From the NCBI RefSeq assembly GCF_014303395.1, contig NZ_CP060298.1:2542001-2606000 (forward strand): 64,000 nt of DNA, in the 5' to 3' direction. The stretch's first letter is position 1; every line of letters starts with the position of its first letter. This stretch comes from Nakamurella sp. PAMC28650. GTDB lineage: Bacteria; Actinomycetota; Actinomycetes; Mycobacteriales; Nakamurellaceae. The notes under the pieces were generated by a model, which had not been told where the DNA came from, ran no database searches, and saw nothing but the letters and a program-made list of their open reading frames with translations. Positions 1 through 64,000 of this stretch are shown here, one piece after another. Both the position numbers and the translations under genes were made by a program.

Positions 1-276
1 GCGTCCCGACGCGATCATGGCCGCCTCCCAGACCGTCCCGGCGACGACCGGATCCCGCCGTTGCCCTCGGCGCAGAGCCGCGTGGATGGTCACCAGGCCG
101 TGGGCGAAGGTCAGTCCGCACAGGGGTCAGGGGCGGCATCACGCCCTAATCCACTCGCGCAGCCAGCCACGCACTGCACCCCGGCGGCCCAGGCAGCAGC
201 CTGCTGTCACTTCATCGAGCGGTGTCCTGGCGCGCATTCCAGAGCGGATACGTGACTTCCCACTCCGGAGCAGAGC
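1..276. other. No confident gene (left edge)
   Basis: I see no gene here that I would defend. On the reverse strand a short open stretch with plausible actinobacterial codon use leaves the left edge (possible GTG near 93). It is only about 30 codons and has no visible ribosome binding site, so it could be the 5' end of a gene lying outside the window or chance. Confidence 0.3.
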
Positions 277-1275
277 TCACGACAATGGCAACGGCCGATT
301 CCTGAGGGCGAACAGCGACCCGGTCAGGTTGACGCCGCCCACGGTCATGATCCCGCAGAACGCCTGTGCTGGTTCGGTTTGCACTGGATTCGTCTGGCCC
401 GGCGTGGGATGCCCCGTCACGCCGTAGTACACGGCAGTGGCCTTGACCTGGAGTCTCCCGCCTGCCGAGAGATCGTTGCGTCCGGTCAGCGCGCGTGCGA
501 CCGCCAGGCAGGACGAGTCCAGCTCGGCCGTCGATGGTAGTTGATCGACCGTTCCGGTCGCCGCGAACAACTCGACCCGGTGCGGCTTCGCGCAGTCGAC
601 CGAGGATCCGGACACCAGAGCGTCGGAACGCACCGTGTACGAGTCCGGCAGCGATCCACCGACAAATGCTTTCCGAACGGTCCCGGTGAACGGCGAGGAA
701 GTGTTGCCCTCGGTGACACAGGCGATCCAATGCTGGCCGCCCGACTGCTGGAGCCGGCTCGGTCCGATCAGACCGACCACGCCGGTCGCAACCGGAACCC
801 ACGATCCCAAGGCCACGCTGTGCATATCGCCCTGGCTTTTGCCGGCCAGGATCTCATCCGCGGACAGATACCTGGCCGCCGCCGCTGTGCAGGTAACAGG
901 GTCGGGGGAACGGCTCCGACCGGGCTGGGTGAAGGGAAAGTTTCGCGCATCCGTGAACACCTGCACCGCTTCCCCGTAGTGCGGGATCGCACATGACCCG
1001 TACTTCAGATCCGCGACAAGCCCTCCAACGTCAGGGTTCTGCAGTAGGCACGAGCCGATGGTCGGCGGGGGCTGGATGACGGTGCCCGTCGGCGTCCCGG
1101 TCACTTCGACACCGCCCAGGCGGGGCACCGCGGCAGCGAGAATGACCGTGAGGGTCAGCACGATGGCGCCGAAGGCCCGCCGGGTCACGGTCCGAGGGTA
1201 GGGCCGCACCAGGGTGTTCAGTTCCTGTGATGCAGGCCGACGGCCTCCCCGATCATCGACACGGATACGGATCAC
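277..1275 (-). CDS. Membrane-anchored septum-formation-like protein, paralogue 1
   Basis: The 332-residue product has a short basic cytoplasmic N-terminus, one hydrophobic segment at about residues 36-55 and a long extracytoplasmic part. Paired cysteines (SCLL, GSCAIPH, IACVTEG, VDCAKPH, FCGI) and the 'C-x2-PH-x-VELF' pattern recall the actinobacterial septum-formation domain, so a disulphide-stabilised cell-surface protein is likely. It is a close tandem paralogue of the gene just upstream and starts with GTG inside a 4-bp GTGA overlap with that gene's stop, which implies translational coupling. A GTG at 1188, just before the membrane segment, is an alternative start. The septum role comes from family resemblance only. 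Confidence 0.7.
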   Translation of the reverse strand: MIRIRVDDRGGRRPASQELNTLVRPYPRTVTRRAFGAIVLTLTVILAAAVPRLGGVEVTGTPTGTVIQPPPTIGSCLLQNPDVGGLVADLKYGSCAIPHYGEAVQVFTDARNFPFTQPGRSRSPDPVTCTAAAARYLSADEILAGKSQGDMHSVALGSWVPVATGVVGLIGPSRLQQSGGQHWIACVTEGNTSSPFTGTVRKAFVGGSLPDSYTVRSDALVSGSSVDCAKPHRVELFAATGTVDQLPSTAELDSSCLAVARALTGRNDLSAGGRLQVKATAVYYGVTGHPTPGQTNPVQTEPAQAFCGIMTVGGVNLTGSLFALRNRPLPLS

Positions 1276-2189
1276 GACAACGGCAATGGCCGACTGCCCA
1301 CGGCGAACATCGTCGAGGTGAGCTTTGATGTTCCGACAGCGGCGATACCGCAGAAGGCCTGCCCGGGCGCGGTCACCGTGGACGTACCCTGGCCCGCGTT
1401 CGGACCGCCGCCGTAGAACACGGGAATGGCCAACACCTCAATTCTTCCGCCTGCCGAAAGATCGGTGCGCCCGGTGACGTAGCGCAGGAAATCCGTGCAG
1501 GACTCGGTCAGCTGCACCTGCGACGGGAGTGACGCGGTGACGGGGGTGCTGGCGGACAGCTCCGCTCGGTGCGCGACGGCGCAGTCCACCGAATTGCCGG
1601 GTGTCACCGTTTCGCCGCAAATACCGTAGGAATTGGGTAGCGATCCGCCGGTGAACGCGCCGCGGACGGTACCGGTGTAGGCGACTCCGGTACTTCCCTC
1701 GGTGACGCAGGCGATCCACCGCTGACCCACTTCCTGTTGCAGGGCAGTGGGTCCGATGACGCCGAGGCGGCCGGTGGACACCGGTTGCCACGGTCCGAAC
1801 GACGTGCTGCGGTAGTCGCCGCGATCGTTGCGGGTAACGACCTGATCGATACCGAGGTAGCTTTCGGCGACCTGAGTACAACTGGCGGGGTCCGGGGAGC
1901 CCATCGGATCCAGCCCGATCCGCGGGAATTTCTCGGCGTTGCTGAGCACCTGGACGACCTCCCCGAAATGGGCCTGTCCGCACGCTCCGTACCTCGACGG
2001 CACTGTGGTGCCGAGTCCTCGACTGTTCGGCAGCGGATCGTCCAGAAGGCACGACCCGATGACTGGTGGCCCTTGGATCGACAAAGCAGTCGGGCTACCG
2101 GGTATCGTCGTGCCGCCCAGTTTCGGGAGGACCAACGCGATGAGCACGGCGAGCAGCAGGACGACGGTGCCCTGCGCTCGGCGATTCAT
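1272..2189 (-). CDS. Membrane-anchored septum-formation-like protein, paralogue 2
   Basis: The 305-residue product begins MNRRAQGTVVLLL, with a single N-terminal membrane segment followed by an extracytoplasmic region. It shares the block order of its downstream paralogue: SCLL, YGACGQAHFGE, WIACVTEG, VDCAVAHRAEL, AFCGI. I chose ATG 2189 because the frame upstream of it reads like arginine-rich shadow sequence and because a -10-like TACCGT (2197-2202) lies 7 nt upstream, suggesting a leaderless transcript. A GAGGG just before the ATG could also act as a weak ribosome binding site. It is the promoter-proximal gene of a two-gene operon. The septum-formation assignment is inferred from the cysteine pattern. 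Confidence 0.7.
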   Translation of the reverse strand: MNRRAQGTVVLLLAVLIALVLPKLGGTTIPGSPTALSIQGPPVIGSCLLDDPLPNSRGLGTTVPSRYGACGQAHFGEVVQVLSNAEKFPRIGLDPMGSPDPASCTQVAESYLGIDQVVTRNDRGDYRSTSFGPWQPVSTGRLGVIGPTALQQEVGQRWIACVTEGSTGVAYTGTVRGAFTGGSLPNSYGICGETVTPGNSVDCAVAHRAELSASTPVTASLPSQVQLTESCTDFLRYVTGRTDLSAGGRIEVLAIPVFYGGGPNAGQGTSTVTAPGQAFCGIAAVGTSKLTSTMFAVGSRPLPLS

Positions 2190-2418
2190 GCCCTCAACGG
2201 TACGTCGGACGCGCCTCGGGCCACGGAGCCGAACGAGTCCGGACCGGCGCTCTGGGAGTTGCCCGAGACCACGAGCCGGTAGGGGCTGCCGCGCTGAGCG
2301 CGGCCACGGTCGGGCGCGATCCGTTGAGCACCACAGCGGCATCCGTCCACGCAATCACACCGCGTCGCCGGACGGATGCTCCTCGAAGACCGGGTGACCG
2401 ACAGCAGCGCAACGCGTC

Positions 2419-2854
2419 TCAACTGCGGCGCGTCACGGTGAGGTGGCCCCCACGCCAGGTGCTGATCTCCAGTTCCTGGCCGCCGGCGGCGACTCTGGTC
2501 AGTACCACCGTCTGGATGTCCAGGCGGAACCGGTCCGGTTCCACCTCGACGGCGCCGGCGGTGATCTTCCCGTCGCCGAGCCAACTCGCCGGATCATCGC
2601 CCGGCGGGTCTTCGGTGGGGCAGTGGACGGCTACCCGAGGGTCGCGGCGGAGGTCATCGCTGCGCCGGGCTCCGTGCATCATGCCGAGGTAGACCTCCCC
2701 GTCGTCGGCGAATTCGACCTCGGTTCCGCTGATGCGCGGTGACCCGTCAGATCGGACGGTTGCCATCGTGGCATGCTTGCGGATCGCGAAGGTCCGGCGG
2801 ACGGTCCCCGCGGAATTCAGGTGCGGCGGATGCGACGTCTGTCCAGGAGGCCAT
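2419..2854 (-). pseudogene. Pyridoxamine 5'-phosphate oxidase-like flavoprotein, frameshifted
   Basis: The open part (ATG 2766, 115 residues) carries the typical FMN split-barrel signature ATVRSDGSPRISGTEVEF, but it lacks the usual first 30 or so residues. The missing N-terminus is present upstream in another frame: ATG 2854 reads MASWTDVASAAPEF and then loses frame. Removing one base near 2811-2819 joins it to AGTVRRTFAIRKHATMATV, the expected family sequence. An AAGGTG ribosome-binding-like sequence precedes ATG 2854. The gene is therefore either recently frameshifted or carries a single-base assembly error. Family members bind FMN or F420 and reduce diverse substrates; the substrate is unknown. 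Confidence 0.7.
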
Positions 2855-2867
2855 ACCCGACACCTTG

Positions 2868-2913
2868 CCCTACCGGGCGCCGGCCGTCTGCCCTACCGGG
2901 CGCCGGCCGTCTG
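2868..2913. repeat. 23-bp tandem repeat, two perfect copies
   Basis: Two adjacent identical 23-bp units (2868-2890 and 2891-2913, each beginning CCCTACCGGGCGCCGG) are followed by a decayed third unit. They lie between the divergent PNPOx-like and pRiA4b-like genes. The unit contains the self-complementary core GGCGCC and could be a duplicated operator, though copy-number slippage alone would also explain it. Confidence 0.8.
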
Positions 2914-3011
2914 CCCGACCCGGCCCCCCGCCGATCGCCTCTCGGGCTCCCGCCGATCTGTCGAGGCACCGGCGCGTGGCCTCCACCGGGAGCGCTCTAG
3001 CCTCTGTGGTC

Positions 3012-4112
3012 ATGAAGACGATCCGCCTCCACGTCGAGCTCGAAGAGGTGGTCCCCGCGGTCACCCGGTTGATCGATGTGCCCGCCGGCGCGACGTTGCC
3101 GGAACTGCACGACCTGCTCCAGGCCGGGATGGGTTGGACCGACAGTCACCTGCATCAGTTCGTCGCAGGCGATCGACGCTGGGGTGTTCCGGACGACGAC
3201 AGCTGGGACCCCGCGGAGCTCGACGAGTCGGCGTTCAAGCTCTCGGATCTACCGTCGCCATCCACGTATCTCTACGATTTCGGGGATAACTGGACGCACG
3301 CCGTCACCATTCTCGGGTCGGGTGGCGAGCAGCCGGGGTGCCCGGCGGGCTCGGGTAGGTGCCCGCCCGAGGACTGCGGTGGTGCGAGTGGTTACGAAAA
3401 TCTGCTGACCGTGCTTGCCGACCCCGCCCACCGGGAGTACGCAGAGCTGGGCGCCTGGGCCGGTGAGCTGCATGACTTCGACCTGGCCCGAACGGATCTG
3501 CAGGTCCGCAACACCGCCGGGCAGGTGCCGGCGAGTGTGCGACTCGTCCTGGATCTGGCAAAGGACGGCGTGAAGCTCACGCCTGCTGGTCGGTTGCCGC
3601 GGGCCTTCGTCCGGGCCGTGCAGGAGCTGCGGCCGGGCTGGCAGCTGTTCGACCGACCCGCATCCAGGGAGGACGACCTGATCCCGCTGGCCGCCTTGCA
3701 CGATCTGCTCAGGAAGGTGGGGCTGCTACGACTTGCGAATGGCGTGGCCAGACCGACGAAGATTGCCGCCGACGACATGCAGGTGGTGCGGCGACTACGA
3801 TCGTGGTTCAGCGACGACGAGTTCGTGGGGATTCTGGCCGGCGACGTCGTGTCGTTCCTGATCGCGTTCGGTCCCCAAACGGTGGGCGAATTAGCGGCTC
3901 GCGCATTCCCGATGTACGGGTACTGGACGGTCGACGGACGACCCGTCTCCGAACAAGAGATCCGTGCAGACATCAATCGCCTGCAGACGGTACTGGTAGG
4001 ACTCGATCAGGTCGAGACCGACTGGCGCACAATGACCGCCGGTCCGTCTGCCGACTCACTTCTGGTGCGTGCGACAGCTCTGGCTGCGTACTGGACCCGT
4101 CTGGATCGTTGA
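3012..4112 (+). CDS. Plasmid pRiA4b Orf3-like domain protein
   Basis: The 366-residue product has an N-terminal pRiA4b Orf3-like domain (about residues 1-165). Its family signatures are LHDLLQAGMGWTDSHLHQF, YLYDFGDNWTH and a cysteine-bearing CPPEDCGGASGYE stretch. The C-terminal 130 residues are helical and related to the decayed remnant at 21555-21982. ATG 3012 was chosen because a -10-like TAGCCT (2998-3003) ends 8 nt before it, consistent with a leaderless start, and because this is where the family domain begins. The family occurs on plasmids and beside mobile elements; its molecular function is unknown. Confidence 0.8.
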   Translation: MKTIRLHVELEEVVPAVTRLIDVPAGATLPELHDLLQAGMGWTDSHLHQFVAGDRRWGVPDDDSWDPAELDESAFKLSDLPSPSTYLYDFGDNWTHAVTILGSGGEQPGCPAGSGRCPPEDCGGASGYENLLTVLADPAHREYAELGAWAGELHDFDLARTDLQVRNTAGQVPASVRLVLDLAKDGVKLTPAGRLPRAFVRAVQELRPGWQLFDRPASREDDLIPLAALHDLLRKVGLLRLANGVARPTKIAADDMQVVRRLRSWFSDDEFVGILAGDVVSFLIAFGPQTVGELAARAFPMYGYWTVDGRPVSEQEIRADINRLQTVLVGLDQVETDWRTMTAGPSADSLLVRATALAAYWTRLDR

Positions 4113-4118
4113 TGGTCG

Positions 4119-4487
4119 TCATCGGTCGATCACCTCGTCCAGCACACCCACGAAGTGGGTACCGATGCCCTCGTACTCGCCCCTGACGAAACCCTCGGCC
4201 AGGTCGGGCAACTCGCCTCGGCCGTGGGTGTCACAGCTGACGTAGGTGAATTGCGGCCACCACTTCTTGGGTCTGGCCATCTCCGAACTCCCGCAGATCT
4301 GGCAGGTCAGCTCGACCCACACCGGTTTGCGGCCGGTCCGGTTCGCGCGGGACTGCGCGAGCCAGGGCGGAGGATCCGCGTCCATCCGGGCGACCGCGGC
4401 CTCCGTCAGCCGAGCCGGAAGCCCGTTGCGCACGGCCATCTCCGGTGGGATGTCCAGCCGCATTGCGGCCTCTCGTCGTGTGATCAT
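4119..4487 (-). CDS. Conserved hypothetical protein with zinc-ribbon-like cysteines
   Basis: The likely product is 122 residues, starting MITRREAAMRLDIP. It has an N-terminal helical, possibly DNA-binding segment and a CxxC...C-x2-H pattern (CQICGSSE, then YVSCDTHG) like a small zinc ribbon around a conserved-looking ARPKKWWPQFTY block. The frame stays open upstream to 4619, but that extension has no domain character. A -10-like TACCCT 9 nt before ATG 4487 supports the shorter start. It converges with the pRiA4b-like gene, 6 bp away. I recall similar uncharacterised actinobacterial proteins; no function can be assigned. Confidence 0.6.
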   Translation of the reverse strand: MITRREAAMRLDIPPEMAVRNGLPARLTEAAVARMDADPPPWLAQSRANRTGRKPVWVELTCQICGSSEMARPKKWWPQFTYVSCDTHGRGELPDLAEGFVRGEYEGIGTHFVGVLDEVIDR

Positions 4488-4701
4488 CTCGAGTCCAGGG
4501 TAGTGGGTGACGCAGCAGTTCGGGGCGGCCGTGCTCGTAGGGCGTGACACTCCGCTTCGCGGTGCAGCATCATCCTGACCGACCGCGGAGAGCCAATTTG
4601 TTCCGTCTTCTACGGACATATCACCCGAACGCGCTTGCCGTCGATCTCGCGATCAGGTCTAGTGGGGAGGCTCTGCACCGTTCACGACCAAGGGGAAGTT
4701 G

Positions 4702-6516
4702 ATGACTGTGTCGCATCGCGCCGGTAGGACTGTTCTGGTTGCGTTACTCGTGCTGGCCGGATCCTTGGTCCTGCCGATCGTCGGCGGGGGGACCGCGCAG
4801 GCGGCCGCCGCGAGACCGGCTCCGATCGATCCCGGCGCGCCAGTGGTGCAGGCGCATGCGAAGACGCAGGCGGCGCTGCCGGATCAGCGCCGTAGCCCGG
4901 GCTTGAAGGCCTTGCTGTCGGAGAAGGATGCCGACCGGGGGAGCGAGGGCCCGCACCTTTCGGCGCTCTGCCAGGCCGGTGTCGGCCTGCCGAATCCCTA
5001 CCGGAAAGTGGCTCCGAATGTCGACCAGATCGTCGGCGACGGCATTGTCGCGGTCGGATCGCAGACCGGCTGCAGCACAGCTCAGAACGAGAACACCATT
5101 GCCGTCAATCCGGAGAATCCCAAGAATCTGGTCGCCGGGACCAACGACTACCGGGTGTTCAACAGCCGGGAGCAGCGCAACGACTCGACCGGCTACGCCT
5201 ACACGACCTTCGATGGCGGCACGAGTTGGAAGAACATCCAGCTCCCGCGCCTGACCTTCCCGACCGGCGGGACCGGTGCGTTCGCCCAGATGGATTCCGC
5301 GGGTGACCCGGTGCTCGCCTTCGGGCCGCACAACACGGTCTACTACGGCAACATCGTGTTCAGCCGCGGTGCACCGACCGGGAGCGGGACCGAGGCCGCC
5401 AACGGGATCGCGTTGAACGTCTCGCACGACGGAGGTCTGCACTGGGACGATCCGATCCTGATCCAGGCCGATGGTGTCGATGCCTCTGGAAACCTGTTGC
5501 CCAGTCAGTTCTTCAACGACAAGATCTGGCTGGCCGCGGACCAGGCCAACGGCCGGGTCTACGTCACCTGGACGCGCTTTGCCGACAACCCCGACGGCAG
5601 CTACCTGGAATCGCCGATCGTGGTCTCGGCCAGTTCCGACTACGGCCGCAGCTTCTCGCCGTTCCACCGGGTCGACACCACGCTGGCGGGCTTCCCGAGC
5701 AACGGGCTGACGCCGTTCTCGCAGGGCTCGAACCCGAAGGTCGGACGGGACGGCACCCTGTACATCGCCTACGAGGGTGAGATGTGCAAGACACTCGCCT
5801 GTGACCAGATCGGCCACGGAGACCGGGATGTCACCGTCGTGGCGACGTCCAGGGATCGTGGGCGCACCTTCACGAAAGCCGTCGTCGATACCAACTACGA
5901 CTTCCCGTTCGATCAACCGCTGGGCACCTCGACGTTGACGGGTGAGAACTTCCGGATCAACAGCTTTCCCCAACTCGACTACGACCGCACCACCGGACTA
6001 CTCGCCCTCACGTGGGCGGACGACCGCAACGGAGCGTACGACCCGACGACGGGTGCCTCGATCAAGTCCAACGGCGACAACATCGTGTCGCTGTCGGCGG
6101 ACGGCTCGCGGTGGAGCCCGACGGTGGCCGTGGGCACCTCGGCCGACGAGGTCTTCGGCGCGATTGCCATTCGTGACGGCGTCGTGGTCGTGACGTCGTA
6201 CACCCGGCACTACGACAGTTCCGGTATCAACCTGGACTACGCCTACTGGACGTCGACCGATCTGCTGCGCAAGCGGTCTCTTCCCATCCACCGGATCAGC
6301 ACCCAGTCGTCCAACCCGCAGGTGCAGTTCCTCGGGACCGACGATCAGGGAAATGTGGTGCAGGGCACCTTCATCGGGGACTACACCGGTGCCGTGCTGG
6401 GAGCCGACCTCGTGTTGCATCCCTCCTGGACCGACTTCCGCGGAAACCCGGGAAAGACGACGCCGAATCAGGATTCCTACACTTCTTCGATCCGGTTGGC
6501 ATTCAATCGGGGGTAG
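4702..6516 (+). CDS. Secreted sialidase-like BNR/Asp-box beta-propeller protein
   Basis: The 604-residue product opens with a clear signal peptide ending near AQAAAA (residues 1-36). At least five Asp-box-like motifs follow (FDGGTSWKN, SHDGGLHW, SSDYGRSF, SRDRGRTF, SADGSRW), spaced as expected for a sialidase-type beta-propeller. I see no proof of the catalytic arginine triad, so it may be a glycan-binding or non-sialidase glycosidase propeller. ATG 4702 follows the ribosome binding site AGGGGAAG; a TTG at 4699 is the alternative. It is monocistronic and secreted. Confidence 0.8.
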   Translation: MTVSHRAGRTVLVALLVLAGSLVLPIVGGGTAQAAAARPAPIDPGAPVVQAHAKTQAALPDQRRSPGLKALLSEKDADRGSEGPHLSALCQAGVGLPNPYRKVAPNVDQIVGDGIVAVGSQTGCSTAQNENTIAVNPENPKNLVAGTNDYRVFNSREQRNDSTGYAYTTFDGGTSWKNIQLPRLTFPTGGTGAFAQMDSAGDPVLAFGPHNTVYYGNIVFSRGAPTGSGTEAANGIALNVSHDGGLHWDDPILIQADGVDASGNLLPSQFFNDKIWLAADQANGRVYVTWTRFADNPDGSYLESPIVVSASSDYGRSFSPFHRVDTTLAGFPSNGLTPFSQGSNPKVGRDGTLYIAYEGEMCKTLACDQIGHGDRDVTVVATSRDRGRTFTKAVVDTNYDFPFDQPLGTSTLTGENFRINSFPQLDYDRTTGLLALTWADDRNGAYDPTTGASIKSNGDNIVSLSADGSRWSPTVAVGTSADEVFGAIAIRDGVVVVTSYTRHYDSSGINLDYAYWTSTDLLRKRSLPIHRISTQSSNPQVQFLGTDDQGNVVQGTFIGDYTGAVLGADLVLHPSWTDFRGNPGKTTPNQDSYTSSIRLAFNRG

Positions 6517-6587
6517 GGCCGCCCGCGCCCAGCAAGGCTCTGATTAAAATCGTCGCACCGACTGATTCGGAAGAAGGAGAACCACAG

Positions 6588-7022
6588 GTGAGCGAGGACG
6601 AGAACAATGGACGCGAGTGGCCGAGCCGGGTAGAGGCGATCACGCTGTTCGTCGATGACCTGTTCGCGACAGCGGACTTCTACCAGCAGGTCTTCGGCCT
6701 GCCCATCATGTTCAGCGACGACGACTCAGCAGTGTTCGACTTCGGCAACCTGCTGGTGAACCTCCTGAAGGACACCCAAGCCGAGGAGTTGATCGGGCCG
6801 GCACCGGTGGCGGCAGTCGATGCCGGCTCCCGGTTCCAGTTCACCGTCCCGGTCCGGGACGTGGACACCTCGTGTGTCGAACTGGGCCGACGGGGTGTCA
6901 CCCTGATCAACGGCCCGATGGACCGCCCCTGGGGTATCCGTACGGCGGCCTTCCGCGATCCGGGCGGTCACGTCTGGGAGATCGCCGGCCCGGTCGCCGC
7001 CACGGAATCTCCGCAGGTCTGA
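6588..7022 (+). CDS. VOC-family (glyoxalase/bleomycin resistance) protein
   Basis: At 144 residues this is the normal length for a single VOC (vicinal oxygen chelate) protein. It shows the beta-alpha-beta-beta-beta modules ITLFVDDLFATADFYQQVFGLP and, at the C-terminus, GIRTAAFRDPGGHVWEIAGP. The GTG start follows AAGAAGGAG at a good distance. Members act as lyases, dioxygenases, epimerases or antibiotic-binding proteins. The substrate cannot be predicted, and the neighbouring hydrolase genes on the opposite strand give no clear hint. Confidence 0.85.
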   Translation: MSEDENNGREWPSRVEAITLFVDDLFATADFYQQVFGLPIMFSDDDSAVFDFGNLLVNLLKDTQAEELIGPAPVAAVDAGSRFQFTVPVRDVDTSCVELGRRGVTLINGPMDRPWGIRTAAFRDPGGHVWEIAGPVAATESPQV

Positions 7023-7067
7023 CCGGTCCTGACCCGCGCCCGAGCCGGGTCCCGACCGGACTGATCG

Positions 7068-9071
7068 TCAGCCGGAACTGACCGGCAGGCTCAACGAGCC
7101 GGTCGATCCAATGGTGAGCTGCTCGCCGTCCGGCGGCAGGAAGCTGTAGGTATCACCGGTGGTCAGCAGCAGCCCGATTCGATGGCCGGCCGGAATCTGC
7201 AGGTCCATCGGCGTCATCGGCAGGGCCGCGGTCAGCCAGGTGCGTTGGGTGATCGCGGTTCGAGCCGTCCGGTTCGGCGTCAGACCCAGATCCAGTACGC
7301 CGGAGGAGACCACGCCCCAGCTGCTCGCCCGGATGGGCAGGGTGAGTTTCGGATAGCAGGCGCTGTCACGACCCGCGCTCTGCCCCCAGCAGTCCTGTCC
7401 GCCGGCCGGAACCAGGTTTCCGTCGAGATCGTCGGTGGTGGCGACCCGATTGCCGGGACCGTAGTCGACGACGATCGCCTCCACCTGCGCCCGGGAACCG
7501 ACCACCTGCACCGGCAGGGTCACCTGTGGTCGGCCGGACAGACGCAGCGGGGCCGTCAGCGGAGAGGTCAGCAGAAGGAATCGCTGTCGAGGTCCTGACG
7601 GTGTGCCTACCGGTTGGTAGAAGGGGTCGGTCAGGTCGTCGGCGCGGTCGATGCTCAGCGCGGCAGGCGCGGTGATCGTCGAGAGCGCTTGGGGTGCAAA
7701 ACTAGTCGGCACCCCGGGCTGGAGCCCGTCAGCATTGAACCGGAAGAGTCGAGGCGCAGCAGAGGTGGGCCACGAGGGCTGGTCACGCCACGACAGGTCG
7801 GCGTTCTGCACCGTCACCGGCGCGGCTGCATCGATGCCGGTGGGCAACTCCAGCAGGTAGCGGTCGAACCACGCATGCAGGGCGTTCACCCATTGGACCC
7901 GGCGCAGGTCGAACGGATCTGCATGGCCACCCTGGGTGAGCCACAGTTTGCGCGGGATCTTGCGGCTGCCCAACGACTCCCACAGCTTCAAGGATTGATC
8001 GGCGGGTGCCACCAGGTCGCGCAACCCGGTCACGATGAACGTTGCGGCCCGCCACCTGGGAACGGATTCCAGGACGTTGCGGTCGCGGAAGTACTGGTTG
8101 TAGACCACGCCGCCGACGTTCTCCTGCGTCGTGAGAGCGGCGTTGAACGGTGCGCACGCCGGATTGAAGCCGCGCTGCGTTCCGTCCACCTGCGGAAGGA
8201 AGGTGAACGGTTCGGCGCGCGCGGTGGCGTTGAGCGGGAACACGTCGACCAGTCCTTCGATGGAGACCACGGTCTTGAGGGCCGGGTGCCCGGTGGCCGC
8301 CGCACTGAGTGCATCAGCGCCGTCGGCGGACTTGCCGATCATCCCGACCCGGCCCGACGACCAGCTTGCCGACAACGGTTTCCCCGCATCGGATGTCGCA
8401 GGACGCGACCCGCTCAACCAGTCGAGCACGGCGCCGACCGCTGCTCGATCGTCGGGCCCGTAGAAATCGCCGCATCCGGTGGACCGGCCCTGGCCCGGGG
8501 CGTCCATCGCGGCGAAGGCGTACCCGCGGGGAACGAAGTAGTTGTCGTAGAACAGCGGCATGCCGACGACCAGACCAGCGGCGTTCCGTACTTTCACCTG
8601 GCTCAGCGACCCACGGCCGGAGCCGTCGTAGTACGGCGATTCCTCCATGATCACGGGCACCCGGCCCGAGGTTCGGGGCCGGACGATGTCGAGGGAGATG
8701 ACGTCGTCCTTGCCGTCCCGATCGAGATCGCGTCCGAGGCCGATCATCACGTGTTCCCGGATGGCGTCTGCCAACCGGTACTTCTCGGCCGACACCGCCA
8801 CCGTCGGCGGCCTGGTGGGGGTCGCGGACGCTGTGGAGCCGGAATCCGCGACGGCAGGTGAGGTCGGGGGTGGTACCGACGACGTGCTGGACACCCCCGG
8901 CGCGCCGGACCCTGCGATGCTCGGACCTGATCCTGTCGAACTGGGAAGCCCCGTCGCCGACACCGATGTCGCAGATGACGTGTCCGAAGCTGCATCCGGC
9001 GAACCGGTGCACCCGGTCAGCAGAACCCCCACCAGCAGGACCATCCACCGTTTCCGGTTGGTGATGATCAT
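7068..9071 (-). CDS. CocE/NonD-family alpha/beta hydrolase lipoprotein
   Basis: The 667-residue product begins with a lipoprotein signal and lipobox (VLLTGC, Cys at about residue 21), then a Ser/Thr/Pro-rich linker to about residue 90. A CocE/X-Pro dipeptidyl-peptidase-type hydrolase domain follows. The nucleophile elbow is GKSADG (about residue 245). The Asp is likely in TGLRDLVAPADQ and the His in TQGGHADPFD. The C-terminal 200 residues form the jelly-roll seen in S15/CocE enzymes. A -10-like TTAGAT lies 6 nt before ATG 9071, suggesting a leaderless mRNA. It is likely an extracellular esterase or acyl-peptidase anchored to the membrane. Confidence 0.85.
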   Translation of the reverse strand: MIITNRKRWMVLLVGVLLTGCTGSPDAASDTSSATSVSATGLPSSTGSGPSIAGSGAPGVSSTSSVPPPTSPAVADSGSTASATPTRPPTVAVSAEKYRLADAIREHVMIGLGRDLDRDGKDDVISLDIVRPRTSGRVPVIMEESPYYDGSGRGSLSQVKVRNAAGLVVGMPLFYDNYFVPRGYAFAAMDAPGQGRSTGCGDFYGPDDRAAVGAVLDWLSGSRPATSDAGKPLSASWSSGRVGMIGKSADGADALSAAATGHPALKTVVSIEGLVDVFPLNATARAEPFTFLPQVDGTQRGFNPACAPFNAALTTQENVGGVVYNQYFRDRNVLESVPRWRAATFIVTGLRDLVAPADQSLKLWESLGSRKIPRKLWLTQGGHADPFDLRRVQWVNALHAWFDRYLLELPTGIDAAAPVTVQNADLSWRDQPSWPTSAAPRLFRFNADGLQPGVPTSFAPQALSTITAPAALSIDRADDLTDPFYQPVGTPSGPRQRFLLLTSPLTAPLRLSGRPQVTLPVQVVGSRAQVEAIVVDYGPGNRVATTDDLDGNLVPAGGQDCWGQSAGRDSACYPKLTLPIRASSWGVVSSGVLDLGLTPNRTARTAITQRTWLTAALPMTPMDLQIPAGHRIGLLLTTGDTYSFLPPDGEQLTIGSTGSLSLPVSSG

Positions 9072-9149
9072 GGGTTGATCTAAGCAGGCGCCAGCCGCGT
9101 CTGCGCAGTGGGCCGGCGGCTGTCGAGCATCTCTAGCAATCGCGCCGAG

Positions 9150-10139
9150 TCAGTCCCGGGAGCCGTCCAACAGCGCACGCACGAACGCCAGCTGGTCCTG
9201 CACCTGGAACGGTCCGCCGCCCTCGTGGCCGTTGTAGGGGTACACGGAGATCTGCTTGTCCGGATGGGACCAGTTGTTGTAGGCGGCGAAGACGGTGGAC
9301 GGCGGGCAGATCTGGTCCATCAGGGCGGCCGAGAACAGGGTCGGCGCGGAGGCCCGGGCGGCGAAGTGCACGCCGTCGAAATAGGACAGCGTGTGGAACG
9401 CATTCTCGATACCGCCCCGATGGGCCGAGCAGTACTCCGCGATTTCCAGATAGGGCCGCGCGTCGGTGATCTCGGTGCCTCGCCGCATGTGGCAGAGGAA
9501 CGGGACATCCGGCATCGCGCCGAGCAGACCGGGGACCAGGCCGGCGACCGCGATCGTGATCCCACCGCCCTGGCTGACGCCGGCGACCACGATCCGCTGC
9601 GCATCCAGCAGTGGGTGCTCGGTGACCACCTCGGTCGCGCGGACCGCGTCGGTGAACACCCGCCGGTAGTAGTAGGCCTGCGGGGATTCGATGCCCATCG
9701 TCATGAAACCGGGGGAGTGCGGACCGACCGGCCCGGGATGGTCGCTGGTGGCCCCCACGCTGAACGTCGCCGACCCCTGGCTGCGGGTGTCGACGATGAG
9801 GTGGGCGTATCCGGCGGCGGCCCACACCAGGTGGTCGTGCGGGAACCCCCGACCGCCGGAGTAGCCGATGTATTCCACGACGGTCGGTAGGGGAGTCGTT
9901 GTGCCGCTGGGCATCACCAGCCAGGCGGCGATCCGCTGGCCGCCCCAACCGGCGAAGCTGACGTCGAAGACGTCGACGAGCGGGAGCCCGGCGTCCACCG
10001 CGGTGAAGGTGGGGGACAGGGGGAATTCCCTGGCCTCGGCGAGGGTCAGCCCCCAGAACGCGTCGAAGTCCTCGGGCGGCACCAGGCCGGCCTCGTACTC
10101 GCGAAGATCCTTCAGTGCCAGGTCGAACTGAACTGCCAT
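9150..10139 (-). CDS. Acetylxylan esterase / cephalosporin-C deacetylase family protein
   Basis: The 329-residue protein matches AXE1-family alpha/beta hydrolases in length and motifs. It has the RSQG-containing stretch VDTRSQGSATF, the nucleophile elbow GVSQGG (about residue 183), the acid region ALMDQICPPSTVFAAYN and the histidine motif NGHEGGG. There is no signal peptide, so it is cytoplasmic and probably removes acetyl groups from imported xylo-oligosaccharides or similar esters. The start ATG 10139 has a GAAGG ribosome-binding-like sequence. It lies just upstream of the CocE-type lipoprotein gene on the same strand, 78 bp apart. Confidence 0.88.
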   Translation of the reverse strand: MAVQFDLALKDLREYEAGLVPPEDFDAFWGLTLAEAREFPLSPTFTAVDAGLPLVDVFDVSFAGWGGQRIAAWLVMPSGTTTPLPTVVEYIGYSGGRGFPHDHLVWAAAGYAHLIVDTRSQGSATFSVGATSDHPGPVGPHSPGFMTMGIESPQAYYYRRVFTDAVRATEVVTEHPLLDAQRIVVAGVSQGGGITIAVAGLVPGLLGAMPDVPFLCHMRRGTEITDARPYLEIAEYCSAHRGGIENAFHTLSYFDGVHFAARASAPTLFSAALMDQICPPSTVFAAYNNWSHPDKQISVYPYNGHEGGGPFQVQDQLAFVRALLDGSRD

Positions 10140-10459
10140 GCCTTCGATCCGCCTATCGTCGTCGTGGTCCTGACGGCCACCTTAGGCCACCCGCAGCAGG
10201 GCGCGAATGGCCGCGTCCAGGGCATCGACCGACAGTCGAGTTCAGAGCTGGTGGAGGCCGATACATCACAGCGCACCACTCGCCCGGATCCGGCGACAGC
10301 AGGCGGCCATTCACCATGGCTCGTCCAACCGCGCTCGGATTCACCGTCGTGCATCCGCCTCACGCTGTCCCGCGCTGTTCATCGTGGCGGTCAGGTGGGC
10401 CGGCGCGAATATCGCTCTGCTGCCGGAGCAACCAGCCGCCTGACCGTGAAAATTGTTCA
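10140..10459. other. Intergenic region without a recognisable gene
   Basis: These 320 bp lie between the start of the acetylxylan-esterase-like gene and the stop of the CPBP protease gene, both on the reverse strand. Short frames exist on both strands but are arginine/proline-rich shadows with no domain and no ribosome binding site. The stretch must hold the esterase promoter; no strong hairpin terminator was seen. Confidence 0.5.
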
Positions 10460-11326
10460 CTACTGCGAACTCTGCGGAATGAGTACCGACGGACGACCTC
10501 GCCGCCGAGCAGACAGTTCGGCACCCACGAGGACGACTGCTTGGACCATGACCACCGTACTGACGACCGCTGCTACGAGGTCGCTTGCAGCCGCTGTCGC
10601 GGTGACCATGTCGAAGCCGGCGTGCCAGACCGCGACGAGGGCGATGCTGCCGCCGGATCGGTTGTACAGCCAGCCCAGCACGATCGATCCGGCCATCAGC
10701 CCGAGCAGCCAACCGACGACCGTACCTGCTGTGAAGGTGCGGAAGTTGTCGATCACGAGGAACATCGGCAGATGCCAGCCGGCCCAGATCAGTGAGAGCA
10801 CCAGCATCGCTCTCAACGGCGACAGTCGCCGCTGCAGGGCCGGGAGGGCGAAACCGCGCCACCCGGTTTCCTCGCCGAAGCCGTTGACCAGGAGTACCAC
10901 CGCGGCGACGCCGATGACGCCGAGACTCAAGGGCAGGCCGCTCATCTGAGCGAAGTCAGCCGTTCCGGGCAGCTGCCGACCTGCGATCCTGTCTGCTATC
11001 AACGCCACCCCGAGCAGGAGCAGCGGGCTGACGGCCCAGGCCCACCATCGCAGGGCCACGTTGATCCGGACCATGCTCGTCAACAGTCGACGCAAACTAC
11101 CCGACCGTGCCGCCACCAGGACGGCGGCTACCATCGGCCCGAGCAACGCCGGGAAATGGGTCGGCCACCCGTGGCCCTGCTGGACCACCAGTCCTGCCAG
11201 GGCCAAAGGCAACAACCACAGCCAACTCAGTCCGTAGGCCAGCAGTATGTAGGCCAGGAGATCCTCGTCCGGACGCCTCGGGGAGTGATGGTGGGAGCTC
11301 ACCGCGGGCGCGGACGCGTCGGTCAC
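10460..11326 (-). CDS. CPBP-family intramembrane glutamic endopeptidase
   Basis: The 288-residue multi-pass membrane protein has about eight hydrophobic segments. It carries the CPBP (CAAX protease/bacteriocin-processing) motifs: FGEETGWRGFALPAL (EE-x3-R) near residue 155 and LIWAGWHLPMFL with the second-site histidine near residue 188. Members cleave within the membrane and are often linked to bacteriocin immunity or surface-protein processing. The GTG start overlaps the stop of the upstream DUF4389 gene by 4 bp (GTGA), so it is the last gene of a three-gene coupled operon with that gene and an SRPBCC protein. Confidence 0.88.
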   Translation of the reverse strand: MTDASAPAVSSHHHSPRRPDEDLLAYILLAYGLSWLWLLPLALAGLVVQQGHGWPTHFPALLGPMVAAVLVAARSGSLRRLLTSMVRINVALRWWAWAVSPLLLLGVALIADRIAGRQLPGTADFAQMSGLPLSLGVIGVAAVVLLVNGFGEETGWRGFALPALQRRLSPLRAMLVLSLIWAGWHLPMFLVIDNFRTFTAGTVVGWLLGLMAGSIVLGWLYNRSGGSIALVAVWHAGFDMVTATAAASDLVAAVVSTVVMVQAVVLVGAELSARRRGRPSVLIPQSSQ

Positions 11327-12816
11327 GGCCCACCTCGGCTACCTACCGGTTCCGGGGTGCGGGGGTCGGCGGGCCCGACGCTGAGCTGCCACGGCGGCGG
11401 GATGGTCGGTTCGGTCCCGCCCTGGTCGAGGCGGAACGGCGGGTACTGGTCGGTCATCAGCGCCGCGTAGGCGATGACCCGGTAGATCCAGCGGTTCATC
11501 CCGACGATCAGGTCGTAGAGCGACCGTGGGTACCGACCGGTGAACAGCAGCACGCAACCGGCAACGACGACGAGCAGTCCGAGCACGCCTCCGCCCCCGA
11601 TCGGGCCGAGGGCGAACCGGTCACCGCCCACGGAACTCCACCCGAACCAATTGCCGACCATCAGCGAGAGGATCAGGTAGTGCGGAATGGCCAGCAGCCA
11701 CCATTTGACGAGCACCAGACCGCGGGAAAGTCTGGCCGGGTAGGCGATGTCCAGCACGACGGGGTAGGCCGGGGCACTGCCCAGGGTGAACGGCGGGTAC
11801 TGGTCGGTGCCGATACCGCCGGCGAACGCGTAATAGGAAACGCGGCACGTCCAGCGCAGCACGCCGCGGTTGAAGTCGAACAACGATCGTGGGTAGGCGC
11901 CGGTGAGCAGGATCGCGAATCCGGCGATCGCGGTGACCACGACGAAGGCCGGCCACAGGACGCTCAGGATGAGAAAATGGGGGATGGCCAGGATCCATTT
12001 GACCAACCACCGCCACCGGGACAGCCCCGGGTCCAGCCGGGCGGTCAGCACCACGGGGTGATCGCCGGTCGCCAGGTTGCGCGGACGGCCTGCGCGACGC
12101 ACGGCCCCCCAGGGAGCGCCCGTCTGCCCTTCCTCAGAGGGATGTCGCCGGTTGCCCGACGCGCCCGCGATGATCAGGCCGATGGCGCCGCCCGTGATCA
12201 GCAGGCCGAGTCCCAGCAGGATCACGGCCAGCGGTAGCAGGGCGGGTGCCTTCACCCCGAAGGTCGCGCCGGCGAGGATTCCGGCGGATCCGTCGGCGTT
12301 CATCACCACCATCTCCCACTGGCCACCAGTGACGGTGTAGTGAAGTTCCTGCGGGCCGGTTCCGCTGACTTTCGTGATCCAGAACGTCTGGGCCGTCGGC
12401 GCTGTCGTGGCGGCGGTCCCGGCGCCGTGGCGGTAGACGGGTGTGGCGCCGGCGGTCAACGAGGTGACCTCGTCGTGGGCCACGCCCCCGAGATAGGCGT
12501 CCACCTCGGCGGCCGGTCCGACGCCGACGAAGATCTGGCGCCCGGGATCGGTCGCGGTGACGCGCAGCCGGATGTCGGTGCGCACCGAATCGGTCAGCCA
12601 GTTCGGGGTACCGAGATCCGCGGTGACGGCGGGATCCCGCGCGGTGATCGCCGCGGTCGGAGAGCGCAGACCAGATACCGACAGCGAGAAGTAGCCCGCA
12701 GCATCACGACCGAAGGCGTACCCCATCCCCAGACCGCCCCCGCCCAGCAGTAGACCTATGCCTGGCAGCAGTAGTAGGCAGCCCACGATCAGAGCGAGAA
12801 TTCGACCTGGTCTCAT
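11323..12816 (-). CDS. DUF4389-domain membrane protein (two copies of the domain)
   Basis: The product is about 497 residues. It has an N-terminal membrane anchor, an extracytoplasmic region (residues 40-190), a central membrane hairpin, and then two successive DUF4389 units marked by WLVKWILAIPHFLIL...YPRSLFDFNRGVLRW...TDQYPPF and LVKWWLLAIPHYLIL...YPRSLYDLIVGMNRW...TDQYPPF. I start it at ATG 12816, within an ATGA overlap with the SRPBCC gene and after the GAGGGATG ribosome binding region; the open frame further upstream only shadows that gene. Function unknown. It is coupled to the CPBP protease downstream. Confidence 0.85.
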   Translation of the reverse strand: MRPGRILALIVGCLLLLPGIGLLLGGGGLGMGYAFGRDAAGYFSLSVSGLRSPTAAITARDPAVTADLGTPNWLTDSVRTDIRLRVTATDPGRQIFVGVGPAAEVDAYLGGVAHDEVTSLTAGATPVYRHGAGTAATTAPTAQTFWITKVSGTGPQELHYTVTGGQWEMVVMNADGSAGILAGATFGVKAPALLPLAVILLGLGLLITGGAIGLIIAGASGNRRHPSEEGQTGAPWGAVRRAGRPRNLATGDHPVVLTARLDPGLSRWRWLVKWILAIPHFLILSVLWPAFVVVTAIAGFAILLTGAYPRSLFDFNRGVLRWTCRVSYYAFAGGIGTDQYPPFTLGSAPAYPVVLDIAYPARLSRGLVLVKWWLLAIPHYLILSLMVGNWFGWSSVGGDRFALGPIGGGGVLGLLVVVAGCVLLFTGRYPRSLYDLIVGMNRWIYRVIAYAALMTDQYPPFRLDQGGTEPTIPPPWQLSVGPADPRTPEPVGSRGGP

Positions 12817-13574
12817 CGCACTGCATCCCTCATTTCGTGCTCGACGAGCTCGTTGCTCTGCGGGCCAACGGAAATGGACGGTGCGGGGACCGTCTGCTCG
12901 GCACGCTTCTTGATTCCGCGGAGCATCCGAACGCTCATCACACAGCTGACCAGCTCGGCCGGCTGCACGATCAACCCTGCCCACCGGCGGGTGTACCAGT
13001 AGCGTTCGCGGACGACCAGCCGACTGGTCCCGTCCGGCGCGGACCGGATGACGAAGGCCCAGGTGAAGTCGTACGGGGTCGGAATCGGACCCATCGGAAT
13101 GCTGCCGCGCAGGACGAGGGCCCGGCCGGGCTCCACGGTGGCCACGGAAAGTGGAACCTGCGGCGCCAGGTTGATCTCGTGGCCGACCGCGACGTCCTGC
13201 CAGTCGGAGTGGACGCGGTCCGCGCTGTGGATGTCGCAGCGGACGAGGTTCTCCAGGACGTCGTAGCTGTAGAACCCGCCCCGGGCCTGCCCGAGTTGGG
13301 CGATCCACGGCCAGATATCCTCCGCTGCAGCCTGAATGAAAATGGCCCGGGTGACGACGACATCCGCAACCGGCAAAAACTCGTCACCGGGCAGCCCCAG
13401 CACGCCCTCGACGTCGGTGGCCCCCCACCGGAGGTATCGCCGTCGGATCAACGCCGCGGCCAGCACCGCACCGCTCGCCGTGGCCAGGCGCGTCGGCTTC
13501 CACTGCGTGCGACCGGGTTCGGACCCCAGCACACCGTTGACGATGGAGACAAAAGCGATGATGACGTTCGTCAT
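12813..13574 (-). CDS. SRPBCC-family (START-like) protein with N-terminal hydrophobic segment
   Basis: The 253-residue protein has a short N-terminal hydrophobic stretch and an SRPBCC/polyketide-cyclase-like fold. The recognisable block is EDIWPWIAQLGQARGGFYSYD...IHSAD, followed by the edge strands YDFTWAFVI and RLVVRERYW. Such proteins bind hydrophobic ligands in a deep cavity. It is the first gene of a translationally coupled operon (ATGA overlap with the DUF4389 gene, then GTGA to the CPBP protease). GGGAAGG lies upstream of ATG 13574. Ligand and role are unknown. Confidence 0.8.
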   Translation of the reverse strand: MTNVIIAFVSIVNGVLGSEPGRTQWKPTRLATASGAVLAAALIRRRYLRWGATDVEGVLGLPGDEFLPVADVVVTRAIFIQAAAEDIWPWIAQLGQARGGFYSYDVLENLVRCDIHSADRVHSDWQDVAVGHEINLAPQVPLSVATVEPGRALVLRGSIPMGPIPTPYDFTWAFVIRSAPDGTSRLVVRERYWYTRRWAGLIVQPAELVSCVMSVRMLRGIKKRAEQTVPAPSISVGPQSNELVEHEMRDAVR

Positions 13575-13692
13575 GAGCGCAGGGCCTTCCCATGGTCGCG
13601 GAGAAAGGTCATCCGCGCTGGACGAGCTCCGTTGACCAATTCTTCGTCCATCCCCGCGATCGCGGCAGAGGCGAAGGTCCCCGTCGGCGAGG

Positions 13693-13734
13693 GTCGAGCG
13701 TCAGTGGTCGAGCGTCAGTGGTCGAGCGTCGGTG
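13693..13734. repeat. 14-bp tandem repeat, three copies
   Basis: GTCGAGCGTCAGTG is repeated at 13693-13706 and 13707-13720, with a third copy at 13721-13734 that differs by one base. It lies in the gene-free stretch 13575-13917, about 120 bp upstream of the SRPBCC operon start. It may be a regulatory array or simple slippage; the wider stretch holds no gene I can support. Confidence 0.75.
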
Positions 13735-13780
13735 CGGGCGAGCGCGCACGGGACAGCACGGCGATGTACCGGCAAGCGAA

Positions 13781-13833
13781 GAGCCGGTCCCGGGGCTCGG
13801 AGGGTAAACCCTCCTGGGCACCGGAACCGGCTC
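13781..13833. terminator. Nested inverted repeat, possible bidirectional terminator
   Basis: An outer stem (13781-13793 with 13821-13833, GAGCCGGTcCCGG against CCGGaACCGGCTC) encloses an inner hairpin GGAGGGT-AA-ACCCTCC (13799-13814). It lies between the end of the small gene at 13918 and the start of the SRPBCC operon, where a terminator for the hsp20 transcript would be expected. There is no T-run. Confidence 0.5.
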
Positions 13834-13917
13834 CTGGTGAGTGAATGATCATCTGGTGTTCAAGAATCGCGCGATCGACTGCCTCCTTCGCTCGAGTCGG
13901 TCAGGATGTCGGAGCGG

Positions 13918-14190
13918 TCACCGCCCGGCGACGCAAGGCGGTGAGCGCTCCCGGCCGGAGTCCCGGCCCGGGCCCGCCGTGGTCCCCACCGAGATCCTCC
14001 GACGGAGGGGGGTCCGTCGCCGCGGCAGGTTCGAACCCGGCTGTCGGCGGCAGCCAGTGGAGGTCGTCCGCGACTGCTCGGGCGCCGGCCATTCGGCGGC
14101 GATCATCGCCTCGAACTCCGCCCGCACCAGTTCGTCGTCGAGCCACAGCCCGAGAAATACCCCTGTCTCAGCGATCTCGTCTCTGGTCAT
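13918..14190 (-). CDS. Small conserved-looking protein downstream of hsp20
   Basis: The 90-residue product begins MTRDEIAETGVFLGLWLDDE and continues LVRAEFEAMIAAEWP. This acidic helical N-terminus resembles short proteins that I recall beside Hsp20 genes in actinobacteria. The remainder is basic and low in complexity. ATG 14190 is preceded by AGGTGAG at good spacing and lies 40 bp after the hsp20 stop, so the two are probably co-transcribed. A stop-free frame further upstream only shadows hsp20. No function can be named; the basic tail may be degenerate. Confidence 0.55.
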   Translation of the reverse strand: MTRDEIAETGVFLGLWLDDELVRAEFEAMIAAEWPAPEQSRTTSTGCRRQPGSNLPRRRTPLRRRISVGTTAGPGRDSGRERSPPCVAGR

Positions 14191-14230
14191 CTGACTCACC
14201 TGTCCGGGTCGGCCTGTCACGAAGCCGGGA

Positions 14231-14665
14231 TCAGGCGTCGACGAGTGGCCGGTCCTGCTGCGCCGGCTGGTCGATCCGGATCTTGCGCGGCTTGGCCTTC
14301 TCGGCCACCGGGATACGCAACGTGAGGACCCCGCCGTCGTAGGCGGCGCGCACCCGATCGGTGTCCAGCGTGTCACCCAGGATCAGCTGCCGGCTGAACA
14401 CCCCCCGCGGGCGCTCCGCAGCGACGAATTCGCGGTCACCCTGCGCCGGTGTGCGTTCCGCCCTCACGGTCAGCACGTTGCGCTCCACGTCCAGATCGAT
14501 CGAATCCGGGTCGACCCCGGGCAGATCGAACTCGACGACGAACTCGTGGCCCTCCCGCCACGCATCCATCGGCATGGCCGACGGGCGGGCCAGTGTGCCG
14601 GGTGTTCCGAAGACCTGCTGGCTCAGCCGGTCGAACTCCCGGAACGGATCAGTGCGCATCAGCAT
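14231..14665 (-). CDS. hsp20: Hsp20/alpha-crystallin small heat-shock protein
   Basis: The 144-residue product begins [14 protein letters not shown] and holds a complete alpha-crystallin domain: [28 protein letters not shown], then the [15 protein letters not shown] block and the closing [21 protein letters not shown]. It is an ATP-independent holdase that binds unfolding proteins during stress. ATG 14665 was preferred over the further-upstream in-frame start because GGAGGTGG sits 4-5 nt before it. It is divergent from a MerR/HspR-like regulator gene, with an inverted repeat between them, so heat or stress repression by that regulator is the likely control. Confidence 0.92.
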
Positions 14666-14712
14666 TGGTTCCACCTCCACAGACAGTCAAATTGGTCGAT
14701 GCCCTATCCGTC

Positions 14713-14743
14713 ATCACCGGTCCTGATGTGTAGTCCCGGTGAT
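14713..14743. promoter_or_regulatory. Inverted repeat in the hsp20-merR divergent promoter
   Basis: ATCACCGG (14713-14720) and CCGGTGAT (14736-14743) form a perfect 8-bp inverted repeat in the 141-bp divergent intergenic region, extended by CTATC/GATAG partners. It is not the canonical HspR box, but it is the obvious candidate operator for the divergently encoded regulator. A TTTTTT run follows on the plus strand, so a hairpin role is the alternative. Confidence 0.5.
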
Positions 14744-14806
14744 AGGTTTTTTATAGCAGCGGCCGCGCTGTCGCCGCAAGTGTGAACATCATGAGAGGAA
14801 CATGAG

Positions 14807-15091
14807 TTGGCCGACCTGCCCTCAGCTGACGATGCGAGAGGTATCTACGGCATCTCCGTCGCCGCCGAGCTCACCGCCATCGGCGTGCAGAACATCCGTT
14901 CCTACGAACGGCGCGGCCTCCTCGAGCCTGCCCGTACCACCGGCGGGACCCGTCGCTACAGCAACGACGACCTGACGCGCCTCCGACGAATCAGGGACCT
15001 GCTGGCCGGTGGCCTCAACCTGGCGGGCATCATCCTCGTCCTGCAACTGGAACTCGAGAATGCCGACCTACGGGCACAACTGGACAGATGA
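14807..15091 (+). CDS. MerR-family regulator, HspR-like
   Basis: The 94-residue protein is a minimal MerR: a winged helix (ISVAAELTAIGVQNIRSYERRGLLEPARTTGGTRRYSNDDL) and a short helix (GGLNLAGIILVLQLELENADLRAQL) in place of the effector domain. The ISVAAEL start, GGTRRYS wing and LNLAGI helix are typical of HspR/HspR-like repressors of heat-shock genes. TTG 14807 follows GAGAGGAAC. An ATG at 14802 is out of frame with the domain. Its divergent position beside hsp20 strongly suggests local repression of hsp20 and itself. Confidence 0.85.
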   Translation: MADLPSADDARGIYGISVAAELTAIGVQNIRSYERRGLLEPARTTGGTRRYSNDDLTRLRRIRDLLAGGLNLAGIILVLQLELENADLRAQLDR

Positions 15092-15527
15092 CGCCAGGTC
15101 CGCGCGCGTCGATCCGCATCGCGGTCGGTGACGGCCGGCTCCCTGATCGCCAGCAGGCCGGACACCTTCGTCGCGTCGGCCGGCTTTTCGGTGCCGCAGT
15201 CTTCGGCCAGGTCCGCCCGGACGCCGGTGACGGAGGCGCCTTGCGGTGCGGCCAGGTTCGTCCACCCATTCACCCGGCTACCTCGGCACCCGCCAGGATC
15301 TCAGAGAAGTGCGGGTTCGGTCCCTTCGACGGGGTATTACCCCTCCCAAGGGACCGAATCGCCCGGGCCATTGCTGAATTTTAAGTGGCCCTGGTGGAAT
15401 CGAGTCGGGTTGATCCGACTTGTCCCATTTCATCCGCCAACAACAGGTGTCACATTCTTTCAAGTGAAGGTCAAATGCTTTCACTTCGCAGAACGGTTGA
15501 CATCTGGTCGACATATGGAGGAAATTA
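15092..15527. other. Gene-free stretch with former promoter region of the rhamnosidase gene
   Basis: These 436 bp separate the MerR gene from the ISL3 insertion. They hold the nested hairpin at 15316-15358 and, near the IS, AAGTGAAG/CTTTCACTT partners around 15463-15487 and a TTGACA (15497-15502). Before the IS inserted, this sequence lay directly upstream of the GH78 gene and probably contained its promoter and operator. A reverse-strand open stretch (to 15273) overlaps the MerR gene and is not convincing. Confidence 0.45.
15316..15358. terminator. Nested hairpin, probable terminator of the MerR gene
   Basis: TTCGGTCCCTT (15316-15326) pairs perfectly with AAGGGACCGAA (15348-15358) around an inner GGGGT-ATT-ACCCC hairpin (15331-15343). 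The architecture matches the nested hairpin at 13781-13833. It lies 225 bp after the regulator's stop. A terminator is most likely; a decayed palindromic mobile repeat is the alternative. Confidence 0.5.
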
Positions 15528-16907
15528 GGCTCTTGTGACGTTCTCGTGGGCGTCTTGACCCCTGGTTGTGGGCGACACACCGTGCCCGGTATAGCTTCTG
15601 GATTATCTAGAAACAGTCACTATCCAGGAGCACGGTGTGCGCGGTGTAACGATATGGCGAAAGCTGCTCGGTGTCGAGCAACTGCAGGTGCTGGACATGG
15701 AGTGGGAGGGGGCCGCCGGCCAGCAGGTGCTGGTCGTCTCGGTGCGTGCGACGAAGGGCGCCCGGAGCAGGTGCAGTCGATGCCGACGTAGATGCCGGGC
15801 TATGACCAGGGCGGTGGGATTCGTCGGTGGCGGTCGCTGGACTGGGGGTCAACGATGGTGTTCCTGCAGGCTGCGGCCCCGCGGGTGAGTTGCCAGAGGC
15901 ACGGGGTGGTGGTCGCCGCGGTGCCGTGGGCCCGACCCGGCGCGCGGGCAACCCGAGCGTTTGAAGACCAGTGCGCGTGGTTGGCGGCGCACACCGCTTC
16001 GTCGGTGGTGGCGCAGTTGATGCGGACGTCGTGGCGGCACGTGAGCGCAATCATCGAGCACGTCGTCGCCGACGGTTTGGCCGGCCGGGACGTGCTCGCG
16101 GGGCTGCAGCGGATCGGCATCGATGAAATCTCCCACCGCAAAGGCCAGCGGTATCTGACGTGCGTGGTCGATCAAGACTCCGGCAGATTGGTGTGGGCCG
16201 CACCGGGCCGCAACAGCGACACCCTGGGTCGGTTCTTCGACCAACTCGGCCCAGAACGGGCGGCGGCGTTGACGCACGTCTCGGCCGACGGGGCGCAGTG
16301 GATCCACGACACCGTGACGGCCCGCGCGCCGCAGGCGGTGCTGGGATTGGATCCGTTTCATATCGTGGGGTGGGCCACCCGGGAGTTGGACAAGGTCCGT
16401 CGTCAGACGTGGAACACGCTGCGGGGTAGGAGTAGCTCTGCGCAGGCGTCGTCGGTGAAGGGCAGCCGCTGGGCATTGCTGAAAAACCCGGCGGACCTGT
16501 CCCCGGAGCAACGCGGGTCGGTCGCCTCGATCGCCCAGACCAACCGGCATCTGTATCGGGCGTATCTGCTGAAGGAGCAACTGCGCGCGGTGTTCCAGGT
16601 CAAGGGCCAGGGCGGCCGTGAACTGCTGGCCGGGTGGATCGCCTGGGCCCGCCGCTCCCAACTGCCCGGGTTCATCGCCTTGGCAAAGACGTTGAAGCGG
16701 TTCCAGCAGCTGATCTGGAACACCCTGATCCACCAGATGAGCAACGCTCAGTCCGAGGCCACCAACACTCACCTACGGGCCTTGACCCGCCGGTCCTACG
16801 GCTTTCACAGCCCAGAAGCGTTGATAGCCATGGCGATGCTTACCAGAGGCGGGTTATGCCCGCCGCTACCAGGCCGCTAACTGGCCCACGAAAACGTCAG
16901 GAGACCC
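15528..16907 (+). mobile_element. ISL3-family insertion sequence, copy 1
   Basis: The 1380-bp element has imperfect terminal inverted repeats (GGCTCTTGTGACGTTCTCGT at the left; the right end reads GGGTCTCCTGACGTTTTCGT on the other strand). It is flanked by a perfect 8-bp target duplication GGAAATTA (15520-15527 and 16908-16915), the length typical of ISL3. It is nearly identical to the copy at 33072-34452 but one base shorter, which breaks its transposase. Its right end lies only 81 bp before the GH78 gene. Confidence 0.95.
15637..16880 (+). pseudogene. ISL3-family transposase, frameshifted
   Basis: Compared with the intact 414-residue copy at 33099-34343, this gene lacks one base near 15793 (AGATGCCGGGC here, AGACGGCCGGGC there). 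Translation from GTG 15637 therefore leaves the transposase frame after the cysteine-rich N-terminal zinc-finger region (CSRCRRR). The downstream frame keeps the DDE catalytic region (IDEISHRKG, SADGAQWIHD and NAQSEATN). The element is probably not autonomous but could be moved by the intact copy. Confidence 0.9.
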
Positions 16908-16988
16908 GGAAATTAGCGGTCACAAGCACACCCGGGGGTTCGACGTGCCGTTCAGCGGATCGCCATTCTTGGAACGAAAAGAGCCTTC

Positions 16989-19900
16989 ATGACGCTGCAG
17001 AAAACTTCTCCGTCCCGCCGCATCCACTCCCGGTCGAACTATTCCCGGCGGTTTCGTTCCCGGCCCACGGGTATGGCGGTCGCGGCGGCAGTGATGGTGC
17101 TGCTGGCCGGCGTGGTGCTGCCCGCAGGGCAGGCGTCGGGTGGTCTGCCGGCGGCCGCATCGAGCAGGACACATGATCGGGCCCCCGGCGCACCCAAGGC
17201 CCTCACCGTCAACGACCGCACCGATCCGCTGGCCGTGCAGGGTGTCCCGCAGTTCGGCTGGCAGCCGACGGACCCGGATGGCCACGAGGTTCAGTCGGCG
17301 TACCAGCTGCGCGTCGTCGACGGGAGCAGGCACGTGGTGTGGGATTCGGGCCAGGTCGCGTCTTCGGCACAGAGCTGGCTCGGGTACGCCGGACCGGCCC
17401 TCGCCCCGGGCGCCACGTACCAGTGGTCGGTACGCACCTGGGACCGCAGCGGCCTGGGCTCACCGTGGGCCACCGCGCGGTTCGACACCGGTCTGACCGA
17501 TCAGGACTGGTCGGGCGCGCAGTGGATCCGCCGCACCCCCGCCGCCGGAAACGACTCCGCGAACGACTACACCCTGGCCCGCAGCACTCTCGCGGTCACT
17601 TCCGGGAGTCCCGTGGTCAGGGCCCGGGCCTACGTCGCCGCGATGGGCGACTGGCAACTGGACGTGAACGGCACCGCGGTCGACAAGACCTCTTCGGCGG
17701 GCTATCCGGGCGAGGGTTCCTACGACGTCTCCGATCTCACCGCGCTGGCCAAGGCGGGCAAGTCCCTGGCCATCGGAGTGGCCTACCACTACTGGACCTG
17801 CACGTGCCAGGGACGCGCGAACGGCCCGATCGCCGGCGAGGGTCCATCGGGACTGCTGGTCAAGATCGTCGTGCAGCACGCGGACGGGACCACCCAGACC
17901 TTGGTGTCCGACGGATCCTGGAAGGTCGCGCAGAACGCCGCCGAGCAGATCAGCACGTTGACCTACCGCAACAGCGACTCCGGTGACCGGGTCGAGTACA
18001 TCGACGCCTCGAAAGCCCTCACCGGGTGGGACGCGCCGGGCTACGACGCCAGTTCTTGGGCGAACCCGCAGGTCATCGGCCCACAGCCCCGTCCGGCCGC
18101 GGCCAGTTGCGCGGCGTACAAGGGCGCCTCGTCACCGTGCACCTTCACGCACCTGGTCGCACAGGAAGCCCACCTCAGCACCCAGGTGATCCATCCGGTC
18201 AGCGTCCTGCGCGAACCCGACGGCACCGTCTTCGCGGACTTCGGCAAGGTCTACTCGAGCGTCCCGTCGGTGGCGCTGAGCCACGGCGTCGCCGGGCGGG
18301 CGATCACCATGACCACCAGCTACCGCGAGGCCAACACGACCCTGTCGAGCGCCACCTCCCGCGGAACTCGATCCATCCTGCTGGCGTCGGTGGCCGACCT
18401 GCACATCGGCGACCGGATCACCGTTGATGCGCCGGCCGACGGATACGGCGCCGGGCACCCGGAAACCTCGGTGGTGAAGGCGCTCTCGGGCACCACGGTC
18501 ACGGTCGCGTCCCCACTGCGCGCGGCTCACGCCGCCGGCGTCTGGGTCGAGAACTCCCGCGCCGGCACCTCAAAACTGGACACCCAGGGCAGCAACATGC
18601 GTTTCTACTACACCGAAGCCGCCGGCGCGCAGACCGCCCAGCCCAGCAAGTACTGGGGCTGGCGCTACCTGGAGATCAGCGATCCGGGCCAGAAGCTGAC
18701 GGCAAAGGACATCAGCGCCGTCGTCCAGAACACCGACGCTCCGCACGCCGCCACGTTCAACAGCAGCAACACCACCCTGAATTCGGTGTTCACCCTGATG
18801 CAACGGTCGGCGCTGCAGTCCGCGCAGGACACCTTTCTCGATGCCCCCACCCGGGAGAAAGGGCAGTTCCTCGGCGACGCCGTCGACGAATCCTTCGCCA
18901 CCATGTCGTCCCTGGACGAGCGGTCGCTGACGCGGCAGGCGATCGTCGATTTCATCAATTCGCAGAACCGCTACTGGGCCAACGGTGCCATGAATGCCGT
19001 CTACCCCAACGGCGACGCCAAGCGCGACATCCCTGACTACACCGAGATGTTCCCGGAATGGGTGATGCGCTACTACCAGCAGTCCGGCGACGCCACCTTG
19101 CTCGCGACGGCCTACCCGGCCATGAAGAAGGTCGCCGACTACATCGACAGCGCCATCAACGCCAAGGGTCTGGTGTACCAGCTGCCCGGCGGTTCCGGTC
19201 CGTACCAGTACGGAATCATCGACTGGCCCTCGGACATGCGGTTCAACACCGTCGTCAATGGCAACGGCGCCGAGCTGGTCGTCAACGCCCTCGCGGTGGG
19301 TGCCAACCGGTCCGTCTCCGATGCCGCTGCCGCACTCTCGCAGCACACCGATTCGCTGCACTACCGCCAGAGCGCCGACTCGCTGAGCAACGCCATCACC
19401 GGGCAGCTTCGCAACGCCACGACGGGGTTGTATTCGGACGGACTCGCCACCGACACGCTGGCCCGTCTCGAGAACTACTCGGAACACGCCCAGACCTACG
19501 CGGTGGACTACGGAATTGCCGACCCCACCGAGTACCCCACCCTGGGCCGGACGATCGCCGCCGACGGGATGCAGCAGGGTCCGATGGACCTGCGTCAGCT
19601 GGAACTGGCGCTGGGGGCCACCGGCCAGACCTCGGCACTGGTGTCGCTGCTGACCGACCCGTCGCACATCGGGCCGGCGCAGATCCTGGCCGAAGGCGGA
19701 ACCTTCATGTGGGAGAACTGGAATCCTGGATGCACGGTGGCCGGCTGCACCGGAGCGCAGGTCAATCAGGCTGACAGCACCAGCCTCTCGCACGGCTGGG
19801 GCGCCGCCGGCATCAACGGAATCCTGGAGTCGCTACTCGGGATCACCGTGACCGGGGCCGGCACGTCCACGGTGCAGATCGCCCCGCCGGCGACGGGATT

Positions 19901-20150
19901 GACCAAGGCGGCCGGGACTGAATGGACCGAACGCGGACCGTTCACCGTCAACTGGCGGCACGTCGGGCACACCTTCACCCTCGATGTCACTGCACCGGAC
20001 AACGTCTCGCTCGACATCGTGCTGCCCACCACCGCCAGGGCGCACTACGCCACCGGCGGGGCCGGCGATCCGCAACTGGTGCAGGTCTCCGGCGGCAGCG
20101 CCCACTTCACCGCCGGGTCCGGGACCAGTCATGTCACCGTCACCGGCTGA
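16989..20150 (+). CDS. Secreted GH78 alpha-L-rhamnosidase-like glycosidase
   Basis: The 1053-residue product has a long basic N-terminal region and signal peptide (about residues 1-58; the paired arginines could suit Tat export). An FnIII-like domain follows (QFGWQPTDPDG...YQWSVRTWD), then the rhamnosidase N-terminal and concanavalin-like domains. The (alpha/alpha)6 catalytic domain contains FLDAPTREKGQFLGDA and YTEMFPEWVMRYYQQSGD, and a C-terminal beta domain closes the protein. It should release terminal alpha-L-rhamnose from plant or bacterial glycans outside the cell. The ISL3 element sits 81 bp upstream and separates it from its old promoter region. A weak GAAAAGAG precedes the ATG. Confidence 0.85.
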   Translation: MTLQKTSPSRRIHSRSNYSRRFRSRPTGMAVAAAVMVLLAGVVLPAGQASGGLPAAASSRTHDRAPGAPKALTVNDRTDPLAVQGVPQFGWQPTDPDGHEVQSAYQLRVVDGSRHVVWDSGQVASSAQSWLGYAGPALAPGATYQWSVRTWDRSGLGSPWATARFDTGLTDQDWSGAQWIRRTPAAGNDSANDYTLARSTLAVTSGSPVVRARAYVAAMGDWQLDVNGTAVDKTSSAGYPGEGSYDVSDLTALAKAGKSLAIGVAYHYWTCTCQGRANGPIAGEGPSGLLVKIVVQHADGTTQTLVSDGSWKVAQNAAEQISTLTYRNSDSGDRVEYIDASKALTGWDAPGYDASSWANPQVIGPQPRPAAASCAAYKGASSPCTFTHLVAQEAHLSTQVIHPVSVLREPDGTVFADFGKVYSSVPSVALSHGVAGRAITMTTSYREANTTLSSATSRGTRSILLASVADLHIGDRITVDAPADGYGAGHPETSVVKALSGTTVTVASPLRAAHAAGVWVENSRAGTSKLDTQGSNMRFYYTEAAGAQTAQPSKYWGWRYLEISDPGQKLTAKDISAVVQNTDAPHAATFNSSNTTLNSVFTLMQRSALQSAQDTFLDAPTREKGQFLGDAVDESFATMSSLDERSLTRQAIVDFINSQNRYWANGAMNAVYPNGDAKRDIPDYTEMFPEWVMRYYQQSGDATLLATAYPAMKKVADYIDSAINAKGLVYQLPGGSGPYQYGIIDWPSDMRFNTVVNGNGAELVVNALAVGANRSVSDAAAALSQHTDSLHYRQSADSLSNAITGQLRNATTGLYSDGLATDTLARLENYSEHAQTYAVDYGIADPTEYPTLGRTIAADGMQQGPMDLRQLELALGATGQTSALVSLLTDPSHIGPAQILAEGGTFMWENWNPGCTVAGCTGAQVNQADSTSLSHGWGAAGINGILESLLGITVTGAGTSTVQIAPPATGLTKAAGTEWTERGPFTVNWRHVGHTFTLDVTAPDNVSLDIVLPTTARAHYATGGAGDPQLVQVSGGSAHFTAGSGTSHVTVTG

Positions 20151-20185
20151 CGGGCGCCATTGCACCAGCAGTACGGCTGCACCTG

Positions 20186-20707
20186 TCAGGAAGCAGGAGA
20201 TCTGAACACCAATCTGTCGTCAGGATCCCAGATGTGCTCCCTGCTGCTGCAGCGATAGCCCCGGAGCCAGAGCCGGCCCGCGATGACCCGCAGGTAGAAA
20301 CCTTTCGGATAGTCCTCAACGACTTGGAGAGGAGCTGCAGCGATGGTGAGCGATCCCGAAGGCGCGCGGCCGTTCGACATCACCGAGTCGGGCGCTGTGG
20401 CCTGAGACCGCAGCGCCAGTCGGAGGTAGGGGCCGGTGGTCGGTGGGCAGAGTTGCAAACCCCGTTCCTGCGCCGCCTCGAAGATCTGTGGAAGAAGGGC
20501 GCCGCCCACGAGGCCCAGATCGCCGACAGAACGCTCGATGACCGTGACCGAATCAGGTTTCGGACAATCGAAGATGGCATCGTCGAGCAACGTCGATGCC
20601 GTCTCGTTGAGGTGAATTCGTCCTTGTCGGAGCGACTCCAGCAAACGATGTCGAGGCAGGTGGCCCACATCGATGGTGACCGGGTCGACGAGGGTGCGCT
20701 GATTCAT
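20186..20707 (-). CDS. Conserved hypothetical protein, 173 aa
   Basis: The protein has a structured look: DVGHLPRHRLLESLRQGRIHLNETASTLL, then VGDLGLVGGALLPQIFEAAQERGLQLCPPTTGPYLRLALRS, and a C-terminus FYLRVIAGRLWLRGYRC...HIWDPDDRLVF. I recall similar unnamed actinobacterial proteins with the same WLRGY...W-x-DPDDR-x-VF ending. There is no membrane segment. It lies 55 bp downstream of a small helical-protein gene on the same strand, and the two probably form one transcription unit. GAGGAG abuts the ATG, an oddly short spacing. Function unknown. Confidence 0.65.
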   Translation of the reverse strand: MNQRTLVDPVTIDVGHLPRHRLLESLRQGRIHLNETASTLLDDAIFDCPKPDSVTVIERSVGDLGLVGGALLPQIFEAAQERGLQLCPPTTGPYLRLALRSQATAPDSVMSNGRAPSGSLTIAAAPLQVVEDYPKGFYLRVIAGRLWLRGYRCSSREHIWDPDDRLVFRSPAS

Positions 20708-20762
20708 CTCCTCATGATCGCCGATGCGCGACGGCCCGCTCGCCGTGTTGCCCTGGCTGAAT

Positions 20763-21008
20763 TCAGCGGGGAGCGAGCTTCTCCCTCATGATGGCCGTGC
20801 TCTGTTCCCAGACCTTCGCGTCGAGGCGGACGGCGACGACCGTGTTTTCCACGCGGGCGGTACGGATGCGCAGGCCGTCGGCCCGGGCCAGCGATCGAAT
20901 CTCCCGACGGATTGCGCCGGCCTCGTCCTCGGCGGAGATGCTCCGTGCGGACTGCTCGGACCGGACGCATTCGGCGTACATCTGCGCCGCTATGTCGTGC
21001 ACCGTCAT
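20763..21008 (-). CDS. Small charged helical protein
   Basis: The 81-residue product begins MTVHDIAAQMYAECVRSEQS. It is highly charged and predicted helical, then ends in a strand-rich RIRTARVENTVVAVRLDA segment. It is the promoter-proximal partner of the 173-residue hypothetical gene. I prefer ATG 21008 over the upstream in-frame start at 21086, because the added residues are basic and overlap the divergent gene's promoter. Function unknown; a DNA-binding or adaptor role would be a guess. Confidence 0.6.
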   Translation of the reverse strand: MTVHDIAAQMYAECVRSEQSARSISAEDEAGAIRREIRSLARADGLRIRTARVENTVVAVRLDAKVWEQSTAIMREKLAPR

Positions 21009-21073
21009 GGCCTCAGAATAGCTCCGATTGCGTTCGCGGGCACGGCTGCTCATCAGCGGATAGGGTCTGGGAG

Positions 21074-21553
21074 ATGGAACCAGCACCGTCCGTCCCGATC
21101 GGTTTCGTCGCGCGCACGGAGCAGACCTTGGAACCCACGCCGTCGGTGGGCGGGTACCTGACGGGCGCCGCCGTCACCGTCGTGCTGGGCAGTGTTCTGA
21201 TCGCCGCAATCGTGTTCATGGCCACCGAGAACATCTTCTCCGTCTCCGGCTTCCTGGCTGTCACCGGGATCGTCGGAATGGTGGCGGCTCTGGCTGCGCT
21301 GATACTCGGCTTTCCATTGATCGTGCTGGCGCATTTCCGGCTGCGCGGCGTCAGGCCGCAATGGATTCACGTGGCGGTGTTCGCCGGTATCGGAGCCGTC
21401 GTCGGCCTGCTCGCTGTCGCCGTGGTGCTGAACGGGTACTACACCGCGGGTGTCTCGGCTTCGATGGTCACGGTGGTGGCTTTCGCGGCCGCGGTCGGGC
21501 GATGGTGTGTGAGCGCGCGACGCTGGCGGGAACCTTTCCCCTTCGATCGCTGA
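21074..21553 (+). CDS. Four-helix membrane protein of unknown function
   Basis: The 159-residue product has a 28-residue cytosolic N-terminus and four hydrophobic segments (about residues 28-50, 55-80, 97-118 and 124-145), with a basic C-terminal tail RRWREPFPFDR. A -10-like TAGGGT (21061-21066) ends 7 nt before ATG 21074, suggesting a leaderless transcript. No domain is recognised. A decayed pRiA4b-type remnant begins immediately after its stop. Confidence 0.7.
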   Translation: MEPAPSVPIGFVARTEQTLEPTPSVGGYLTGAAVTVVLGSVLIAAIVFMATENIFSVSGFLAVTGIVGMVAALAALILGFPLIVLAHFRLRGVRPQWIHVAVFAGIGAVVGLLAVAVVLNGYYTAGVSASMVTVVAFAAAVGRWCVSARRWREPFPFDR

Positions 21554-21554
21554 G

Positions 21555-21982
21555 GACCTCAGCTTCGCCGCCGGATTACCAAGGAAAGTTGGTCTGCTCC
21601 GACTGTCGAAGGGCGTCATCAGGCCGACCAGGATCGCGGGCGACGACCTCGAGGTCGTCCGTCGGCTGCGGTCGTGGTTCGGCGAGGACCAGTTCGCGGG
21701 ACTTCTGGCCGGCGATGCGGTGTCGTCATTGATCGCCTTCGGCCCCCAGACGAAGGACGAGTGGGGAGCACGCATCTTTCCGGGGCTCGATCGTTGGTCG
21801 GTGGACGATCGGCCCATGACGGAGCGAGATGTCGTTCTCTCCCTCCACCGCGAGAGCGCGTTGTTGACGGCGCTCGATCTGATCAAAACCGATGGGACAA
21901 CGGGAGTGCTGGCCCGTCGTCGACTTCGTTGCTCGTGCGCGCTACGTCGCTCGCGGCCTATTGGCCCCGCCGAAACCGGTAG
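21555..21982 (+). pseudogene. Remnant of a pRiA4b Orf3-like gene (C-terminal part)
   Basis: The frame reads RKVGLLRLSKGVIRPTRIAG, then VVRRLRSWFGEDQFAGLLAG and SSLIAFGPQT. This aligns residue for residue with the last 130 residues of the gene at 3012-4112. Near 21905 the frame shifts, and the matching C-terminus (TSLLVRATSLAAYWPRRNR) continues in another frame. The N-terminal pRiA4b domain is missing. It is a truncated, frameshifted copy left after duplication or transfer. Confidence 0.85.
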
Positions 21983-21991
21983 GAGATCTGC

Positions 21992-22534
21992 TCAGGCCCT
22001 GTTGCCGCTTCCAATGTGCTCCGAGCGCAGGATTCCCATGAGCACGATGTCCTCGTACGCGCCTCGGACCCACGCGTGCTCGCGCAGCCGGCCCTCGATG
22101 ACGAACCCCGCCTTCTCGTAGGCCCGAATCGCGCGCACGTTCGATGCGATCGCCTGCAGATGGATCCGGCGGAGGTTGCAGCGGACAAAACTGAATTCGA
22201 CCAGCTGGGAGATCGCGGCCGTCCCGATGCCCCGTCCCCGGGCGTCGGGCACCAAGGCGATCCCGGCCTCGGCATGGCGGGCGAACGAGTCGATGTTGAA
22301 CAGTGACACGCTGCCCACGGCAGCGCCGCCGACGTCGACGACGAAGGTCATGTCCTTCTGGGACGCATCACGCTCCGGGCGCGCCAGCCGCGCGTCGAAC
22401 TGCTCTCTGGTCAGCGGCGCCGGTGCCTGCGGGCTTCGCTCCTCCCAGGTGTCCAGATCGGCGGCGATGCTGAACAGGACATCGAGGTCTTCGGCTGTGC
22501 GCGCTCGCAGCGACACGGTGGGCAGGTCCGACAT
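21992..22534 (-). CDS. GNAT-family N-acetyltransferase (RimJ/RimL-like)
   Basis: The 180-residue protein begins MSDLPTVSLRARTAEDLDVL. It holds the GNAT motif A acetyl-CoA site (GIALVPDARGRGIGTAAISQLVEFSF) and the following LRRIHLQAIASNVRAIRAYEKAGFVIEG typical of RimJ/RimL-type enzymes. It transfers an acetyl group to a protein N-terminus or small amine; the substrate is unknown. A -10-like TACGGT (22542-22547) ends 7 nt before ATG 22534, so it has its own leaderless start. The longer 457-codon frame that fuses it to the HIRAN gene is a frameshift artefact. Confidence 0.85.
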   Translation of the reverse strand: MSDLPTVSLRARTAEDLDVLFSIAADLDTWEERSPQAPAPLTREQFDARLARPERDASQKDMTFVVDVGGAAVGSVSLFNIDSFARHAEAGIALVPDARGRGIGTAAISQLVEFSFVRCNLRRIHLQAIASNVRAIRAYEKAGFVIEGRLREHAWVRGAYEDIVLMGILRSEHIGSGNRA

Positions 22535-22634
22535 AGTGAGCACCGTAGCGTTGGACGCGGGCGTCGGCACACCGGTTTGGGTGTGCTTGCGCTCCCTTGA
22601 TTCAAGGGTCGCGGTGATCAGCGCTCCGCAGGCG

Positions 22635-23362
22635 TCACCGGATCGCGGGCATGACCGCCTCGATGCGGCAGAGGAGCGTAGGTGAAACGGCGCTTCTGGA
22701 TTGACCCTTTCTGCCACCAAGGTGAAATCGACCGCTTCCGATCGAAGGCGGTGGACGTCATCGACGAGCCAATCCGGGATGTATCCGACGGGGTCGCCCC
22801 CGTGCACATCGATGAGAACGGCACGGCAGTTGACCGGGTTGGACGGTTCGTCGCGCAGCTTCAGCTCACGACCTACTTCGAGTGCCCGTAAACGCGCGTC
22901 TGCGCCCTCGACGTGTCCGATTCCCGATGCCAGAAATCTGCTGACCACATGGCCATCGTCCGACGAGCTGAGGCCGTCGACGATGTGCAAGGTGTCAGTC
23001 GCACGGGGACCGCCAGTACGAAGTAGTACTTCGACAGGCGTGTCACTGCCATCGACCTCCAGCATGATCCAGCGCCGAAAATCCACGTAGCAAGGTCTGG
23101 ATGAGGACATCAACCGGTTTTGGAAGAACGCAGGCAGAATGTTCGAGCCATAGACCTTCTCAAGGTCGGGGAACTGCACCAACGGGCTGAAATCGGGGTC
23201 GTATGCAGCGGGGAGATATCGGATGCTGAAGTGACCGTCCACCAGAGCGTCCAGTTCGCCAATACGGACCAACCGTCGGTGGAGCGGATTCTGCCAGGTC
23301 AACAGGAGTCTCCTGGAGGTCTCGACGCCAATCGCGTGGCGTTCATCGATCCCGGTCGCCAT
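22635..23362 (-). pseudogene. HIRAN-domain protein, frameshifted near its C-terminus
   Basis: The protein has an N-terminal block LTWQNPLHRRLVRIGELD...FPDLEKVYGSNILPAFFQNRLMS and a C-terminal HIRAN domain (RELKLRDEPSNPVNCRAVLIDVHGGDPVGYIPDWLVDDV). HIRAN recognises DNA 3' ends or unusual DNA in eukaryotic Rad5/HLTF helicases. Near 22676 the frame breaks: after APFHL the expected ending RLLCRIEAVMPAIR and its stop (22635) lie one base out of frame. As it stands, translation continues into the downstream GNAT gene. The start ATG 23362 follows a strong AGGAGG. It lies downstream of a SNF2 helicase gene on the same strand. Confidence 0.75.
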
Positions 23363-23495
23363 CAACCATCCTCCTCTGGTTCAGTCGCAGCAGCTGCTTG
23401 CAGATGTAGCTCCGACCACCGACAGTGCGGCTCTGGGAACCTCATCGACGATGGCATTGACGCTGTCGGTGGCGATCGCAGCCTGCCGCTGGACC

Positions 23496-23519
23496 CGCAG
23501 CCTCGGGCCCGAGGCTGCG
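23496..23519. terminator. Perfect 24-bp palindrome after the SNF2 gene
   Basis: A 12+12 bp perfect GC-rich palindrome (CGCAGCCTCGGG and its complement) lies 21 bp past the SNF2 helicase stop and 134 bp before the HIRAN start. It is best read as a terminator-like hairpin or attenuator partly separating the two genes. There is no T-run, and an operator is possible. Confidence 0.55.
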
Positions 23520-23540
23520 CCATCTGCACTAGACACCCGC

Positions 23541-26500
23541 TCAGGCCAGCAGCTCCCGGATGTCGTCGGCGGTGAGGGCGGCGCTGAAGAGGGCTTCGTC
23601 GTCGATGACGGAGTTGAACAGGTGGGCCTTGCGCTCCTGCAGGGCCAGGACCTTCTCCTCGATGGTGTCGGCGGCGACCAGCCGGTAGACCATCACGTTC
23701 TTGTCCTGCCCGATGCGGTGGGTGCGGTCGATGGCCTGCTCCTCGCTCGCAGGGTTCCACCAGGGGTCGAGCAGGAAGACGTAGTCGGCCTCGGTGAGGT
23801 TGAGCCCGAAACCGCCGGCCTTGAGGCTGATCAGGAACACCGGGGCGGTGCCGGTCTTGAACTCCGCGATCACCTCGGCGCGGTGGCGGGTGCTGCCATC
23901 GAGATAGACGTAGCCGATCCCGGCGGCATCCAGGCGGCGTCTCACCTTCGCGAGGTAGGAGGTGAACTGGCTGAAGATCAGCGCCCGGTGCCCTTCGGCG
24001 ACCACGTCGTCGAGCTGCTCGAACAGCGCGTCGAGTTTGCTCGATGGCATCTCGCTGTACTCGTCGCCGATCAGTGACGCGTCCAGCGCCAGCAGCCGCA
24101 GCAGCGTCAAGGAGCGGAACACGATGAACTTGTTGAGGTTGAAGTCGTCGCCCAGCAGCCGGAACAGCTTCTGCCGTTCCCGTTGCAGGAACAGGTCGTA
24201 GAGGTCCCGGTGCTCGGGCGCGAGGTCGATGCGCAGTGTCTGCTCCTGCTTGGCCGGTAGGTCCGCGGCGACCAGTTCCTTGGTGCGGCGCAACAGGAAA
24301 GGACGGATCCGTCGCCTGAGTTTCGCCAGCCTTTCGGCACGTGTCGCGGCGTTGACCTGCTCGGTGTTGCCGGCGCCGATCCCGCGGGCGATGCCCGGCC
24401 GTGACTGCTCGATCGGCCGGACGTAGTCGTTCAGAAACCTTGGCGCGGACGCGAACAATCCGGGGGCGACGATCGCGAACAGGGCCTGCAGGTCGGTCAG
24501 CGAGTTCTCCAGCGGGGTGCCGGTGACGGCGAGCTTGAACGGCACCTGCAGGTCCAGCGCAGCCGCGTGCACCTTCGAACCCGGGTTCTTGACGAACTGC
24601 GCCTCGTCCAGCATCAGCCCGGCCCACCCGGTGGAGGTCGACACCGCCTGGTAGGCGTCGAAGTCCATGCGCAGCAACGCATAACTGGTCACCACGATGT
24701 CGGCGCCGCGGGCCACGTCGGCGATCGGGACCTTGCCGGTGGCCTCGGTGCTGGACATCTGCCGCACCGTCAGACCCGGCGTGAACTTCTCGGCCTCGGT
24801 GACCCAGTTCGTCATGACGGAGGTAGGGGCGACGATCAGGAAAGGCTTTTGTGGGTCGGGTTTCTCGGATTCGATGACGTGCTGGATCAGCGTGAGGCAC
24901 TGCACGGTCTTGCCCAGGCCCATGTCGTCGGCGAGGATGCCGCCGAGCCGATGACGCCACAGGTAGGCGAGCCAGGCGAACCCGTCCTGCTGGTACGGGC
25001 GTAGGGTGGCCTCGAGCCCTTTCGGCGGGTCCACCGGGATGGGAAAGTCGTTGCGGGTCTCGGCCAACAGCGCCCGCCACTGCACCGCGGGGACGGCTTC
25101 GTCGGCGAGATCCTCGAAGTCGGACCACAGGCTGACCTGGTGCCGGCTGATGGAGGGGACGGGTTCCCATTCGGTCAGGTCCCGCGACTCCTCGATCAGG
25201 TCGGACAGGGCCTTGAGGGCAGGGTGGTTGAGCGCGAGGAACGACCCGTCGACCAGCAGCAGCCGGCGTCTGCCCTTGGCCAGCGCCTTGAACAGCGGCA
25301 GGAACGGGATGGTCCTGCCGTCGACGGTGACGACGACGCCGAGGTCGAACCAGTCGTGCTTCTCCGACGGCACGGTGGTGATCTTGAGCTGAGGTTCGCC
25401 GGTGAGCTCGCGGTAGTCCGGTGCGGTGCCGACTGTTTCGACCTTGACGCCGGGCAGCTTGTGCAGGGTCCGGAGGGTTCTGGCCGCGAAGAGGGCCGCG
25501 TCGATGCCTTTGAGCGTGACGGGTAGCGGAACGGTCCGGGGGAGGAGTTCGGTGCCGAGCCACTCGTCGGGGAGCAGCCCTTTCGGAAGGATCTGGCTCA
25601 GTTGCGGTATCGGCGCCGAGCGGCGGCTGGTGCTCCAGCGCCAGGCGAGGGTGATGGTGTGCTTGGGGCTGTGGGTGACGGTGACGATCAGGACGGGCGG
25701 CTTGGGCGGGGGGACCTTGACTGTCAGGTCGGAGCTGCTGATGTCGATGCGTTCCTGCAGGTCGGGTAGATAGTTGACGATGAACTCGTCGGCGTCGTAC
25801 TCGGGAATCCGTGTTCTCGTGCTCTCGCCGAGGATAGCGAGTTGGTCGGTGGTCAGGGTCTCGGCGGTGGGGGCGACGAGGATCTGGCGCGGCGTGGCCG
25901 GGTCGACGAGGTAGAAGCCGTGGTTGCTGATGGCCCGGGCGTGGGTGTCGTCCACTCGGGTCTTGTCGATGACGAGCCGGGGGCGGATTTCGATGCCGGC
26001 GTCGTCCCGGGTGGCGTCGAGGGTGAGATTTGCGGTCTTGGCCCTGGTCACCGCGGCGTTGGTGCCGGAGCCGACGAGTTGGATGCCAAGGGTCGGGGTC
26101 TGGTCGAGCAGGGTCCAGAGCACGGGGTTGGCGAAGTCGTCGAGGTAGATCCAGTCGGGGTCCCGGCCGGGGGTCGTCGGCCGCAGCGCCAAGTGCAGCG
26201 CTCCGAACTCGCAGAACCATCGGTGCTGGTCAGGGTCCAGATTGAGCCGGTTGAGCAGGTGCGGGATGTTGGTCCAGGTGATGCCTGAGCGTGCCCAGCC
26301 TCGTGACGTTCTGGCTACCGGTCGGACGCCAAGGCGGTACTGATCGCCCAGGTCACCGGCGATTGCTTTCGCGGCCTTGGACACCGGGCCGTTCCAGCGG
26401 GAAGGGGTTCGTGGGATCAGTTCTCGGAGTTCGAACTGCAGGGCCAGGGGAGTGGGGGTATTGGCGTCCTGTTCTGGCCGTTCTAGTCCTTCGGCGGGCG

Positions 26501-26570
26501 GCAGGTAGCTGCGCAGCGCGTCGCGCCACGCCTCGCTGTCGGGTGCAGCTCGCGCTGCGGAACTCGCCAC
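23541..26570 (-). CDS. SNF2-family DNA helicase/translocase
   Basis: The 1009-residue protein has an N-terminal region of about 500 residues of unknown fold followed by a complete SNF2 core. Its motifs are GGILADDMGLGKT (Walker A, about residue 547), LDEAQF (motif II), VTGTPLENSLTDLQALF (motif III), FSQF (motif IV), FLISLKAGGFGLNLT (motif V) and QAIDRTHRIGQ (motif VI, about residue 948). SNF2 proteins move along double-stranded DNA and remodel bound complexes; bacterial members recur in defence loci. The GTG 26570 start is uncertain, because the frame stays open upstream into the RelA/SpoT gene and no clear ribosome binding site is seen. Confidence 0.9.
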   Translation of the reverse strand: MASSAARAAPDSEAWRDALRSYLPPAEGLERPEQDANTPTPLALQFELRELIPRTPSRWNGPVSKAAKAIAGDLGDQYRLGVRPVARTSRGWARSGITWTNIPHLLNRLNLDPDQHRWFCEFGALHLALRPTTPGRDPDWIYLDDFANPVLWTLLDQTPTLGIQLVGSGTNAAVTRAKTANLTLDATRDDAGIEIRPRLVIDKTRVDDTHARAISNHGFYLVDPATPRQILVAPTAETLTTDQLAILGESTRTRIPEYDADEFIVNYLPDLQERIDISSSDLTVKVPPPKPPVLIVTVTHSPKHTITLAWRWSTSRRSAPIPQLSQILPKGLLPDEWLGTELLPRTVPLPVTLKGIDAALFAARTLRTLHKLPGVKVETVGTAPDYRELTGEPQLKITTVPSEKHDWFDLGVVVTVDGRTIPFLPLFKALAKGRRRLLLVDGSFLALNHPALKALSDLIEESRDLTEWEPVPSISRHQVSLWSDFEDLADEAVPAVQWRALLAETRNDFPIPVDPPKGLEATLRPYQQDGFAWLAYLWRHRLGGILADDMGLGKTVQCLTLIQHVIESEKPDPQKPFLIVAPTSVMTNWVTEAEKFTPGLTVRQMSSTEATGKVPIADVARGADIVVTSYALLRMDFDAYQAVSTSTGWAGLMLDEAQFVKNPGSKVHAAALDLQVPFKLAVTGTPLENSLTDLQALFAIVAPGLFASAPRFLNDYVRPIEQSRPGIARGIGAGNTEQVNAATRAERLAKLRRRIRPFLLRRTKELVAADLPAKQEQTLRIDLAPEHRDLYDLFLQRERQKLFRLLGDDFNLNKFIVFRSLTLLRLLALDASLIGDEYSEMPSSKLDALFEQLDDVVAEGHRALIFSQFTSYLAKVRRRLDAAGIGYVYLDGSTRHRAEVIAEFKTGTAPVFLISLKAGGFGLNLTEADYVFLLDPWWNPASEEQAIDRTHRIGQDKNVMVYRLVAADTIEEKVLALQERKAHLFNSVIDDEALFSAALTADDIRELLA

Positions 26571-26631
26571 GACCTGATTGTTCAGTACGGCACCGACAGT
26601 GTCCGCTGGCCGTGCTGTTCCGCCCCGTCGG

Positions 26632-27708
26632 TCAGGACTTGGGTTGAGCCGGCACAGCGGACGGCGGGATCTCCCGCAGCTGCCTCGGCCAATGAGGTCC
26701 CGGCTTCGCTCCGGCGGGCATCACGTACCCGGGAGCAGGGTCGTGGATGGTCACCCCGGGGGCCGCGGCCAACAGCATCTTCTTGAAGCTGCCGTACCCG
26801 ACCCAGCCCTGACGCACCTTTGTGCCGAAAGTGGCCTGGAGAGTGGCAGCGATGGTAGCCAGAGTGGCGGGATTGCGAAGTTTTGACACGATTCGGGCTG
26901 TTTCTTGAAGGACAAGAGTTCGCGACGGCTCCGGTCCCTCCTCCGCATTGTTATTGATTCCCTCGTCGGGTGTGTCACTGACCGGCTCCGGGCTAGCTGT
27001 GTCTTCTACCGCACTCTGAGCCAGGGTGTCCAATTCGAGGCGCAGATCTTGGGCGAGATCGTCAGCATTGGCCAGAAGGTCCGCCATTTTACGGGAGAGA
27101 GCCGTCACCAGCTCGGGCAGTTCAACACCGGGCTTGTAGGTGTCCTCATGGGTCAGCTCGCCCCAGCCATCCTGGAGTAGCGTACGAACCTGCAGCTCAG
27201 CGCGGACGCGGTGGGTGTCCTTCAAACCAGGCACGTTCGTGACGAGATTGATGTGGTAGCCACGGTATCCGGATTCCTTCGGATCCTCGATGTACTGCCG
27301 CTCGGAGGCGAGTTCAACAGCCATGCCCGACTGACCCATGGCTTCAGAGGTCGGCCAATCGGATAGCAATTCCTGCACGAACCGCACGTCCGACAGATTG
27401 TTGCAGACGATTCGCACACCGACGATATCGTCGATGACCTTCGGAATATCCTCAAGAGCGCGGATTGACGACCGATACTTCTCCTTCTGGATTTTCGACC
27501 ACAGCCGGAGCGTCTCTTTCACCCGGCTGTCCTTCATGCGCACCCGGTGCTTGTCCAATTCGGAGACGCTCTCGTCGATGAGCTCGCCCAGAAGCCGCAC
27601 CAAAGTGGCACGTGCTGGCTCCAGCAGGTTCTTCCAGATCGTCGAATACCAGTCGGCGAAATCCTCGTAGGTGAAGGGGAGGACTGCTACGTCGGTGCCA
27701 TCAGCCAC
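26632..27708 (-). CDS. RelA/SpoT-domain nucleotide synthetase with probable C-terminal OST-HTH domain
   Basis: The 358-residue protein carries a small-alarmone-synthetase-type domain (about residues 40-190). Its motifs are RVKETLRLWSKIQKEK, IDDIVGVRIVCNNLSD, GYRGYHINLV and ELQVRTLLQDGWGELTHEDTYK, so the pyrophosphate-transfer residues look intact. A Ser/Glu-rich linker leads to a C-terminal domain (about residues 265-331, VSKLRNPATLATIAATLQATF...WVGYGSFKKMLL...PGYVMP) that resembles OST-HTH/LOTUS RNA-binding domains. Related toxSAS enzymes poison cells by making (p)ppApp or modifying tRNA; whether this one does is unknown. GTG 27708 follows GAGAGGGGG. It lies upstream of the SNF2 gene and downstream of an AbiEii-type pair. 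Confidence 0.8.
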   Translation of the reverse strand: MADGTDVAVLPFTYEDFADWYSTIWKNLLEPARATLVRLLGELIDESVSELDKHRVRMKDSRVKETLRLWSKIQKEKYRSSIRALEDIPKVIDDIVGVRIVCNNLSDVRFVQELLSDWPTSEAMGQSGMAVELASERQYIEDPKESGYRGYHINLVTNVPGLKDTHRVRAELQVRTLLQDGWGELTHEDTYKPGVELPELVTALSRKMADLLANADDLAQDLRLELDTLAQSAVEDTASPEPVSDTPDEGINNNAEEGPEPSRTLVLQETARIVSKLRNPATLATIAATLQATFGTKVRQGWVGYGSFKKMLLAAAPGVTIHDPAPGYVMPAGAKPGPHWPRQLREIPPSAVPAQPKS

Positions 27709-27803
27709 CGTTCCCCCTCTCAATGCTAAATCTGTCGTGCAGGACTCTACCGGTCGGCGTTCTCGAGTAGCCCGCTGTTGCGTTGCCGCGGGCAGATTCT
27801 GGG

Positions 27804-28286
27804 TCACTCCAGGTTGGGAGCGGGCCGCACTGAACCCGGAAGCCCAGCCCGGAGCCGCGCTGCCTCACGTTCGATTCGCAGCAGCATTGCCGCGCTGGGT
27901 GCCACTGCGCCGGTTCGGTAGGTGGACAGCCGTGACGCCGAGGTGCCGACTTCTGCCGCAAATCGGCTGGCCGGCATCCGCGCGGTCCGAATAGCTTCGG
28001 CAACGCGGGCGGCGACCTCTTGCCGCTCGGCATCCTCGGCCCCGGCCTGCGCTCGGCGGATAGCCTCCGACAGGAGTTCCACGACGCTGCGTTCCTCACC
28101 GTAGGCCGCGTACTCCTGCACACTGTGGACCACCGAGCCCCACGGTGCCCGCCTGATCGCGGCCACGATGCGCCGCCAGTCCGACAAGGAACCGCGCTCG
28201 ATCGCGGCGACCAGCCCCTCGTAGGGCCAGGTTTCGACCTGGTCGGTCGGGTCGGCGTCGATGTTGCGGAACGACAGTTCAGACAT
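27804..28286 (-). CDS. HTH antitoxin-like partner of AbiEii-type nucleotidyltransferase
   Basis: The 160-residue product has an N-terminal helical domain (IDADPTDQVETWPYEGLVAAIERG) and a C-terminal Xre-type helix-turn-helix (ASRFAAEVGTSASRLSTYRTGAV). I recall this two-part architecture beside AbiEii nucleotidyltransferase genes in actinobacteria. ATG 28286 lies 8 nt after GGAGG and overlaps the toxin stop by 8 bp; two in-frame GTGs lie just upstream. It presumably neutralises the toxin and represses the promoter at 29074-29092. Toxin-first order is unusual for a self-repressing pair. Confidence 0.7.
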   Translation of the reverse strand: MSELSFRNIDADPTDQVETWPYEGLVAAIERGSLSDWRRIVAAIRRAPWGSVVHSVQEYAAYGEERSVVELLSEAIRRAQAGAEDAERQEVAARVAEAIRTARMPASRFAAEVGTSASRLSTYRTGAVAPSAAMLLRIEREAARLRAGLPGSVRPAPNLE

Positions 28287-29067
28287 CACGATCACCTCCG
28301 TCCAGTATGAGTTGGGCCAGATCCATGCAGACCCGGCGCACCTCGGCCCAGTCCTGCCATCGCGGTTCGAGAGCTTTGTATCGAGGCAGTTCCGTGATGG
28401 TCCGGGTGTCTTTCGGGTCGGGACGTGCCAGGCGGATGGTCACTTCTGTGGCAACGGATTCCCCGTCATTGGAACGGTCAGCGTAAAAATCGTCCATCCG
28501 GCCCAGCACACCGGCGGCCTCCGGCAGGCCGATCAGATCGGCCAGAGCGGCCACATCGAGATAGTCACGGACCTGGTTGCGTTGAACCATCAGATACGCC
28601 TTGACCCGCAACGCCTCATCCACCGTCGGCACCTGGACCTGATGTCCGCTGGGCAACTTCAGCATCTGGGTCTGCAACGGGACCGTCCTTCGCAGCTGGC
28701 GCAGCCCTGCCTCGATGCCGCCCAGTTTGCCCATGATCGTCATCGGTGGCTTGGAGGCCCGGACACTGGTCGCCCAACCGTCGGTGGCCTCGACCGCATC
28801 CAGGATGGCTTCGTACCGGCCCTTCAGATCAAGGACATGGTCGTGGTCGAACGACAATCGGTGGCCGGCGTAGGCAGCGCTGGCGGTGTCGCCGACCAGG
28901 ACGGCGTCCGGAACGACCTGCTGCAAGCGCGCGGCGCTTTGCAGGACGGCCAGTAGGCCCTCTGGCAGTTCGCGCTGCTCCGGTTCGACGGGTTGCAGGC
29001 TCTGTGAACTCGCCGCCGGGGGTACGTCTGCGGACGATCCACCGGCGGCTCGCGGCTGTCGCGTCAC
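28279..29067 (-). CDS. AbiEii-like nucleotidyltransferase toxin
   Basis: The 262-residue protein has a disordered N-terminus and a nucleotidyltransferase-like core: VPDAVLVGDTASAAYAGHRLSFDHDHVLDLKGRYEAIL. It matches the 'GGT-x(n)-GHR-x-S-x-D-x-D' signature, with GDT replacing the usual GGT or GGS and DHD as the metal site. AbiEii/MenT-type enzymes add nucleotides to tRNA or otherwise use NTPs to stop growth. The GTG start has no ribosome binding site, but a TAAGAT -10 (29074-29079) ends 6 nt before it, indicating leaderless expression. It is co-transcribed with the HTH antitoxin that overlaps its 3' end. Confidence 0.7.
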   Translation of the reverse strand: MTRQPRAAGGSSADVPPAASSQSLQPVEPEQRELPEGLLAVLQSAARLQQVVPDAVLVGDTASAAYAGHRLSFDHDHVLDLKGRYEAILDAVEATDGWATSVRASKPPMTIMGKLGGIEAGLRQLRRTVPLQTQMLKLPSGHQVQVPTVDEALRVKAYLMVQRNQVRDYLDVAALADLIGLPEAAGVLGRMDDFYADRSNDGESVATEVTIRLARPDPKDTRTITELPRYKALEPRWQDWAEVRRVCMDLAQLILDGGDRDV

Positions 29068-29076
29068 ACCGGAATC

Positions 29077-29092
29077 TTATCAGATCCGATAA
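29077..29092. promoter_or_regulatory. Palindrome over the AbiEii-type promoter
   Basis: TTATCAGATCCGATAA is a near-perfect inverted repeat (TTATC/GATAA arms) that overlaps the reverse-strand -10 sequence TAAGAT, directly upstream of the toxin start. Its position fits an autoregulatory operator for the HTH antitoxin. Confidence 0.6.
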
Positions 29093-29322
29093 CGTTTGGC
29101 GGTCTGCAGTACTGACACGTTCCGATGCGCGGACCAGGCGGCTCGAATGGGAGGTTGGCTCATGGTTATCCCTTGGAGGATTTCGCCGGGAGGGCGCCAT
29201 GGTCGAGGAGCGGGTCCGTCTGAATTGACGCGGAAGGTTCTCATTCGGTCAGGTGGCGGTGACCTCCTATAGGGTCCTATCCATCCTCATCAGCGGGGAT
29301 GACAAAGAGGAAAGGACAATCG

Positions 29323-31754
29323 GTGGCGCAGAGCGACTTGATCTCGGCGGTCTTCGAGCTGGCGGTGGGTGACCGGAAGCTGACCGACCAAGCGCAGTTG
29401 CTGATCCTCGGCGCGCTCGAGAGCGACAAAGCCTTGTAGGACGCGCTCGGTGGCACCGGCCAGACCTTGGCGGAGGCCGCGGCCGTCAGGACGGCCGCTC
29501 CTGCGCCCATCGGCGCCTGTCTCAAGTCTGTCCGGGTGGCGGGGTTCCGCGGTGTCGGGACCGCGCTGACGGTTCCGTTGCATCCCGGTCCGGAGCTCAC
29601 CTTCATCGCCGGCCGCAACGGATCGGGCAAGTCGGGCATCGCCGAGGCACTCGAGATGGCTTTGACCGGCGGCAGTTACTGGTGGAGCAAGCAGTCGAAC
29701 GCGGTGTGGACGGCGAACTGGCGGAACCTGCACGGTGACGTCCCGGCCGAGATCCGGGTCGAGCTCGCCGAGGAAGGTCCGGGCGTCACGACCATCGGCG
29801 TCGACTGGTCGTCCGATGCCGGCCTGACCGACGGTGCCCACTGGGTGCAACGCCCGGGCGCGAAGCGTCAGCCTGACCGCGAGATTCTAGGCTGGGACGT
29901 GCCTCTGGAGCTGTACCGGCCGCTGCTGTCCTACGACGAGGTCGGTGGGGTACTGGAAGGCACGCCCAGCGGTCTGTTCGACAAGCTGCACAGCCTGCTC
30001 GGGCTGCAGCCGATCAACGACGGCCAGGCCCGGCTGGCCGCGCTGTTGAAGAGGTTGCAGATTCCGGCCGCGACGGCGAAGGCGGCCTTGACCGAACTCA
30101 AGGCTCTGCTGGGCGGCTCGATCGATCCCCGCGCAGCGCAGGCCCCGGCACTGGTGGCGAAGCGAGCACCGGACCTCGCGGCCGTCGAGAAGCTGGCCAC
30201 CGGCAGTATTTCCGAAGTCGGCGATACCCTCGGCGCTCTCAAGGCTCTCGGCCGTTTGACGTGCCGGAACAGGCAGAAGTCAACGACGCGGCCCGTGAAC
30301 TACGCGCTGCGGTCAACGATCTCGCCGACCAGGCCAGCTCGGCCGCAGACGTGCTTGCCAGCCGCTCACGACTGCTGACCCAGGCCCTCGAACTTCACCA
30401 GACCAGCGGCGACATCGATTGTCCCGTCTGCGGAGTGGGGCACCTCGATCAAGCGTGGGCGGACGAGACTCGTGAGGCACTCAGCACCGAACAGGCGGAA
30501 GTGGCGGCTCTCAAGGCGGCCCAGACGAGACTCGCGGCGGCGCGTCGTGATGCTCGGCGGCTGACCACATCGTTGCCATCGTTGCCGTCCATCGATGACG
30601 ACGAGCTGACCACGCTGGAGGCGGCTCGTCTGGCGGCGACCACCTGGGCCGACCCGCCCACCGGCGACCTCGAACTGGCCGATCATCTCCAGGCCCGGTT
30701 CTCCGGAGTCGACCACTCGCTGAGGGCGCTCCAGGATCGGGCTCGATCGTTGGTCGTGGCTCGGGAGGACCTGTGGGCGCCGCTGGCGCTCAAGTTGGGA
30801 CAGTGGGTGTCGCTGGTCAGGACCGCCGCCGAGACGGCTCCCCAGGTGGTCGAGGTGAAGTCGGCCTCGGACTGGTTGAAGGCGAGCGAGGGCGATCTGC
30901 GCAATCAGCGACTGGCGCCGCTCGCCGACCGGGCGCGGGAGATCTGGGCGCTGCTGCGCCAGGAGAGCAACGTTGATCTGGGCGCGATCCGGCTCGAAGG
31001 CAACGCGACCCGGCGACGGGTCGAGCTGACGGCTGAGGTCGACGGTGTGGACGCCGGGGCGCTCGGGGTGATGAGCCAGGGTGAGCTCCACGCCCTCGCG
31101 CTGTCCCTGTTCCTGCCCCGGGCCACCGCGCCGGACAGTCCTTTCCGGTTCGTCGTCCTCGACGACCCGATCCAGGCGATGGACCCGGCCAAGGTCGAGG
31201 GCTTCGTGAAGGTCCTGCAGGAGTTGGCGATCGACCGTCAGGTGATCGTGTTGTCTCATGACGATCGGCTCCCCGCCGCTGTCCGGCGGGCCAAGGTGAG
31301 TGCGCAGATCTGGGAGGTCACCCGCAACAACGGGTCGGCGGTGACGATCCGGGAGTCCCTCCATCCCTCCTCGCGCTATCTGGACGACGCGTTCGCGTTG
31401 GCGATGGACAGCGGCGTGCCCGACGACGTCAAGGATCGGATCGTGCCCGGGCTCTGCCGCATGGCGATGGAGTCGGCCGCCTTCGCCGTGTACGAGGGGA
31501 AGATCATCGCGGCCGGCGGTGAGCGGCAACAGGTGGAGAGCACCTGGGACCAGCTGACGACCCTCCGGCAACGCCTGGCCATGGCGATCAAGGGCGACAA
31601 GAAGGCAGACATCAGGGCCTGGTTGGGATCCGGTCGCCGATCGGAGGCGGTTGATGTGTGCAATCGCGGCGTGCACGTGGGTTCGGGGGGCGATCACGCC
31701 GAGGAGGTCCGCGCGGTGCGCACGGCCGTCAAAGACCTGCGGGCGATGGCATGA
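29323..31754 (+). pseudogene. SMC/Rad50-like zinc-hook ATPase, broken by a stop and a frameshift
   Basis: Reconstructed length is about 810 residues. It has a short N-terminal helical domain, Walker A GRNGSGKSG (about residue 97), helical arms around a CPVC zinc hook (DIDCPVCGVGHLD), the ABC signature region SQGELHALALSLF and Walker B FVVLDDPIQAMDP. GTG 29323 follows AGAGGAAAGGA. Two lesions are visible: an in-frame TAG at 29437-29439 (after ESDKAL), and a frameshift near 30253-30257, after which VPEQAEVNDAARELRAAV continues in another frame. All catalytic motifs are otherwise conserved, so inactivation is recent or one lesion is a sequencing error. The next gene overlaps its stop. Confidence 0.85.
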
Positions 31755-32113
31755 CCGTCGTCGACGTGCTTCCGATGGCCGCGTCGGTGCTCGACGGGTC
31801 CGTCCCGGTGCCGGACGGCAACAGTGCGCGGGCGGCCGCGGTTCTCGCCAGGCAGGCACTCGAACAGATCGTTGACGAGCGGTGTGCTGCTGTGGCGCCC
31901 GGACTGTTGCGCCCGTCGATGAGGTCCAGGTTGATCATCGTGACGGCACTCGACGACGCGGAGTTCGGGGCCTGCGCTCAGACTGCCTGGGACGGCCTCA
32001 GCCGAGCCTGTCACCACCACTCGTATGAACTGCAGCCTGCAGCAGGCGAGGTCCGGGAGCTCATCAAAATAGTGCGTGACTTGACGAATCAGCCTGATGC
32101 GGGACGATCGTGA
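31751..32113 (+). CDS. Small partner of the zinc-hook ATPase (HEPN-like?)
   Basis: The 120-residue, mostly helical protein starts in an ATGA overlap with the ATPase gene, so the two are translationally coupled. The pattern ARQALEQIVDERCAAV...WDGLSRACHHHSYELQPAAGEVRELIKIV resembles short proteins that I recall next to AAA/SMC-like ATPases. The helical build with an R-x(n)-H motif (RACHHH) loosely recalls HEPN nucleases, but I cannot confirm the fold. Its own frame is intact although the upstream ATPase is broken. Confidence 0.65.
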   Translation: MTVVDVLPMAASVLDGSVPVPDGNSARAAAVLARQALEQIVDERCAAVAPGLLRPSMRSRLIIVTALDDAEFGACAQTAWDGLSRACHHHSYELQPAAGEVRELIKIVRDLTNQPDAGRS

Positions 32114-33071
32114 CCATGTCAGCCCCCACCTGACCAGGTCATGTCTTCGTTGCTCGCGGGAGCCTCAGCTCCGTTGGCACGATCTTATATTCGCAGGCGG
32201 TCAGCAGTCATTCGGGTATCTCAGAGCTTGCAGTCTCCGTTCCAGATTCCATGCCAAGCAGGTCGATGAGTCGCATTTTTAAAAGTTCAGTAACTGGTCA
32301 GGTCTCACCGCGGTGAAATAGACTGTCATTCATTGGGCGAATAGACCGGAGAATGTCGATCTATGTGGGGTGAGCCGTGTCGGCGTGTCGCCGAACAATG
32401 GTGTTGTCTGATGCGATAATAATGGAATGACGCAGCCGACGTACGCCGAACTGGTGGAACTGATCGTCGAAATGCGCACCGAACTGAACATCCTCCGCGC
32501 CGAGAATGCGGCATTAAAGGTGCGGGTCGCGGACCTGGAAGCACGGTTGCGGACCAACTCGCAGAACTCCTCGAAGCCACCATCGGCGGACGGACCCGGC
32601 AAGGCGAAGACCAGGTCGCTGCGCACGCCGTCCACACGCAAGCCCGGCGGACAGGACGGGCACCGCGGGCAGACTTCAGCCCAGGTCGCCGACCCGGATG
32701 TGGTGATCCGCCACGAACCGAGCTGCTGCACTGGCTGCGGATCGGATCTGGCCGATGCGACCGAGGTTGGCTGCTCACGCCGGCAGGTCTTCGACATCCC
32801 GCCGATCAAAGTGCACGTCACCGAACATCAGATCATCAGCCGCCGCTGCCACTGCGGGAAGACCTCGACCGGCGACACACCCGCCCAGGCGGGCGGACCC
32901 GTGCAGTACGGGCCGGTGATGTGCGCGGTCGTCATCTATCTGTTCATGGGGCAGTTCCTGTCCAAGAAGCGGACCGCCCAGGCCATCAGCGAACTGTTCG
33001 GCATTCCTGTCTCTGATGGCACCGTCGCCGCGGTGACCAGTCGCGCCGCCGGTGACCTGGGCGAATTTTTG

Positions 33072-34452
33072 GGGTCTCCTGACGTTTTCGTGGGCGGTTT
33101 AGCGTCCGGGAAGCGGCGGGCATAACCCGCCGCGGGTGAGCATTGCCATGGCTATCAACGCTTCTGGGCTGTGAAAGCCGTACGACCTGCGGGTCAAGGC
33201 CCGTAGGTGGGTGTTGGTGGCCTCGGATTGGGCGTTGCTCATGTGGTGGATCAGGGTGTTCCAAATCAGCTGCTGGAACCGCTTCAACGTTGCGGCCAGG
33301 GCGATGAAGCCGGGGAGTTGGGAGCGGCGGGCCCAGGCGATCCAGCCGGCCAGCAGTTCACGGCCGGCCTGGCCCTTGACCTGGAACACCGCGCGCAGTT
33401 GCTCCTTCAGCAGATACGCCCGATACAGATGCCGGTTGGTCTGGGCGATCGAGGCGACCGACCCGCGTTGCTCCGGGGACAGGTCCGCCGGGTTTTTCAG
33501 CAATGCCCAGCGGCTGCCCTTCACCGACGACGCCTGCGCAGAGCTACTGTTACCCCGCAGCGTGTTCCACGTCTGACGACGGACCTTGTCCAACTCCCGG
33601 GTGGCCCACCCCACGATATGAAACGGATCCAATCCCAGCACCGCCTGCGGCGCGCGGGCCGTCACGGTGTCGTGGATCCACTGCGCCCCGTCGGCCGAGA
33701 CGTGCGTCAACGCCGCCGCCCGTTCTGGGCCGAGTTGGTCGAAGAACCGACCCAGGGTGTCGCTGTTGCGGCCCGGTGCGGCCCACACCAATCTGCCGGA
33801 GTCTTGATCGACCACGCACGTCAGATACCGCTGGCCTTTGCGGTGGGAGATTTCATCGATGCCGATCCGCTGCAGCCCCGCGAGCACGTCCCGGCCGGCC
33901 AAACCGTCGGCGACGACGTGCTCGATGATTGCGCTCACATGCCGCCACGACGTCCGCATCAACTGCGCCACCACCGACGAAGCGGTGTGCGCCGCCAACC
34001 ACGCACACTGGTCCTCAAACGCTCCCGTCGCCCGAGCGCCGGGTCGGGCCCACGGCACAGCCGCGACCACCACCCCGTGCCTCTGGCAACTCACCCGCGG
34101 GGCCGCAGCCTGCAGGAACACCATCGTTGACCCCCAGTCCAGCGACCGCCACCGACGAATCCCACCGCCCTGGTCATAGCCCGGCCGTCTACGCCGGCAT
34201 CGACTGCACCTACTCCGGGCGCCCTTCGTCGCACGCACCGAAACGACCAGCACCTGCCGGTCGTCGGCCTCCTCCCACGCCACATCGCACACCTGCAGTT
34301 GCTCGACACCGAGCAGCTTTCGCCATATCGTTACACCGCGCACACCGTGCTCCTGGATAGTGACTGACCCTAGATAAGCCAGAACCTATACGCAGCCCGG
34401 TGTGTCGCCCACAACCAGGGGTCAAACCACCCACGAGAACGTCACAAGAGCC
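33072..34452 (-). mobile_element. ISL3-family insertion sequence, copy 2 (intact)
   Basis: The 1381-bp element sits within the IS66 transposase gene and is flanked by a perfect 8-bp duplication AATTTTTG (33064-33071 and 34453-34460). Its ends are GGGTCTCCTGACGTTTTCGT at the left and GGCTCTTGTGACGTTCTCGT read from the right, as in copy 1. It is in inverted orientation relative to copy 1. Confidence 0.95.
33099..34343 (-). CDS. ISL3-family transposase (intact)
   Basis: The 414-residue transposase has an N-terminal cysteine-rich zinc finger (RCSRCRRRR), a helix-turn-helix region (SSVVAQLMRTSWRHVSAIIEHV) and the ISL3 DDE catalytic domain. The first Asp is in IDEISHRKG, the second in SADGAQWIHD and the Glu in NAQSEATNTHLR. 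Length and motifs suit an active enzyme, which could also act on the frameshifted copy at 15528-16907. The GTG start 34343 matches that of copy 1. Confidence 0.93.
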   Translation of the reverse strand: MRGVTIWRKLLGVEQLQVCDVAWEEADDRQVLVVSVRATKGARSRCSRCRRRRPGYDQGGGIRRWRSLDWGSTMVFLQAAAPRVSCQRHGVVVAAVPWARPGARATGAFEDQCAWLAAHTASSVVAQLMRTSWRHVSAIIEHVVADGLAGRDVLAGLQRIGIDEISHRKGQRYLTCVVDQDSGRLVWAAPGRNSDTLGRFFDQLGPERAAALTHVSADGAQWIHDTVTARAPQAVLGLDPFHIVGWATRELDKVRRQTWNTLRGNSSSAQASSVKGSRWALLKNPADLSPEQRGSVASIAQTNRHLYRAYLLKEQLRAVFQVKGQAGRELLAGWIAWARRSQLPGFIALAATLKRFQQLIWNTLIHHMSNAQSEATNTHLRALTRRSYGFHSPEALIAMAMLTRGGLCPPLPGR

Positions 34453-35236
34453 AATTTTTGGCCCAGGTCACCGCCCGCTTGAAATCCTCTCCGGTGGTGC
34501 ACTTTGATGAGACCGGGCTGCGCTGCGAAGGTCGCAACCACTGGCTGCACTCCGCGTCCACCCCGGCCTTCACCAGACTGTTCTTCCACCGCAGACGCGG
34601 TACCGAAGCGATGGCCAAGATGAACATCCTGCCCGGCTTCACCGGCACCGCCGTCCACGACGCGTGGGCACCGTATGACACCTACACCGCCGCGCGGCAT
34701 GCGCTGTGCAATGCGCATCTGCTCCGCGAGCTACAGGCCGTCACCGACCACCACCACGCCAGCAACACAGACCTGCCCGGCGCCTGGTGCTGGGCGCAGC
34801 AAGTCCGCGACGCGCTGCTCACCCTGCACAAAGCGGCCGCCGCCCACCCCGACACCCCCGTCGACCAGGCGGTCATCGCCGCCGAAACCGTCAAGATCCG
34901 GCACGCCCTCCTCGCCGCCACCCACCCCGACGGCGCCATCGGCCGCAAACACCGAGCACTGGCCCGCCGCATCCACCGCAGAGAAGTCGACTACCTCAAA
35001 TTCGCCTCCGACCCGGCGATCCCGTTCACCAACAACCCCGCCGAACAAGAGATCCGCATGACCAAGATCCGACAGAAAATATCGGGCACCATGCGCACCG
35101 AAAAAGGAGCCGGACACTTCGCGGACCTCCGCTCCTACCTACAAACGACCGCAAAACACGGCGTACCAGCCCTGGCCGCCCTCACCCAGCTGACCAGCAG
35201 GAACCCCTGGCTACCCGCCCACACCTGACCAGTTAC

Positions 35237-35528
35237 GGCCCGAGATGCCGAAACTGACCCTGTCGAATATCTCTATTTGGAGGATCTTTGTAGCCTCTTC
35301 GAGGAAATGGTCGTCGTGGTATATCCAGGTTTTTGGTCGACAGCCATGTCACAGAAACTAGCCGAAGTTTGCAAGTTTCGTCCACGGGTCATGCATCCCA
35401 CCCGATCTCTTATTGGTAAGGCTGGTGCAGATCACGTCGCCTCCGTGGCTCGGGACGCTGTCGAGGTTGCCGATCAGCTCGGCCTCATCGTGACTAAAAA
35501 ATCGGATAGTTCTGCACGCCAAGCGTAG
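35237..35528 (+). pseudogene. 3' fragment of an unknown gene next to the IS66 end
   Basis: An open frame runs from the IS66 terminus to a stop at 35526-35528, with coherent sequence (EYLYLEDLCSLFEEMVVVVY...MSQKLAEVCKFRPRV...VADQLGLIVTKK) and a base composition clearly lower in GC than its neighbours. It has no start of its own beyond a weak TTG 35277. It is probably the truncated C-terminal end of a gene removed by the IS66 event. Family unknown. Confidence 0.4.
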
Positions 35529-35529
35529 G

Positions 35530-36112
35530 TGAATCGCCCCGGTAAGTCCGGAGACCCCAGTTCTTGAGAGTCTGGGGTCATGGGACGACCGTCGAACAAC
35601 GACCCGCCCGAACTGCGGGAACGCACTGAACGGTTGGTGGCGGAGTTGCGCGGTGAGCACGCGTCGGAGCCAGCTGCGATCGAGTCGGTCGCCACGAAGC
35701 TGGGGATGGGCTCGACGCAGACGTTGCACAACTGGGTGCAGAGGCGCAGGTCGACGCCGGCGCCCGGCCGGGAGTGACTGGCGAGGAATCTGCTGAGAAC
35801 CGCCGGTTGCGTCCGGGTACCGCGAATTGCGTCGGGTAATTAAGATTTCGAGGCCGCGTCGATTTCTTTTGTGGCGAAGCTCGACCGCCCCTAGCAGTGA
35901 TCTTCACGTTAGCCGACGAGTACAAGGAAGAATTGGGGGTCGATCCCATTTGTAATCAGCGGACTGAACTGTGTTGCAGATTTGCGCCGTCAACCTACTA
36001 CGAAGCATGAGGACGGAAGCCGGCGGAGCGGGCGGTGGGGAGGAGTCGTTGAAGGAGCGTGAGTTCTGTCAAAGTCATGCCTGTGGACATACCGGGGTGG
36101 CGGGGTGGTTCA
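35530..36112 (+). pseudogene. IS3-family element remnant
   Basis: The left end TGAATCGCCCCGGTAAGTCC resembles IS3-group termini, and TGAACCACCCC read inward from 36112 is a matching right end. An OrfA start (ATG 35580, GRPSNNDPPELRERTERLVAEL, then QTLHNWVQ) decays into frameshifts. Pieces of the OrfA end (VAKLDRP) and the OrfB start (DEYKEELGVDPIC...APSTYYEA) are readable to about 36010. Most of OrfB is deleted: the remnant is 583 bp, against about 1.3 kb for a complete element. Confidence 0.75.
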
Positions 36113-36129
36113 ATTGATTCGGATTCGCG

Positions 36130-37329
36130 CTAATTAGGCAGACCGCCAAGTCCTTCGACAGCGTGGACCAGAATATCAATCACGCCGTTGCGGGTGAGTG
36201 CGGCGAGGTCAACCCCGGGTCGGCGGCGGTAATCGTCCGCTCGGATCTGATCTGCGTCCAGCTCGGGCAATGCCTGAGCCACGCGGCTCAGGAACTTGTC
36301 CTGGAGGACCCCGCCGCCCTTTTCCAGATAGGCAAAGTTGATGTTTAAAGACGGTTTCGGGTTCGTATAGATGGCATATGGCCACATCCTTCCGTCAGGT
36401 CCGTCTACAGCTACTGCGAGCGACGGCGACTGCGCCGACGTGCCGAGCAGAAGGCAACCAGCGGTCTGAAGCCTGTTCAAGAACGTTTCGACCGCGATTG
36501 CCAGGTCCTTGCTGTTGTTGGCGCACCATTCGATCAGGTCCTTCACGGTCCAGCGCGAGCTTTGACCCGCTCGAGCGCGGTCCACCGACTCGACCGGCTC
36601 GATCCCGTAAACCGTTGGGATGAGGACATCGACGTTGCCTGCATGAGCGATGGAAAGCTCGATGGCCAACACCTGCACTGAATCCAGCGTATGAGCGTTC
36701 AGATACTCGACCAGGCGCCTCAGGTCTTCGCTGATCGTGTCGACCGCAAGGATCAGGCGGAATCGACCGGCCGATAGATTGGACTCCAGCTGTTCCCGAC
36801 CTGCTGGGGCCAGCCATGAATCGAAGGCATCACCAGCCCGCTGTGACCACCTTGCCTCGAACTCGGTAAGGGGCATCTTCCACATTCGGGCGTCGTAGTC
36901 GAAGACCTGGCCGACGATTTTGCGTCGGGCCTCCTCGTTCGAGGCGAGCTTGCACTCCACGACGGTGATGTCACCGTCGACGCCCACCACGACGATGTCG
37001 GACGGTCCGACACGGGTTCCGAACTCGGTCACGGCTCGAGCGCCCTCGGTCACCCCGGGCAGCAATCCGGGTTGCTCGGCCAGCAGCTTCTGCAGATCCG
37101 ACTCAGAGGTGTAGCCAAGGGTGTCCGGCGAGCTCCACTGCCCACCGTCAACCCTGACCAGCACGTCCCTCTGGGAACACACGCCCATCACCCCGATCCG
37201 TCTGTTACCCCCATCCAGCCCCATCGCAACAGCCTTGGAGTTCGTAGGCCCGTCGATGCGCAAACTGGGGAGGTCTCGGGCTGCCACTGAGAGAGGGCGG
37301 ACGCCAAGTCGAGCGTCGAATATGTCCAA
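36130..37329 (-). CDS. PD-(D/E)XK nuclease-like protein
   Basis: The product is about 399 residues. The nuclease core (about residues 100-150) reads VGPSDIVVVGVDGDITVVECKLASNEEARRKIVGQVFDYDARM: the Asp of SDIV and the ECK pair form the PD-(D/E)XK metal site, with the usual Q/Y helix behind. The C-terminal 250 residues are unassigned. The start is unsure: TTG 37329 has no good ribosome binding site, whereas CTG 37356 would overlap the helicase stop (CTGA) after AGGGTGG. It is coupled to the PLD-helicase gene and is probably its effector nuclease. Confidence 0.75.
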   Translation of the reverse strand: MDIFDARLGVRPLSVAARDLPSLRIDGPTNSKAVAMGLDGGNRRIGVMGVCSQRDVLVRVDGGQWSSPDTLGYTSESDLQKLLAEQPGLLPGVTEGARAVTEFGTRVGPSDIVVVGVDGDITVVECKLASNEEARRKIVGQVFDYDARMWKMPLTEFEARWSQRAGDAFDSWLAPAGREQLESNLSAGRFRLILAVDTISEDLRRLVEYLNAHTLDSVQVLAIELSIAHAGNVDVLIPTVYGIEPVESVDRARAGQSSRWTVKDLIEWCANNSKDLAIAVETFLNRLQTAGCLLLGTSAQSPSLAVAVDGPDGRMWPYAIYTNPKPSLNINFAYLEKGGGVLQDKFLSRVAQALPELDADQIRADDYRRRPGVDLAALTRNGVIDILVHAVEGLGGLPN

Positions 37330-37352
37330 CGGACTATTGGGCGATTGAGTGC

Positions 37353-40300
37353 TCAGCCCGCCACCCTGGCCTGTGTGAAGAGGTCCGCCGGCATGGGCCG
37401 TCGGAGTTGCCAGGTGATGCCGATGGGGCGGTCGCCGGTGTGGCTGACGTAGTCGGCGGCGCCGAGGAACGTGTACGCCATGGTGCCCAGCGCATCCAGC
37501 TTCGCGGCGCGGCTGAAGATCAGAATCTCGGAGCCGGTCGAGCGCTGGTTCAGGTAACGCTGGCCGGTCTTGGACGCGGCCGTCGTGGTGGACTGGCTCT
37601 CCCAGTGGAAGAGCGTCGGGGAGATGGCGTAGTCCTGATACATCGTGGTCGGGGAGTAGTCGGTCTCGGTCTTGCGAAGGGTCACGAAGAACGCGTCGAG
37701 ATCCAGTTCGTCGCTGCGCATCACGCCCTCCCGGAAGTAGGAAGGGAGGCGCTGCAGCGTCGCATGCCCGAGCGCGGACAGGATCTCCTCGCGCTGGTAG
37801 CGGGCGTGCACCTGCAGCGGTGAGTCGTACAGCCTTCCGGCGAGCGGTGAAGGCAGGTGCCGTGACTGATCCAGGCTCAATGAGATCAGCTCGGCAAACT
37901 CCTCCCGAGCTGCTGGCTCGCGGGCCAGGGCAGCGAACCCAGCTTCGAATGACGAAAACCCACCGGCGTCCGGGAACAGCAGGAAGAACAGCATGCGGGC
38001 GAAAGCTTGCTTGCGGGAACTCATCTGCCCGTAGGTAGGAGCACTGTCCGACAGAAGAGAGCGGTAGGCAGCAGCCCGTTCGGCGTCGTCGACGTGGGCA
38101 ACGGCCCGAACCAGTCGCAGCAGCGAATCCTCGGCACCGCCGCCGTCCCTCGTTGGTAAACCGGCCTCCCGGCGGAGCCGCGTCCAACTCCGACCAGACT
38201 TGGCGACGTCAGCGAGCTCGAGGCCCGACTCCGTAAGGAACTGACCGAGCGAGGTATCGCCCTGAGCGCGAAGTTCCGTGACGATCGAGGTCCAGCGGCC
38301 GCCGATCTGGGCCTTCAGGTTGGTCAGGATCGCGCTCTGGACCTCCCGATCCAACACAATCTGCGAACCGGACGGCAGGAACGGAAAACCACGGACGATG
38401 TCCCGTTCCAGGCCCTTGCGGGTGCTGCCGGTGAGCGCCCGGTAACGAAGGTCGAATCGGAACTTCTGGTTCTGCTGGCCGACGAAGTCCAGCACCGTCA
38501 GGACCGTCTTGTTGGCTGCCCTGCGCAACCCGCGTCCGAGTTGCTGGAGGAAGATCGTCGCGCTCTCGGTGGGCCGCAGGAAGAGCACGGTGTTGATGAG
38601 CGGGAGATCGACGCCCTCGTTGAAGAGGTCCGCCGTGAACAGGATCTTCAGCCGGCCTTCGCGGAGGTCCGCAAGCGCGCGCTGCCGTTCGGCGCTCGGA
38701 GTGTCGCCGGTGACCGCCAGAGCCGAGATCCCTGCGGTGCGGAAGGCTACCGCCATGTAGTCGGCGTGAGCGACGGAGACACAGAAGCCAAGCCCGCGCA
38801 TCTCTTCCAGGTCGACGACCTTGTCGATAACTTCCTTCAGGATGATCCGCGCGCGGGCGTCATTCCCGGTGTAGACGCCGGCCAGTGCGGTCTGGTCGTA
38901 CCGCCCGCGGGTCCACTGGATCTTGGAGAGATCAGTCCCGTCCGCGATGCCGAAGTACTGGAATGGGCAGAGCAGGCCCTGGTCCAGCGCGTCCCACAAC
39001 CTCAGCTCGTAGGCCGCCCGGCCACCGAAGAACGACCGCACGTCCATTCCGTCGGTTCGTTCCGGTGTCGCCGTCATGCCCAGCAGTTGCTGCGGCTTGA
39101 GGTGGTCGAGCAGTCGTCGGTAGGTGATGGCCTGAGCGTGATGGAACTCGTCGATGACCACGATGTCGAAGGCGTCGGCCGGGATGTTGGCCGCGCCGTA
39201 GGAGCTGAGCGACTGGACCGAGGCGAACACGTGGCGCCAGCGTTCGGGGCGGTATCCGTCGACGTAAAGCTCACCGAAAGCGCCGTCCCCCAGCACTTCT
39301 CGGTACATCTGACGGGCCTGTTGGAGAATCTCCTGACGATGCGCCACGAATAGCAGCGAGGGACGAGTGCTCGTAGTGGCCTCGCTGAGGTGGCGGTAGT
39401 CCAGGGCAGCGACGACGGTCTTCCCCGTGCCGGTGGCCGCCACGATCAAGTTCCGATGCCGGCCGTGCACGATCCGTTCGACATCCAGCGCCTCCAGCAT
39501 CTCCGACTGGTAGGGGTAGGGACGGACTTCGAGACCGGACAAGACGATGGTGGCATGGTCCGAGGTAGATCGACCGGATGCTTCGGTCAGGGCGTCATCG
39601 AGCCGATCGCGATCCCGCACCGGGTCGTAGGTCTCGAAATGCTCGTCAGCCCAGTAGGTCTCGAAGGTCGCCTGGAACTTCTCCATCAACGTCGGCGTCG
39701 CGATCCGGGAGAGCCGAACGTTCCATTCGAGCCCTTCGAGTAGGGCCTGCTGGGACAGATTCGAGGATCCGACATAGGCCGTGTCGAAACCGGACTTCCG
39801 GACGAACAGCCAGGCCTTAGCGTGCAGGCGGGTGTTCAGCCGGTCGTAGGAGATCTTGACCTTGGCACCGTATTCGTTCACCAGGCGGTCGAGAGCCTTG
39901 CGTTCGGTGGCGCCGATGTAGGTGGTGGTGATGACCCGGAACGGAATGCCTCGTTCCTTCAGCTGCTGCAGCTCGGCGGCGATCACTCGGATCCCGTGCC
40001 ACTTGACGAACGCACACAGCAGGTCGACCCGGTCGGCGGTGGTCAACTCGGCTCTCAGCTCGGATCCAAGTGACGGCTCGCCGTGGGCGTTGGTCAGCAA
40101 CGCGGCGCCCGACAGGGGCGTGCTCGGCCTCGAGGTGGAGCTTGCGATCACGCCCGGCGAGGCCGGCCGGGACAGCGACATCAGTTGACGGACATCGTCG
40201 CCCAGGACGTCATCGGGCATCTCAAGGATCGACAGCAGACGATTGACCAGGTCGACACGGAGCGGCTCTGACGAGGTGGCACTCAGTCGGCGAGCGACCG

Positions 40301-40439
40301 CATCGCGCAGGTGTCGGGCCAGCACCTCGGGTTGCTCGGCCTGGTCCACATTGCGGATCTCGGTCACGAGGTCCCGCACTGACGCCAGCTCACCAGCCGA
40401 CCGTGCGGTCAGCAGGCTTTCGTACAGTCCCTCGTCCAT
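37353..40439 (-). CDS. PLD-like / DEAD-box helicase / DUF3427 fusion protein
   Basis: The 1028-residue protein has an N-terminal helical region, a phospholipase-D-like nuclease domain (RLHAKAWLFVR and AYVGSSNLSQQALLEG, about residues 130-260), and an SF2 helicase core. The helicase motifs are VAATGTGKTVVA (about residue 336), VVIDEFHH (about 428), GMTATPERTDG and LQQLGRGLRRA. The C-terminal half is DUF3427-like (PTYGQMSSRKQAFARMLFFLL...ITWQLRRPMP). Such proteins are recurrent in defence islands and probably translocate on DNA and cut it. Together with the PD-(D/E)XK gene downstream it resembles a restriction-type effector without a methylase. Confidence 0.88.
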   Translation of the reverse strand: MDEGLYESLLTARSAGELASVRDLVTEIRNVDQAEQPEVLARHLRDAVARRLSATSSEPLRVDLVNRLLSILEMPDDVLGDDVRQLMSLSRPASPGVIASSTSRPSTPLSGAALLTNAHGEPSLGSELRAELTTADRVDLLCAFVKWHGIRVIAAELQQLKERGIPFRVITTTYIGATERKALDRLVNEYGAKVKISYDRLNTRLHAKAWLFVRKSGFDTAYVGSSNLSQQALLEGLEWNVRLSRIATPTLMEKFQATFETYWADEHFETYDPVRDRDRLDDALTEASGRSTSDHATIVLSGLEVRPYPYQSEMLEALDVERIVHGRHRNLIVAATGTGKTVVAALDYRHLSEATTSTRPSLLFVAHRQEILQQARQMYREVLGDGAFGELYVDGYRPERWRHVFASVQSLSSYGAANIPADAFDIVVIDEFHHAQAITYRRLLDHLKPQQLLGMTATPERTDGMDVRSFFGGRAAYELRLWDALDQGLLCPFQYFGIADGTDLSKIQWTRGRYDQTALAGVYTGNDARARIILKEVIDKVVDLEEMRGLGFCVSVAHADYMAVAFRTAGISALAVTGDTPSAERQRALADLREGRLKILFTADLFNEGVDLPLINTVLFLRPTESATIFLQQLGRGLRRAANKTVLTVLDFVGQQNQKFRFDLRYRALTGSTRKGLERDIVRGFPFLPSGSQIVLDREVQSAILTNLKAQIGGRWTSIVTELRAQGDTSLGQFLTESGLELADVAKSGRSWTRLRREAGLPTRDGGGAEDSLLRLVRAVAHVDDAERAAAYRSLLSDSAPTYGQMSSRKQAFARMLFFLLFPDAGGFSSFEAGFAALAREPAAREEFAELISLSLDQSRHLPSPLAGRLYDSPLQVHARYQREEILSALGHATLQRLPSYFREGVMRSDELDLDAFFVTLRKTETDYSPTTMYQDYAISPTLFHWESQSTTTAASKTGQRYLNQRSTGSEILIFSRAAKLDALGTMAYTFLGAADYVSHTGDRPIGITWQLRRPMPADLFTQARVAG

Positions 40440-40632
40440 CCTGGCCCCCCTGCGACGTGAAAGTCCCGACGTCGATGACGGTCCGTGTCAAATTGGTCGC
40501 TGATCGTTAGTCTCCCATGGGCGCCACGCCATCCGCAGACTGGCGAGTACTTACGTGGATCGCCGCTGTTCCCGGGGCTCACAGCAGGACTCCGTCTCGC
40601 ACCGACCCAGCACGAGTGGCAGGCTGGCCACC

Positions 40633-41751
40633 ATGACCACTCGAACCACGCCACCATTTCGCGCAGACCACGTCGGCAGTCTGTTGCGCCCACCGGAGTT
40701 GCTCGCAGCGCGGGCGCAGCATCGGGCCGGCCAGCTCGACGCCGCCGAGCTCCGGGCGGTGGAGGACGACGCGATCCGGGCGGTGGTCGCGATGCAGGAG
40801 GAGGTCGGGCTGCAGTCCGCGACCGACGGCGAATTCCGCCGCACGTCCTGGCACATGGACTTCATCTACGCGCTCGGCGGCATCAGCACGACCGACGACA
40901 AGATCCAGGTGCACATGCGCAACGCCGGTGGCCAGGTCGATTTCGAGTCCGCTGCGATGCGGGTGACCGAGCCGATCACGCTGCGGGAAACGATCTTTGG
41001 CGACGCCTTCGACTTTTTGCAGGCCCAGGTGCACGCCGCCACGCCCAAGCTGACCATCCCGTCGCCCAGCATGGTGCACTACCGCGGCGGACGGGCCTCG
41101 ATCGACGAGTCGGTGTACCCGGATCTGGAGCAGTTCTGGGACGACCTGACCACCGCCTACGCCGAGCAGGTCAGCCAGATCGCGGCGCAGGGCTGTCGCT
41201 ACCTCCAGCTCGACGACACCAGCCTGGCCTACCTCAACGACCCGGCCCAGCGGGCGGAGCAGACCGCCGCCGGCAGCAACGCCGAGCACCAGCACGAGCT
41301 CTACATCCGGAACATCAACAGGGCGATCGCCGGACGTCCGGACACCCTCGCCGTCACCGCGCACATGTGCCGTGGCAACTACCGGTCATCATGGGCGGCC
41401 GAGGGCGGATACGACTTCGTCGCGGAGGCACTGTTCGGCCAGCTCGACGTCGACGGCTTCTTCCTCGAGTTCGACGACGAGCGGTCCGGCAGCTTCGCCC
41501 CGCTGCGGTACGTCCCGGCGGGCAAGCAGGTCGTGCTCGGCCTGGTGACGAGCAAGCGCGGGGAGTTGGAGAGCAAGGACGACCTCAAGCGGCGCATCGA
41601 CGAAGCCGCCAAATACGTTCCGCTGGAACAACTGTGCCTGTCGCCGCAGTGCGGCTTCTCCTCCACGGTCGAGGGCAACGCCCTCACGCAGGACGAGCAG
41701 CGCGCCAAGCTGAGTCTCATCGTCGAGACGGCGGCGGAGGTCTGGGGCTGA
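40633..41751 (+). CDS. MetE-like cobalamin-independent methionine synthase family protein
   Basis: The 372-residue protein corresponds to the C-terminal catalytic barrel of MetE only. It begins FRADHVGSLLRPPEL and contains RRTSWHMDFIY, CRYLQLDDTSLAYL, the zinc-ligand motif TAHMCRGNYRS and LCLSPQCGFSST. The single-barrel size fits methyltransferases or thiol transferases that act on homocysteine or xenobiotic-derived thiols rather than full MetE. ATG 40633 was chosen where the domain begins; a -10-like CAGGCT ends 7 nt before it. The helicase gene is divergent. The methyl donor is unknown. Confidence 0.85.
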   Translation: MTTRTTPPFRADHVGSLLRPPELLAARAQHRAGQLDAAELRAVEDDAIRAVVAMQEEVGLQSATDGEFRRTSWHMDFIYALGGISTTDDKIQVHMRNAGGQVDFESAAMRVTEPITLRETIFGDAFDFLQAQVHAATPKLTIPSPSMVHYRGGRASIDESVYPDLEQFWDDLTTAYAEQVSQIAAQGCRYLQLDDTSLAYLNDPAQRAEQTAAGSNAEHQHELYIRNINRAIAGRPDTLAVTAHMCRGNYRSSWAAEGGYDFVAEALFGQLDVDGFFLEFDDERSGSFAPLRYVPAGKQVVLGLVTSKRGELESKDDLKRRIDEAAKYVPLEQLCLSPQCGFSSTVEGNALTQDEQRAKLSLIVETAAEVWG

Positions 41752-41760
41752 GCTCAGCTC

Positions 41761-43245
41761 TCAGGCCGGGGCTTCGGTGGGCGCGTCCCTGCTGCTCTCC
41801 GGCTGCGACAGGCGGGCGTGCCGGCGTCCGTAGAACGCGTAGACGGCGATGCCCAGAAGGAACCACACCGCGAACCGCAGCCACGTCGCGATCGAGAGGT
41901 TGAGCATCAGGTAGATGCACGCCAGTGCGGAGATGATCGGCAGGACCGGCGACAGCGGCACCCGGAACGGCCTGTCCAGTTTCGGCCGGGTGTGCCGCAG
42001 CACCGGAACGGCGATGGATACCAGCGTGAAGGCGAACAACGCGCCGATGCTGACCAGATCGGCCAGGGTGGTCAGCGGGATCAACCCGCCCACCACCATC
42101 ACCATGATCGTGGCGCCGACCGTGAACCGCAGCGGCGTACCGAATTTCGGGTGCACCTTCGCGATGGTCGGCGGCAGCAGCCCGTCGCGGCCCATGGCGA
42201 AACCGATCCGGCCGATCCCCACCAGGTCGACCAGGATCACCGACGACAGCCCGCAGACGGCGGCGATGGAGACCAGGGTGCCGGCCCACGACGCACCGAC
42301 CGCGTCGAACGCCGACGCCAGCGGGGACCCCTCGTTGAGATCGGTGTACTTGGACATGCCGGTGAGGACGAACGAAACCCCCAGGTACAGCGCCGTGGCG
42401 ATGCCCAGGGTCCACAGCAGGCCCCGCGGCATGTCGCGACGCGGGTTGCGCGACTCCTCGCTCATGTTCGCCACCGCCTCGAACCCCGTGTAGGCGAAGA
42501 ACACCACCGCTGCGGCGGTGAGGATCCCGGCGATGCCGAACGAGGCGGGATTGCCGAGGAACGTCTGGATGACCGGCCGCTCCAGCCCACTGCCGGTACC
42601 CCCGGTGGTGGGCTTCGACGGGGGGATGAACGGCGTCAGGTTCGCCTTCTTGATGAAGAACGCGCCGGCGACGATGACGAACAGGCAGATCGCCACCTTG
42701 ACCACCACCAGCGTGTTGGTGAGCCGCGCCGATTCCTTCACCCCGATGGCGGCGACGGTTCCCAGCACGGCCACGATCAAGATGGCTCCGACATTGACCA
42801 CCGACTGCTCGCCGAAGATCGCCGTCGGCAGCCCGAACAGGTTCTGCAGATATCCGGACCAGCCGCGGGACACCACCGAGGCACCCAGGACGAACTCCAG
42901 CAGCAGGTCCCAGCCGATGATCCACGCGACCACCTCGCCGATCGTCGCGTACGCGTAGCTGTAAGCGCTGCCGGCCGTCGGCACGGCGGAGGCCAACTCG
43001 GCGTAGCACATGGCGGCGAGCATGCTGATGACGCCGGCCAGGACGAACGAGAGCACCACCGCCGGGCCGGCGTGGGTCTTGGCCTCCACCCCCGTCAGCG
43101 TGAAGATCCCGGTGCCGATGACGACGCCGACGCCCAGTCCGACGAGATCGAAGACCCCCAGACGCTTGCGCAGTGTGGTGGCCGACTCCTCCGCCCCGCT
43201 CTGCGCGAGCACGTCCTCGATCGGCTTGCTCCGGAAGATCCCCAC
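41761..43245 (-). CDS. APC-family amino acid permease
   Basis: The 494-residue protein has 12 predicted membrane helices and the APC signature VGLGVGVVIGTGIFTLTGVEA in helix 1. SAYSYAYATIGEVVAWIIGWDLLLEF and AYTGFEAVANMSEE (helix 6 region) are typical of the cationic amino acid/YfnA-type group. GTG 43245 follows GGAGGG at 8 nt. The open frame further upstream lacks domain support. It converges with the MetE-like gene, 9 bp apart, and likely imports amino acids by proton symport. Confidence 0.9.
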   Translation of the reverse strand: MGIFRSKPIEDVLAQSGAEESATTLRKRLGVFDLVGLGVGVVIGTGIFTLTGVEAKTHAGPAVVLSFVLAGVISMLAAMCYAELASAVPTAGSAYSYAYATIGEVVAWIIGWDLLLEFVLGASVVSRGWSGYLQNLFGLPTAIFGEQSVVNVGAILIVAVLGTVAAIGVKESARLTNTLVVVKVAICLFVIVAGAFFIKKANLTPFIPPSKPTTGGTGSGLERPVIQTFLGNPASFGIAGILTAAAVVFFAYTGFEAVANMSEESRNPRRDMPRGLLWTLGIATALYLGVSFVLTGMSKYTDLNEGSPLASAFDAVGASWAGTLVSIAAVCGLSSVILVDLVGIGRIGFAMGRDGLLPPTIAKVHPKFGTPLRFTVGATIMVMVVGGLIPLTTLADLVSIGALFAFTLVSIAVPVLRHTRPKLDRPFRVPLSPVLPIISALACIYLMLNLSIATWLRFAVWFLLGIAVYAFYGRRHARLSQPESSRDAPTEAPA

Positions 43246-43436
43246 GAGTTTTTCCCTCCGCCTGCTGTGCAATCCCTTTGCCCGCCGAGGGCAGTACCCG
43301 TGACGAGCGCCCGTCAATCGGGCCTTCGGCCGCGGACAGCAGCTGGGTTGCGACTCCACCGGCCCGGTCTCCGGACGCCGTAGCGTGGAGGGCCGACGCC
43401 ACCATCAGGCCGGCGCCGTCACCAGAGGAGAACACC

Positions 43437-43607
43437 ATGACCACCACGCCCGACGAAGCCCACGACGCCGAAGAGAGCACCCACAAGAGCACCCACGAGG
43501 ACACCGCTCCCGCATCGATCTCGACCGAGGACTCGGACGTCTCACCGGCCGAGCGGGAGCACGAGGAGATCGACGCCAACGCGTTCCGGGCAAGCCTCAA
43601 GTACTGA
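43437..43607 (+). CDS. Small acidic protein, 56 aa
   Basis: The product (MTTTPDEAHDAEESTHKSTH...ISTEDSDVSPAEREHEEID, ending ASLKY) is very acidic and His/Thr-rich with no hydrophobic core, and is probably disordered. AGAGGAG lies 6 nt before the ATG. It is divergent from the APC permease gene. Ribosome binding site, codon use and clean boundaries make it likely real; no function can be named. Confidence 0.6.
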   Translation: MTTTPDEAHDAEESTHKSTHEDTAPASISTEDSDVSPAEREHEEIDANAFRASLKY

Positions 43608-43670
43608 GCTCACTGCGTTGGCGATCGGAGGTGGGGATCGGCCGGCGATAGGTTGGTCGTCCGGGGTCAT

Positions 43671-43702
43671 TTACACCCACTTACGGAGCTAAGTGGGCGT
43701 AA
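43671..43702. promoter_or_regulatory. Inverted repeat overlapping the fic promoter
   Basis: TTAC-a-CCCACTT (43671-43682) and AAGTGGG-c-GTAA (43691-43702) form an inverted repeat with an 8-nt centre. It ends on the -10-like TAACCT (43700-43705), which lies 6 nt before ATG 43712. It is a likely operator. No separate antitoxin gene is adjacent, so the regulator may act from elsewhere. Confidence 0.55.
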
Positions 43703-43711
43703 CCTTGCTTC

Positions 43712-44949
43712 ATGGGACCGGATGACCAAACCAGCGCGGTGCGGCCGACACCCAGCTCCGGGTGGCCGGCAGTCGGCTACGAACGGCTGACCTGGGAAAG
43801 CCCCAACCGTGATTTCGGCACGATGGCACGCTCCGAGATGGCGTTTCGTCGTGGTTCGTACTCATCGGCCATCCCTGCGGACATCGCCACGCTGCACTAC
43901 GCACCCGCGCGGTCTGTGTCGGCTGCCGCGGAGGACGCCTCGAATGAGATCGCACGGTTCGATGCGGAGATGGGTAGCGAGATCGCCCCGTTTGCAACGA
44001 TTCTGCTCCGTTCCGAGTCCGTTGCCTCGTCCCAGATCGAGAACCTGTCCGCCTCGGCGCGGTCCGTCGCCATGGCGGAGCTGGGCGACACCACCAAGCA
44101 GAATGCCACCCTGATCGCGGCCAACACGAACGCGATGCGGTCGGCGATCCAGCTGTCCGATCGCCTGGACAGCGAGTCCATCCTGCAGATGCATCTTGCG
44201 CTGCTGGGCGCCCACGGACGGCGGGCCGGTGGCGGGAAGAACCCGTCTGGATCGGCCGCTCCTCCCGGAGCCCGATCGGTGCCGAGTATGTCGCTCCTCA
44301 TCAGTCCCGCGTCATCCATGCGATCGACGATCTGGTGGCGTACGTCAACCGGGAGGACATCCCGGTGTTGGAGCAAGCAGCCATCGCCCACGCCCAGTTC
44401 GAGACGATCCACCCGTTCACCGACGGGAACGGTAGGACCGGGCGCGCGTTGATCCATTCCATGCTGAAGGCCAAAGGCTTGACCCGGAATGTGACGGTGC
44501 CGGTGTCGTCTGGCTTGCTCGGGCAGCCTGACGTCTATCACCGCGCGCTGACGTCCTTTCGTGCCGGTTCTCCCGACGACATGATCGAGCTGACTGCCGA
44601 TGCCGCCTTCCGGGCGATCGCCAACGGTAGACATCTGGTCCTCGAAATTCGGCAGATCCGCGTCGACTGGTGGCAGTCGGTCACGGCCCGTGCCGATTCG
44701 GCGACCTGGAGGATCGCAGATCTTCTCCTGCGGCAACCGGTTCTCAACACTGCGGTCCTGTACAGCGAACTGGGGAACACGGCCAACCATGCGAGCAGAT
44801 ACATGGACCAGCTGCGGGCCGGCGGCGCCGTCACGAGCTTCACCGTGCACCGACGCGGTCTTCACTGGAAGTCCGATGCGGTGCTGGATGCTCTCGATGC
44901 GTTCGCTGCCCGCAGTTCTCGCCGCCAGTTCCCGACGGCGTTGAGCTGA
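43712..44949 (+). pseudogene. Fic-family protein, frameshifted
   Basis: The N-terminal frame (Fic_N-like domain) carries the intramolecular inhibitory motif SSQIEN (about residue 107). After HLALLGAHGRRAGG near 44232 the frame shifts, and the other frame continues REEPVWIGRSSRSPIGAEYV. It then reaches the catalytic HPFTDGNGRTGR (44411-44446) and a C-terminal winged helix (LLLRQPVLNTAVLYSELGN). Fic enzymes usually transfer AMP from ATP to a target hydroxyl. With the shift no single product contains both halves. Leaderless expression is suggested by TAACCT 6 nt upstream. This may be a real inactivation or a sequencing error. Confidence 0.85.
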
Positions 44950-44972
44950 TCCCCGACAGGCGTGAGAACGTG

Positions 44973-45794
44973 ATGGACATGCCGGATGACCCGCTGCGCG
45001 GTGCAGAGACCGTGCGAGTGACGCAGCAGTGGGCGGTCGACTCTCTCGGTGTTGTTCTCGATCTCGTCGCGGCGGGTCGGTTGAGCTGCAGTGCCAGGAC
45101 TCGACGACCGTCACTCGCGTCGATTCAGTTTGTCGCCCAGGCTCTTCCCGGCGGCGACTTCTACCCGGACCACGCGATCGCGGCTTTCGCGTGGCCGTTG
45201 TTGGTCCAGGCGGGCGGTCTGGCCAACCTCTCCGGCGCCAAGCTGCAGCTGACGCCGAAGGGTCGTCGTGCCCTGCTCGCGCCGACGGAGGAGATCGTTC
45301 GTGAAGTCTGGGATCGGTGGATCGCTCGCGGACTGGTCGACGAGCTCAGCAGGATCGAGCACATCAAGGGTCAGCGGTCCGCGAACGTGCTCACGGCTAT
45401 CGGAGGGCGCCGGCAGCTCGTGGGCACAGCACTGTCGCTTCTGCCGCCCGATGAGTGGATGGACATCGACGACCTGTTCACGTGGATGCGCCGTCGACGA
45501 CTCGATCCCAAGATCGAGCGCAGCGTCCGTGCGATGTTCCACCTGCACATCGGCCATCCCGAGCACGGCAGCCTTGGATACGACGGGTACGGCGAGTGGT
45601 CCATCCTGCAGGGCCGCTACACGATGGCGCTGCTGTTCGAGATTGCCGCGCCGCTCGGCATTGTCGACGTCCGGTTCGTGGATCCGGTCGGTGCGCGGAC
45701 GGACTACCTGAAGCACTTCGCGGAAGCTGAGTTACCCTTCCTGAGCCGCTACGACGGGCTACGGGCCATTCGCGTCAATGCCCCTCGCCGCTGA
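44973..45794 (+). CDS. Hypothetical protein, resembles the C-terminal part of a larger family
   Basis: The 273-residue product begins MDMPDDPLRG, 23 bp after the fic stop. Its blocks (ALPGGDFYPDHAIAAFAWPLLVQAGGL, LQLTPKGRRALL, DELSRIEHIKGQRS, LPPDEWMDIDDLFTWMRR, GSLGYDGYGEWSILQGRY and ELPFLSRYDGLRAIRVN) look well conserved. I recall them from the C-terminal region of larger uncharacterised actinobacterial proteins, so this may be an N-terminally truncated gene. No catalytic motif is visible; winged-helix folds are possible. It may be co-transcribed with fic. Confidence 0.6.
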   Translation: MDMPDDPLRGAETVRVTQQWAVDSLGVVLDLVAAGRLSCSARTRRPSLASIQFVAQALPGGDFYPDHAIAAFAWPLLVQAGGLANLSGAKLQLTPKGRRALLAPTEEIVREVWDRWIARGLVDELSRIEHIKGQRSANVLTAIGGRRQLVGTALSLLPPDEWMDIDDLFTWMRRRRLDPKIERSVRAMFHLHIGHPEHGSLGYDGYGEWSILQGRYTMALLFEIAAPLGIVDVRFVDPVGARTDYLKHFAEAELPFLSRYDGLRAIRVNAPRR

Positions 45795-46014
45795 CGCTGC
45801 ATTCCGCAGGAAGAACGCAGCCGCCGAGTCGCCGCCAGGTGGTGTTTATGTGCCGCCCTGCGCATCGGACTCGGTCAGTAAGCGTACCGGGTGAATGGAT
45901 TGAGAACGCTCCGGTGGCGCAGCATGGACTCTTCGTTGACGTCGAGGCGAACCATCTCCACCACTTCATCCCACTGGGTCTCGATGGTGTCGATCTGGAG
46001 GTCGATCACGTGCC

Positions 46015-47367
46015 CAGGGCCCCGGCAAAGTCGCAGATCGCTCATGTCGGGCTGTTTTAGCTGGTCAGCACGAGTTTGGGTGGTCGGTGGGGGTCTCGGG
46101 CGTGATGTCGGACGGCTTCTGCGATGTTGCGGGCTCCGTCCAGTCGAAGAAGTCCGATGGCCAGGTTTCGTAGTGTGGCCATGACCTGGGGTCCGTTGCC
46201 GGTGCGGGCCTGGGACAGGTCTTCACCGAAGGTGACGTCCCGGACCCAGTGCAAACGGTTTTCAATCGACCAGTGTCCTCGGAGCCAGGTGCCCAGCTGC
46301 GCGGCGGACGCCTGGGTCGGGTGCAGGTCGGTGACCGCGTAGACGGTCTCGGTATGCCACTTCTTGGATCGGATCGACCGGACTTTTCTGCTCACCTGAA
46401 TCGCCTGGGCGGCGTGCGGAAACAGAATTCCCGCGGCGATGGTGACGACTTTGAGGGTTCGTTTCTCGATCCGTCCGTGTCCGCGGTCCTTCTGGGTGTC
46501 GGTGACGTCGACGTCGTTCCATGGGAGTTGGGCCAGTCGCCGCCGCAGCGTCGGTTGGTTACCTTTCACGGTGAGCAGGTAATGCGCTCCGCGTTGCTCC
46601 ACGAGATACTTGGCATGGATTTTCTGGCAGTGCATCGCATCGGCGGTGACCAACGCACCGAGCAACTCGATGTTGTCTAAAAGCTCGGCGAACATGGGGA
46701 TCTCGTTGGTTTTGACATCGACGTCCAACTGCCCCAGGACCAGGCCTGCGGTGTGAGTGAGCGCTGAGAGCAGATGTCGGCACCGGCCGCCGGCCACGGC
46801 GGATCCCCGGACCGATTTGCCGTCGACTGCGATCACTTGAAATGTTTTCGACGCGGTGGCGACCACAGCGGCCCAGGTCCCGACGATGACATCCAAACCG
46901 TCGGCGTTGATCCTGTTCAGGGTTCGCCGGATCGTCGACTCGCAGGGTCTCTCACTGGATACGCCAAGTTTGGCCAATACTGCTGGTGCGGTGTCGGCGG
47001 CCCATTCGGCGATGGCGACGAAGGAGCGGGCACCGGCGATCACCGCGCACGCGGCCACCGCCAAAATGGTGGACAAGCCGTGCCGGCGGCCGCGCGCGCT
47101 GCGGGGGTCGGGAACCGATCGCAGGGCTCGGAGCAACGCCGCCGGCGCCGTGGGGATGTCGGGGAACTCATCTTCGTCGAATTGGTCAACGACGGTATAC
47201 CTGGGTGATGATGACATCGGGCGTGGTCCTTGGCTGTGAGTGAGTGGCCTCAAGAACCTTCATGATCATCACCGTGGGCCACGCCCACCCGCAAACCGCC
47301 CCTCCCGGCGTGTCGCAACCCATCGCCGCAGCTCAAGAATTGTCAACCCGACTTTGCCGGGGCCCTG
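46015..47367 (-). mobile_element. ISAs1-family insertion sequence in hipA
   Basis: The 1353-bp element has inverted ends CAGGGCCCCGGCAAAGTCG and is flanked by a perfect 10-bp direct repeat ATCACGTGCC (46005-46014 and 47368-47377), within the 8-10 bp range of ISAs1. It carries one intact transposase gene and splits hipA precisely. Confidence 0.95.
46057..47217 (-). CDS. ISAs1-family transposase
   Basis: The 386-residue protein has the ISAs1 N-terminal domain (LLRALRSVPDPRSARGRRHGLSTILAVAACAVIAGARS). The DDE core includes VIAVDGKSVRGS, LGALVTADAMHCQKIHAKYL and the C-terminal HWSIENRLHWVRDVTFGED, which holds the catalytic Glu. ATG 47217 with AAGGACC upstream is preferred over a TTG at 47253. 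It is complete and probably active, consistent with the undamaged target duplication. Confidence 0.92.
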   Translation of the reverse strand: MSSSPRYTVVDQFDEDEFPDIPTAPAALLRALRSVPDPRSARGRRHGLSTILAVAACAVIAGARSFVAIAEWAADTAPAVLAKLGVSSERPCESTIRRTLNRINADGLDVIVGTWAAVVATASKTFQVIAVDGKSVRGSAVAGGRCRHLLSALTHTAGLVLGQLDVDVKTNEIPMFAELLDNIELLGALVTADAMHCQKIHAKYLVEQRGAHYLLTVKGNQPTLRRRLAQLPWNDVDVTDTQKDRGHGRIEKRTLKVVTIAAGILFPHAAQAIQVSRKVRSIRSKKWHTETVYAVTDLHPTQASAAQLGTWLRGHWSIENRLHWVRDVTFGEDLSQARTGNGPQVMATLRNLAIGLLRLDGARNIAEAVRHHARDPHRPPKLVLTS

Positions 47368-48453
47368 ATCACGTGCCGAGCCTGTTTACGGCTGAGCCCA
47401 TAGACACCAGCCGCGTTCAGGCAGGTGAGAAATGAGCTGTCCCGGCTGCCGGCGCGGTCGATCGACAGTGCCTGCGAAGCGGTCTCACCGGATCTGATCT
47501 GGGGCGTCAGGTCGTAGGCAGGTGTCATCTCGAGCTGGTGACCATCCCAGAATGCGGCATGGTTGCGTGCGTGATCATCGGTGTTCCCGATGGCCACATT
47601 GAAGACGATTCGCTCGAAAAGGCGCCGGCCGACATGAGAGTCGACTCCGTCCCTGGCCAGGACGTCCAGCAGATCCGGGTACGTCGCGTAGCGACCCTCG
47701 TGCTCGGCCAACTGCAGCATCGTCAACGCAGAAACCATCAGCCGGCGGCCACCGGTCTCCGGACGGTCGAATCGCTCGATGACAAGGACGTCGCGTCCCA
47801 TCACAGAGCGGAGTTCCGATGCCGGCACGTCGATGCCGACGCGACGCGCGAATTCCATGCCCAACGTCTCGGCCTTCACCGTCGGGAAGATATCGGTCGA
47901 GGTACTGAACTTGGCAATCAATTGCCTGTGACCATCACGGAGGAGGGCTTTGGGGCGCGCGCCTCCGACACTGGTGCCGTGCAAGAGCGCGGCGTCGAGA
48001 GAATTGCTGGTCGGCAATCCTTGTTGGATACGCTCGGCAGCCGTCATCATCTGGTCGAGAGAGGTGTCCGCGCCGCGTGGGACGTATTCATCGGGGCGCT
48101 CCTGGAAATCCAGCGCGGAGATGCGATCGGAGCCTGATTCCATGAAATAGGCCAACTGGTCGACATCGCCGGTGTCGGCATCGGGACCCATCGAGCCGGT
48201 CAGCTTGGCGAGGATGATCCGCTGTCCCCACGAGTCCGGACCGGCGTCACGCAGCACCGAAGCGATGTTCATCTGCGCAGGCGGATCGATCCAACCTGGT
48301 CCCAGCGGCAGCTCGGGACCATAGAGGCTGATGGCGTCGCGCCGGTTGAGGTAGCCGGTTCCGTAGGCGAACCGGTAACGATCACCACGTCGCCGCAGTA
48401 GGCCCGCCGGCACGGGGACGGTCGCTCCGGGCGTCCAGACCCAGACGAAGGCC

Positions 48454-48798
48454 TCAGAAGTCGAGATCATCGGAGCTGTCCACCTGCCTGGGCCGATAGG
48501 TACGTGCTGGAATGAGTGCCACGTTCTCTTCACCCCGCCGGCGCAGTCGGGCCAGGTCCGAGCCGTCCGCCCCGAAGAGGGGGACCCCGGACACCGCAGC
48601 TGCGTTCAGAACGGTACCGATGGCCACGCCGGGCTGCGCGGATTCGATGGCGGACACGGTGCGTCCGGAAACGCCGATACGTGCACCCAGGTCGGCGGCA
48701 GTCCAGCCTTTGCTGTGTCGGGCGAGCCTGATTTGGCCCGCCAAGGTGCGCAGGGCGTCGTTGGCCGTGCGGTTGAGCACGATCCCTCTCTTCGCCAC
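48454..48798 (-). CDS. hipB: HipB-like Xre antitoxin
   Basis: The 114-residue protein has an Xre helix-turn-helix (LAGQIRLARHSKGWTAADLGARIGVSGRTVSAIESAQPGVAIGTVLNAA) and a C-terminal tail with RRRGEENVALIPARTYRP. It overlaps hipA by 17 bp, the standard hipBA arrangement. GTG 48798 is preceded by GGAGGAG at good spacing. It should bind the promoter palindrome upstream and neutralise HipA. It remains intact although hipA is now disrupted. Confidence 0.88.
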   Translation of the reverse strand: MAKRGIVLNRTANDALRTLAGQIRLARHSKGWTAADLGARIGVSGRTVSAIESAQPGVAIGTVLNAAAVSGVPLFGADGSDLARLRRRGEENVALIPARTYRPRQVDSSDDLDF

Positions 48799-48820
48799 AT
48801 CAGCTCCTCCGGCCGGTGCT

Positions 48821-48858
48821 TTAAAAACAACACCAGCGGCATGTTGGTGACATTTTAA
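48821..48858. promoter_or_regulatory. Inverted repeat upstream of hipBA, likely HipB operator
   Basis: TTAAAA-acaa-CACCA (48821-48835) faces TGGTG-aca-TTTTAA (48845-48858) with a 9-nt centre, directly upstream of the hipB ribosome binding site and between hipB and the RES toxin gene. It is AT-rich against the local background and probably holds the hipBA promoter and operator. Confidence 0.6.
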
Positions 48859-48863
48859 CGCAT

Positions 48864-49484
48864 CTACCAGGCGATCGCGTACCCGATGCGTTCGGCGGCG
48901 CCCGTGACGACCCCCACTAGGCCGGGGTCGCTCAGCGGCAGGGACAGCTCCGGGTTCTGCGGGAACGAGTCGGCGCTGGGAAGGAACAGCGCTGCGGCAT
49001 CGGCGCCGGTCATCGAGGAGGCGTACAGCACGCCGTCGACGTTCTGCGGGTGAATCGCAATGGCGTGGGCCCATTGCCGACAAACGGTCAGGGGACCGAT
49101 GTTCAGAGCATGGGAGGCGCCGGCGCGGATCGGCCAATGGCCTCGTAGATCCAGTAGTCGCAGCGGGCGGCGCGGAGTCCAGATGGTGAGGTACGGGCTG
49201 TTCGGCGCGGCCGGGGCGATGATTCGGCCGCGCTGGAAGACCTCAGCCAACGCGGTGTCAACGGCTGCGGCAGTGTAGGTGACCGCGTAGTCGGAGTGGC
49301 TCGCCGGCGGAGGCGGGTGCGGGTCGAACCGATTGGCGGTCGGGCCGAAATGTCGAAGCTTGTGCCACGGCAGGGTGTTCGCGCCGACGCTGCCATGAAT
49401 TCGCAGCATGTACGGGTGCGGCCAGTCGACGAGGTCGTCGTCGCCGATGGTCAGCGGGCCTGGGTGGCGGGGGAGTTTTACCAT
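48864..49484 (-). CDS. RES-domain toxin (NAD+-degrading)
   Basis: The 206-residue protein shows the RES fold: R in LRIHGSVG, the ANRFDPHPPPP segment, TYTAAAVDTALAEVFQRGRII with the conserved Glu, and a C-terminal block with YASSMTGADAAALF. RES toxins phosphorolyse or hydrolyse NAD+ and are held in check by an Xre antitoxin encoded immediately upstream, exactly as here (7-bp overlap). All the hallmark Arg, Glu and Ser positions appear present, so the toxin is probably functional. Confidence 0.85.
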   Translation of the reverse strand: MVKLPRHPGPLTIGDDDLVDWPHPYMLRIHGSVGANTLPWHKLRHFGPTANRFDPHPPPPASHSDYAVTYTAAAVDTALAEVFQRGRIIAPAAPNSPYLTIWTPRRPLRLLDLRGHWPIRAGASHALNIGPLTVCRQWAHAIAIHPQNVDGVLYASSMTGADAAALFLPSADSFPQNPELSLPLSDPGLVGVVTGAAERIGYAIAW

Positions 49485-50044
49485 TCGTACAACTGGGCCA
49501 CCATGGCGATCACGGATACGGGCGGATTGCCCGCAATCAGCCAGTCCCGCGGCGACACTGCACGGCCATCCAGGTACAGCTCCTCGGTGGTCTGGGTCAT
49601 GACTCGGTCGACGGTCACGGCCGAGGTGCCTGGCGGGATGGCTGCGATCACCTTTCTCAGATGAGGGATGGGGGCGGAGCCGTCGAGTTGCCAGGCCGGG
49701 ATCAGCCAGAAGCGTCCGACCTTCGTTCCGTACAACGATCCGTCTGCGATCGCACCCCGGACTCGGCTGACCGACCTGCCCAAACGGGCCGCAGCCGCTG
49801 CCACCGGTAGTCCCGCTGAGTTGATCGTGATCAGTTGCGCAGCTTCGGCAACCAGGTCACTTCCGGCTCGGTCCAGGTCCTCAGCCCGCACGCCGACAGC
49901 GGTGAGCATTCTGCGGTCGTGCGACGACAGGCCCCGAGGGTCAGCAGAAGGGCGGCTACGCATCAGCTGGTCCAACTGGTCGGCGAAGTCTTCGGCGTCG
50001 ATACCGTTCCCGTACTTCTGCAGGACGGACTCGATCGTGGTCAT
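49478..50044 (-). CDS. Antitoxin of the RES toxin (HTH plus toxin-binding domain)
   Basis: The 188-residue protein has an N-terminal region (LQKYGNGIDAEDFADQLDQLM), an HTH-like segment (AQLITINSAGLPVAAAAARLGRSVSRVRGAIADGSLYG, reading like a helix-turn-helix/excisionase fold) and a C-terminal domain (RDWLIAGNPP-x-SVIAMV) typical of RES/Xre-type antitoxins. ATG 50044 follows AGGGAGG. It overlaps the toxin gene by 7 bp, so the two form one operon with the antitoxin first. Confidence 0.8.
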   Translation of the reverse strand: MTTIESVLQKYGNGIDAEDFADQLDQLMRSRPSADPRGLSSHDRRMLTAVGVRAEDLDRAGSDLVAEAAQLITINSAGLPVAAAAARLGRSVSRVRGAIADGSLYGTKVGRFWLIPAWQLDGSAPIPHLRKVIAAIPPGTSAVTVDRVMTQTTEELYLDGRAVSPRDWLIAGNPPVSVIAMVAQLYEW

Positions 50045-50174
50045 GGACGGGCCTCCCTCGATTCGCTTGTTCATCCATATTCTAGACGAACGACCGCTCG
50101 GGTGCAGCAAGGTACTACTGACGGCCGAGACGCCAACGCTGACCACGGCGGCGCAGGCAGAGCAGCTCGACTTC

Positions 50175-51389
50175 CTACGGCCCGGTGAGCGCACCGATCC
50201 GCTGGATCGAGAAGATCTCCGCCGACAGCAGCAGGGAGAGCCCGAGCAAACCCGCACGCGGACCGAGTTGGCTGCGGACGATCTGGAGATTGCGGGTCGC
50301 GAGCGGAAGCGAACGCTGGTAGACGATCTCGCGAATTCCGGCCAGCAGTAGTTCATCGGTATCGGCCAACTGTCCGCAGACGGCGACGACGCTGGGATTG
50401 AACAGGCTGACCGCGTCGGCCACGGCCAACCCGAGAATGCGACCCGATCGGCGCAAGAGTTGCTGCGCGGTGGTGTCCCCGCTGCGGAGGCAGTGCAGGA
50501 CGTCATTCACGTTCTGGACGTCCTTCCCGGCGAACCGCAGATCCCGGGCCATGGCCCAACCGCCGGCGTAGGCCTCGACGCAGCCGTAGTTGCCGCAGCG
50601 GCACAGTGGTTCCTCGTCCCAGCCCTCGGGCAGGGCCAGCCGGATGTGCCCGATGTCGCCGGCCGCGCCGTCCGCCCCGCGGTGTACCCGGCCCGACGCG
50701 ATCAGTCCGCTGCCGACTCCGGTCCCGACCTTGAGCATGATCATGTGGGCGACCTCGGGGAAGCTGAAGCGGTGCTCGCCCACGGCCATCGCGTTCACGT
50801 CCTTCTCCACCACCACCGAGCAGTCGAAATCGGTGGCGAACCAGCCGGGAATGTCGAAACGGTCCCACCCGGTCATGATGGGCGGACTGATTACTCGGCC
50901 GGTGGCGAAGTCGACCGGTCCCGGGACGTCCAGACCGATGCCCAGGACGTCGCTGCGGTTCCGTCCGCCGCGGGTGAGCAACTCGGCGAAATTGGCGCTG
51001 ACCTGGGTCAGTACCGCGTCCGGACCCGACGAGATGTCGGTGTCCTGGTCGATCTCGCTCAAGACCTCTCCGCCGAGATCGCAGAGTGCCGCGCGCATTG
51101 CCGTCGCACCGATATCGGCGAGGAGCAGAACCCCGCGACTGCGGTTGAAGGCGTACAGGTTGGCCGGGCGGCCCCCGGTCGAGGAGCCGGATTCCGTACC
51201 GATCACCAATCCGGCCGAGATCAGCGCATCGAGTCGCTGGTTCGCCGTCGACCGGGACAGCCCACTTCGCCGGACGACATCTGCGCGAGTGAGGGTCGCC
51301 CCGGTCCGGAACATCGTTGCGATATGGAAGAGATCGGACACACCGGAGCGACTCAGGTGTGCCGCGGTCCCCCTATCGTCCGTCGGCAT
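50175..51389 (-). CDS. ROK-family transcriptional repressor
   Basis: The 404-residue protein has an N-terminal winged helix (ADVVRRSGLSRSTANQRLDALISAGLVIG) and a ROK sugar-binding domain: DIGATAMRAALCDLGGEV, GTGVGSGLIASGRVHRGADGAAGDIGHI and the zinc motif CRCGNYGCVEAY. ROK repressors of this NagC/XylR type bind a sugar or sugar phosphate and then release DNA. It is divergent from a sugar ABC operon and separated from it by a perfect 14-bp palindrome, so local control of that operon is very likely. GAGAGGAAAGG precedes ATG 51389. Confidence 0.9.
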   Translation of the reverse strand: MPTDDRGTAAHLSRSGVSDLFHIATMFRTGATLTRADVVRRSGLSRSTANQRLDALISAGLVIGTESGSSTGGRPANLYAFNRSRGVLLLADIGATAMRAALCDLGGEVLSEIDQDTDISSGPDAVLTQVSANFAELLTRGGRNRSDVLGIGLDVPGPVDFATGRVISPPIMTGWDRFDIPGWFATDFDCSVVVEKDVNAMAVGEHRFSFPEVAHMIMLKVGTGVGSGLIASGRVHRGADGAAGDIGHIRLALPEGWDEEPLCRCGNYGCVEAYAGGWAMARDLRFAGKDVQNVNDVLHCLRSGDTTAQQLLRRSGRILGLAVADAVSLFNPSVVAVCGQLADTDELLLAGIREIVYQRSLPLATRNLQIVRSQLGPRAGLLGLSLLLSAEIFSIQRIGALTGP

Positions 51390-51441
51390 GGGGGACCTTT
51401 CCTCTCGGGGATACCTGAGCGATCTTATGCTATATCAGCGG

Positions 51442-51469
51442 TTGCTTTTGCCTAGATCTAGGCTAAAGT
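51442..51469 (+). promoter_or_regulatory. ROK-controlled promoter with palindromic operator in the spacer
   Basis: A perfect 14-bp palindrome GCCTAGATCTAGGC (51450-51463) fills the space between a -35-like TTGCTT (51442-51447) and a -10-like TAAAGT (51464-51469), 16 bp apart. Binding of the divergent ROK protein here would block RNA polymerase directly. Confidence 0.65.
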
Positions 51470-51507
51470 CTGCCAACAAGCAAGCAAAACTGAGACTAGG
51501 AGCGGTC

Positions 51508-52641
51508 ATGCAGCAGATGCCATCGAGGTCATCGAAGTCGTGGAGATTGCCGGCGGCCATCGGCGTCGCAGCAGCACTGGCCGTCTCGGGGTGCTCGTCG
51601 TCGAGTTCGGCCACCGGATCCTCCAGCGCCACCGGATCCTCCAGCGCGGCCGGATCCCCCAGCGCTGCCGGGGCCTCGGCGGCCGGAAGTCCCTCGAGCG
51701 CAGGTGGTTCGTCCGCGGCCGGCGGCATCGCGGTGATCCTGAAGGGCCTGGACAACCCGTTCTTCCAGACCATGGAGGACGGGGCCAAGGCCGGAGCGGC
51801 GTCCAACGGGGTGACGATCCAGGTCCAAGCCGCCACCTCGATCACCGATACGACAGGGCAGGCCGACAAGCTGGCCGCATTGGCCACCCAGAACTACGGC
51901 TGCTTCGTCGTCAACCCCATCAGCGGCACGAACCTGATCCAGGGCATCGCCCAGCTCGCCGCGAAGAAGAAGATCATCGTCAACATCGACTCTCCGGTCG
52001 ATCCGGCGGCGGCCAAGGCGGCCAATGCCACCCTGGCGACCTACATCGGTACCGACAACACCGCCGCCGGCAAGATGGCAGGCGCCGAGATGATCAAGCA
52101 GCTGCCCAGCGGCGGGACCGTCGCCGCCATCGGTGGCATTTCCGGTGACGTCACCAGTGCGGCCCGTATCTCCGGTTTCCAGGACGGCATCAAGGCGCAG
52201 GCGTCGATCAAATTTCTGAGTGTCGTGGCCGGTAACTGGGACCGTCAGGTGGCGCTGACGCAGGCCACCACCCTGATGCGCGCGCATCCTGAACTGACCG
52301 GGTTCTTCGTGGCCAACGACGACATGGCGCTCGGCGTGGCCAGGGCGATCGCCACCGCGGGCAAGACGGGCAAGATCAAGGTGATCAGCGTGGACGGGCT
52401 GAAAGAGGCGGAGCAGGCGGTGCAGAGCGGTGATCTCTCTGCTGTCGTCGCGCAGTACCCCTACGCCATCGGTCAGATGGGCGTCGAGGCGTGCAAGGCC
52501 GCACTCGTCGGGAAGACACTGCCCACCAACGTCACCGCCCCGGTCGAACTGGTGACGAAAGCCAATGCGGCGCAGGCACTTGCCGTGACGCCGAAGCCGT
52601 TCGGCACCTACGCCGATCCCTTCGTCGATCTGCTGAAGTGA
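51508..52641 (+). CDS. Sugar ABC transporter substrate-binding lipoprotein
   Basis: The 377-residue product has a lipoprotein signal (ALAVSGC, Cys at about residue 29) followed by a Ser/Gly/Ala linker encoded by imperfect 18-bp tandem repeats (about 51611-51665). A periplasmic-binding-protein type 1 domain of the RbsB class follows (VILKGLDNPFFQTMEDGAKAGA, CFVVNPISGTNLIQG, VNIDSPVDPAAAKAA, FVANDDMALGVARAI and ISVDGLKEAEQAVQSG). It captures a monosaccharide outside the membrane for the permease encoded next. AGGAGCG precedes the ATG. Confidence 0.9.
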   Translation: MQQMPSRSSKSWRLPAAIGVAAALAVSGCSSSSSATGSSSATGSSSAAGSPSAAGASAAGSPSSAGGSSAAGGIAVILKGLDNPFFQTMEDGAKAGAASNGVTIQVQAATSITDTTGQADKLAALATQNYGCFVVNPISGTNLIQGIAQLAAKKKIIVNIDSPVDPAAAKAANATLATYIGTDNTAAGKMAGAEMIKQLPSGGTVAAIGGISGDVTSAARISGFQDGIKAQASIKFLSVVAGNWDRQVALTQATTLMRAHPELTGFFVANDDMALGVARAIATAGKTGKIKVISVDGLKEAEQAVQSGDLSAVVAQYPYAIGQMGVEACKAALVGKTLPTNVTAPVELVTKANAAQALAVTPKPFGTYADPFVDLLK

Positions 52642-52670
52642 CTGAATCTGTCAGCGCGAAGGAGCGAAGA

Positions 52671-53735
52671 ATGAGTTCCACCCCGTCGACCACCGGCCCG
52701 GCGTCGGCCACCGCCACCTCGGCGATCACCACGCCGGGCACGGACCCACTCGATGGAGCCGCGCCGGACACCGACTCGACCGCTGATGGTGGATCGGGGT
52801 CCAGGTCGCGATTCAGAGACCTCTCCTTCTGGGCGGAATGGGCGGCGCTCGTCGGGCTGGCCATTCTCGTCATCGTCTTCCAGAGCTCCAATTCGACGTT
52901 CCTGTCGACCGGGAACATCGAGGCGATGCTGGTCTCGGCGGCCATTCTCATCGTGCTGGCCGTCGGTCAGACCTTCGTCATCACCACCGGTGGGATCGAT
53001 CTCTCGGTGGCGTCGACGATGACGTTCGGGGCCGTCGCGTTCGGGTTGACCTACGAGCATTCCGGGCAGCTGTGGCTCTCGTGCATCGTCGCGGTGGTCG
53101 CCGGCGCGGTGATCGGGGTGGTGAATGGTCTGCTGATCTCCGTCGGGGGGATCACCGACTTCATCGCCACCCTCGGGACACTTTCCGCCGCCTCCGGTCT
53201 CGCGTTGATCCTGGCCAACGGGAGCCCCATCACCATCGTGAATTCCACCCTGCTGAATCTGGCCAGTGGAGGGTTCGGGATCTTCGGGTATTCGTTCATC
53301 ATCGCCGCGGTGGTCGCGATCATCGGCCACGTCGTCTACTTCCGCACCCGGTTCGGCACGCATGTCCTGGCCACCGGCGGATCCAGCGAGGCCGCCGCCG
53401 CTACCGGTGTGCGCACCAAGCGGGTGAAATTGGCCGTCTACATCATCTCGGGAAGCCTGGCCGGTCTCGGCGCGATCCTGCTCGTCTCGCGGGTGGGAGC
53501 GGCCGAGCCCGCTGCGAACACCGCCTTCCTGCTGAACTCGGTGGCCGCCGTCGTGCTGGGCGGTGTCAGCCTGATCGGCGGTCGAGGCAGTGTCATCGGG
53601 CCGGTGCTGGGAGCCCTCCTGCTCACCGCGTTGACCAACGGCCTCACCCTGGTCGGCGTATCCGAGTTCTACCAACCACTGTCGGTGGGCATCGTCGTGG
53701 TGCTGGCCGCTCTCCTGTCGAGGTTCCAGAAATGA
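52671..53735 (+). CDS. Sugar ABC transporter permease (RbsC/AraH family)
   Basis: The 354-residue protein has a 50-residue polar N-terminus and about ten membrane helices. The family blocks are VLAVGQTFVITTGGIDLSVAS, FIATLGTLSAASGLALI and the conserved loop ATGGSSEAAAATGVRTKRVK followed by LGGVSLIGGRGSVIGPVLGALLL. It forms the channel of the importer, probably as a homodimer. GGAGCGAAGA precedes ATG 52671. Its stop overlaps the start of the ATPase gene (ATGA). Confidence 0.92.
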   Translation: MSSTPSTTGPASATATSAITTPGTDPLDGAAPDTDSTADGGSGSRSRFRDLSFWAEWAALVGLAILVIVFQSSNSTFLSTGNIEAMLVSAAILIVLAVGQTFVITTGGIDLSVASTMTFGAVAFGLTYEHSGQLWLSCIVAVVAGAVIGVVNGLLISVGGITDFIATLGTLSAASGLALILANGSPITIVNSTLLNLASGGFGIFGYSFIIAAVVAIIGHVVYFRTRFGTHVLATGGSSEAAAATGVRTKRVKLAVYIISGSLAGLGAILLVSRVGAAEPAANTAFLLNSVAAVVLGGVSLIGGRGSVIGPVLGALLLTALTNGLTLVGVSEFYQPLSVGIVVVLAALLSRFQK

Positions 53736-54529
53736 CCGAATCGACCCAGACCCCGACGACGTCGACCGGACCCGCCGCGGGGGTCGCCGACGATCTCCTG
53801 ACCGTCGACGACGTGTCGCTCTCCTTCGGACCGGTGCGTGCTCTGCGCGACGTCAACCTGACGCTGCGGCGCGGCGAGATCACCGCGCTGGTCGGGGACA
53901 ACGGTGCCGGGAAGTCCACCCTGGTTCGCTGCCTGTCCGGGATTCACCGGCCGGACAGCGGGCAGATCACCTTCGACGGGAGCGTCGTCAAATTTCATGG
54001 TCCCGACGACGCACGGAACGCCGGAATCGAGACGGTGCACCAGAATCTTGCCCTCGTCGAGGATCTCACCGTCTGGCAGAACCTCTTCCTCAACCGAGAG
54101 AAGGTCATCGGGCGACCCCCGTTCGCATTCCTGGATCGCAAAGGGATGAAGCGCGAGGCGAACCGGATGGTCTCGGCCCTGGCGGTCAACGTCCCGGCGG
54201 TCACAGCGCGGGTGCGACGGCTCTCCGGAGGCCAGCGCCAGGCGGTTTCCATCTGCAGGGCAGCGAGTTTCAGCTCGAAGCTGGTGATCATGGACGAGCC
54301 GACGGCGGCCCTGGGTGTGCAGGAAACCGCGAAGGTGGAGCAACTGATCCGCAAACTCCGCGACGACGGCCATGCCGTGCTGTTGATCAGCCACAACTTC
54401 CAACAGGTGCTGCGGCTCTCCGATCACGTGTGGGTGATGAGGGCCGGGCGCTGCGTCGGCGGCCGGCGCACCGCCGACACCACCGGGGAGCAGATCGTCG
54501 GCCTGATCACCGGCACCATCGCGTCCTGA
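53732..54529 (+). CDS. Sugar ABC transporter ATP-binding protein (single domain)
   Basis: The 265-residue protein has one ABC domain: Walker A GDNGAGKST (about residues 60-68), Q-loop ETVHQNLALVEDL, signature LSGGQRQAV, Walker B KLVIMDEPTAAL and switch His in LLISHN. Most RbsA-type proteins are double-domain (about 500 residues). The single-domain form matches the fructose-type (FrcA) subgroup, in which two copies pair on the permease. It energises import and is translationally coupled to the permease gene. Confidence 0.92.
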   Translation: MTESTQTPTTSTGPAAGVADDLLTVDDVSLSFGPVRALRDVNLTLRRGEITALVGDNGAGKSTLVRCLSGIHRPDSGQITFDGSVVKFHGPDDARNAGIETVHQNLALVEDLTVWQNLFLNREKVIGRPPFAFLDRKGMKREANRMVSALAVNVPAVTARVRRLSGGQRQAVSICRAASFSSKLVIMDEPTAALGVQETAKVEQLIRKLRDDGHAVLLISHNFQQVLRLSDHVWVMRAGRCVGGRRTADTTGEQIVGLITGTIAS

Positions 54530-54580
54530 CTCGTACCGCCTCCCCATTTGATCTTCTCCACTAGCTCGAGGAGCCCTGTC

Positions 54581-55456
54581 ATGTTCTCCACAAACCCCAT
54601 CGGTATCCACGCCCTCGTCTGGGCCGGTGACACCTCGGCAGAGTCGGTGACCAAGGCCATCACCAGGACGAAGGAGGCCGGGTACGACCTGCTCGAATTC
54701 TCGCTGCACGACTCGCTCAACCTGGACGTCGTCGCGGCGCGCACCCAACTGGAGGCAGCCGGTCTTGCGGTGGTCTGCTCGCGGGGACTGGCGTTCGACG
54801 CAGACGTCTCCAGTGAAGACCCGGACACCGTCAAGCGCGGGGCGGTCCTGCTGGCGGACTCCCTGGAACTCACCCACCACCTGGGCGGCACCCATTTCAC
54901 CGGTGCGCTCTACAGTGCGCTCGGCAAGTACGACCGGCCGCTCTCGGCCGCGGGCCGCGCCAATGTCGTTTCGGTCCTGCGAGACCTCGCGCAGCAGGCC
55001 GCCGGGTGGGAGATGACGCTCGGGCTGGAGATCTGCAATCGGTACGAGACCAACGTCCTCAACACCGCCGCCGACGCCCTCCGGATGGCCGACGACATCG
55101 GCGCCGACAACGTGACGATCCACCTCGACACCTACCACATGAATATCGAGGAAGATGATTTCGTCCGTCCGGTACTCGCCGTCGGCGACCGGTTGGGCTA
55201 CGTCCACATCGGCGAGAACCACCGCGGCTACCTGGGTTCGGGACATCTGGACTTCGCGCCCTTCTTCCGGGCGCTCGAGTCGATCAATTATGCCGGCCCG
55301 ATCACCTTCGAGAGTTTCTCCTCGGCGGTCGTGGCCCGGGGCCTGTCCAACGACCTGGCCATCTGGCGGAATCTGTGGACCGACGGAGCGGATCTGGCCA
55401 AGCACGCGAACCAGTTCATCCGGGAACAGCTCTTCCTGAGCCGGGCCGCGGCGTAG
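54581..55456 (+). CDS. Sugar isomerase/epimerase, D-tagatose 3-epimerase-like
   Basis: The 291-residue TIM barrel of the xylose-isomerase-like superfamily has the ketose 3-epimerase metal ligands in order: Glu in LGLEICNRYETN, Asp in IHLDTYHMNIEE, His in GYVHIGENHRG and Glu in ITFESFS. These enzymes move the C3 hydroxyl of ketoses (for example fructose/psicose or tagatose/sorbose). CGAGGAGC precedes ATG 54581. Its place at the end of the ABC operon suggests the imported sugar is a rare ketose epimerised on entry. Confidence 0.88.
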   Translation: MFSTNPIGIHALVWAGDTSAESVTKAITRTKEAGYDLLEFSLHDSLNLDVVAARTQLEAAGLAVVCSRGLAFDADVSSEDPDTVKRGAVLLADSLELTHHLGGTHFTGALYSALGKYDRPLSAAGRANVVSVLRDLAQQAAGWEMTLGLEICNRYETNVLNTAADALRMADDIGADNVTIHLDTYHMNIEEDDFVRPVLAVGDRLGYVHIGENHRGYLGSGHLDFAPFFRALESINYAGPITFESFSSAVVARGLSNDLAIWRNLWTDGADLAKHANQFIREQLFLSRAAA

Positions 55457-55680
55457 GGTCCGCCCGACCTGCGCGACCTATTCGGTGTCATCGATCCGCT
55501 CGTCGCGCCGGTGCTGCCGGGCCGATCAGGCACCTTCCGGTTCGTCTTGAATTTCTTCAACGGCCGTGGGGAAAGTGGACTCTCGCGCCCGGTGTCGGTG
55601 CCGACTGGTACTCCTTTGTCCATGAACACGACCCCCGGCTCGAGAAGACTGCAGTGCCAGTTCGACCGGTTGCTGCGCGC

Positions 55681-56790
55681 ATGACCGCTGAGTCCGACCC
55701 AGCAGCCCGCATCTCCCGAGGACGGTCACACGAGGAAGCGCAGTTCCCGGCGGTGGCCGCGGCGCCATCTCTGCCCGAGTGGTACCCCGACCTGCTGGCG
55801 GCGGTCAGCGACCACGTGACGGCTGGCCGTCGACGCGCGGTGGCTGCAATGAACGCTGGGATGGTCGCGACCTACTGGGCCATCGGCCGGGCGATCCTGA
55901 ACCGCCAGGATCAACAGGGTTGGGGCGCCAAGGTCATTGACCGCCTGTCCACTGACCTGCGGGAACGATTCCCGGATGCGCGGGGCTACTCGCCCAGGAA
56001 CCTGAAGTACATGCGCGCCTTCGCCGCGGCTTGGCCCGAGGAAGCAATTGTGCAGCGCACCGCTGCACTATTGCCGTGGAGGCAGCATCAGGTCCTCCTG
56101 GACAAACTCCCGGACGCGACGTCAAGGCTCTGGTATGCCGATGAAGCCGTGCGCCAGGGCTGGTCGAGAGATGTGCTGGCTCAACAGATCGCCGGCCGAC
56201 TCCACGAACGCTCGGGCCGGGCGATCTCGAACTTTGCGGTGACCTTGTCTCCGGCCGACTCGGACATGGCGCAGGAGGCCACCCGGGATCCCTACCTGTT
56301 CGACTTCGTCGGGATCGCGGACTCGCGCCGGGAACGTGATCTGGAGGCAGGCCTGATCGAGCACATGGAGAAGTTTCTCCTCGAGCTCGGCCAGGGCTTC
56401 GCGTTCGTCGGCCGTCAGGTGCACCTGGAGATCGGTGACCAGGACTTCTATGCCGACCTTCTCTTCTACCACCTCAGGCTGCGGGCGTTCGTCGTGATCG
56501 AGCTGAAGGCAACGGATTTCGAGCCCGGTTATCTGGGACAGCTCGGGATGTACATGGCGGCGGTCGATGATCTCCTCGCCCATGTCGACGACAAGCCGTC
56601 CATCGGTCTGCTCCTGTGCCGGACGAAGAACAACGTGGTGGCCGAGTACGCCCTCCGCGGTTCGAAGATGCCCATCGGCATCGCTGAGTGGGCGACGACC
56701 GTCACCACCGCGTTGACGGAGGAGCTGACTTCGAGCCTGCCCAGCATCGAGGACATTGAGGCGGAGCTTTCGTCAAAGCACGACGTCTGA
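55681..56790 (+). CDS. YhcG-family (DUF1016) PD-(D/E)XK nuclease
   Basis: The 369-residue protein has the DUF1016 N-terminal helical domain (VSDHVTAGRRRAVAAMNAGMVATYWAIGRAIL, DLRERFPDARGYSPRNLKYMRAFA, LPWRQHQVLLDKL) and a C-terminal nuclease domain. The nuclease motifs are QDFYADLLFYH and VVIELKATDFEPGYLGQLGMYM (Asp...Glu-x-Lys, about residues 258-275). Such proteins are linked to restriction and other defence loci and to R-loop or DNA-junction processing. ATG 55681 was chosen by position relative to the domain; no strong ribosome binding site is seen. It lies upstream of the Wadjet genes on the same strand. Confidence 0.88.
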   Translation: MTAESDPAARISRGRSHEEAQFPAVAAAPSLPEWYPDLLAAVSDHVTAGRRRAVAAMNAGMVATYWAIGRAILNRQDQQGWGAKVIDRLSTDLRERFPDARGYSPRNLKYMRAFAAAWPEEAIVQRTAALLPWRQHQVLLDKLPDATSRLWYADEAVRQGWSRDVLAQQIAGRLHERSGRAISNFAVTLSPADSDMAQEATRDPYLFDFVGIADSRRERDLEAGLIEHMEKFLLELGQGFAFVGRQVHLEIGDQDFYADLLFYHLRLRAFVVIELKATDFEPGYLGQLGMYMAAVDDLLAHVDDKPSIGLLLCRTKNNVVAEYALRGSKMPIGIAEWATTVTTALTEELTSSLPSIEDIEAELSSKHDV

Positions 56791-56846
56791 GGTGTCTGGG
56801 TGGGGATCGAACGTCATCGGGCAACTGTTGTGATCATGGCCTGACT

Positions 56847-56881
56847 CTGAGATTGTCCAGCAGCCTGCTGGACAATCTCAG
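56847..56881. promoter_or_regulatory. Perfect 35-bp inverted repeat
   Basis: Two 17-bp arms (56847-56863, CTGAGATTGTCCAGCAG, and its exact complement 56865-56881) flank a single base. It lies 56 bp after the YhcG stop and 34 bp before the -10-like TAGGCT (56915-56920) of the next gene. It could be a strong terminator hairpin without a T-run or an operator upstream of the HTH-protein and Wadjet genes. Confidence 0.7.
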
Positions 56882-56928
56882 CACTTGGGCATCTGGCAGG
56901 GCCCCACCGCCCAGTAGGCTCTTCTGCC

Positions 56929-57624
56929 ATGACGGATCTCGAGATGCTGGCGCGCGTTCGACTACTGCGCGCCGAGGGCAAGGCACCGAAGCAGATCGCT
57001 CGCATTCTGGGCCTGAGCCCGTCCGTGGTGGCGCCGCTGGTGCGCGCAGTGGCCGCCGAACGGGACGAGGCCGCTGTCGCGCCTGCGGTGGTCGGCTGCT
57101 GGGTCAACCAGGGATGGAGCCTTGGCCTGTCGGTCGACCCAGACCAGGGATGGCAGGACCAGGCGAACGATGACGACAGCACCGCTGGGTTGGTCTGTGT
57201 GCTGCTGGCCAGGCGGCACCGCTTCGACAAGGTGACGGTGTGCGGATACCTGGCGGATGTCTACTGCCTGGGCATCAAGAACACCTTCGGACCCGAGGTG
57301 ATGGGCGAGTTCGAGTTCAGCAAGTTCCAGCCGGAGTTCTTCGGTGCCTTCCAAGGTTGGCAGACCGCAGACATCGAACTGGCCCGGCACCTGATCTTCG
57401 GGGCGGTCGACTACGCCCGAGCCCTCGGGTTCGAACCTCAGGGTGAGTTCGATGAGGCCGCCGGTCTTCTCGGACCTTGGACCGGACCGTCGGCCATCAC
57501 CTTCGGCAAGGATGGCAAGCCGTCCTACGTGTCCGGCCCCTACGACGACCCCCGTCGGATCCTCAAGACTTTGGAACGGACCGCGGCGGGCCAATTCGAA
57601 TTCAGCGTGGCCGCTGACCACTAG
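56929..57624 (+). CDS. HTH-containing conserved protein upstream of Wadjet
   Basis: The 231-residue protein opens with a helix-turn-helix resembling those of sigma or resolvase type (LARVRLLRAEGKAPKQIARILGLSPSVVAPLVRAV). The remainder is a compact domain with conserved-looking blocks GCWVNQGWSLGL, GLVCVLLARRHRFDKVTVCGYLADVYCLGIKN and ARHLIFGAVDYARALGFEPQ. I recall similar uncharacterised proteins but no function. Leaderless initiation is likely (TAGGCT 8 nt before the ATG). Its position suggests a regulator, but it may be unrelated to the Wadjet operon starting 117 bp downstream. Confidence 0.7.
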   Translation: MTDLEMLARVRLLRAEGKAPKQIARILGLSPSVVAPLVRAVAAERDEAAVAPAVVGCWVNQGWSLGLSVDPDQGWQDQANDDDSTAGLVCVLLARRHRFDKVTVCGYLADVYCLGIKNTFGPEVMGEFEFSKFQPEFFGAFQGWQTADIELARHLIFGAVDYARALGFEPQGEFDEAAGLLGPWTGPSAITFGKDGKPSYVSGPYDDPRRILKTLERTAAGQFEFSVAADH

Positions 57625-57740
57625 TCACGACCTTGGATGCGAGGTCAGCGCGAGTTCCTGCTTCAGCCGGCCCCCGGCTGTCGGTGTCGTGCCCTACCGT
57701 CTACCTGTCGAATCGATCAGGGGAACAGGAGGAGGTGGCG

Positions 57741-59210
57741 GTGGCCGAGCCCGGACGTGCTGACCTGTTCCGATACCTCACCGCGGGCGAGTCCCAGGAC
57801 TACATCGCGATCATGGGCCTGTTCACCCGGACCTTGCTGACGGACCTATCGGCAGCCGACGTGGCCTCCTCGATGGCCCAGGACGGCCCGGTCCTCGAGC
57901 TCGACACGGTGGAACTGCGCTGCCGACAGCTGGTGAGCTGGGGGAACCTCGTCCCGTCACTGAGAGATGCACGGGTCAGCACGGTGGCCGAGTTCCTGCG
58001 TTCCCGGTCCCGTTACCAGGTGTCCAAGTTGGGTGGGCGGGTTCATCGCACCGCCCTGGACATCCTGCTGGCGGCGGACGGAGCTCGCGAGGTGGCCAGG
58101 GAGCTTCTCGGCCAGATCGTCGACTCGCTCGATCGTGTCCTGTCGGCGCTGCGCAACGGCGTTGATGCGGACACGGTGGCCGGCGAGGTGACGGCCATCT
58201 TCAACAACCAGCGGCTCTTCAACGACAGTGCCCGAGACTTCTACGCCTACCTGTCCGGGGTCCTGAGCCGCTACGACCTCGGCGGGGAGGAATACGCACA
58301 GTTCAAGGCACTGCTGCTGGACTACGTCGACCTGATCACGGCTGACGTCAACCGGCATGCTCCGGCGGTGTCGGCGCGTCTGCAGGAAGTCCTCGGCGCC
58401 CTCGACCCGCTGCTCGAGTTGCTGGCCACGGTCCGGGGTCTGGCGGTGCCGGACGGGACAGTGGTCGAGCGGGCCGGGGGTCGTTCGCGGGAGGACTGGG
58501 AGGAGCTGGCCCGCTGGTACGGCGCGAGCGGTACCGACTCCGGCACAGAGCAGTTGCGTGCCGCCGCCGGCCAGGCCCTCGGGCAACTGATCAACAACGC
58601 CAAGCGCTTGCTCGACTCGTCAGGCACCGGCTTCTCCCGCCGGGCCGACCTGCTGCGGCTGGCCCGTCGATTCGCCGACCTGGACGATCTGAGTGCACAC
58701 CGACTTTTCAACAGCACGTTCGTGGCCTATCCCGCACGCCACCTGCTGCTGGGGCCGGACGAGCCGGACCCGCGGACCGGACCGGCCACCTCGTGGTGGG
58801 TCTCGGATCCGATCGAAGTGCCGATCTCGCTCCGGGAACGGGGCGATCGGGCGATTCGCGGCCGGTCGTCCCGGGTGCCCGACCCGACCGCAGATCGTCA
58901 GCGACTGATTGCGCAAGCTCGCCGGGAAGCCGAGCTGCGCAACGCGGCGGTCGCCGAGTTGGCTGCGGTCGGTGATCTGAACGGTGCACGAATCTCCCCG
59001 GCCGCCCGGGAACTTCTTCTCGATCATCTCTCGAAGTTGTTGGCGCAGAACGCCACCGGGCTCACCGATTCCGATACCGGTCTGACGTTGACGGCCAGTC
59101 CTGGGTCGGACACGGTGGTCGGCGCCGAAGATGGCACCATCACCTTCGCCGGCCTGGAGTTGCGGATCTCGGCCACCTCTTCGGCGGACATCCAGGAGGA
59201 AGCATCATGA
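57741..59210 (+). CDS. jetA: Wadjet JetA (DUF2397/TIGR02677, kleisin-like)
   Basis: The 489-residue protein begins AEPGRADLFRYLTAGESQDYIAIMGLF and matches the DUF2397 family, the kleisin-like (MukF-like) subunit. It links the two heads of the SMC motor in the plasmid-restricting Wadjet system. Recognisable blocks are VSKLGGRVHRTALDILL, IFNNQRLFNDSARDFYAYLSGVL and the helical SRRADLLRLARRFADLDDLSAHRLFNSTF. GTG 57741 follows AGGAGGAGG; GTG 57735 is an alternative. It is followed by jetB with an ATGA overlap. The gene order matches what I know as Wadjet type II. Confidence 0.88.
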   Translation: MAEPGRADLFRYLTAGESQDYIAIMGLFTRTLLTDLSAADVASSMAQDGPVLELDTVELRCRQLVSWGNLVPSLRDARVSTVAEFLRSRSRYQVSKLGGRVHRTALDILLAADGAREVARELLGQIVDSLDRVLSALRNGVDADTVAGEVTAIFNNQRLFNDSARDFYAYLSGVLSRYDLGGEEYAQFKALLLDYVDLITADVNRHAPAVSARLQEVLGALDPLLELLATVRGLAVPDGTVVERAGGRSREDWEELARWYGASGTDSGTEQLRAAAGQALGQLINNAKRLLDSSGTGFSRRADLLRLARRFADLDDLSAHRLFNSTFVAYPARHLLLGPDEPDPRTGPATSWWVSDPIEVPISLRERGDRAIRGRSSRVPDPTADRQRLIAQARREAELRNAAVAELAAVGDLNGARISPAARELLLDHLSKLLAQNATGLTDSDTGLTLTASPGSDTVVGAEDGTITFAGLELRISATSSADIQEEAS

Positions 59211-60406
59211 CATCGCCCCCCACCTCGACCTGGCGTCAGGATTCCGCCGGGCGTCAGCAGGCCGCCCGGTACCTGCTGGCGACCCCCATCCTGACGGCAT
59301 CGCGCGAGCCGGAGCGGCTGGCATTGGTGCGTCGTCACACCGCTGCTCTGAAGTCGATGTTCGCAACCCAGCTGGGCTACGCGCTGGTCGTCGAGGCCTC
59401 CTTCGCCCGGTTGATCAAGTCGCCGTTGCCGGTGACGGCCCCTTCTCGCCCCGCCCGGCGCCAGACCGACGAGAGTGCCTTCGGTGCAATGACCTACACG
59501 CATCTGGCGCTGATCTGCGCCGCCCTGCTCGCGCCCGGGGTGGGAGACCAGATCCTGATCTCGGCGCTGGTGGACCAGGTCAGGGCCGACGCGGCAGAGC
59601 AGTCGATCGCGATGTCCGACCACATCTCCGATCGCCGGCAACTGGTGACCGCGCTCGGCCTGCTGCTGAGCTGGGGTGTGCTGAGCGAGACGGAGGGGTC
59701 GGTCACGGCCTGGGGTGAGCGCCGGGAGGACGAGGCTCTCTTGACGGTGCATCGGCCCCTGCTCGCGCTGCTGCTACCCAACCCATTGCAGGAGTTGATG
59801 TCGAGCGCCGACGCAGGGGAGCCGGCGTCGGGTGATCAACCCCGGCGCCGGTTGCGGCGCCGGCTGGTGGAGAGCCCGGTTGTGTTCCGCGTCGACCTCG
59901 ACGACGAGGAGCGCGATGTCCTGTCCCGCGAACGATCCGAACTGACCCGCCACCTGGACGAGAACTTCGGCCTGACCCTGGAAGTGCGAGCCGAAGGAGC
60001 CCTGGCCTACGACGCGGCCGGCACCCTCACCGACGTGGAGTTCCCCGGCAGTGGCGCCGGCAGCGCCAAGCAGGCCGGGCTGATGCTGCTGGATCGGCTG
60101 ATCGTCTCTTTGGCACCCGGCGCCGAGTCGCAGGTGCTGATCGGCGAGGTCAACTATCCGGGAGTGCTCGTGAGCTGGCCGGAGATCGACCGGCTCATCT
60201 CCGAACTGATCAACGAGAACAAGAAGCGTTGGCGTGCAGCCTATGTCGCTTCGCCCAGCACTCTGCGGGCCGATGTCGTCGAACTGCTGCAATCACTGGA
60301 CCTGGTCCGGTCCGTCGCCGACGGATTGGTCGTCTTCCCCTTCGGTGCCCGCTACCGCCCGTCCATCACCGCCGGTCCCGCAACGCTGTTCGAGGTGAAC
60401 TCATGA
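59207..60406 (+). CDS. jetB: Wadjet JetB (DUF2398/TIGR02678, MukE-like)
   Basis: The 399-residue protein belongs to the DUF2398 family: RQQAARYLLATPILTASREPERLALVRRHTAAL at the start, YTHLALICAALLAPGVGDQILIS, DRRQLVTALGLLLSWGVLSETEGS and a C-terminal SELINENKKRWRAAYVASP. It is the tandem-winged-helix (KITE/MukE-like) subunit that bridges kleisin and SMC heads. Start and stop overlap jetA and jetC by 4 bp each, showing strict translational coupling and stoichiometric production. Confidence 0.88.
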   Translation: MTSPPTSTWRQDSAGRQQAARYLLATPILTASREPERLALVRRHTAALKSMFATQLGYALVVEASFARLIKSPLPVTAPSRPARRQTDESAFGAMTYTHLALICAALLAPGVGDQILISALVDQVRADAAEQSIAMSDHISDRRQLVTALGLLLSWGVLSETEGSVTAWGERREDEALLTVHRPLLALLLPNPLQELMSSADAGEPASGDQPRRRLRRRLVESPVVFRVDLDDEERDVLSRERSELTRHLDENFGLTLEVRAEGALAYDAAGTLTDVEFPGSGAGSAKQAGLMLLDRLIVSLAPGAESQVLIGEVNYPGVLVSWPEIDRLISELINENKKRWRAAYVASPSTLRADVVELLQSLDLVRSVADGLVVFPFGARYRPSITAGPATLFEVNS

Positions 60407-63400
60407 CTGCTTTCGCTCTGCCCGCCGTCGGACTGCCGGAACAGCTACCGGTCCGTCGCGAAGGGCGGTGGCGGCTGCACCGGGCCGGCATCGTCAACGT
60501 GTGGCAGTACCTGGACAACGAGTTCGACATCTCCGGCGGCCGGATGATCCTGCGCGGGACCAACGGCTCCGGCAAATCACGTGCGCTGGAGATGTTGTTG
60601 CCGTTCCTGTTGGACGGCGACCGTCGCAAGATGGACGCGACCGGGTCGGGCAAGGTCAGTCTGGACGAACTGATGAAGGCCGGGATCGGTGACCAGACCA
60701 ATCGCAGCGGCTACCTGTGGGCCGAGTTCGCGCGGCCGGGTGGGTACCTCACCGTCGGAGTGTTGTTGCGGTACAGCCGGTCCGCCCACCGGACGCAGCC
60801 CTGGTTCTTCACCACCCCGTTCCGCGTCGGCGAGGAATTGACACTGCTGTCCCGGAGTCGCGACGTCCTCACGCTCGACGAGTTGAAGCAGCTGATCGGA
60901 GCGGAGCGGGGTACCGATTCGGCTGAGGTGCACCGCGAGCGTGTGCGGACCGAGTTGTTCGGCCTGCGCGGTGATTCCGGTCGCGACCGGTTCGCCGGCC
61001 TGCTGCAACTGCTGCACACGCTCCGTTCACCCGACGTAGGCAACCGGATCGACGAGGGCAAACTGCCTCAGATTCTCAGCGATGCGCTGCCGCCACTGCG
61101 GGAGAACACCCTGACCAGAGCCGGCGACCAACTCGACGGCCTGACCGAGACCAGGGCCGGCCAGCAACGACTCGAGAACTCGCTGGTTCGCGTGCAGCAT
61201 TTCCTCCAGGTATACCGCCGCTACGCCGCCGGGATGTTGGTCGAGACCGCCACCGCAACGGCCGGCTCCGCGGACGACTACCTGTCCGGGCAGAAGGCAG
61301 CCCGGCGCACCCTGCGGACGCTCGAGCAACTGATGCAGGAGGCGGTGGAGAAGCAGGCCGCGCACGAAGACCTCCGCGATCAGGTCGGTGAGCTCAACTC
61401 GGCCATCGAAGGCATCAAGGGGCGGGAGATCTTCAAGACTGCCGACGATCTCGCGCAGCGCGACCATGCGGTCGCGGCCCTGGCGGTGGCCGCCGACGCC
61501 AAACTGAATTCGGCCGACGTACAACGGCGGAACCACGGTCGCGCCGTGGAGGCCGCCGACGGTCGGCTCCGGGAGGTGCAGCACAGCGTCGACGGTGCCT
61601 CATCGGCCCTGGCGAAGGCACACAGCGCGCTGCGGGCGGCGCGCCTGCCGGACAGCGGTCTCGTGGAAGCCATTCGCGGTATCGAGTTGCCGGACGAGCC
61701 GGGGCAGGCCGTGGTGCGCACCGAACGCGAAGGCCCTCCGGTGTCGTTGGCACGTCCGCTGCCCCGGCGGTTCGAGACGTCACCGCTGGACCTCGAAGCC
61801 CCGCGCAGTGCCGCGACCGCCTCGGCCGAGGCGGCCCGCCGGCGGGCGGAGGTCGCCGGTCGGCGGATGACGGAGGCGAAGCGGCTCGTCGATCAGGGCG
61901 CCCAGGTGCAGCGCGCCGAAGATGAAGCAGCCCAGGCCCTCGAACTTGCCGAGAGGGACGCCTTCGAGGCGGCCGAAGCCGTCCTGAACAGGGACGCGGG
62001 CGCGGCGGAACTGGCTTCGGACTGGCGTGCCTGGATCATTGGTCCCGGCACGGTGGAGCTGCTCGGCCCGCTCGACTGGTCCGTCACGGTGCTGGCTCCA
62101 CTGCTCGACGACCTGAACGCGCTGCTGGACGAGAGCTTGATCGATCTGGAGCAACTCGACCAGCTCGCCGCCGAGCAGGCGGCACCGGCGCGTGACGCGA
62201 TGGCAGCCACCCGGCACGATCTCCTGGCTCAGGATGCTGCAGACATGCTGCAGCGCAACGTGTTGCGGGACGAGCAGCGGCAGCTGCTGGCGGCGCAGGA
62301 CCCGGCGCCGGCGGAACCGCCCTGGCTGCTGCCCGGCCGCTCCGGTGTCCCGTTCTGGCGTGCCGTCGATTTCGTCGACGACGTGCCGGAGCAGGCGCGG
62401 GCCGGAATCGAAGGCGCGCTGTTGGCGGCCGGTGTGCTCACGGCGACCATCACCGCTGACGGCAGTGTCCGGGCCGCGTCGGGCGAGATCCTGCTCAGCG
62501 TCAACGGATCGGCGGCGGCCAGGCCGTTGTCCCGGTCGCTCCGTCCTGACGAGGCAGCCGGAATACCGCCTGCTCTGGTCAACGGACTGTTGGCCATCAT
62601 CGGACTCGATGAAGGTGCCGCGGTCACCTCGGTCGGAACCGACGGGAGCTGGCGCAACGGGCCGCTTCGTGGGCGCCACCAGGTTGCCGACGCCCGGCAC
62701 ATCGGTGCGCAGGCCAGGGCTCGGCGACGGGCAGCGCGCCTGGCCGAGATCGACTCCGAACTCGCGGCTCTGGAGGCCGCCGCCGAACTTCGCCGTACCG
62801 CGCTCGAGGTGGTCAGAGCACGCGAGGACGCATTGAATCGGCACCTGCGCACCGCCCCTTCCGGGCGGCAGCTGTCCATCCTCCGGTCGGGTTGTCGCAT
62901 CGCCGGGACCCGAGCCACGAACAGCCGCACCCGCGGCGACGAGGCGAACCGGCGGGCGCAGGAGCTTCGGTCGCGGTGGTCGGCCGAGCTCGTCACCCAC
63001 CAACAGGCCTGCGCCCACTTCGATCTGCCCGCAGACGAGGATGCGCTGCGCCGGGCCACATCGGATGCTGCCGACGCTGATCGGCACTGTCGCGCGCTGG
63101 CCGACGCGCTCCGAGACCTCGCCGACCGTATCGCCAAGCACGGGGCGAGCCTGCGGGTCGAGCGGGAAGCTCGTCAGGAACGGGACCAGAGCGAAAGGGC
63201 TGCGACGGAGTCCTGGCAGAGCTGGATGCATGCGGCCACCGAATTGTCGGCGCAGCACGAGGTACTCGACCTCGACGTGGCACAGGCAGCGGCGGAGCTC
63301 AAACGCAGCACCGAGACGCTCGCCGAGGTCAACCGGGCCGAGCAGCGGGCGGGGCGGGAAATCGCGGCGCTGCAGGGGAGGCTGGGCGAAGCCAGGGCCG

Positions 63401-64000
63401 CGCGGGCGCAGGCCGACACGCAGGTGGAAGTGCTGCGGGCCCTGATGATCTCGGCAGCGGAATTGTTGTCCCGCCGACTGCTGGTACCCGGACTGCTGAG
63501 CGCAGCGACCGCAGAGACGGTCGACCCGATAGAACGGCCCGAGCAGCCGGAGGCAGTGAAGAAGGTGACTGATCTCCTGCTGGCCGTGGTGAAGAAGCCC
63601 GCCCAACCAGTCGGCGAGAACGCTGTGCTCAACGCATTCCAGGCCTTCGATCGGGACGTGTCCGGTCAACTGGACACGGCACGGTCGATGGAAGAGGGCG
63701 TTCACGTGGTGCAGGTGGCCGGCGTCGGGGACGTTCACACCCTGGCCGGCGCCGCGTCCGAATTGAACCGTCGCGTCGAGGTGGGTCGAGCTGCCCTGAC
63801 CGATCGCGAACGGGAGGTGTTCACCACCTTCGTGATCGGCGGAGTGGCCGAGGAACTCAGGCGTCAGGTCAATCAGGCCAAGGTGCTGATCGCGGTGATG
63901 AACGACAGCCTGAAGTCCATCCGGACGACCAACGGCATCGGCGTCCGGCTGGGCTGGGGCCTCGGCGATCAGCATTCGTCGCTCGCCCGGGTGTTGAAGC
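60403..64000 (+). CDS. jetC: Wadjet JetC SMC-like ATPase (TIGR02680), truncated by window end
   Basis: At least 1199 residues are in frame without a stop. After GRWRLHRAGIVNVWQYLDNEFDISGG comes Walker A RGTNGSGKSRAL (about residues 51-62), then long coiled-coil arms rich in Ala, Arg and Glu with a central hinge-like globular part (about residues 540-760). The ABC signature and Walker B must lie beyond the right edge. JetC is the loop-extruding motor that recognises small circular plasmids for cleavage by JetD. A DUF2399-type JetD gene would be expected immediately downstream. Confidence 0.9.
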   Translation, partial: MTAFALPAVGLPEQLPVRREGRWRLHRAGIVNVWQYLDNEFDISGGRMILRGTNGSGKSRALEMLLPFLLDGDRRKMDATGSGKVSLDELMKAGIGDQTNRSGYLWAEFARPGGYLTVGVLLRYSRSAHRTQPWFFTTPFRVGEELTLLSRSRDVLTLDELKQLIGAERGTDSAEVHRERVRTELFGLRGDSGRDRFAGLLQLLHTLRSPDVGNRIDEGKLPQILSDALPPLRENTLTRAGDQLDGLTETRAGQQRLENSLVRVQHFLQVYRRYAAGMLVETATATAGSADDYLSGQKAARRTLRTLEQLMQEAVEKQAAHEDLRDQVGELNSAIEGIKGREIFKTADDLAQRDHAVAALAVAADAKLNSADVQRRNHGRAVEAADGRLREVQHSVDGASSALAKAHSALRAARLPDSGLVEAIRGIELPDEPGQAVVRTEREGPPVSLARPLPRRFETSPLDLEAPRSAATASAEAARRRAEVAGRRMTEAKRLVDQGAQVQRAEDEAAQALELAERDAFEAAEAVLNRDAGAAELASDWRAWIIGPGTVELLGPLDWSVTVLAPLLDDLNALLDESLIDLEQLDQLAAEQAAPARDAMAATRHDLLAQDAADMLQRNVLRDEQRQLLAAQDPAPAEPPWLLPGRSGVPFWRAVDFVDDVPEQARAGIEGALLAAGVLTATITADGSVRAASGEILLSVNGSAAARPLSRSLRPDEAAGIPPALVNGLLAIIGLDEGAAVTSVGTDGSWRNGPLRGRHQVADARHIGAQARARRRAARLAEIDSELAALEAAAELRRTALEVVRAREDALNRHLRTAPSGRQLSILRSGCRIAGTRATNSRTRGDEANRRAQELRSRWSAELVTHQQACAHFDLPADEDALRRATSDAADADRHCRALADALRDLADRIAKHGASLRVEREARQERDQSERAATESWQSWMHAATELSAQHEVLDLDVAQAAAELKRSTETLAEVNRAEQRAGREIAALQGRLGEARAARAQADTQVEVLRALMISAAELLSRRLLVPGLLSAATAETVDPIERPEQPEAVKKVTDLLLAVVKKPAQPVGENAVLNAFQAFDRDVSGQLDTARSMEEGVHVVQVAGVGDVHTLAGAASELNRRVEVGRAALTDREREVFTTFVIGGVAEELRRQVNQAKVLIAVMNDSLKSIRTTNGIGVRLGWGLGDQHSSLARVLK

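What the first reader, a model, noticed from the sequence alone, without database searches (positions are those of the whole stretch)
57741..64000. Wadjet (type II-like) locus with a YhcG nuclease and an HTH gene upstream
jetA, jetB and jetC overlap by 4 bp each and carry DUF2397, DUF2398 and SMC-type domains. The fourth gene (JetD) must lie outside the window. A PD-(D/E)XK nuclease and an HTH protein with a striking palindrome precede them on the same strand and may be regulatory or accessory parts.
Basis: partly seen in the sequence, partly recalled or inferred. Interest (0 to 1): 0.55.

Follow-up and report, generated by a model that had tools for sequence, protein, structure and literature searches.

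The report
Nuclease gene carrying its own palindrome
Beside an ordinary, complete anti-plasmid (Wadjet) operon lies a YhcG nuclease gene, and the odd palindrome next to it resembles a mirror-image DNA site that YhcG genes of quite unrelated bacteria, E. coli included, carry inside their own coding sequence, which points to a self-recognised target of a widespread enzyme of unknown function.

Summary
In detail: jetABC (type II) overlap by 4 bp, and reading past the window finds jetD (TIGR02679), also overlapping by 4 bp, with intact Toprim residues. The Wadjet operon is complete and ordinary. The proposed accessory genes are not Wadjet parts: 0 of 60 other type II loci carry the HTH or YhcG gene nearby; 2 of 80 HTH loci adjoin a Wadjet.

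The palindrome (56847-56881) seems to belong with YhcG. Of 35 non-redundant YhcG genes (several phyla, phage contigs, E. coli K-12), 29 carry a palindrome at the same codons (about aa 124-134 of this protein) that at most 3 of 300 synonymous-codon shuffles match. In a gene-wide scan 44 of 81 windows at aa 120-139 pass, against 5 of 905 elsewhere. Arms differ between genes but stay complementary, without wobble bias. Three loci repeat such a site just after the stop codon; other stand-alone copies lie in plasmids without YhcG close by. The YhcG N-terminal domain weakly resembles ParB/Noc palindrome-binding domains, its C-terminal domain EndoMS/Hjc nucleases. Best reading: a DNA site recognised by its own YhcG. 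Binding and function are inferred, not shown.

The parts
55681..56790 (+). YhcG-family nuclease: DUF1016_N + PD-(D/E)XK YhcG_C (longest ORF from 55375; start inferred)
   Evidence: PF17761 2.2e-39, PF06250 4.3e-59; PADLOC PDC-S02
56044..56074 (+). palindrome inside the YhcG coding sequence (GCAATTGTGCAGCG-CAC-CGCTGCACTATTGC, encodes AIVQRTAALLP)
   Evidence: score 11, 0 of 300 synonymous shuffles as good; same place in other YhcG genes
56847..56881 (.). stand-alone perfect palindrome 56 nt after the YhcG stop codon
   Evidence: 17-nt arms, 1-nt centre; core like in-gene sites of other YhcG genes
56929..57624 (+). HTH protein of an unnamed family; neighbour, probably not part of either system
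   Evidence: homologues in varied contexts; model pLDDT 93.7, only the N-terminal HTH assigned
57741..59210 (+). JetA2 (DUF2397/TIGR02677), GTG start
59207..60406 (+). JetB2 (DUF2398/TIGR02678)
60403..64000 (+). JetC2 SMC-like ATPase (TIGR02680), cut by the window end; ends at window-equivalent 64554, followed by JetD2 at 64551-65855 (outside the window)
   Evidence: Walker A GTNGSGKS, LSQGE, LILLDD

Best explanation
Two unrelated things lie side by side. (1) A complete type II Wadjet operon jetABCD, which by family knowledge restricts small circular plasmids: SMC motor JetABC, Toprim nuclease JetD. (2) A solitary YhcG (DUF1016) nuclease gene with its cognate DNA site. YhcG is read as a dimeric enzyme whose ParB/Noc-like N-terminal domain binds a palindrome and whose C-terminal PD-(D/E)XK domain (EndoMS/Hjc-like) cuts or nicks DNA. 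One palindrome is built into the gene at about codon 128, and here a second, perfect one stands 56 nt after the stop codon. Shown: position, excess over codon-level expectation, complementarity kept while the sequence changes, and a palindrome just after the stop codon in three loci. Inferred: that YhcG binds it, as DNA and as a dimer; that the site serves self-control (binding its own gene, or cutting its own locus when in excess) rather than attack on foreign DNA. The HTH gene between them is probably a bystander.
For: Wadjet. Palindrome: 29 of 35 non-redundant YhcG genes have at most 3 of 300 synonymous shuffles as good at the homologous 60 nt, 32 of 35 at most 15. Leaving out the three genes fetched because they matched the palindrome (L257-L259): 26 of 32. 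The best palindrome of the aligned part of the gene lies at aa 120-139 in 29 of 35. Sliding control: 44 of 81 windows at aa 120-139 against 5 of 905 below aa 110 or from aa 150 on. At this one site 21 of 35 score 10 or more; whole control genes of 300-420 aa reach that in 13 of 143. Pair types change but still pair, e.g. 7th pair GC 21, CG 10, TA 3 of 34. E. coli K-12: core CAGACN(1-3)GTCTG three times in yhcG, once 15 nt after its stop, once after gltD, none in 100 kb elsewhere. Fold: N-domain vs Noc 7ng0 Z 7.8 (101 aligned, 3.2 A), ParB 7bnr Z 7.7, Noc-site complex 6y93 Z 7.5; C-domain vs 2vld Z 10.0, EndoMS 5gke 9.9, Hjc 1gef 8.6.
Against: Stand-alone copies are not tied to YhcG everywhere: of 8 loci opened around a stand-alone match (L251-L256, L260, L262), only 2 (L251, L253) hold YhcG sequence. 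The site after the stop codon is not general: 6 of 29 genes with 200 nt downstream have a palindrome of score 9 or more there, and only 3 (own, R. opacus 1CP, E. coli) resemble in-gene sites. Likeness of the two sites within one locus is clear only in E. coli; the window's second site matches its own in-gene arm at 8 of 11 bases, as do those of three of four other loci. Six of 35 genes fail the 3-in-300 test (L145, L263, L265, L270, L271, L280), though L265 has a palindrome elsewhere in the gene. The ParB-like match is below Z 8 in a helical domain, Foldseek alone gives nothing at E 0.001, a permissive Pfam scan shows no ParB family, and the YhcG model is mediocre (pLDDT 66.8). No binding or cleavage data exist here.
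Confidence: 0.55

Rival explanations
1. The palindromes act as RNA: a hairpin in the yhcG mRNA (and in its 3' end) that YhcG or a host factor binds to control expression.
For: They lie in or just after the gene, the in-gene one mostly at the same codons; the window stretch folds better than all 200 shuffles (z -3.38).
Against: Arm mismatches show no wobble preference: 6 G.T against 5 A.C (small numbers). Centres of 0 or 1 nt are common, tight for RNA loops. Stand-alone copies also lie 2-7 kb from the gene (R. jostii L251, after gltD in E. coli).
Confidence: 0.2
2. A mobile palindromic element (as Rickettsia palindromic elements, or REP sequences) has spread into YhcG genes and other DNA.
For: Copies occur in non-coding plasmid DNA, up to 4 places per Rhodococcus plasmid and 3 in Calothrix; 6 of 8 opened loci with a stand-alone match hold no YhcG within the stretch.
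Against: The in-gene site replaces conserved codons (VQQ..AQLPW) at one place in proteins of several phyla and is not an insertion; arms differ between genes; two 50-kb E. coli stretches hold no copy of the E. coli core.
Confidence: 0.14
3. The window palindrome is merely a transcription terminator of the YhcG gene.
For: It starts 56 nt after the YhcG stop and forms a strong hairpin.
Against: No T-run follows; the terminator scan finds nothing. Close relatives of its core sit inside coding sequences of other YhcG genes, which no terminator explains.
Confidence: 0.12
4. The palindrome is the operator of the HTH protein, which regulates Wadjet.
For: It lies 47 nt upstream of the HTH gene, which lies 116 nt upstream of jetA; two other HTH homologues adjoin type II Wadjet on the same strand (L175, L227).
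Against: No such palindrome upstream of homologues: no perfect arm above 7 in 15, and 9 or less in 79 of 80 with one of 12. In two Microbispora relatives the HTH gene is followed directly by the gene that lies beyond the Wadjet operon in M. hainanensis.
Confidence: 0.06

Closest known systems
Type II Wadjet (JetABCD)
   Same: DUF2397, DUF2398, TIGR02680 and TIGR02679 genes in order, 4-bp overlaps, Toprim and ATPase motifs kept; JetA matches the chain named JetA of PDB 9qe0 at E 2e-9
   Different: nothing beyond sequence divergence; closest among the loci compared is G013 of the same genus, JetA 63% identical
YhcG / DUF1016 / COG4804 family (PADLOC PDC-S02)
   Same: both domains present; PMC1189080 (passages read) already predicted a PD-(D/E)XK nuclease near archaeal Holliday-junction resolvases
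   Different: no conserved palindrome in or beside the gene appears in the paper listings seen
ParB-parS and Noc-NBS
   Same: palindromic site, site close to or inside the gene of its binder (parS inside B. subtilis spo0J: recalled, no call), weak fold likeness of the N-terminal domain
   Different: YhcG sites differ strongly between family members and the protein carries a nuclease domain; CTP-binding part not examined
REP sequences with RAYT enzymes; Rickettsia palindromic elements
   Same: palindromes in or around genes (recalled; RPEs mentioned in PMC4316617, passages)
   Different: here a site at a fixed codon position of its presumed own enzyme gene; genome-wide copy numbers were not counted

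Membership tests
Type II Wadjet | JetA2 DUF2397 / JetB2 DUF2398 | tested here: met
   PF09660 1.3e-109, PF09661 2e-86, PADLOC JetA2 and JetB2
Type II Wadjet | JetC2 SMC-like ATPase with Walker A, signature, Walker B | tested here: met
   TIGR02680 3.6e-158; GTNGSGKS, LSQGE, LILLDD
Type II Wadjet | JetD2 (DUF2399/TIGR02679) next in operon with Toprim acidic residues | tested here: met
   197.5 bits, cut-off 196; E300, D342, D344 and E411 unchanged in every row with a letter there, 38 rows
Type II Wadjet | plasmid restriction | not testable with these tools
   experiment needed
Type II Wadjet with HTH/YhcG accessory genes | HTH or YhcG recurs beside the operon | tested here: not met
   0 of 60 other JetA2 loci; YhcG 9 of 296 genomes, adjacent only here; exceptions for HTH: 2 of 80
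YhcG/DUF1016 | DUF1016_N plus YhcG_C PD-(D/E)XK with D...ExK | tested here: met
   D260 and K277 invariant in alignments of 5 and 12; own sequence reads ELK at 275-277
ParB/Noc-like palindrome binder | ParB-type DNA-binding fold | tested here: inconclusive
   Z 7.5-7.8 to three ParB/Noc entries; no Pfam ParB hit
ParB/Noc-like palindrome binder | palindromic site in or near own gene | tested here: met
   site present; that it is bound is not tested
ParB/Noc-like palindrome binder | CTP binding and sliding | not tested
   -

The most novel reading that the evidence does not exclude
YhcG proteins are ParB-like, palindrome-addressed nucleases whose cognate site is written into their own coding sequence and changes along with the protein in several bacterial phyla: a self-tagged enzyme that marks, controls or cuts its own locus, and perhaps moves or counts it.
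Probability: 0.43. Interest if true: 0.85.

Novelty: new variant of a known kind. Interest (0 to 1): 0.72.

Why it matters
YhcG is in E. coli K-12 and matched in 476 plasmid records, is listed as a candidate defence gene, and has no known function as far as the papers seen go. A presumed DNA site that can be read from a yhcG sequence turns an open question into a simple binding and recoding experiment in a laboratory strain. A DNA-level signal inside a protein-coding sequence, kept by paired changes across phyla, is unusual. The result also warns against assigning nearby HTH genes and palindromes to a defence operon because they are adjacent.

Tried and rejected
HTH as Wadjet regulator: homologues occur in 14 of 66 genomes of the class with a JetA2 match and 4 of 61 relatives, beside JetA2 only in the window's genome; one further partial hit (G076, 40 residues) lies 11 kb from JetA. 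In Streptosporangiaceae, 54 of 297 genomes have the HTH gene and 201 of 297 JetA2 (its list of places was cut short). By my reading 44 genomes have both, best places could be compared for 41 (one of them through), and one (G528) is adjacent. Among 80 named HTH loci two adjoin Wadjet (L175 Microbispora hainanensis; L227, an Acidimicrobiales MAG with one gene between). That is more than I would expect by chance (no formal test), so a tendency to share islands remains possible. In L175 the operon stands between the HTH gene and a gene (c35) that follow each other directly in L189 and L191, and with one gene between in L192.

YhcG as Wadjet partner: 9 of 296 genomes, 3 of them with a JetA2 match, adjacent only here. 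Palindrome as HTH operator: not found upstream of homologues (one search looked at unoriented loci and is void). Palindrome as Rfam RNA: no match. Exact core in viral contigs: none; a relaxed pattern gave one contig, L262, without a YhcG hit; the 13 arm matches were not followed. Hits in phages were weak and not followed. Twelve Vibrio plasmids match 24 nt of the palindrome; the one opened (L260) shows no YhcG. A YhcG search in viral contigs with one protein found nothing; an alignment gave 14 loci, two of them duplicates left out of the counts. Fold of the HTH protein's C-terminal part: unassigned. Host name: not obtained.

Selection of rows: of the JetA2 places were fetched (58 and 2); short, weak and some full-length ones were not, and several loci end at contig ends. 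The 143 control genes come from those loci, so they are mostly GC-rich. The 34 palindromes (35 genes less L145) are best local palindromes, so their pairing rate is inflated by choice; pair types and the G.T/A.C comparison are less affected. One search counts leave out aa 110-119 (1 of 37) and 140-149 (0 of 33).

On re-checking I added that most opened stand-alone copies lack a nearby YhcG; for this I lowered the main reading from 0.58 to 0.55 and the novel case from 0.45 to 0.43, and raised the mobile-element rival from 0.10 to 0.14.
Full report
OBSERVATION. The window is G000:C1:2542001-2606000 of a 5.63-Mb single-contig genome, an actinobacterium judging by the HTH homologues found. JetA2, JetB2 and JetC2 are confirmed by Pfam (JetA, JetB), NCBIfam and PADLOC, with ATGA overlaps at 59207 and 60403. 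Past the window JetC ends at window-equivalent 64554 and a TIGR02679 gene (197.5 bits, cut-off 196) follows with a GTGA overlap at 64551. The type I JetD_C family has no match in the genome. In 38 aligned JetD proteins E300, D342, D344 and E411 are unchanged wherever a letter is present, and JetC keeps its ATPase motifs. JetA is a sequence relative of the JetA chain of PDB 9qe0/9qe1 (E 2e-9). A review says types I-III exist and most work is on type I (PMC10586767, passages; PMC12287153, passages was also opened). So: a complete type II Wadjet operon, ordinary in kind.

CONTEXT. The operon, the HTH gene and YhcG follow a sugar ABC operon that ends in a psicose-epimerase-like gene. In congener G009 (epimerase 75% identical) a like operon is followed by other genes, so the block is probably acquired. 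Three of 17 genomes of the genus (G000, G002, G013) have JetA2.

ARE HTH AND YHCG WADJET PARTS? In 60 other JetA2 loci (mostly about 20 kb each, some cut by contig ends) neither was found by tblastn, nor the HTH by a profile. YhcG is in 9 of 296 genomes of the class; three of these have a JetA2 match and only the window's genome has them adjacent. HTH homologues sit in varied places; 2 of 80 adjoin a type II Wadjet on the same strand. In one, M. hainanensis, the operon lies between genes that are direct neighbours in two Microbispora relatives. The HTH model is confident (pLDDT 93.7), but the structural matches cover only about residues 2-51. I read it as a bystander, with a small chance of a loose link to islands.

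THE PALINDROME. The 35-bp repeat at 56847-56881 is unique in its genome and beyond shuffles. Searched as DNA, it hits Rhodococcus, Calothrix and Nostoc plasmids. A 35-nt query finds 34 plasmid records, five with the match under a gene named 'PDDEXK nuclease domain-containing protein'. In the three of these that I opened the gene is a YhcG (48-55% identical) and the match lies in its coding sequence at EFVQQPAAQLPW, EFVQQAAAQLPW or AFVQQPVGQIPW. Read in one frame, the window palindrome itself gives EIVQQPAGQSQ. I opened 8 loci around other matches: in Calothrix (L253) one copy lies inside and one beside a YhcG fragment, and in R. jostii (L251) one lies 2.1 kb from a YhcG gene; in the other six (L252, L254-L256, L260, L262) no YhcG sequence was found in the stretch, 5-11 kb long.

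TEST ON THE FAMILY. I collected 37 YhcG loci: 10 from class genomes, E. coli K-12, 12 from plasmids and 14 from viral contigs; two viral ones are duplicates, leaving 35. At the homologous 60 nt, palindrome scores were compared with 300 synonymous recodings from each gene's own codon use: 29 of 35 have at most 3 as good and 32 of 35 at most 15. Failures at 3 in 300: L145 (75), L263 (31), L265 (300), L270 (9), L271 (4), L280 (4). Three genes (L257-L259) had been found through the palindrome; without them 26 of 32. A scan of windows along the genes gives 44 of 81 at aa 120-139 and 5 of 905 outside aa 110-149. The best palindrome of the aligned part of the gene is at aa 120-139 in 29 of 35; three genes have none of score 8 or more and three have it elsewhere. 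Of 143 other genes of similar length, 130 have no palindrome above 9; of the 35 YhcG genes, 21 reach 10 or more at this one site.

COVARIATION. Among 34 in-gene palindromes the arms pair by Watson-Crick in 313 of 331 cells, with 6 G.T, 5 A.C and 7 other; pair identities change at most positions. Choice of the best palindrome inflates the pairing, but less the spread of pair types. Related sequences were not corrected for. Equal G.T and A.C numbers speak for duplex DNA rather than an RNA hairpin; the numbers are small.

COPIES BESIDE THE GENE. E. coli K-12 has three related palindromes in yhcG, one 15 nt after its stop and one after gltD, about 7 kb away; the shared core CAGACN(1-3)GTCTG is absent from two other 50-kb stretches. 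The 33-nt in-gene site is matched in 3526 of 5426 E. coli genomes, 3386 of them over at least 80% of its length, on chromosomes only. R. opacus 1CP has a second palindrome 43 nt after the stop. Only 3 of 29 genes have such a copy, so the in-gene site is the rule and the other an extra. Likeness between the two sites of one locus is specific only in E. coli; the arms of the actinobacterial and cyanobacterial loci are much alike anyway. A second, broken YhcG of the window's genome carries a different palindrome, GAAGTTGTCCCACGCTGCGTGGGACAACTTC (L151).

HOW IT MAY WORK. PMC1189080 (passages) predicted a nuclease near Holliday-junction resolvases with an unassigned helical N-terminus. An AlphaFold2 model (pLDDT 66.8; residues 31-180 about 74-91) aligns its C-domain with EndoMS and Hjc, and its N-domain (58-179) with Noc and ParB DNA-binding domains at Z 7.5-7.8, which is suggestive only. 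Foldseek gives no match at E 0.001 and Pfam no ParB hit. ParB and Noc bind palindromes, and B. subtilis parS lies in spo0J (recalled). I therefore propose that YhcG dimers bind the palindrome in their own gene. Outcome (repression, self-cutting, mobility) is open; I favour self-control.

LITERATURE. Searches for DUF1016, YhcG, COG4804 and palindrome or hairpin terms list no paper on such a site; two searches showed 10 of 46 and 8 of 1,910 papers. I read passages of PMC1189080, PMC4316617 and PMC7967276 (the last reports an antisense RNA to yhcG) and only listings of the rest. The library holds open-licence papers only, so absence there is not proof.

Noticed in passing
L083, L086, L089, L092, L093, L095, L096, L099, L102, L103, L104, L107, L108, L118: Type II-like JetABC operons with no DUF2399 JetD although at least 2.2 kb follow JetC (14 loci; 18 of 60 lack a JetD hit, the other four cut short or without a JetC hit). 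On a JetC tree the JetD label needs 5 changes: repeated loss of the nuclease, perhaps domesticated chromosomal SMC complexes. Whether JetD is elsewhere in those genomes was not checked.
   Followed up: partly
L085, L087, L088, L090: JetC lies upstream of JetA: gene order C, A, B, D in one supported clade.
   Followed up: no
L116; L236 (Streptomyces plasmid): A gene annotated ImmA/IrrE (L236; an XRE-like start in L116 by my reading) and a protein of about 180 aa directly upstream of jetABCD, with SbcCD-like genes further up.
   Followed up: no
L062: The closest sister Wadjet compared (G013) has what look like a Vsr-type nuclease and an IS3-like transposase upstream (my reading of the protein starts).
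   Followed up: no
L261:633 and L261:8130-8995: In E. coli K-12 related palindromes lie at both ends of the stretch from after gltD to yhcG, which holds gltF and yhcA, yhcD, yhcE, yhcF: a possible unit of gain or loss.
   Followed up: no
L277, L279: YhcG sits inside type I restriction-modification operons (between the specificity and R genes, or between the methyltransferase and specificity genes).
   Followed up: no
L280, L283: YhcG directly beside plasmid parA/parB genes.
   Followed up: no
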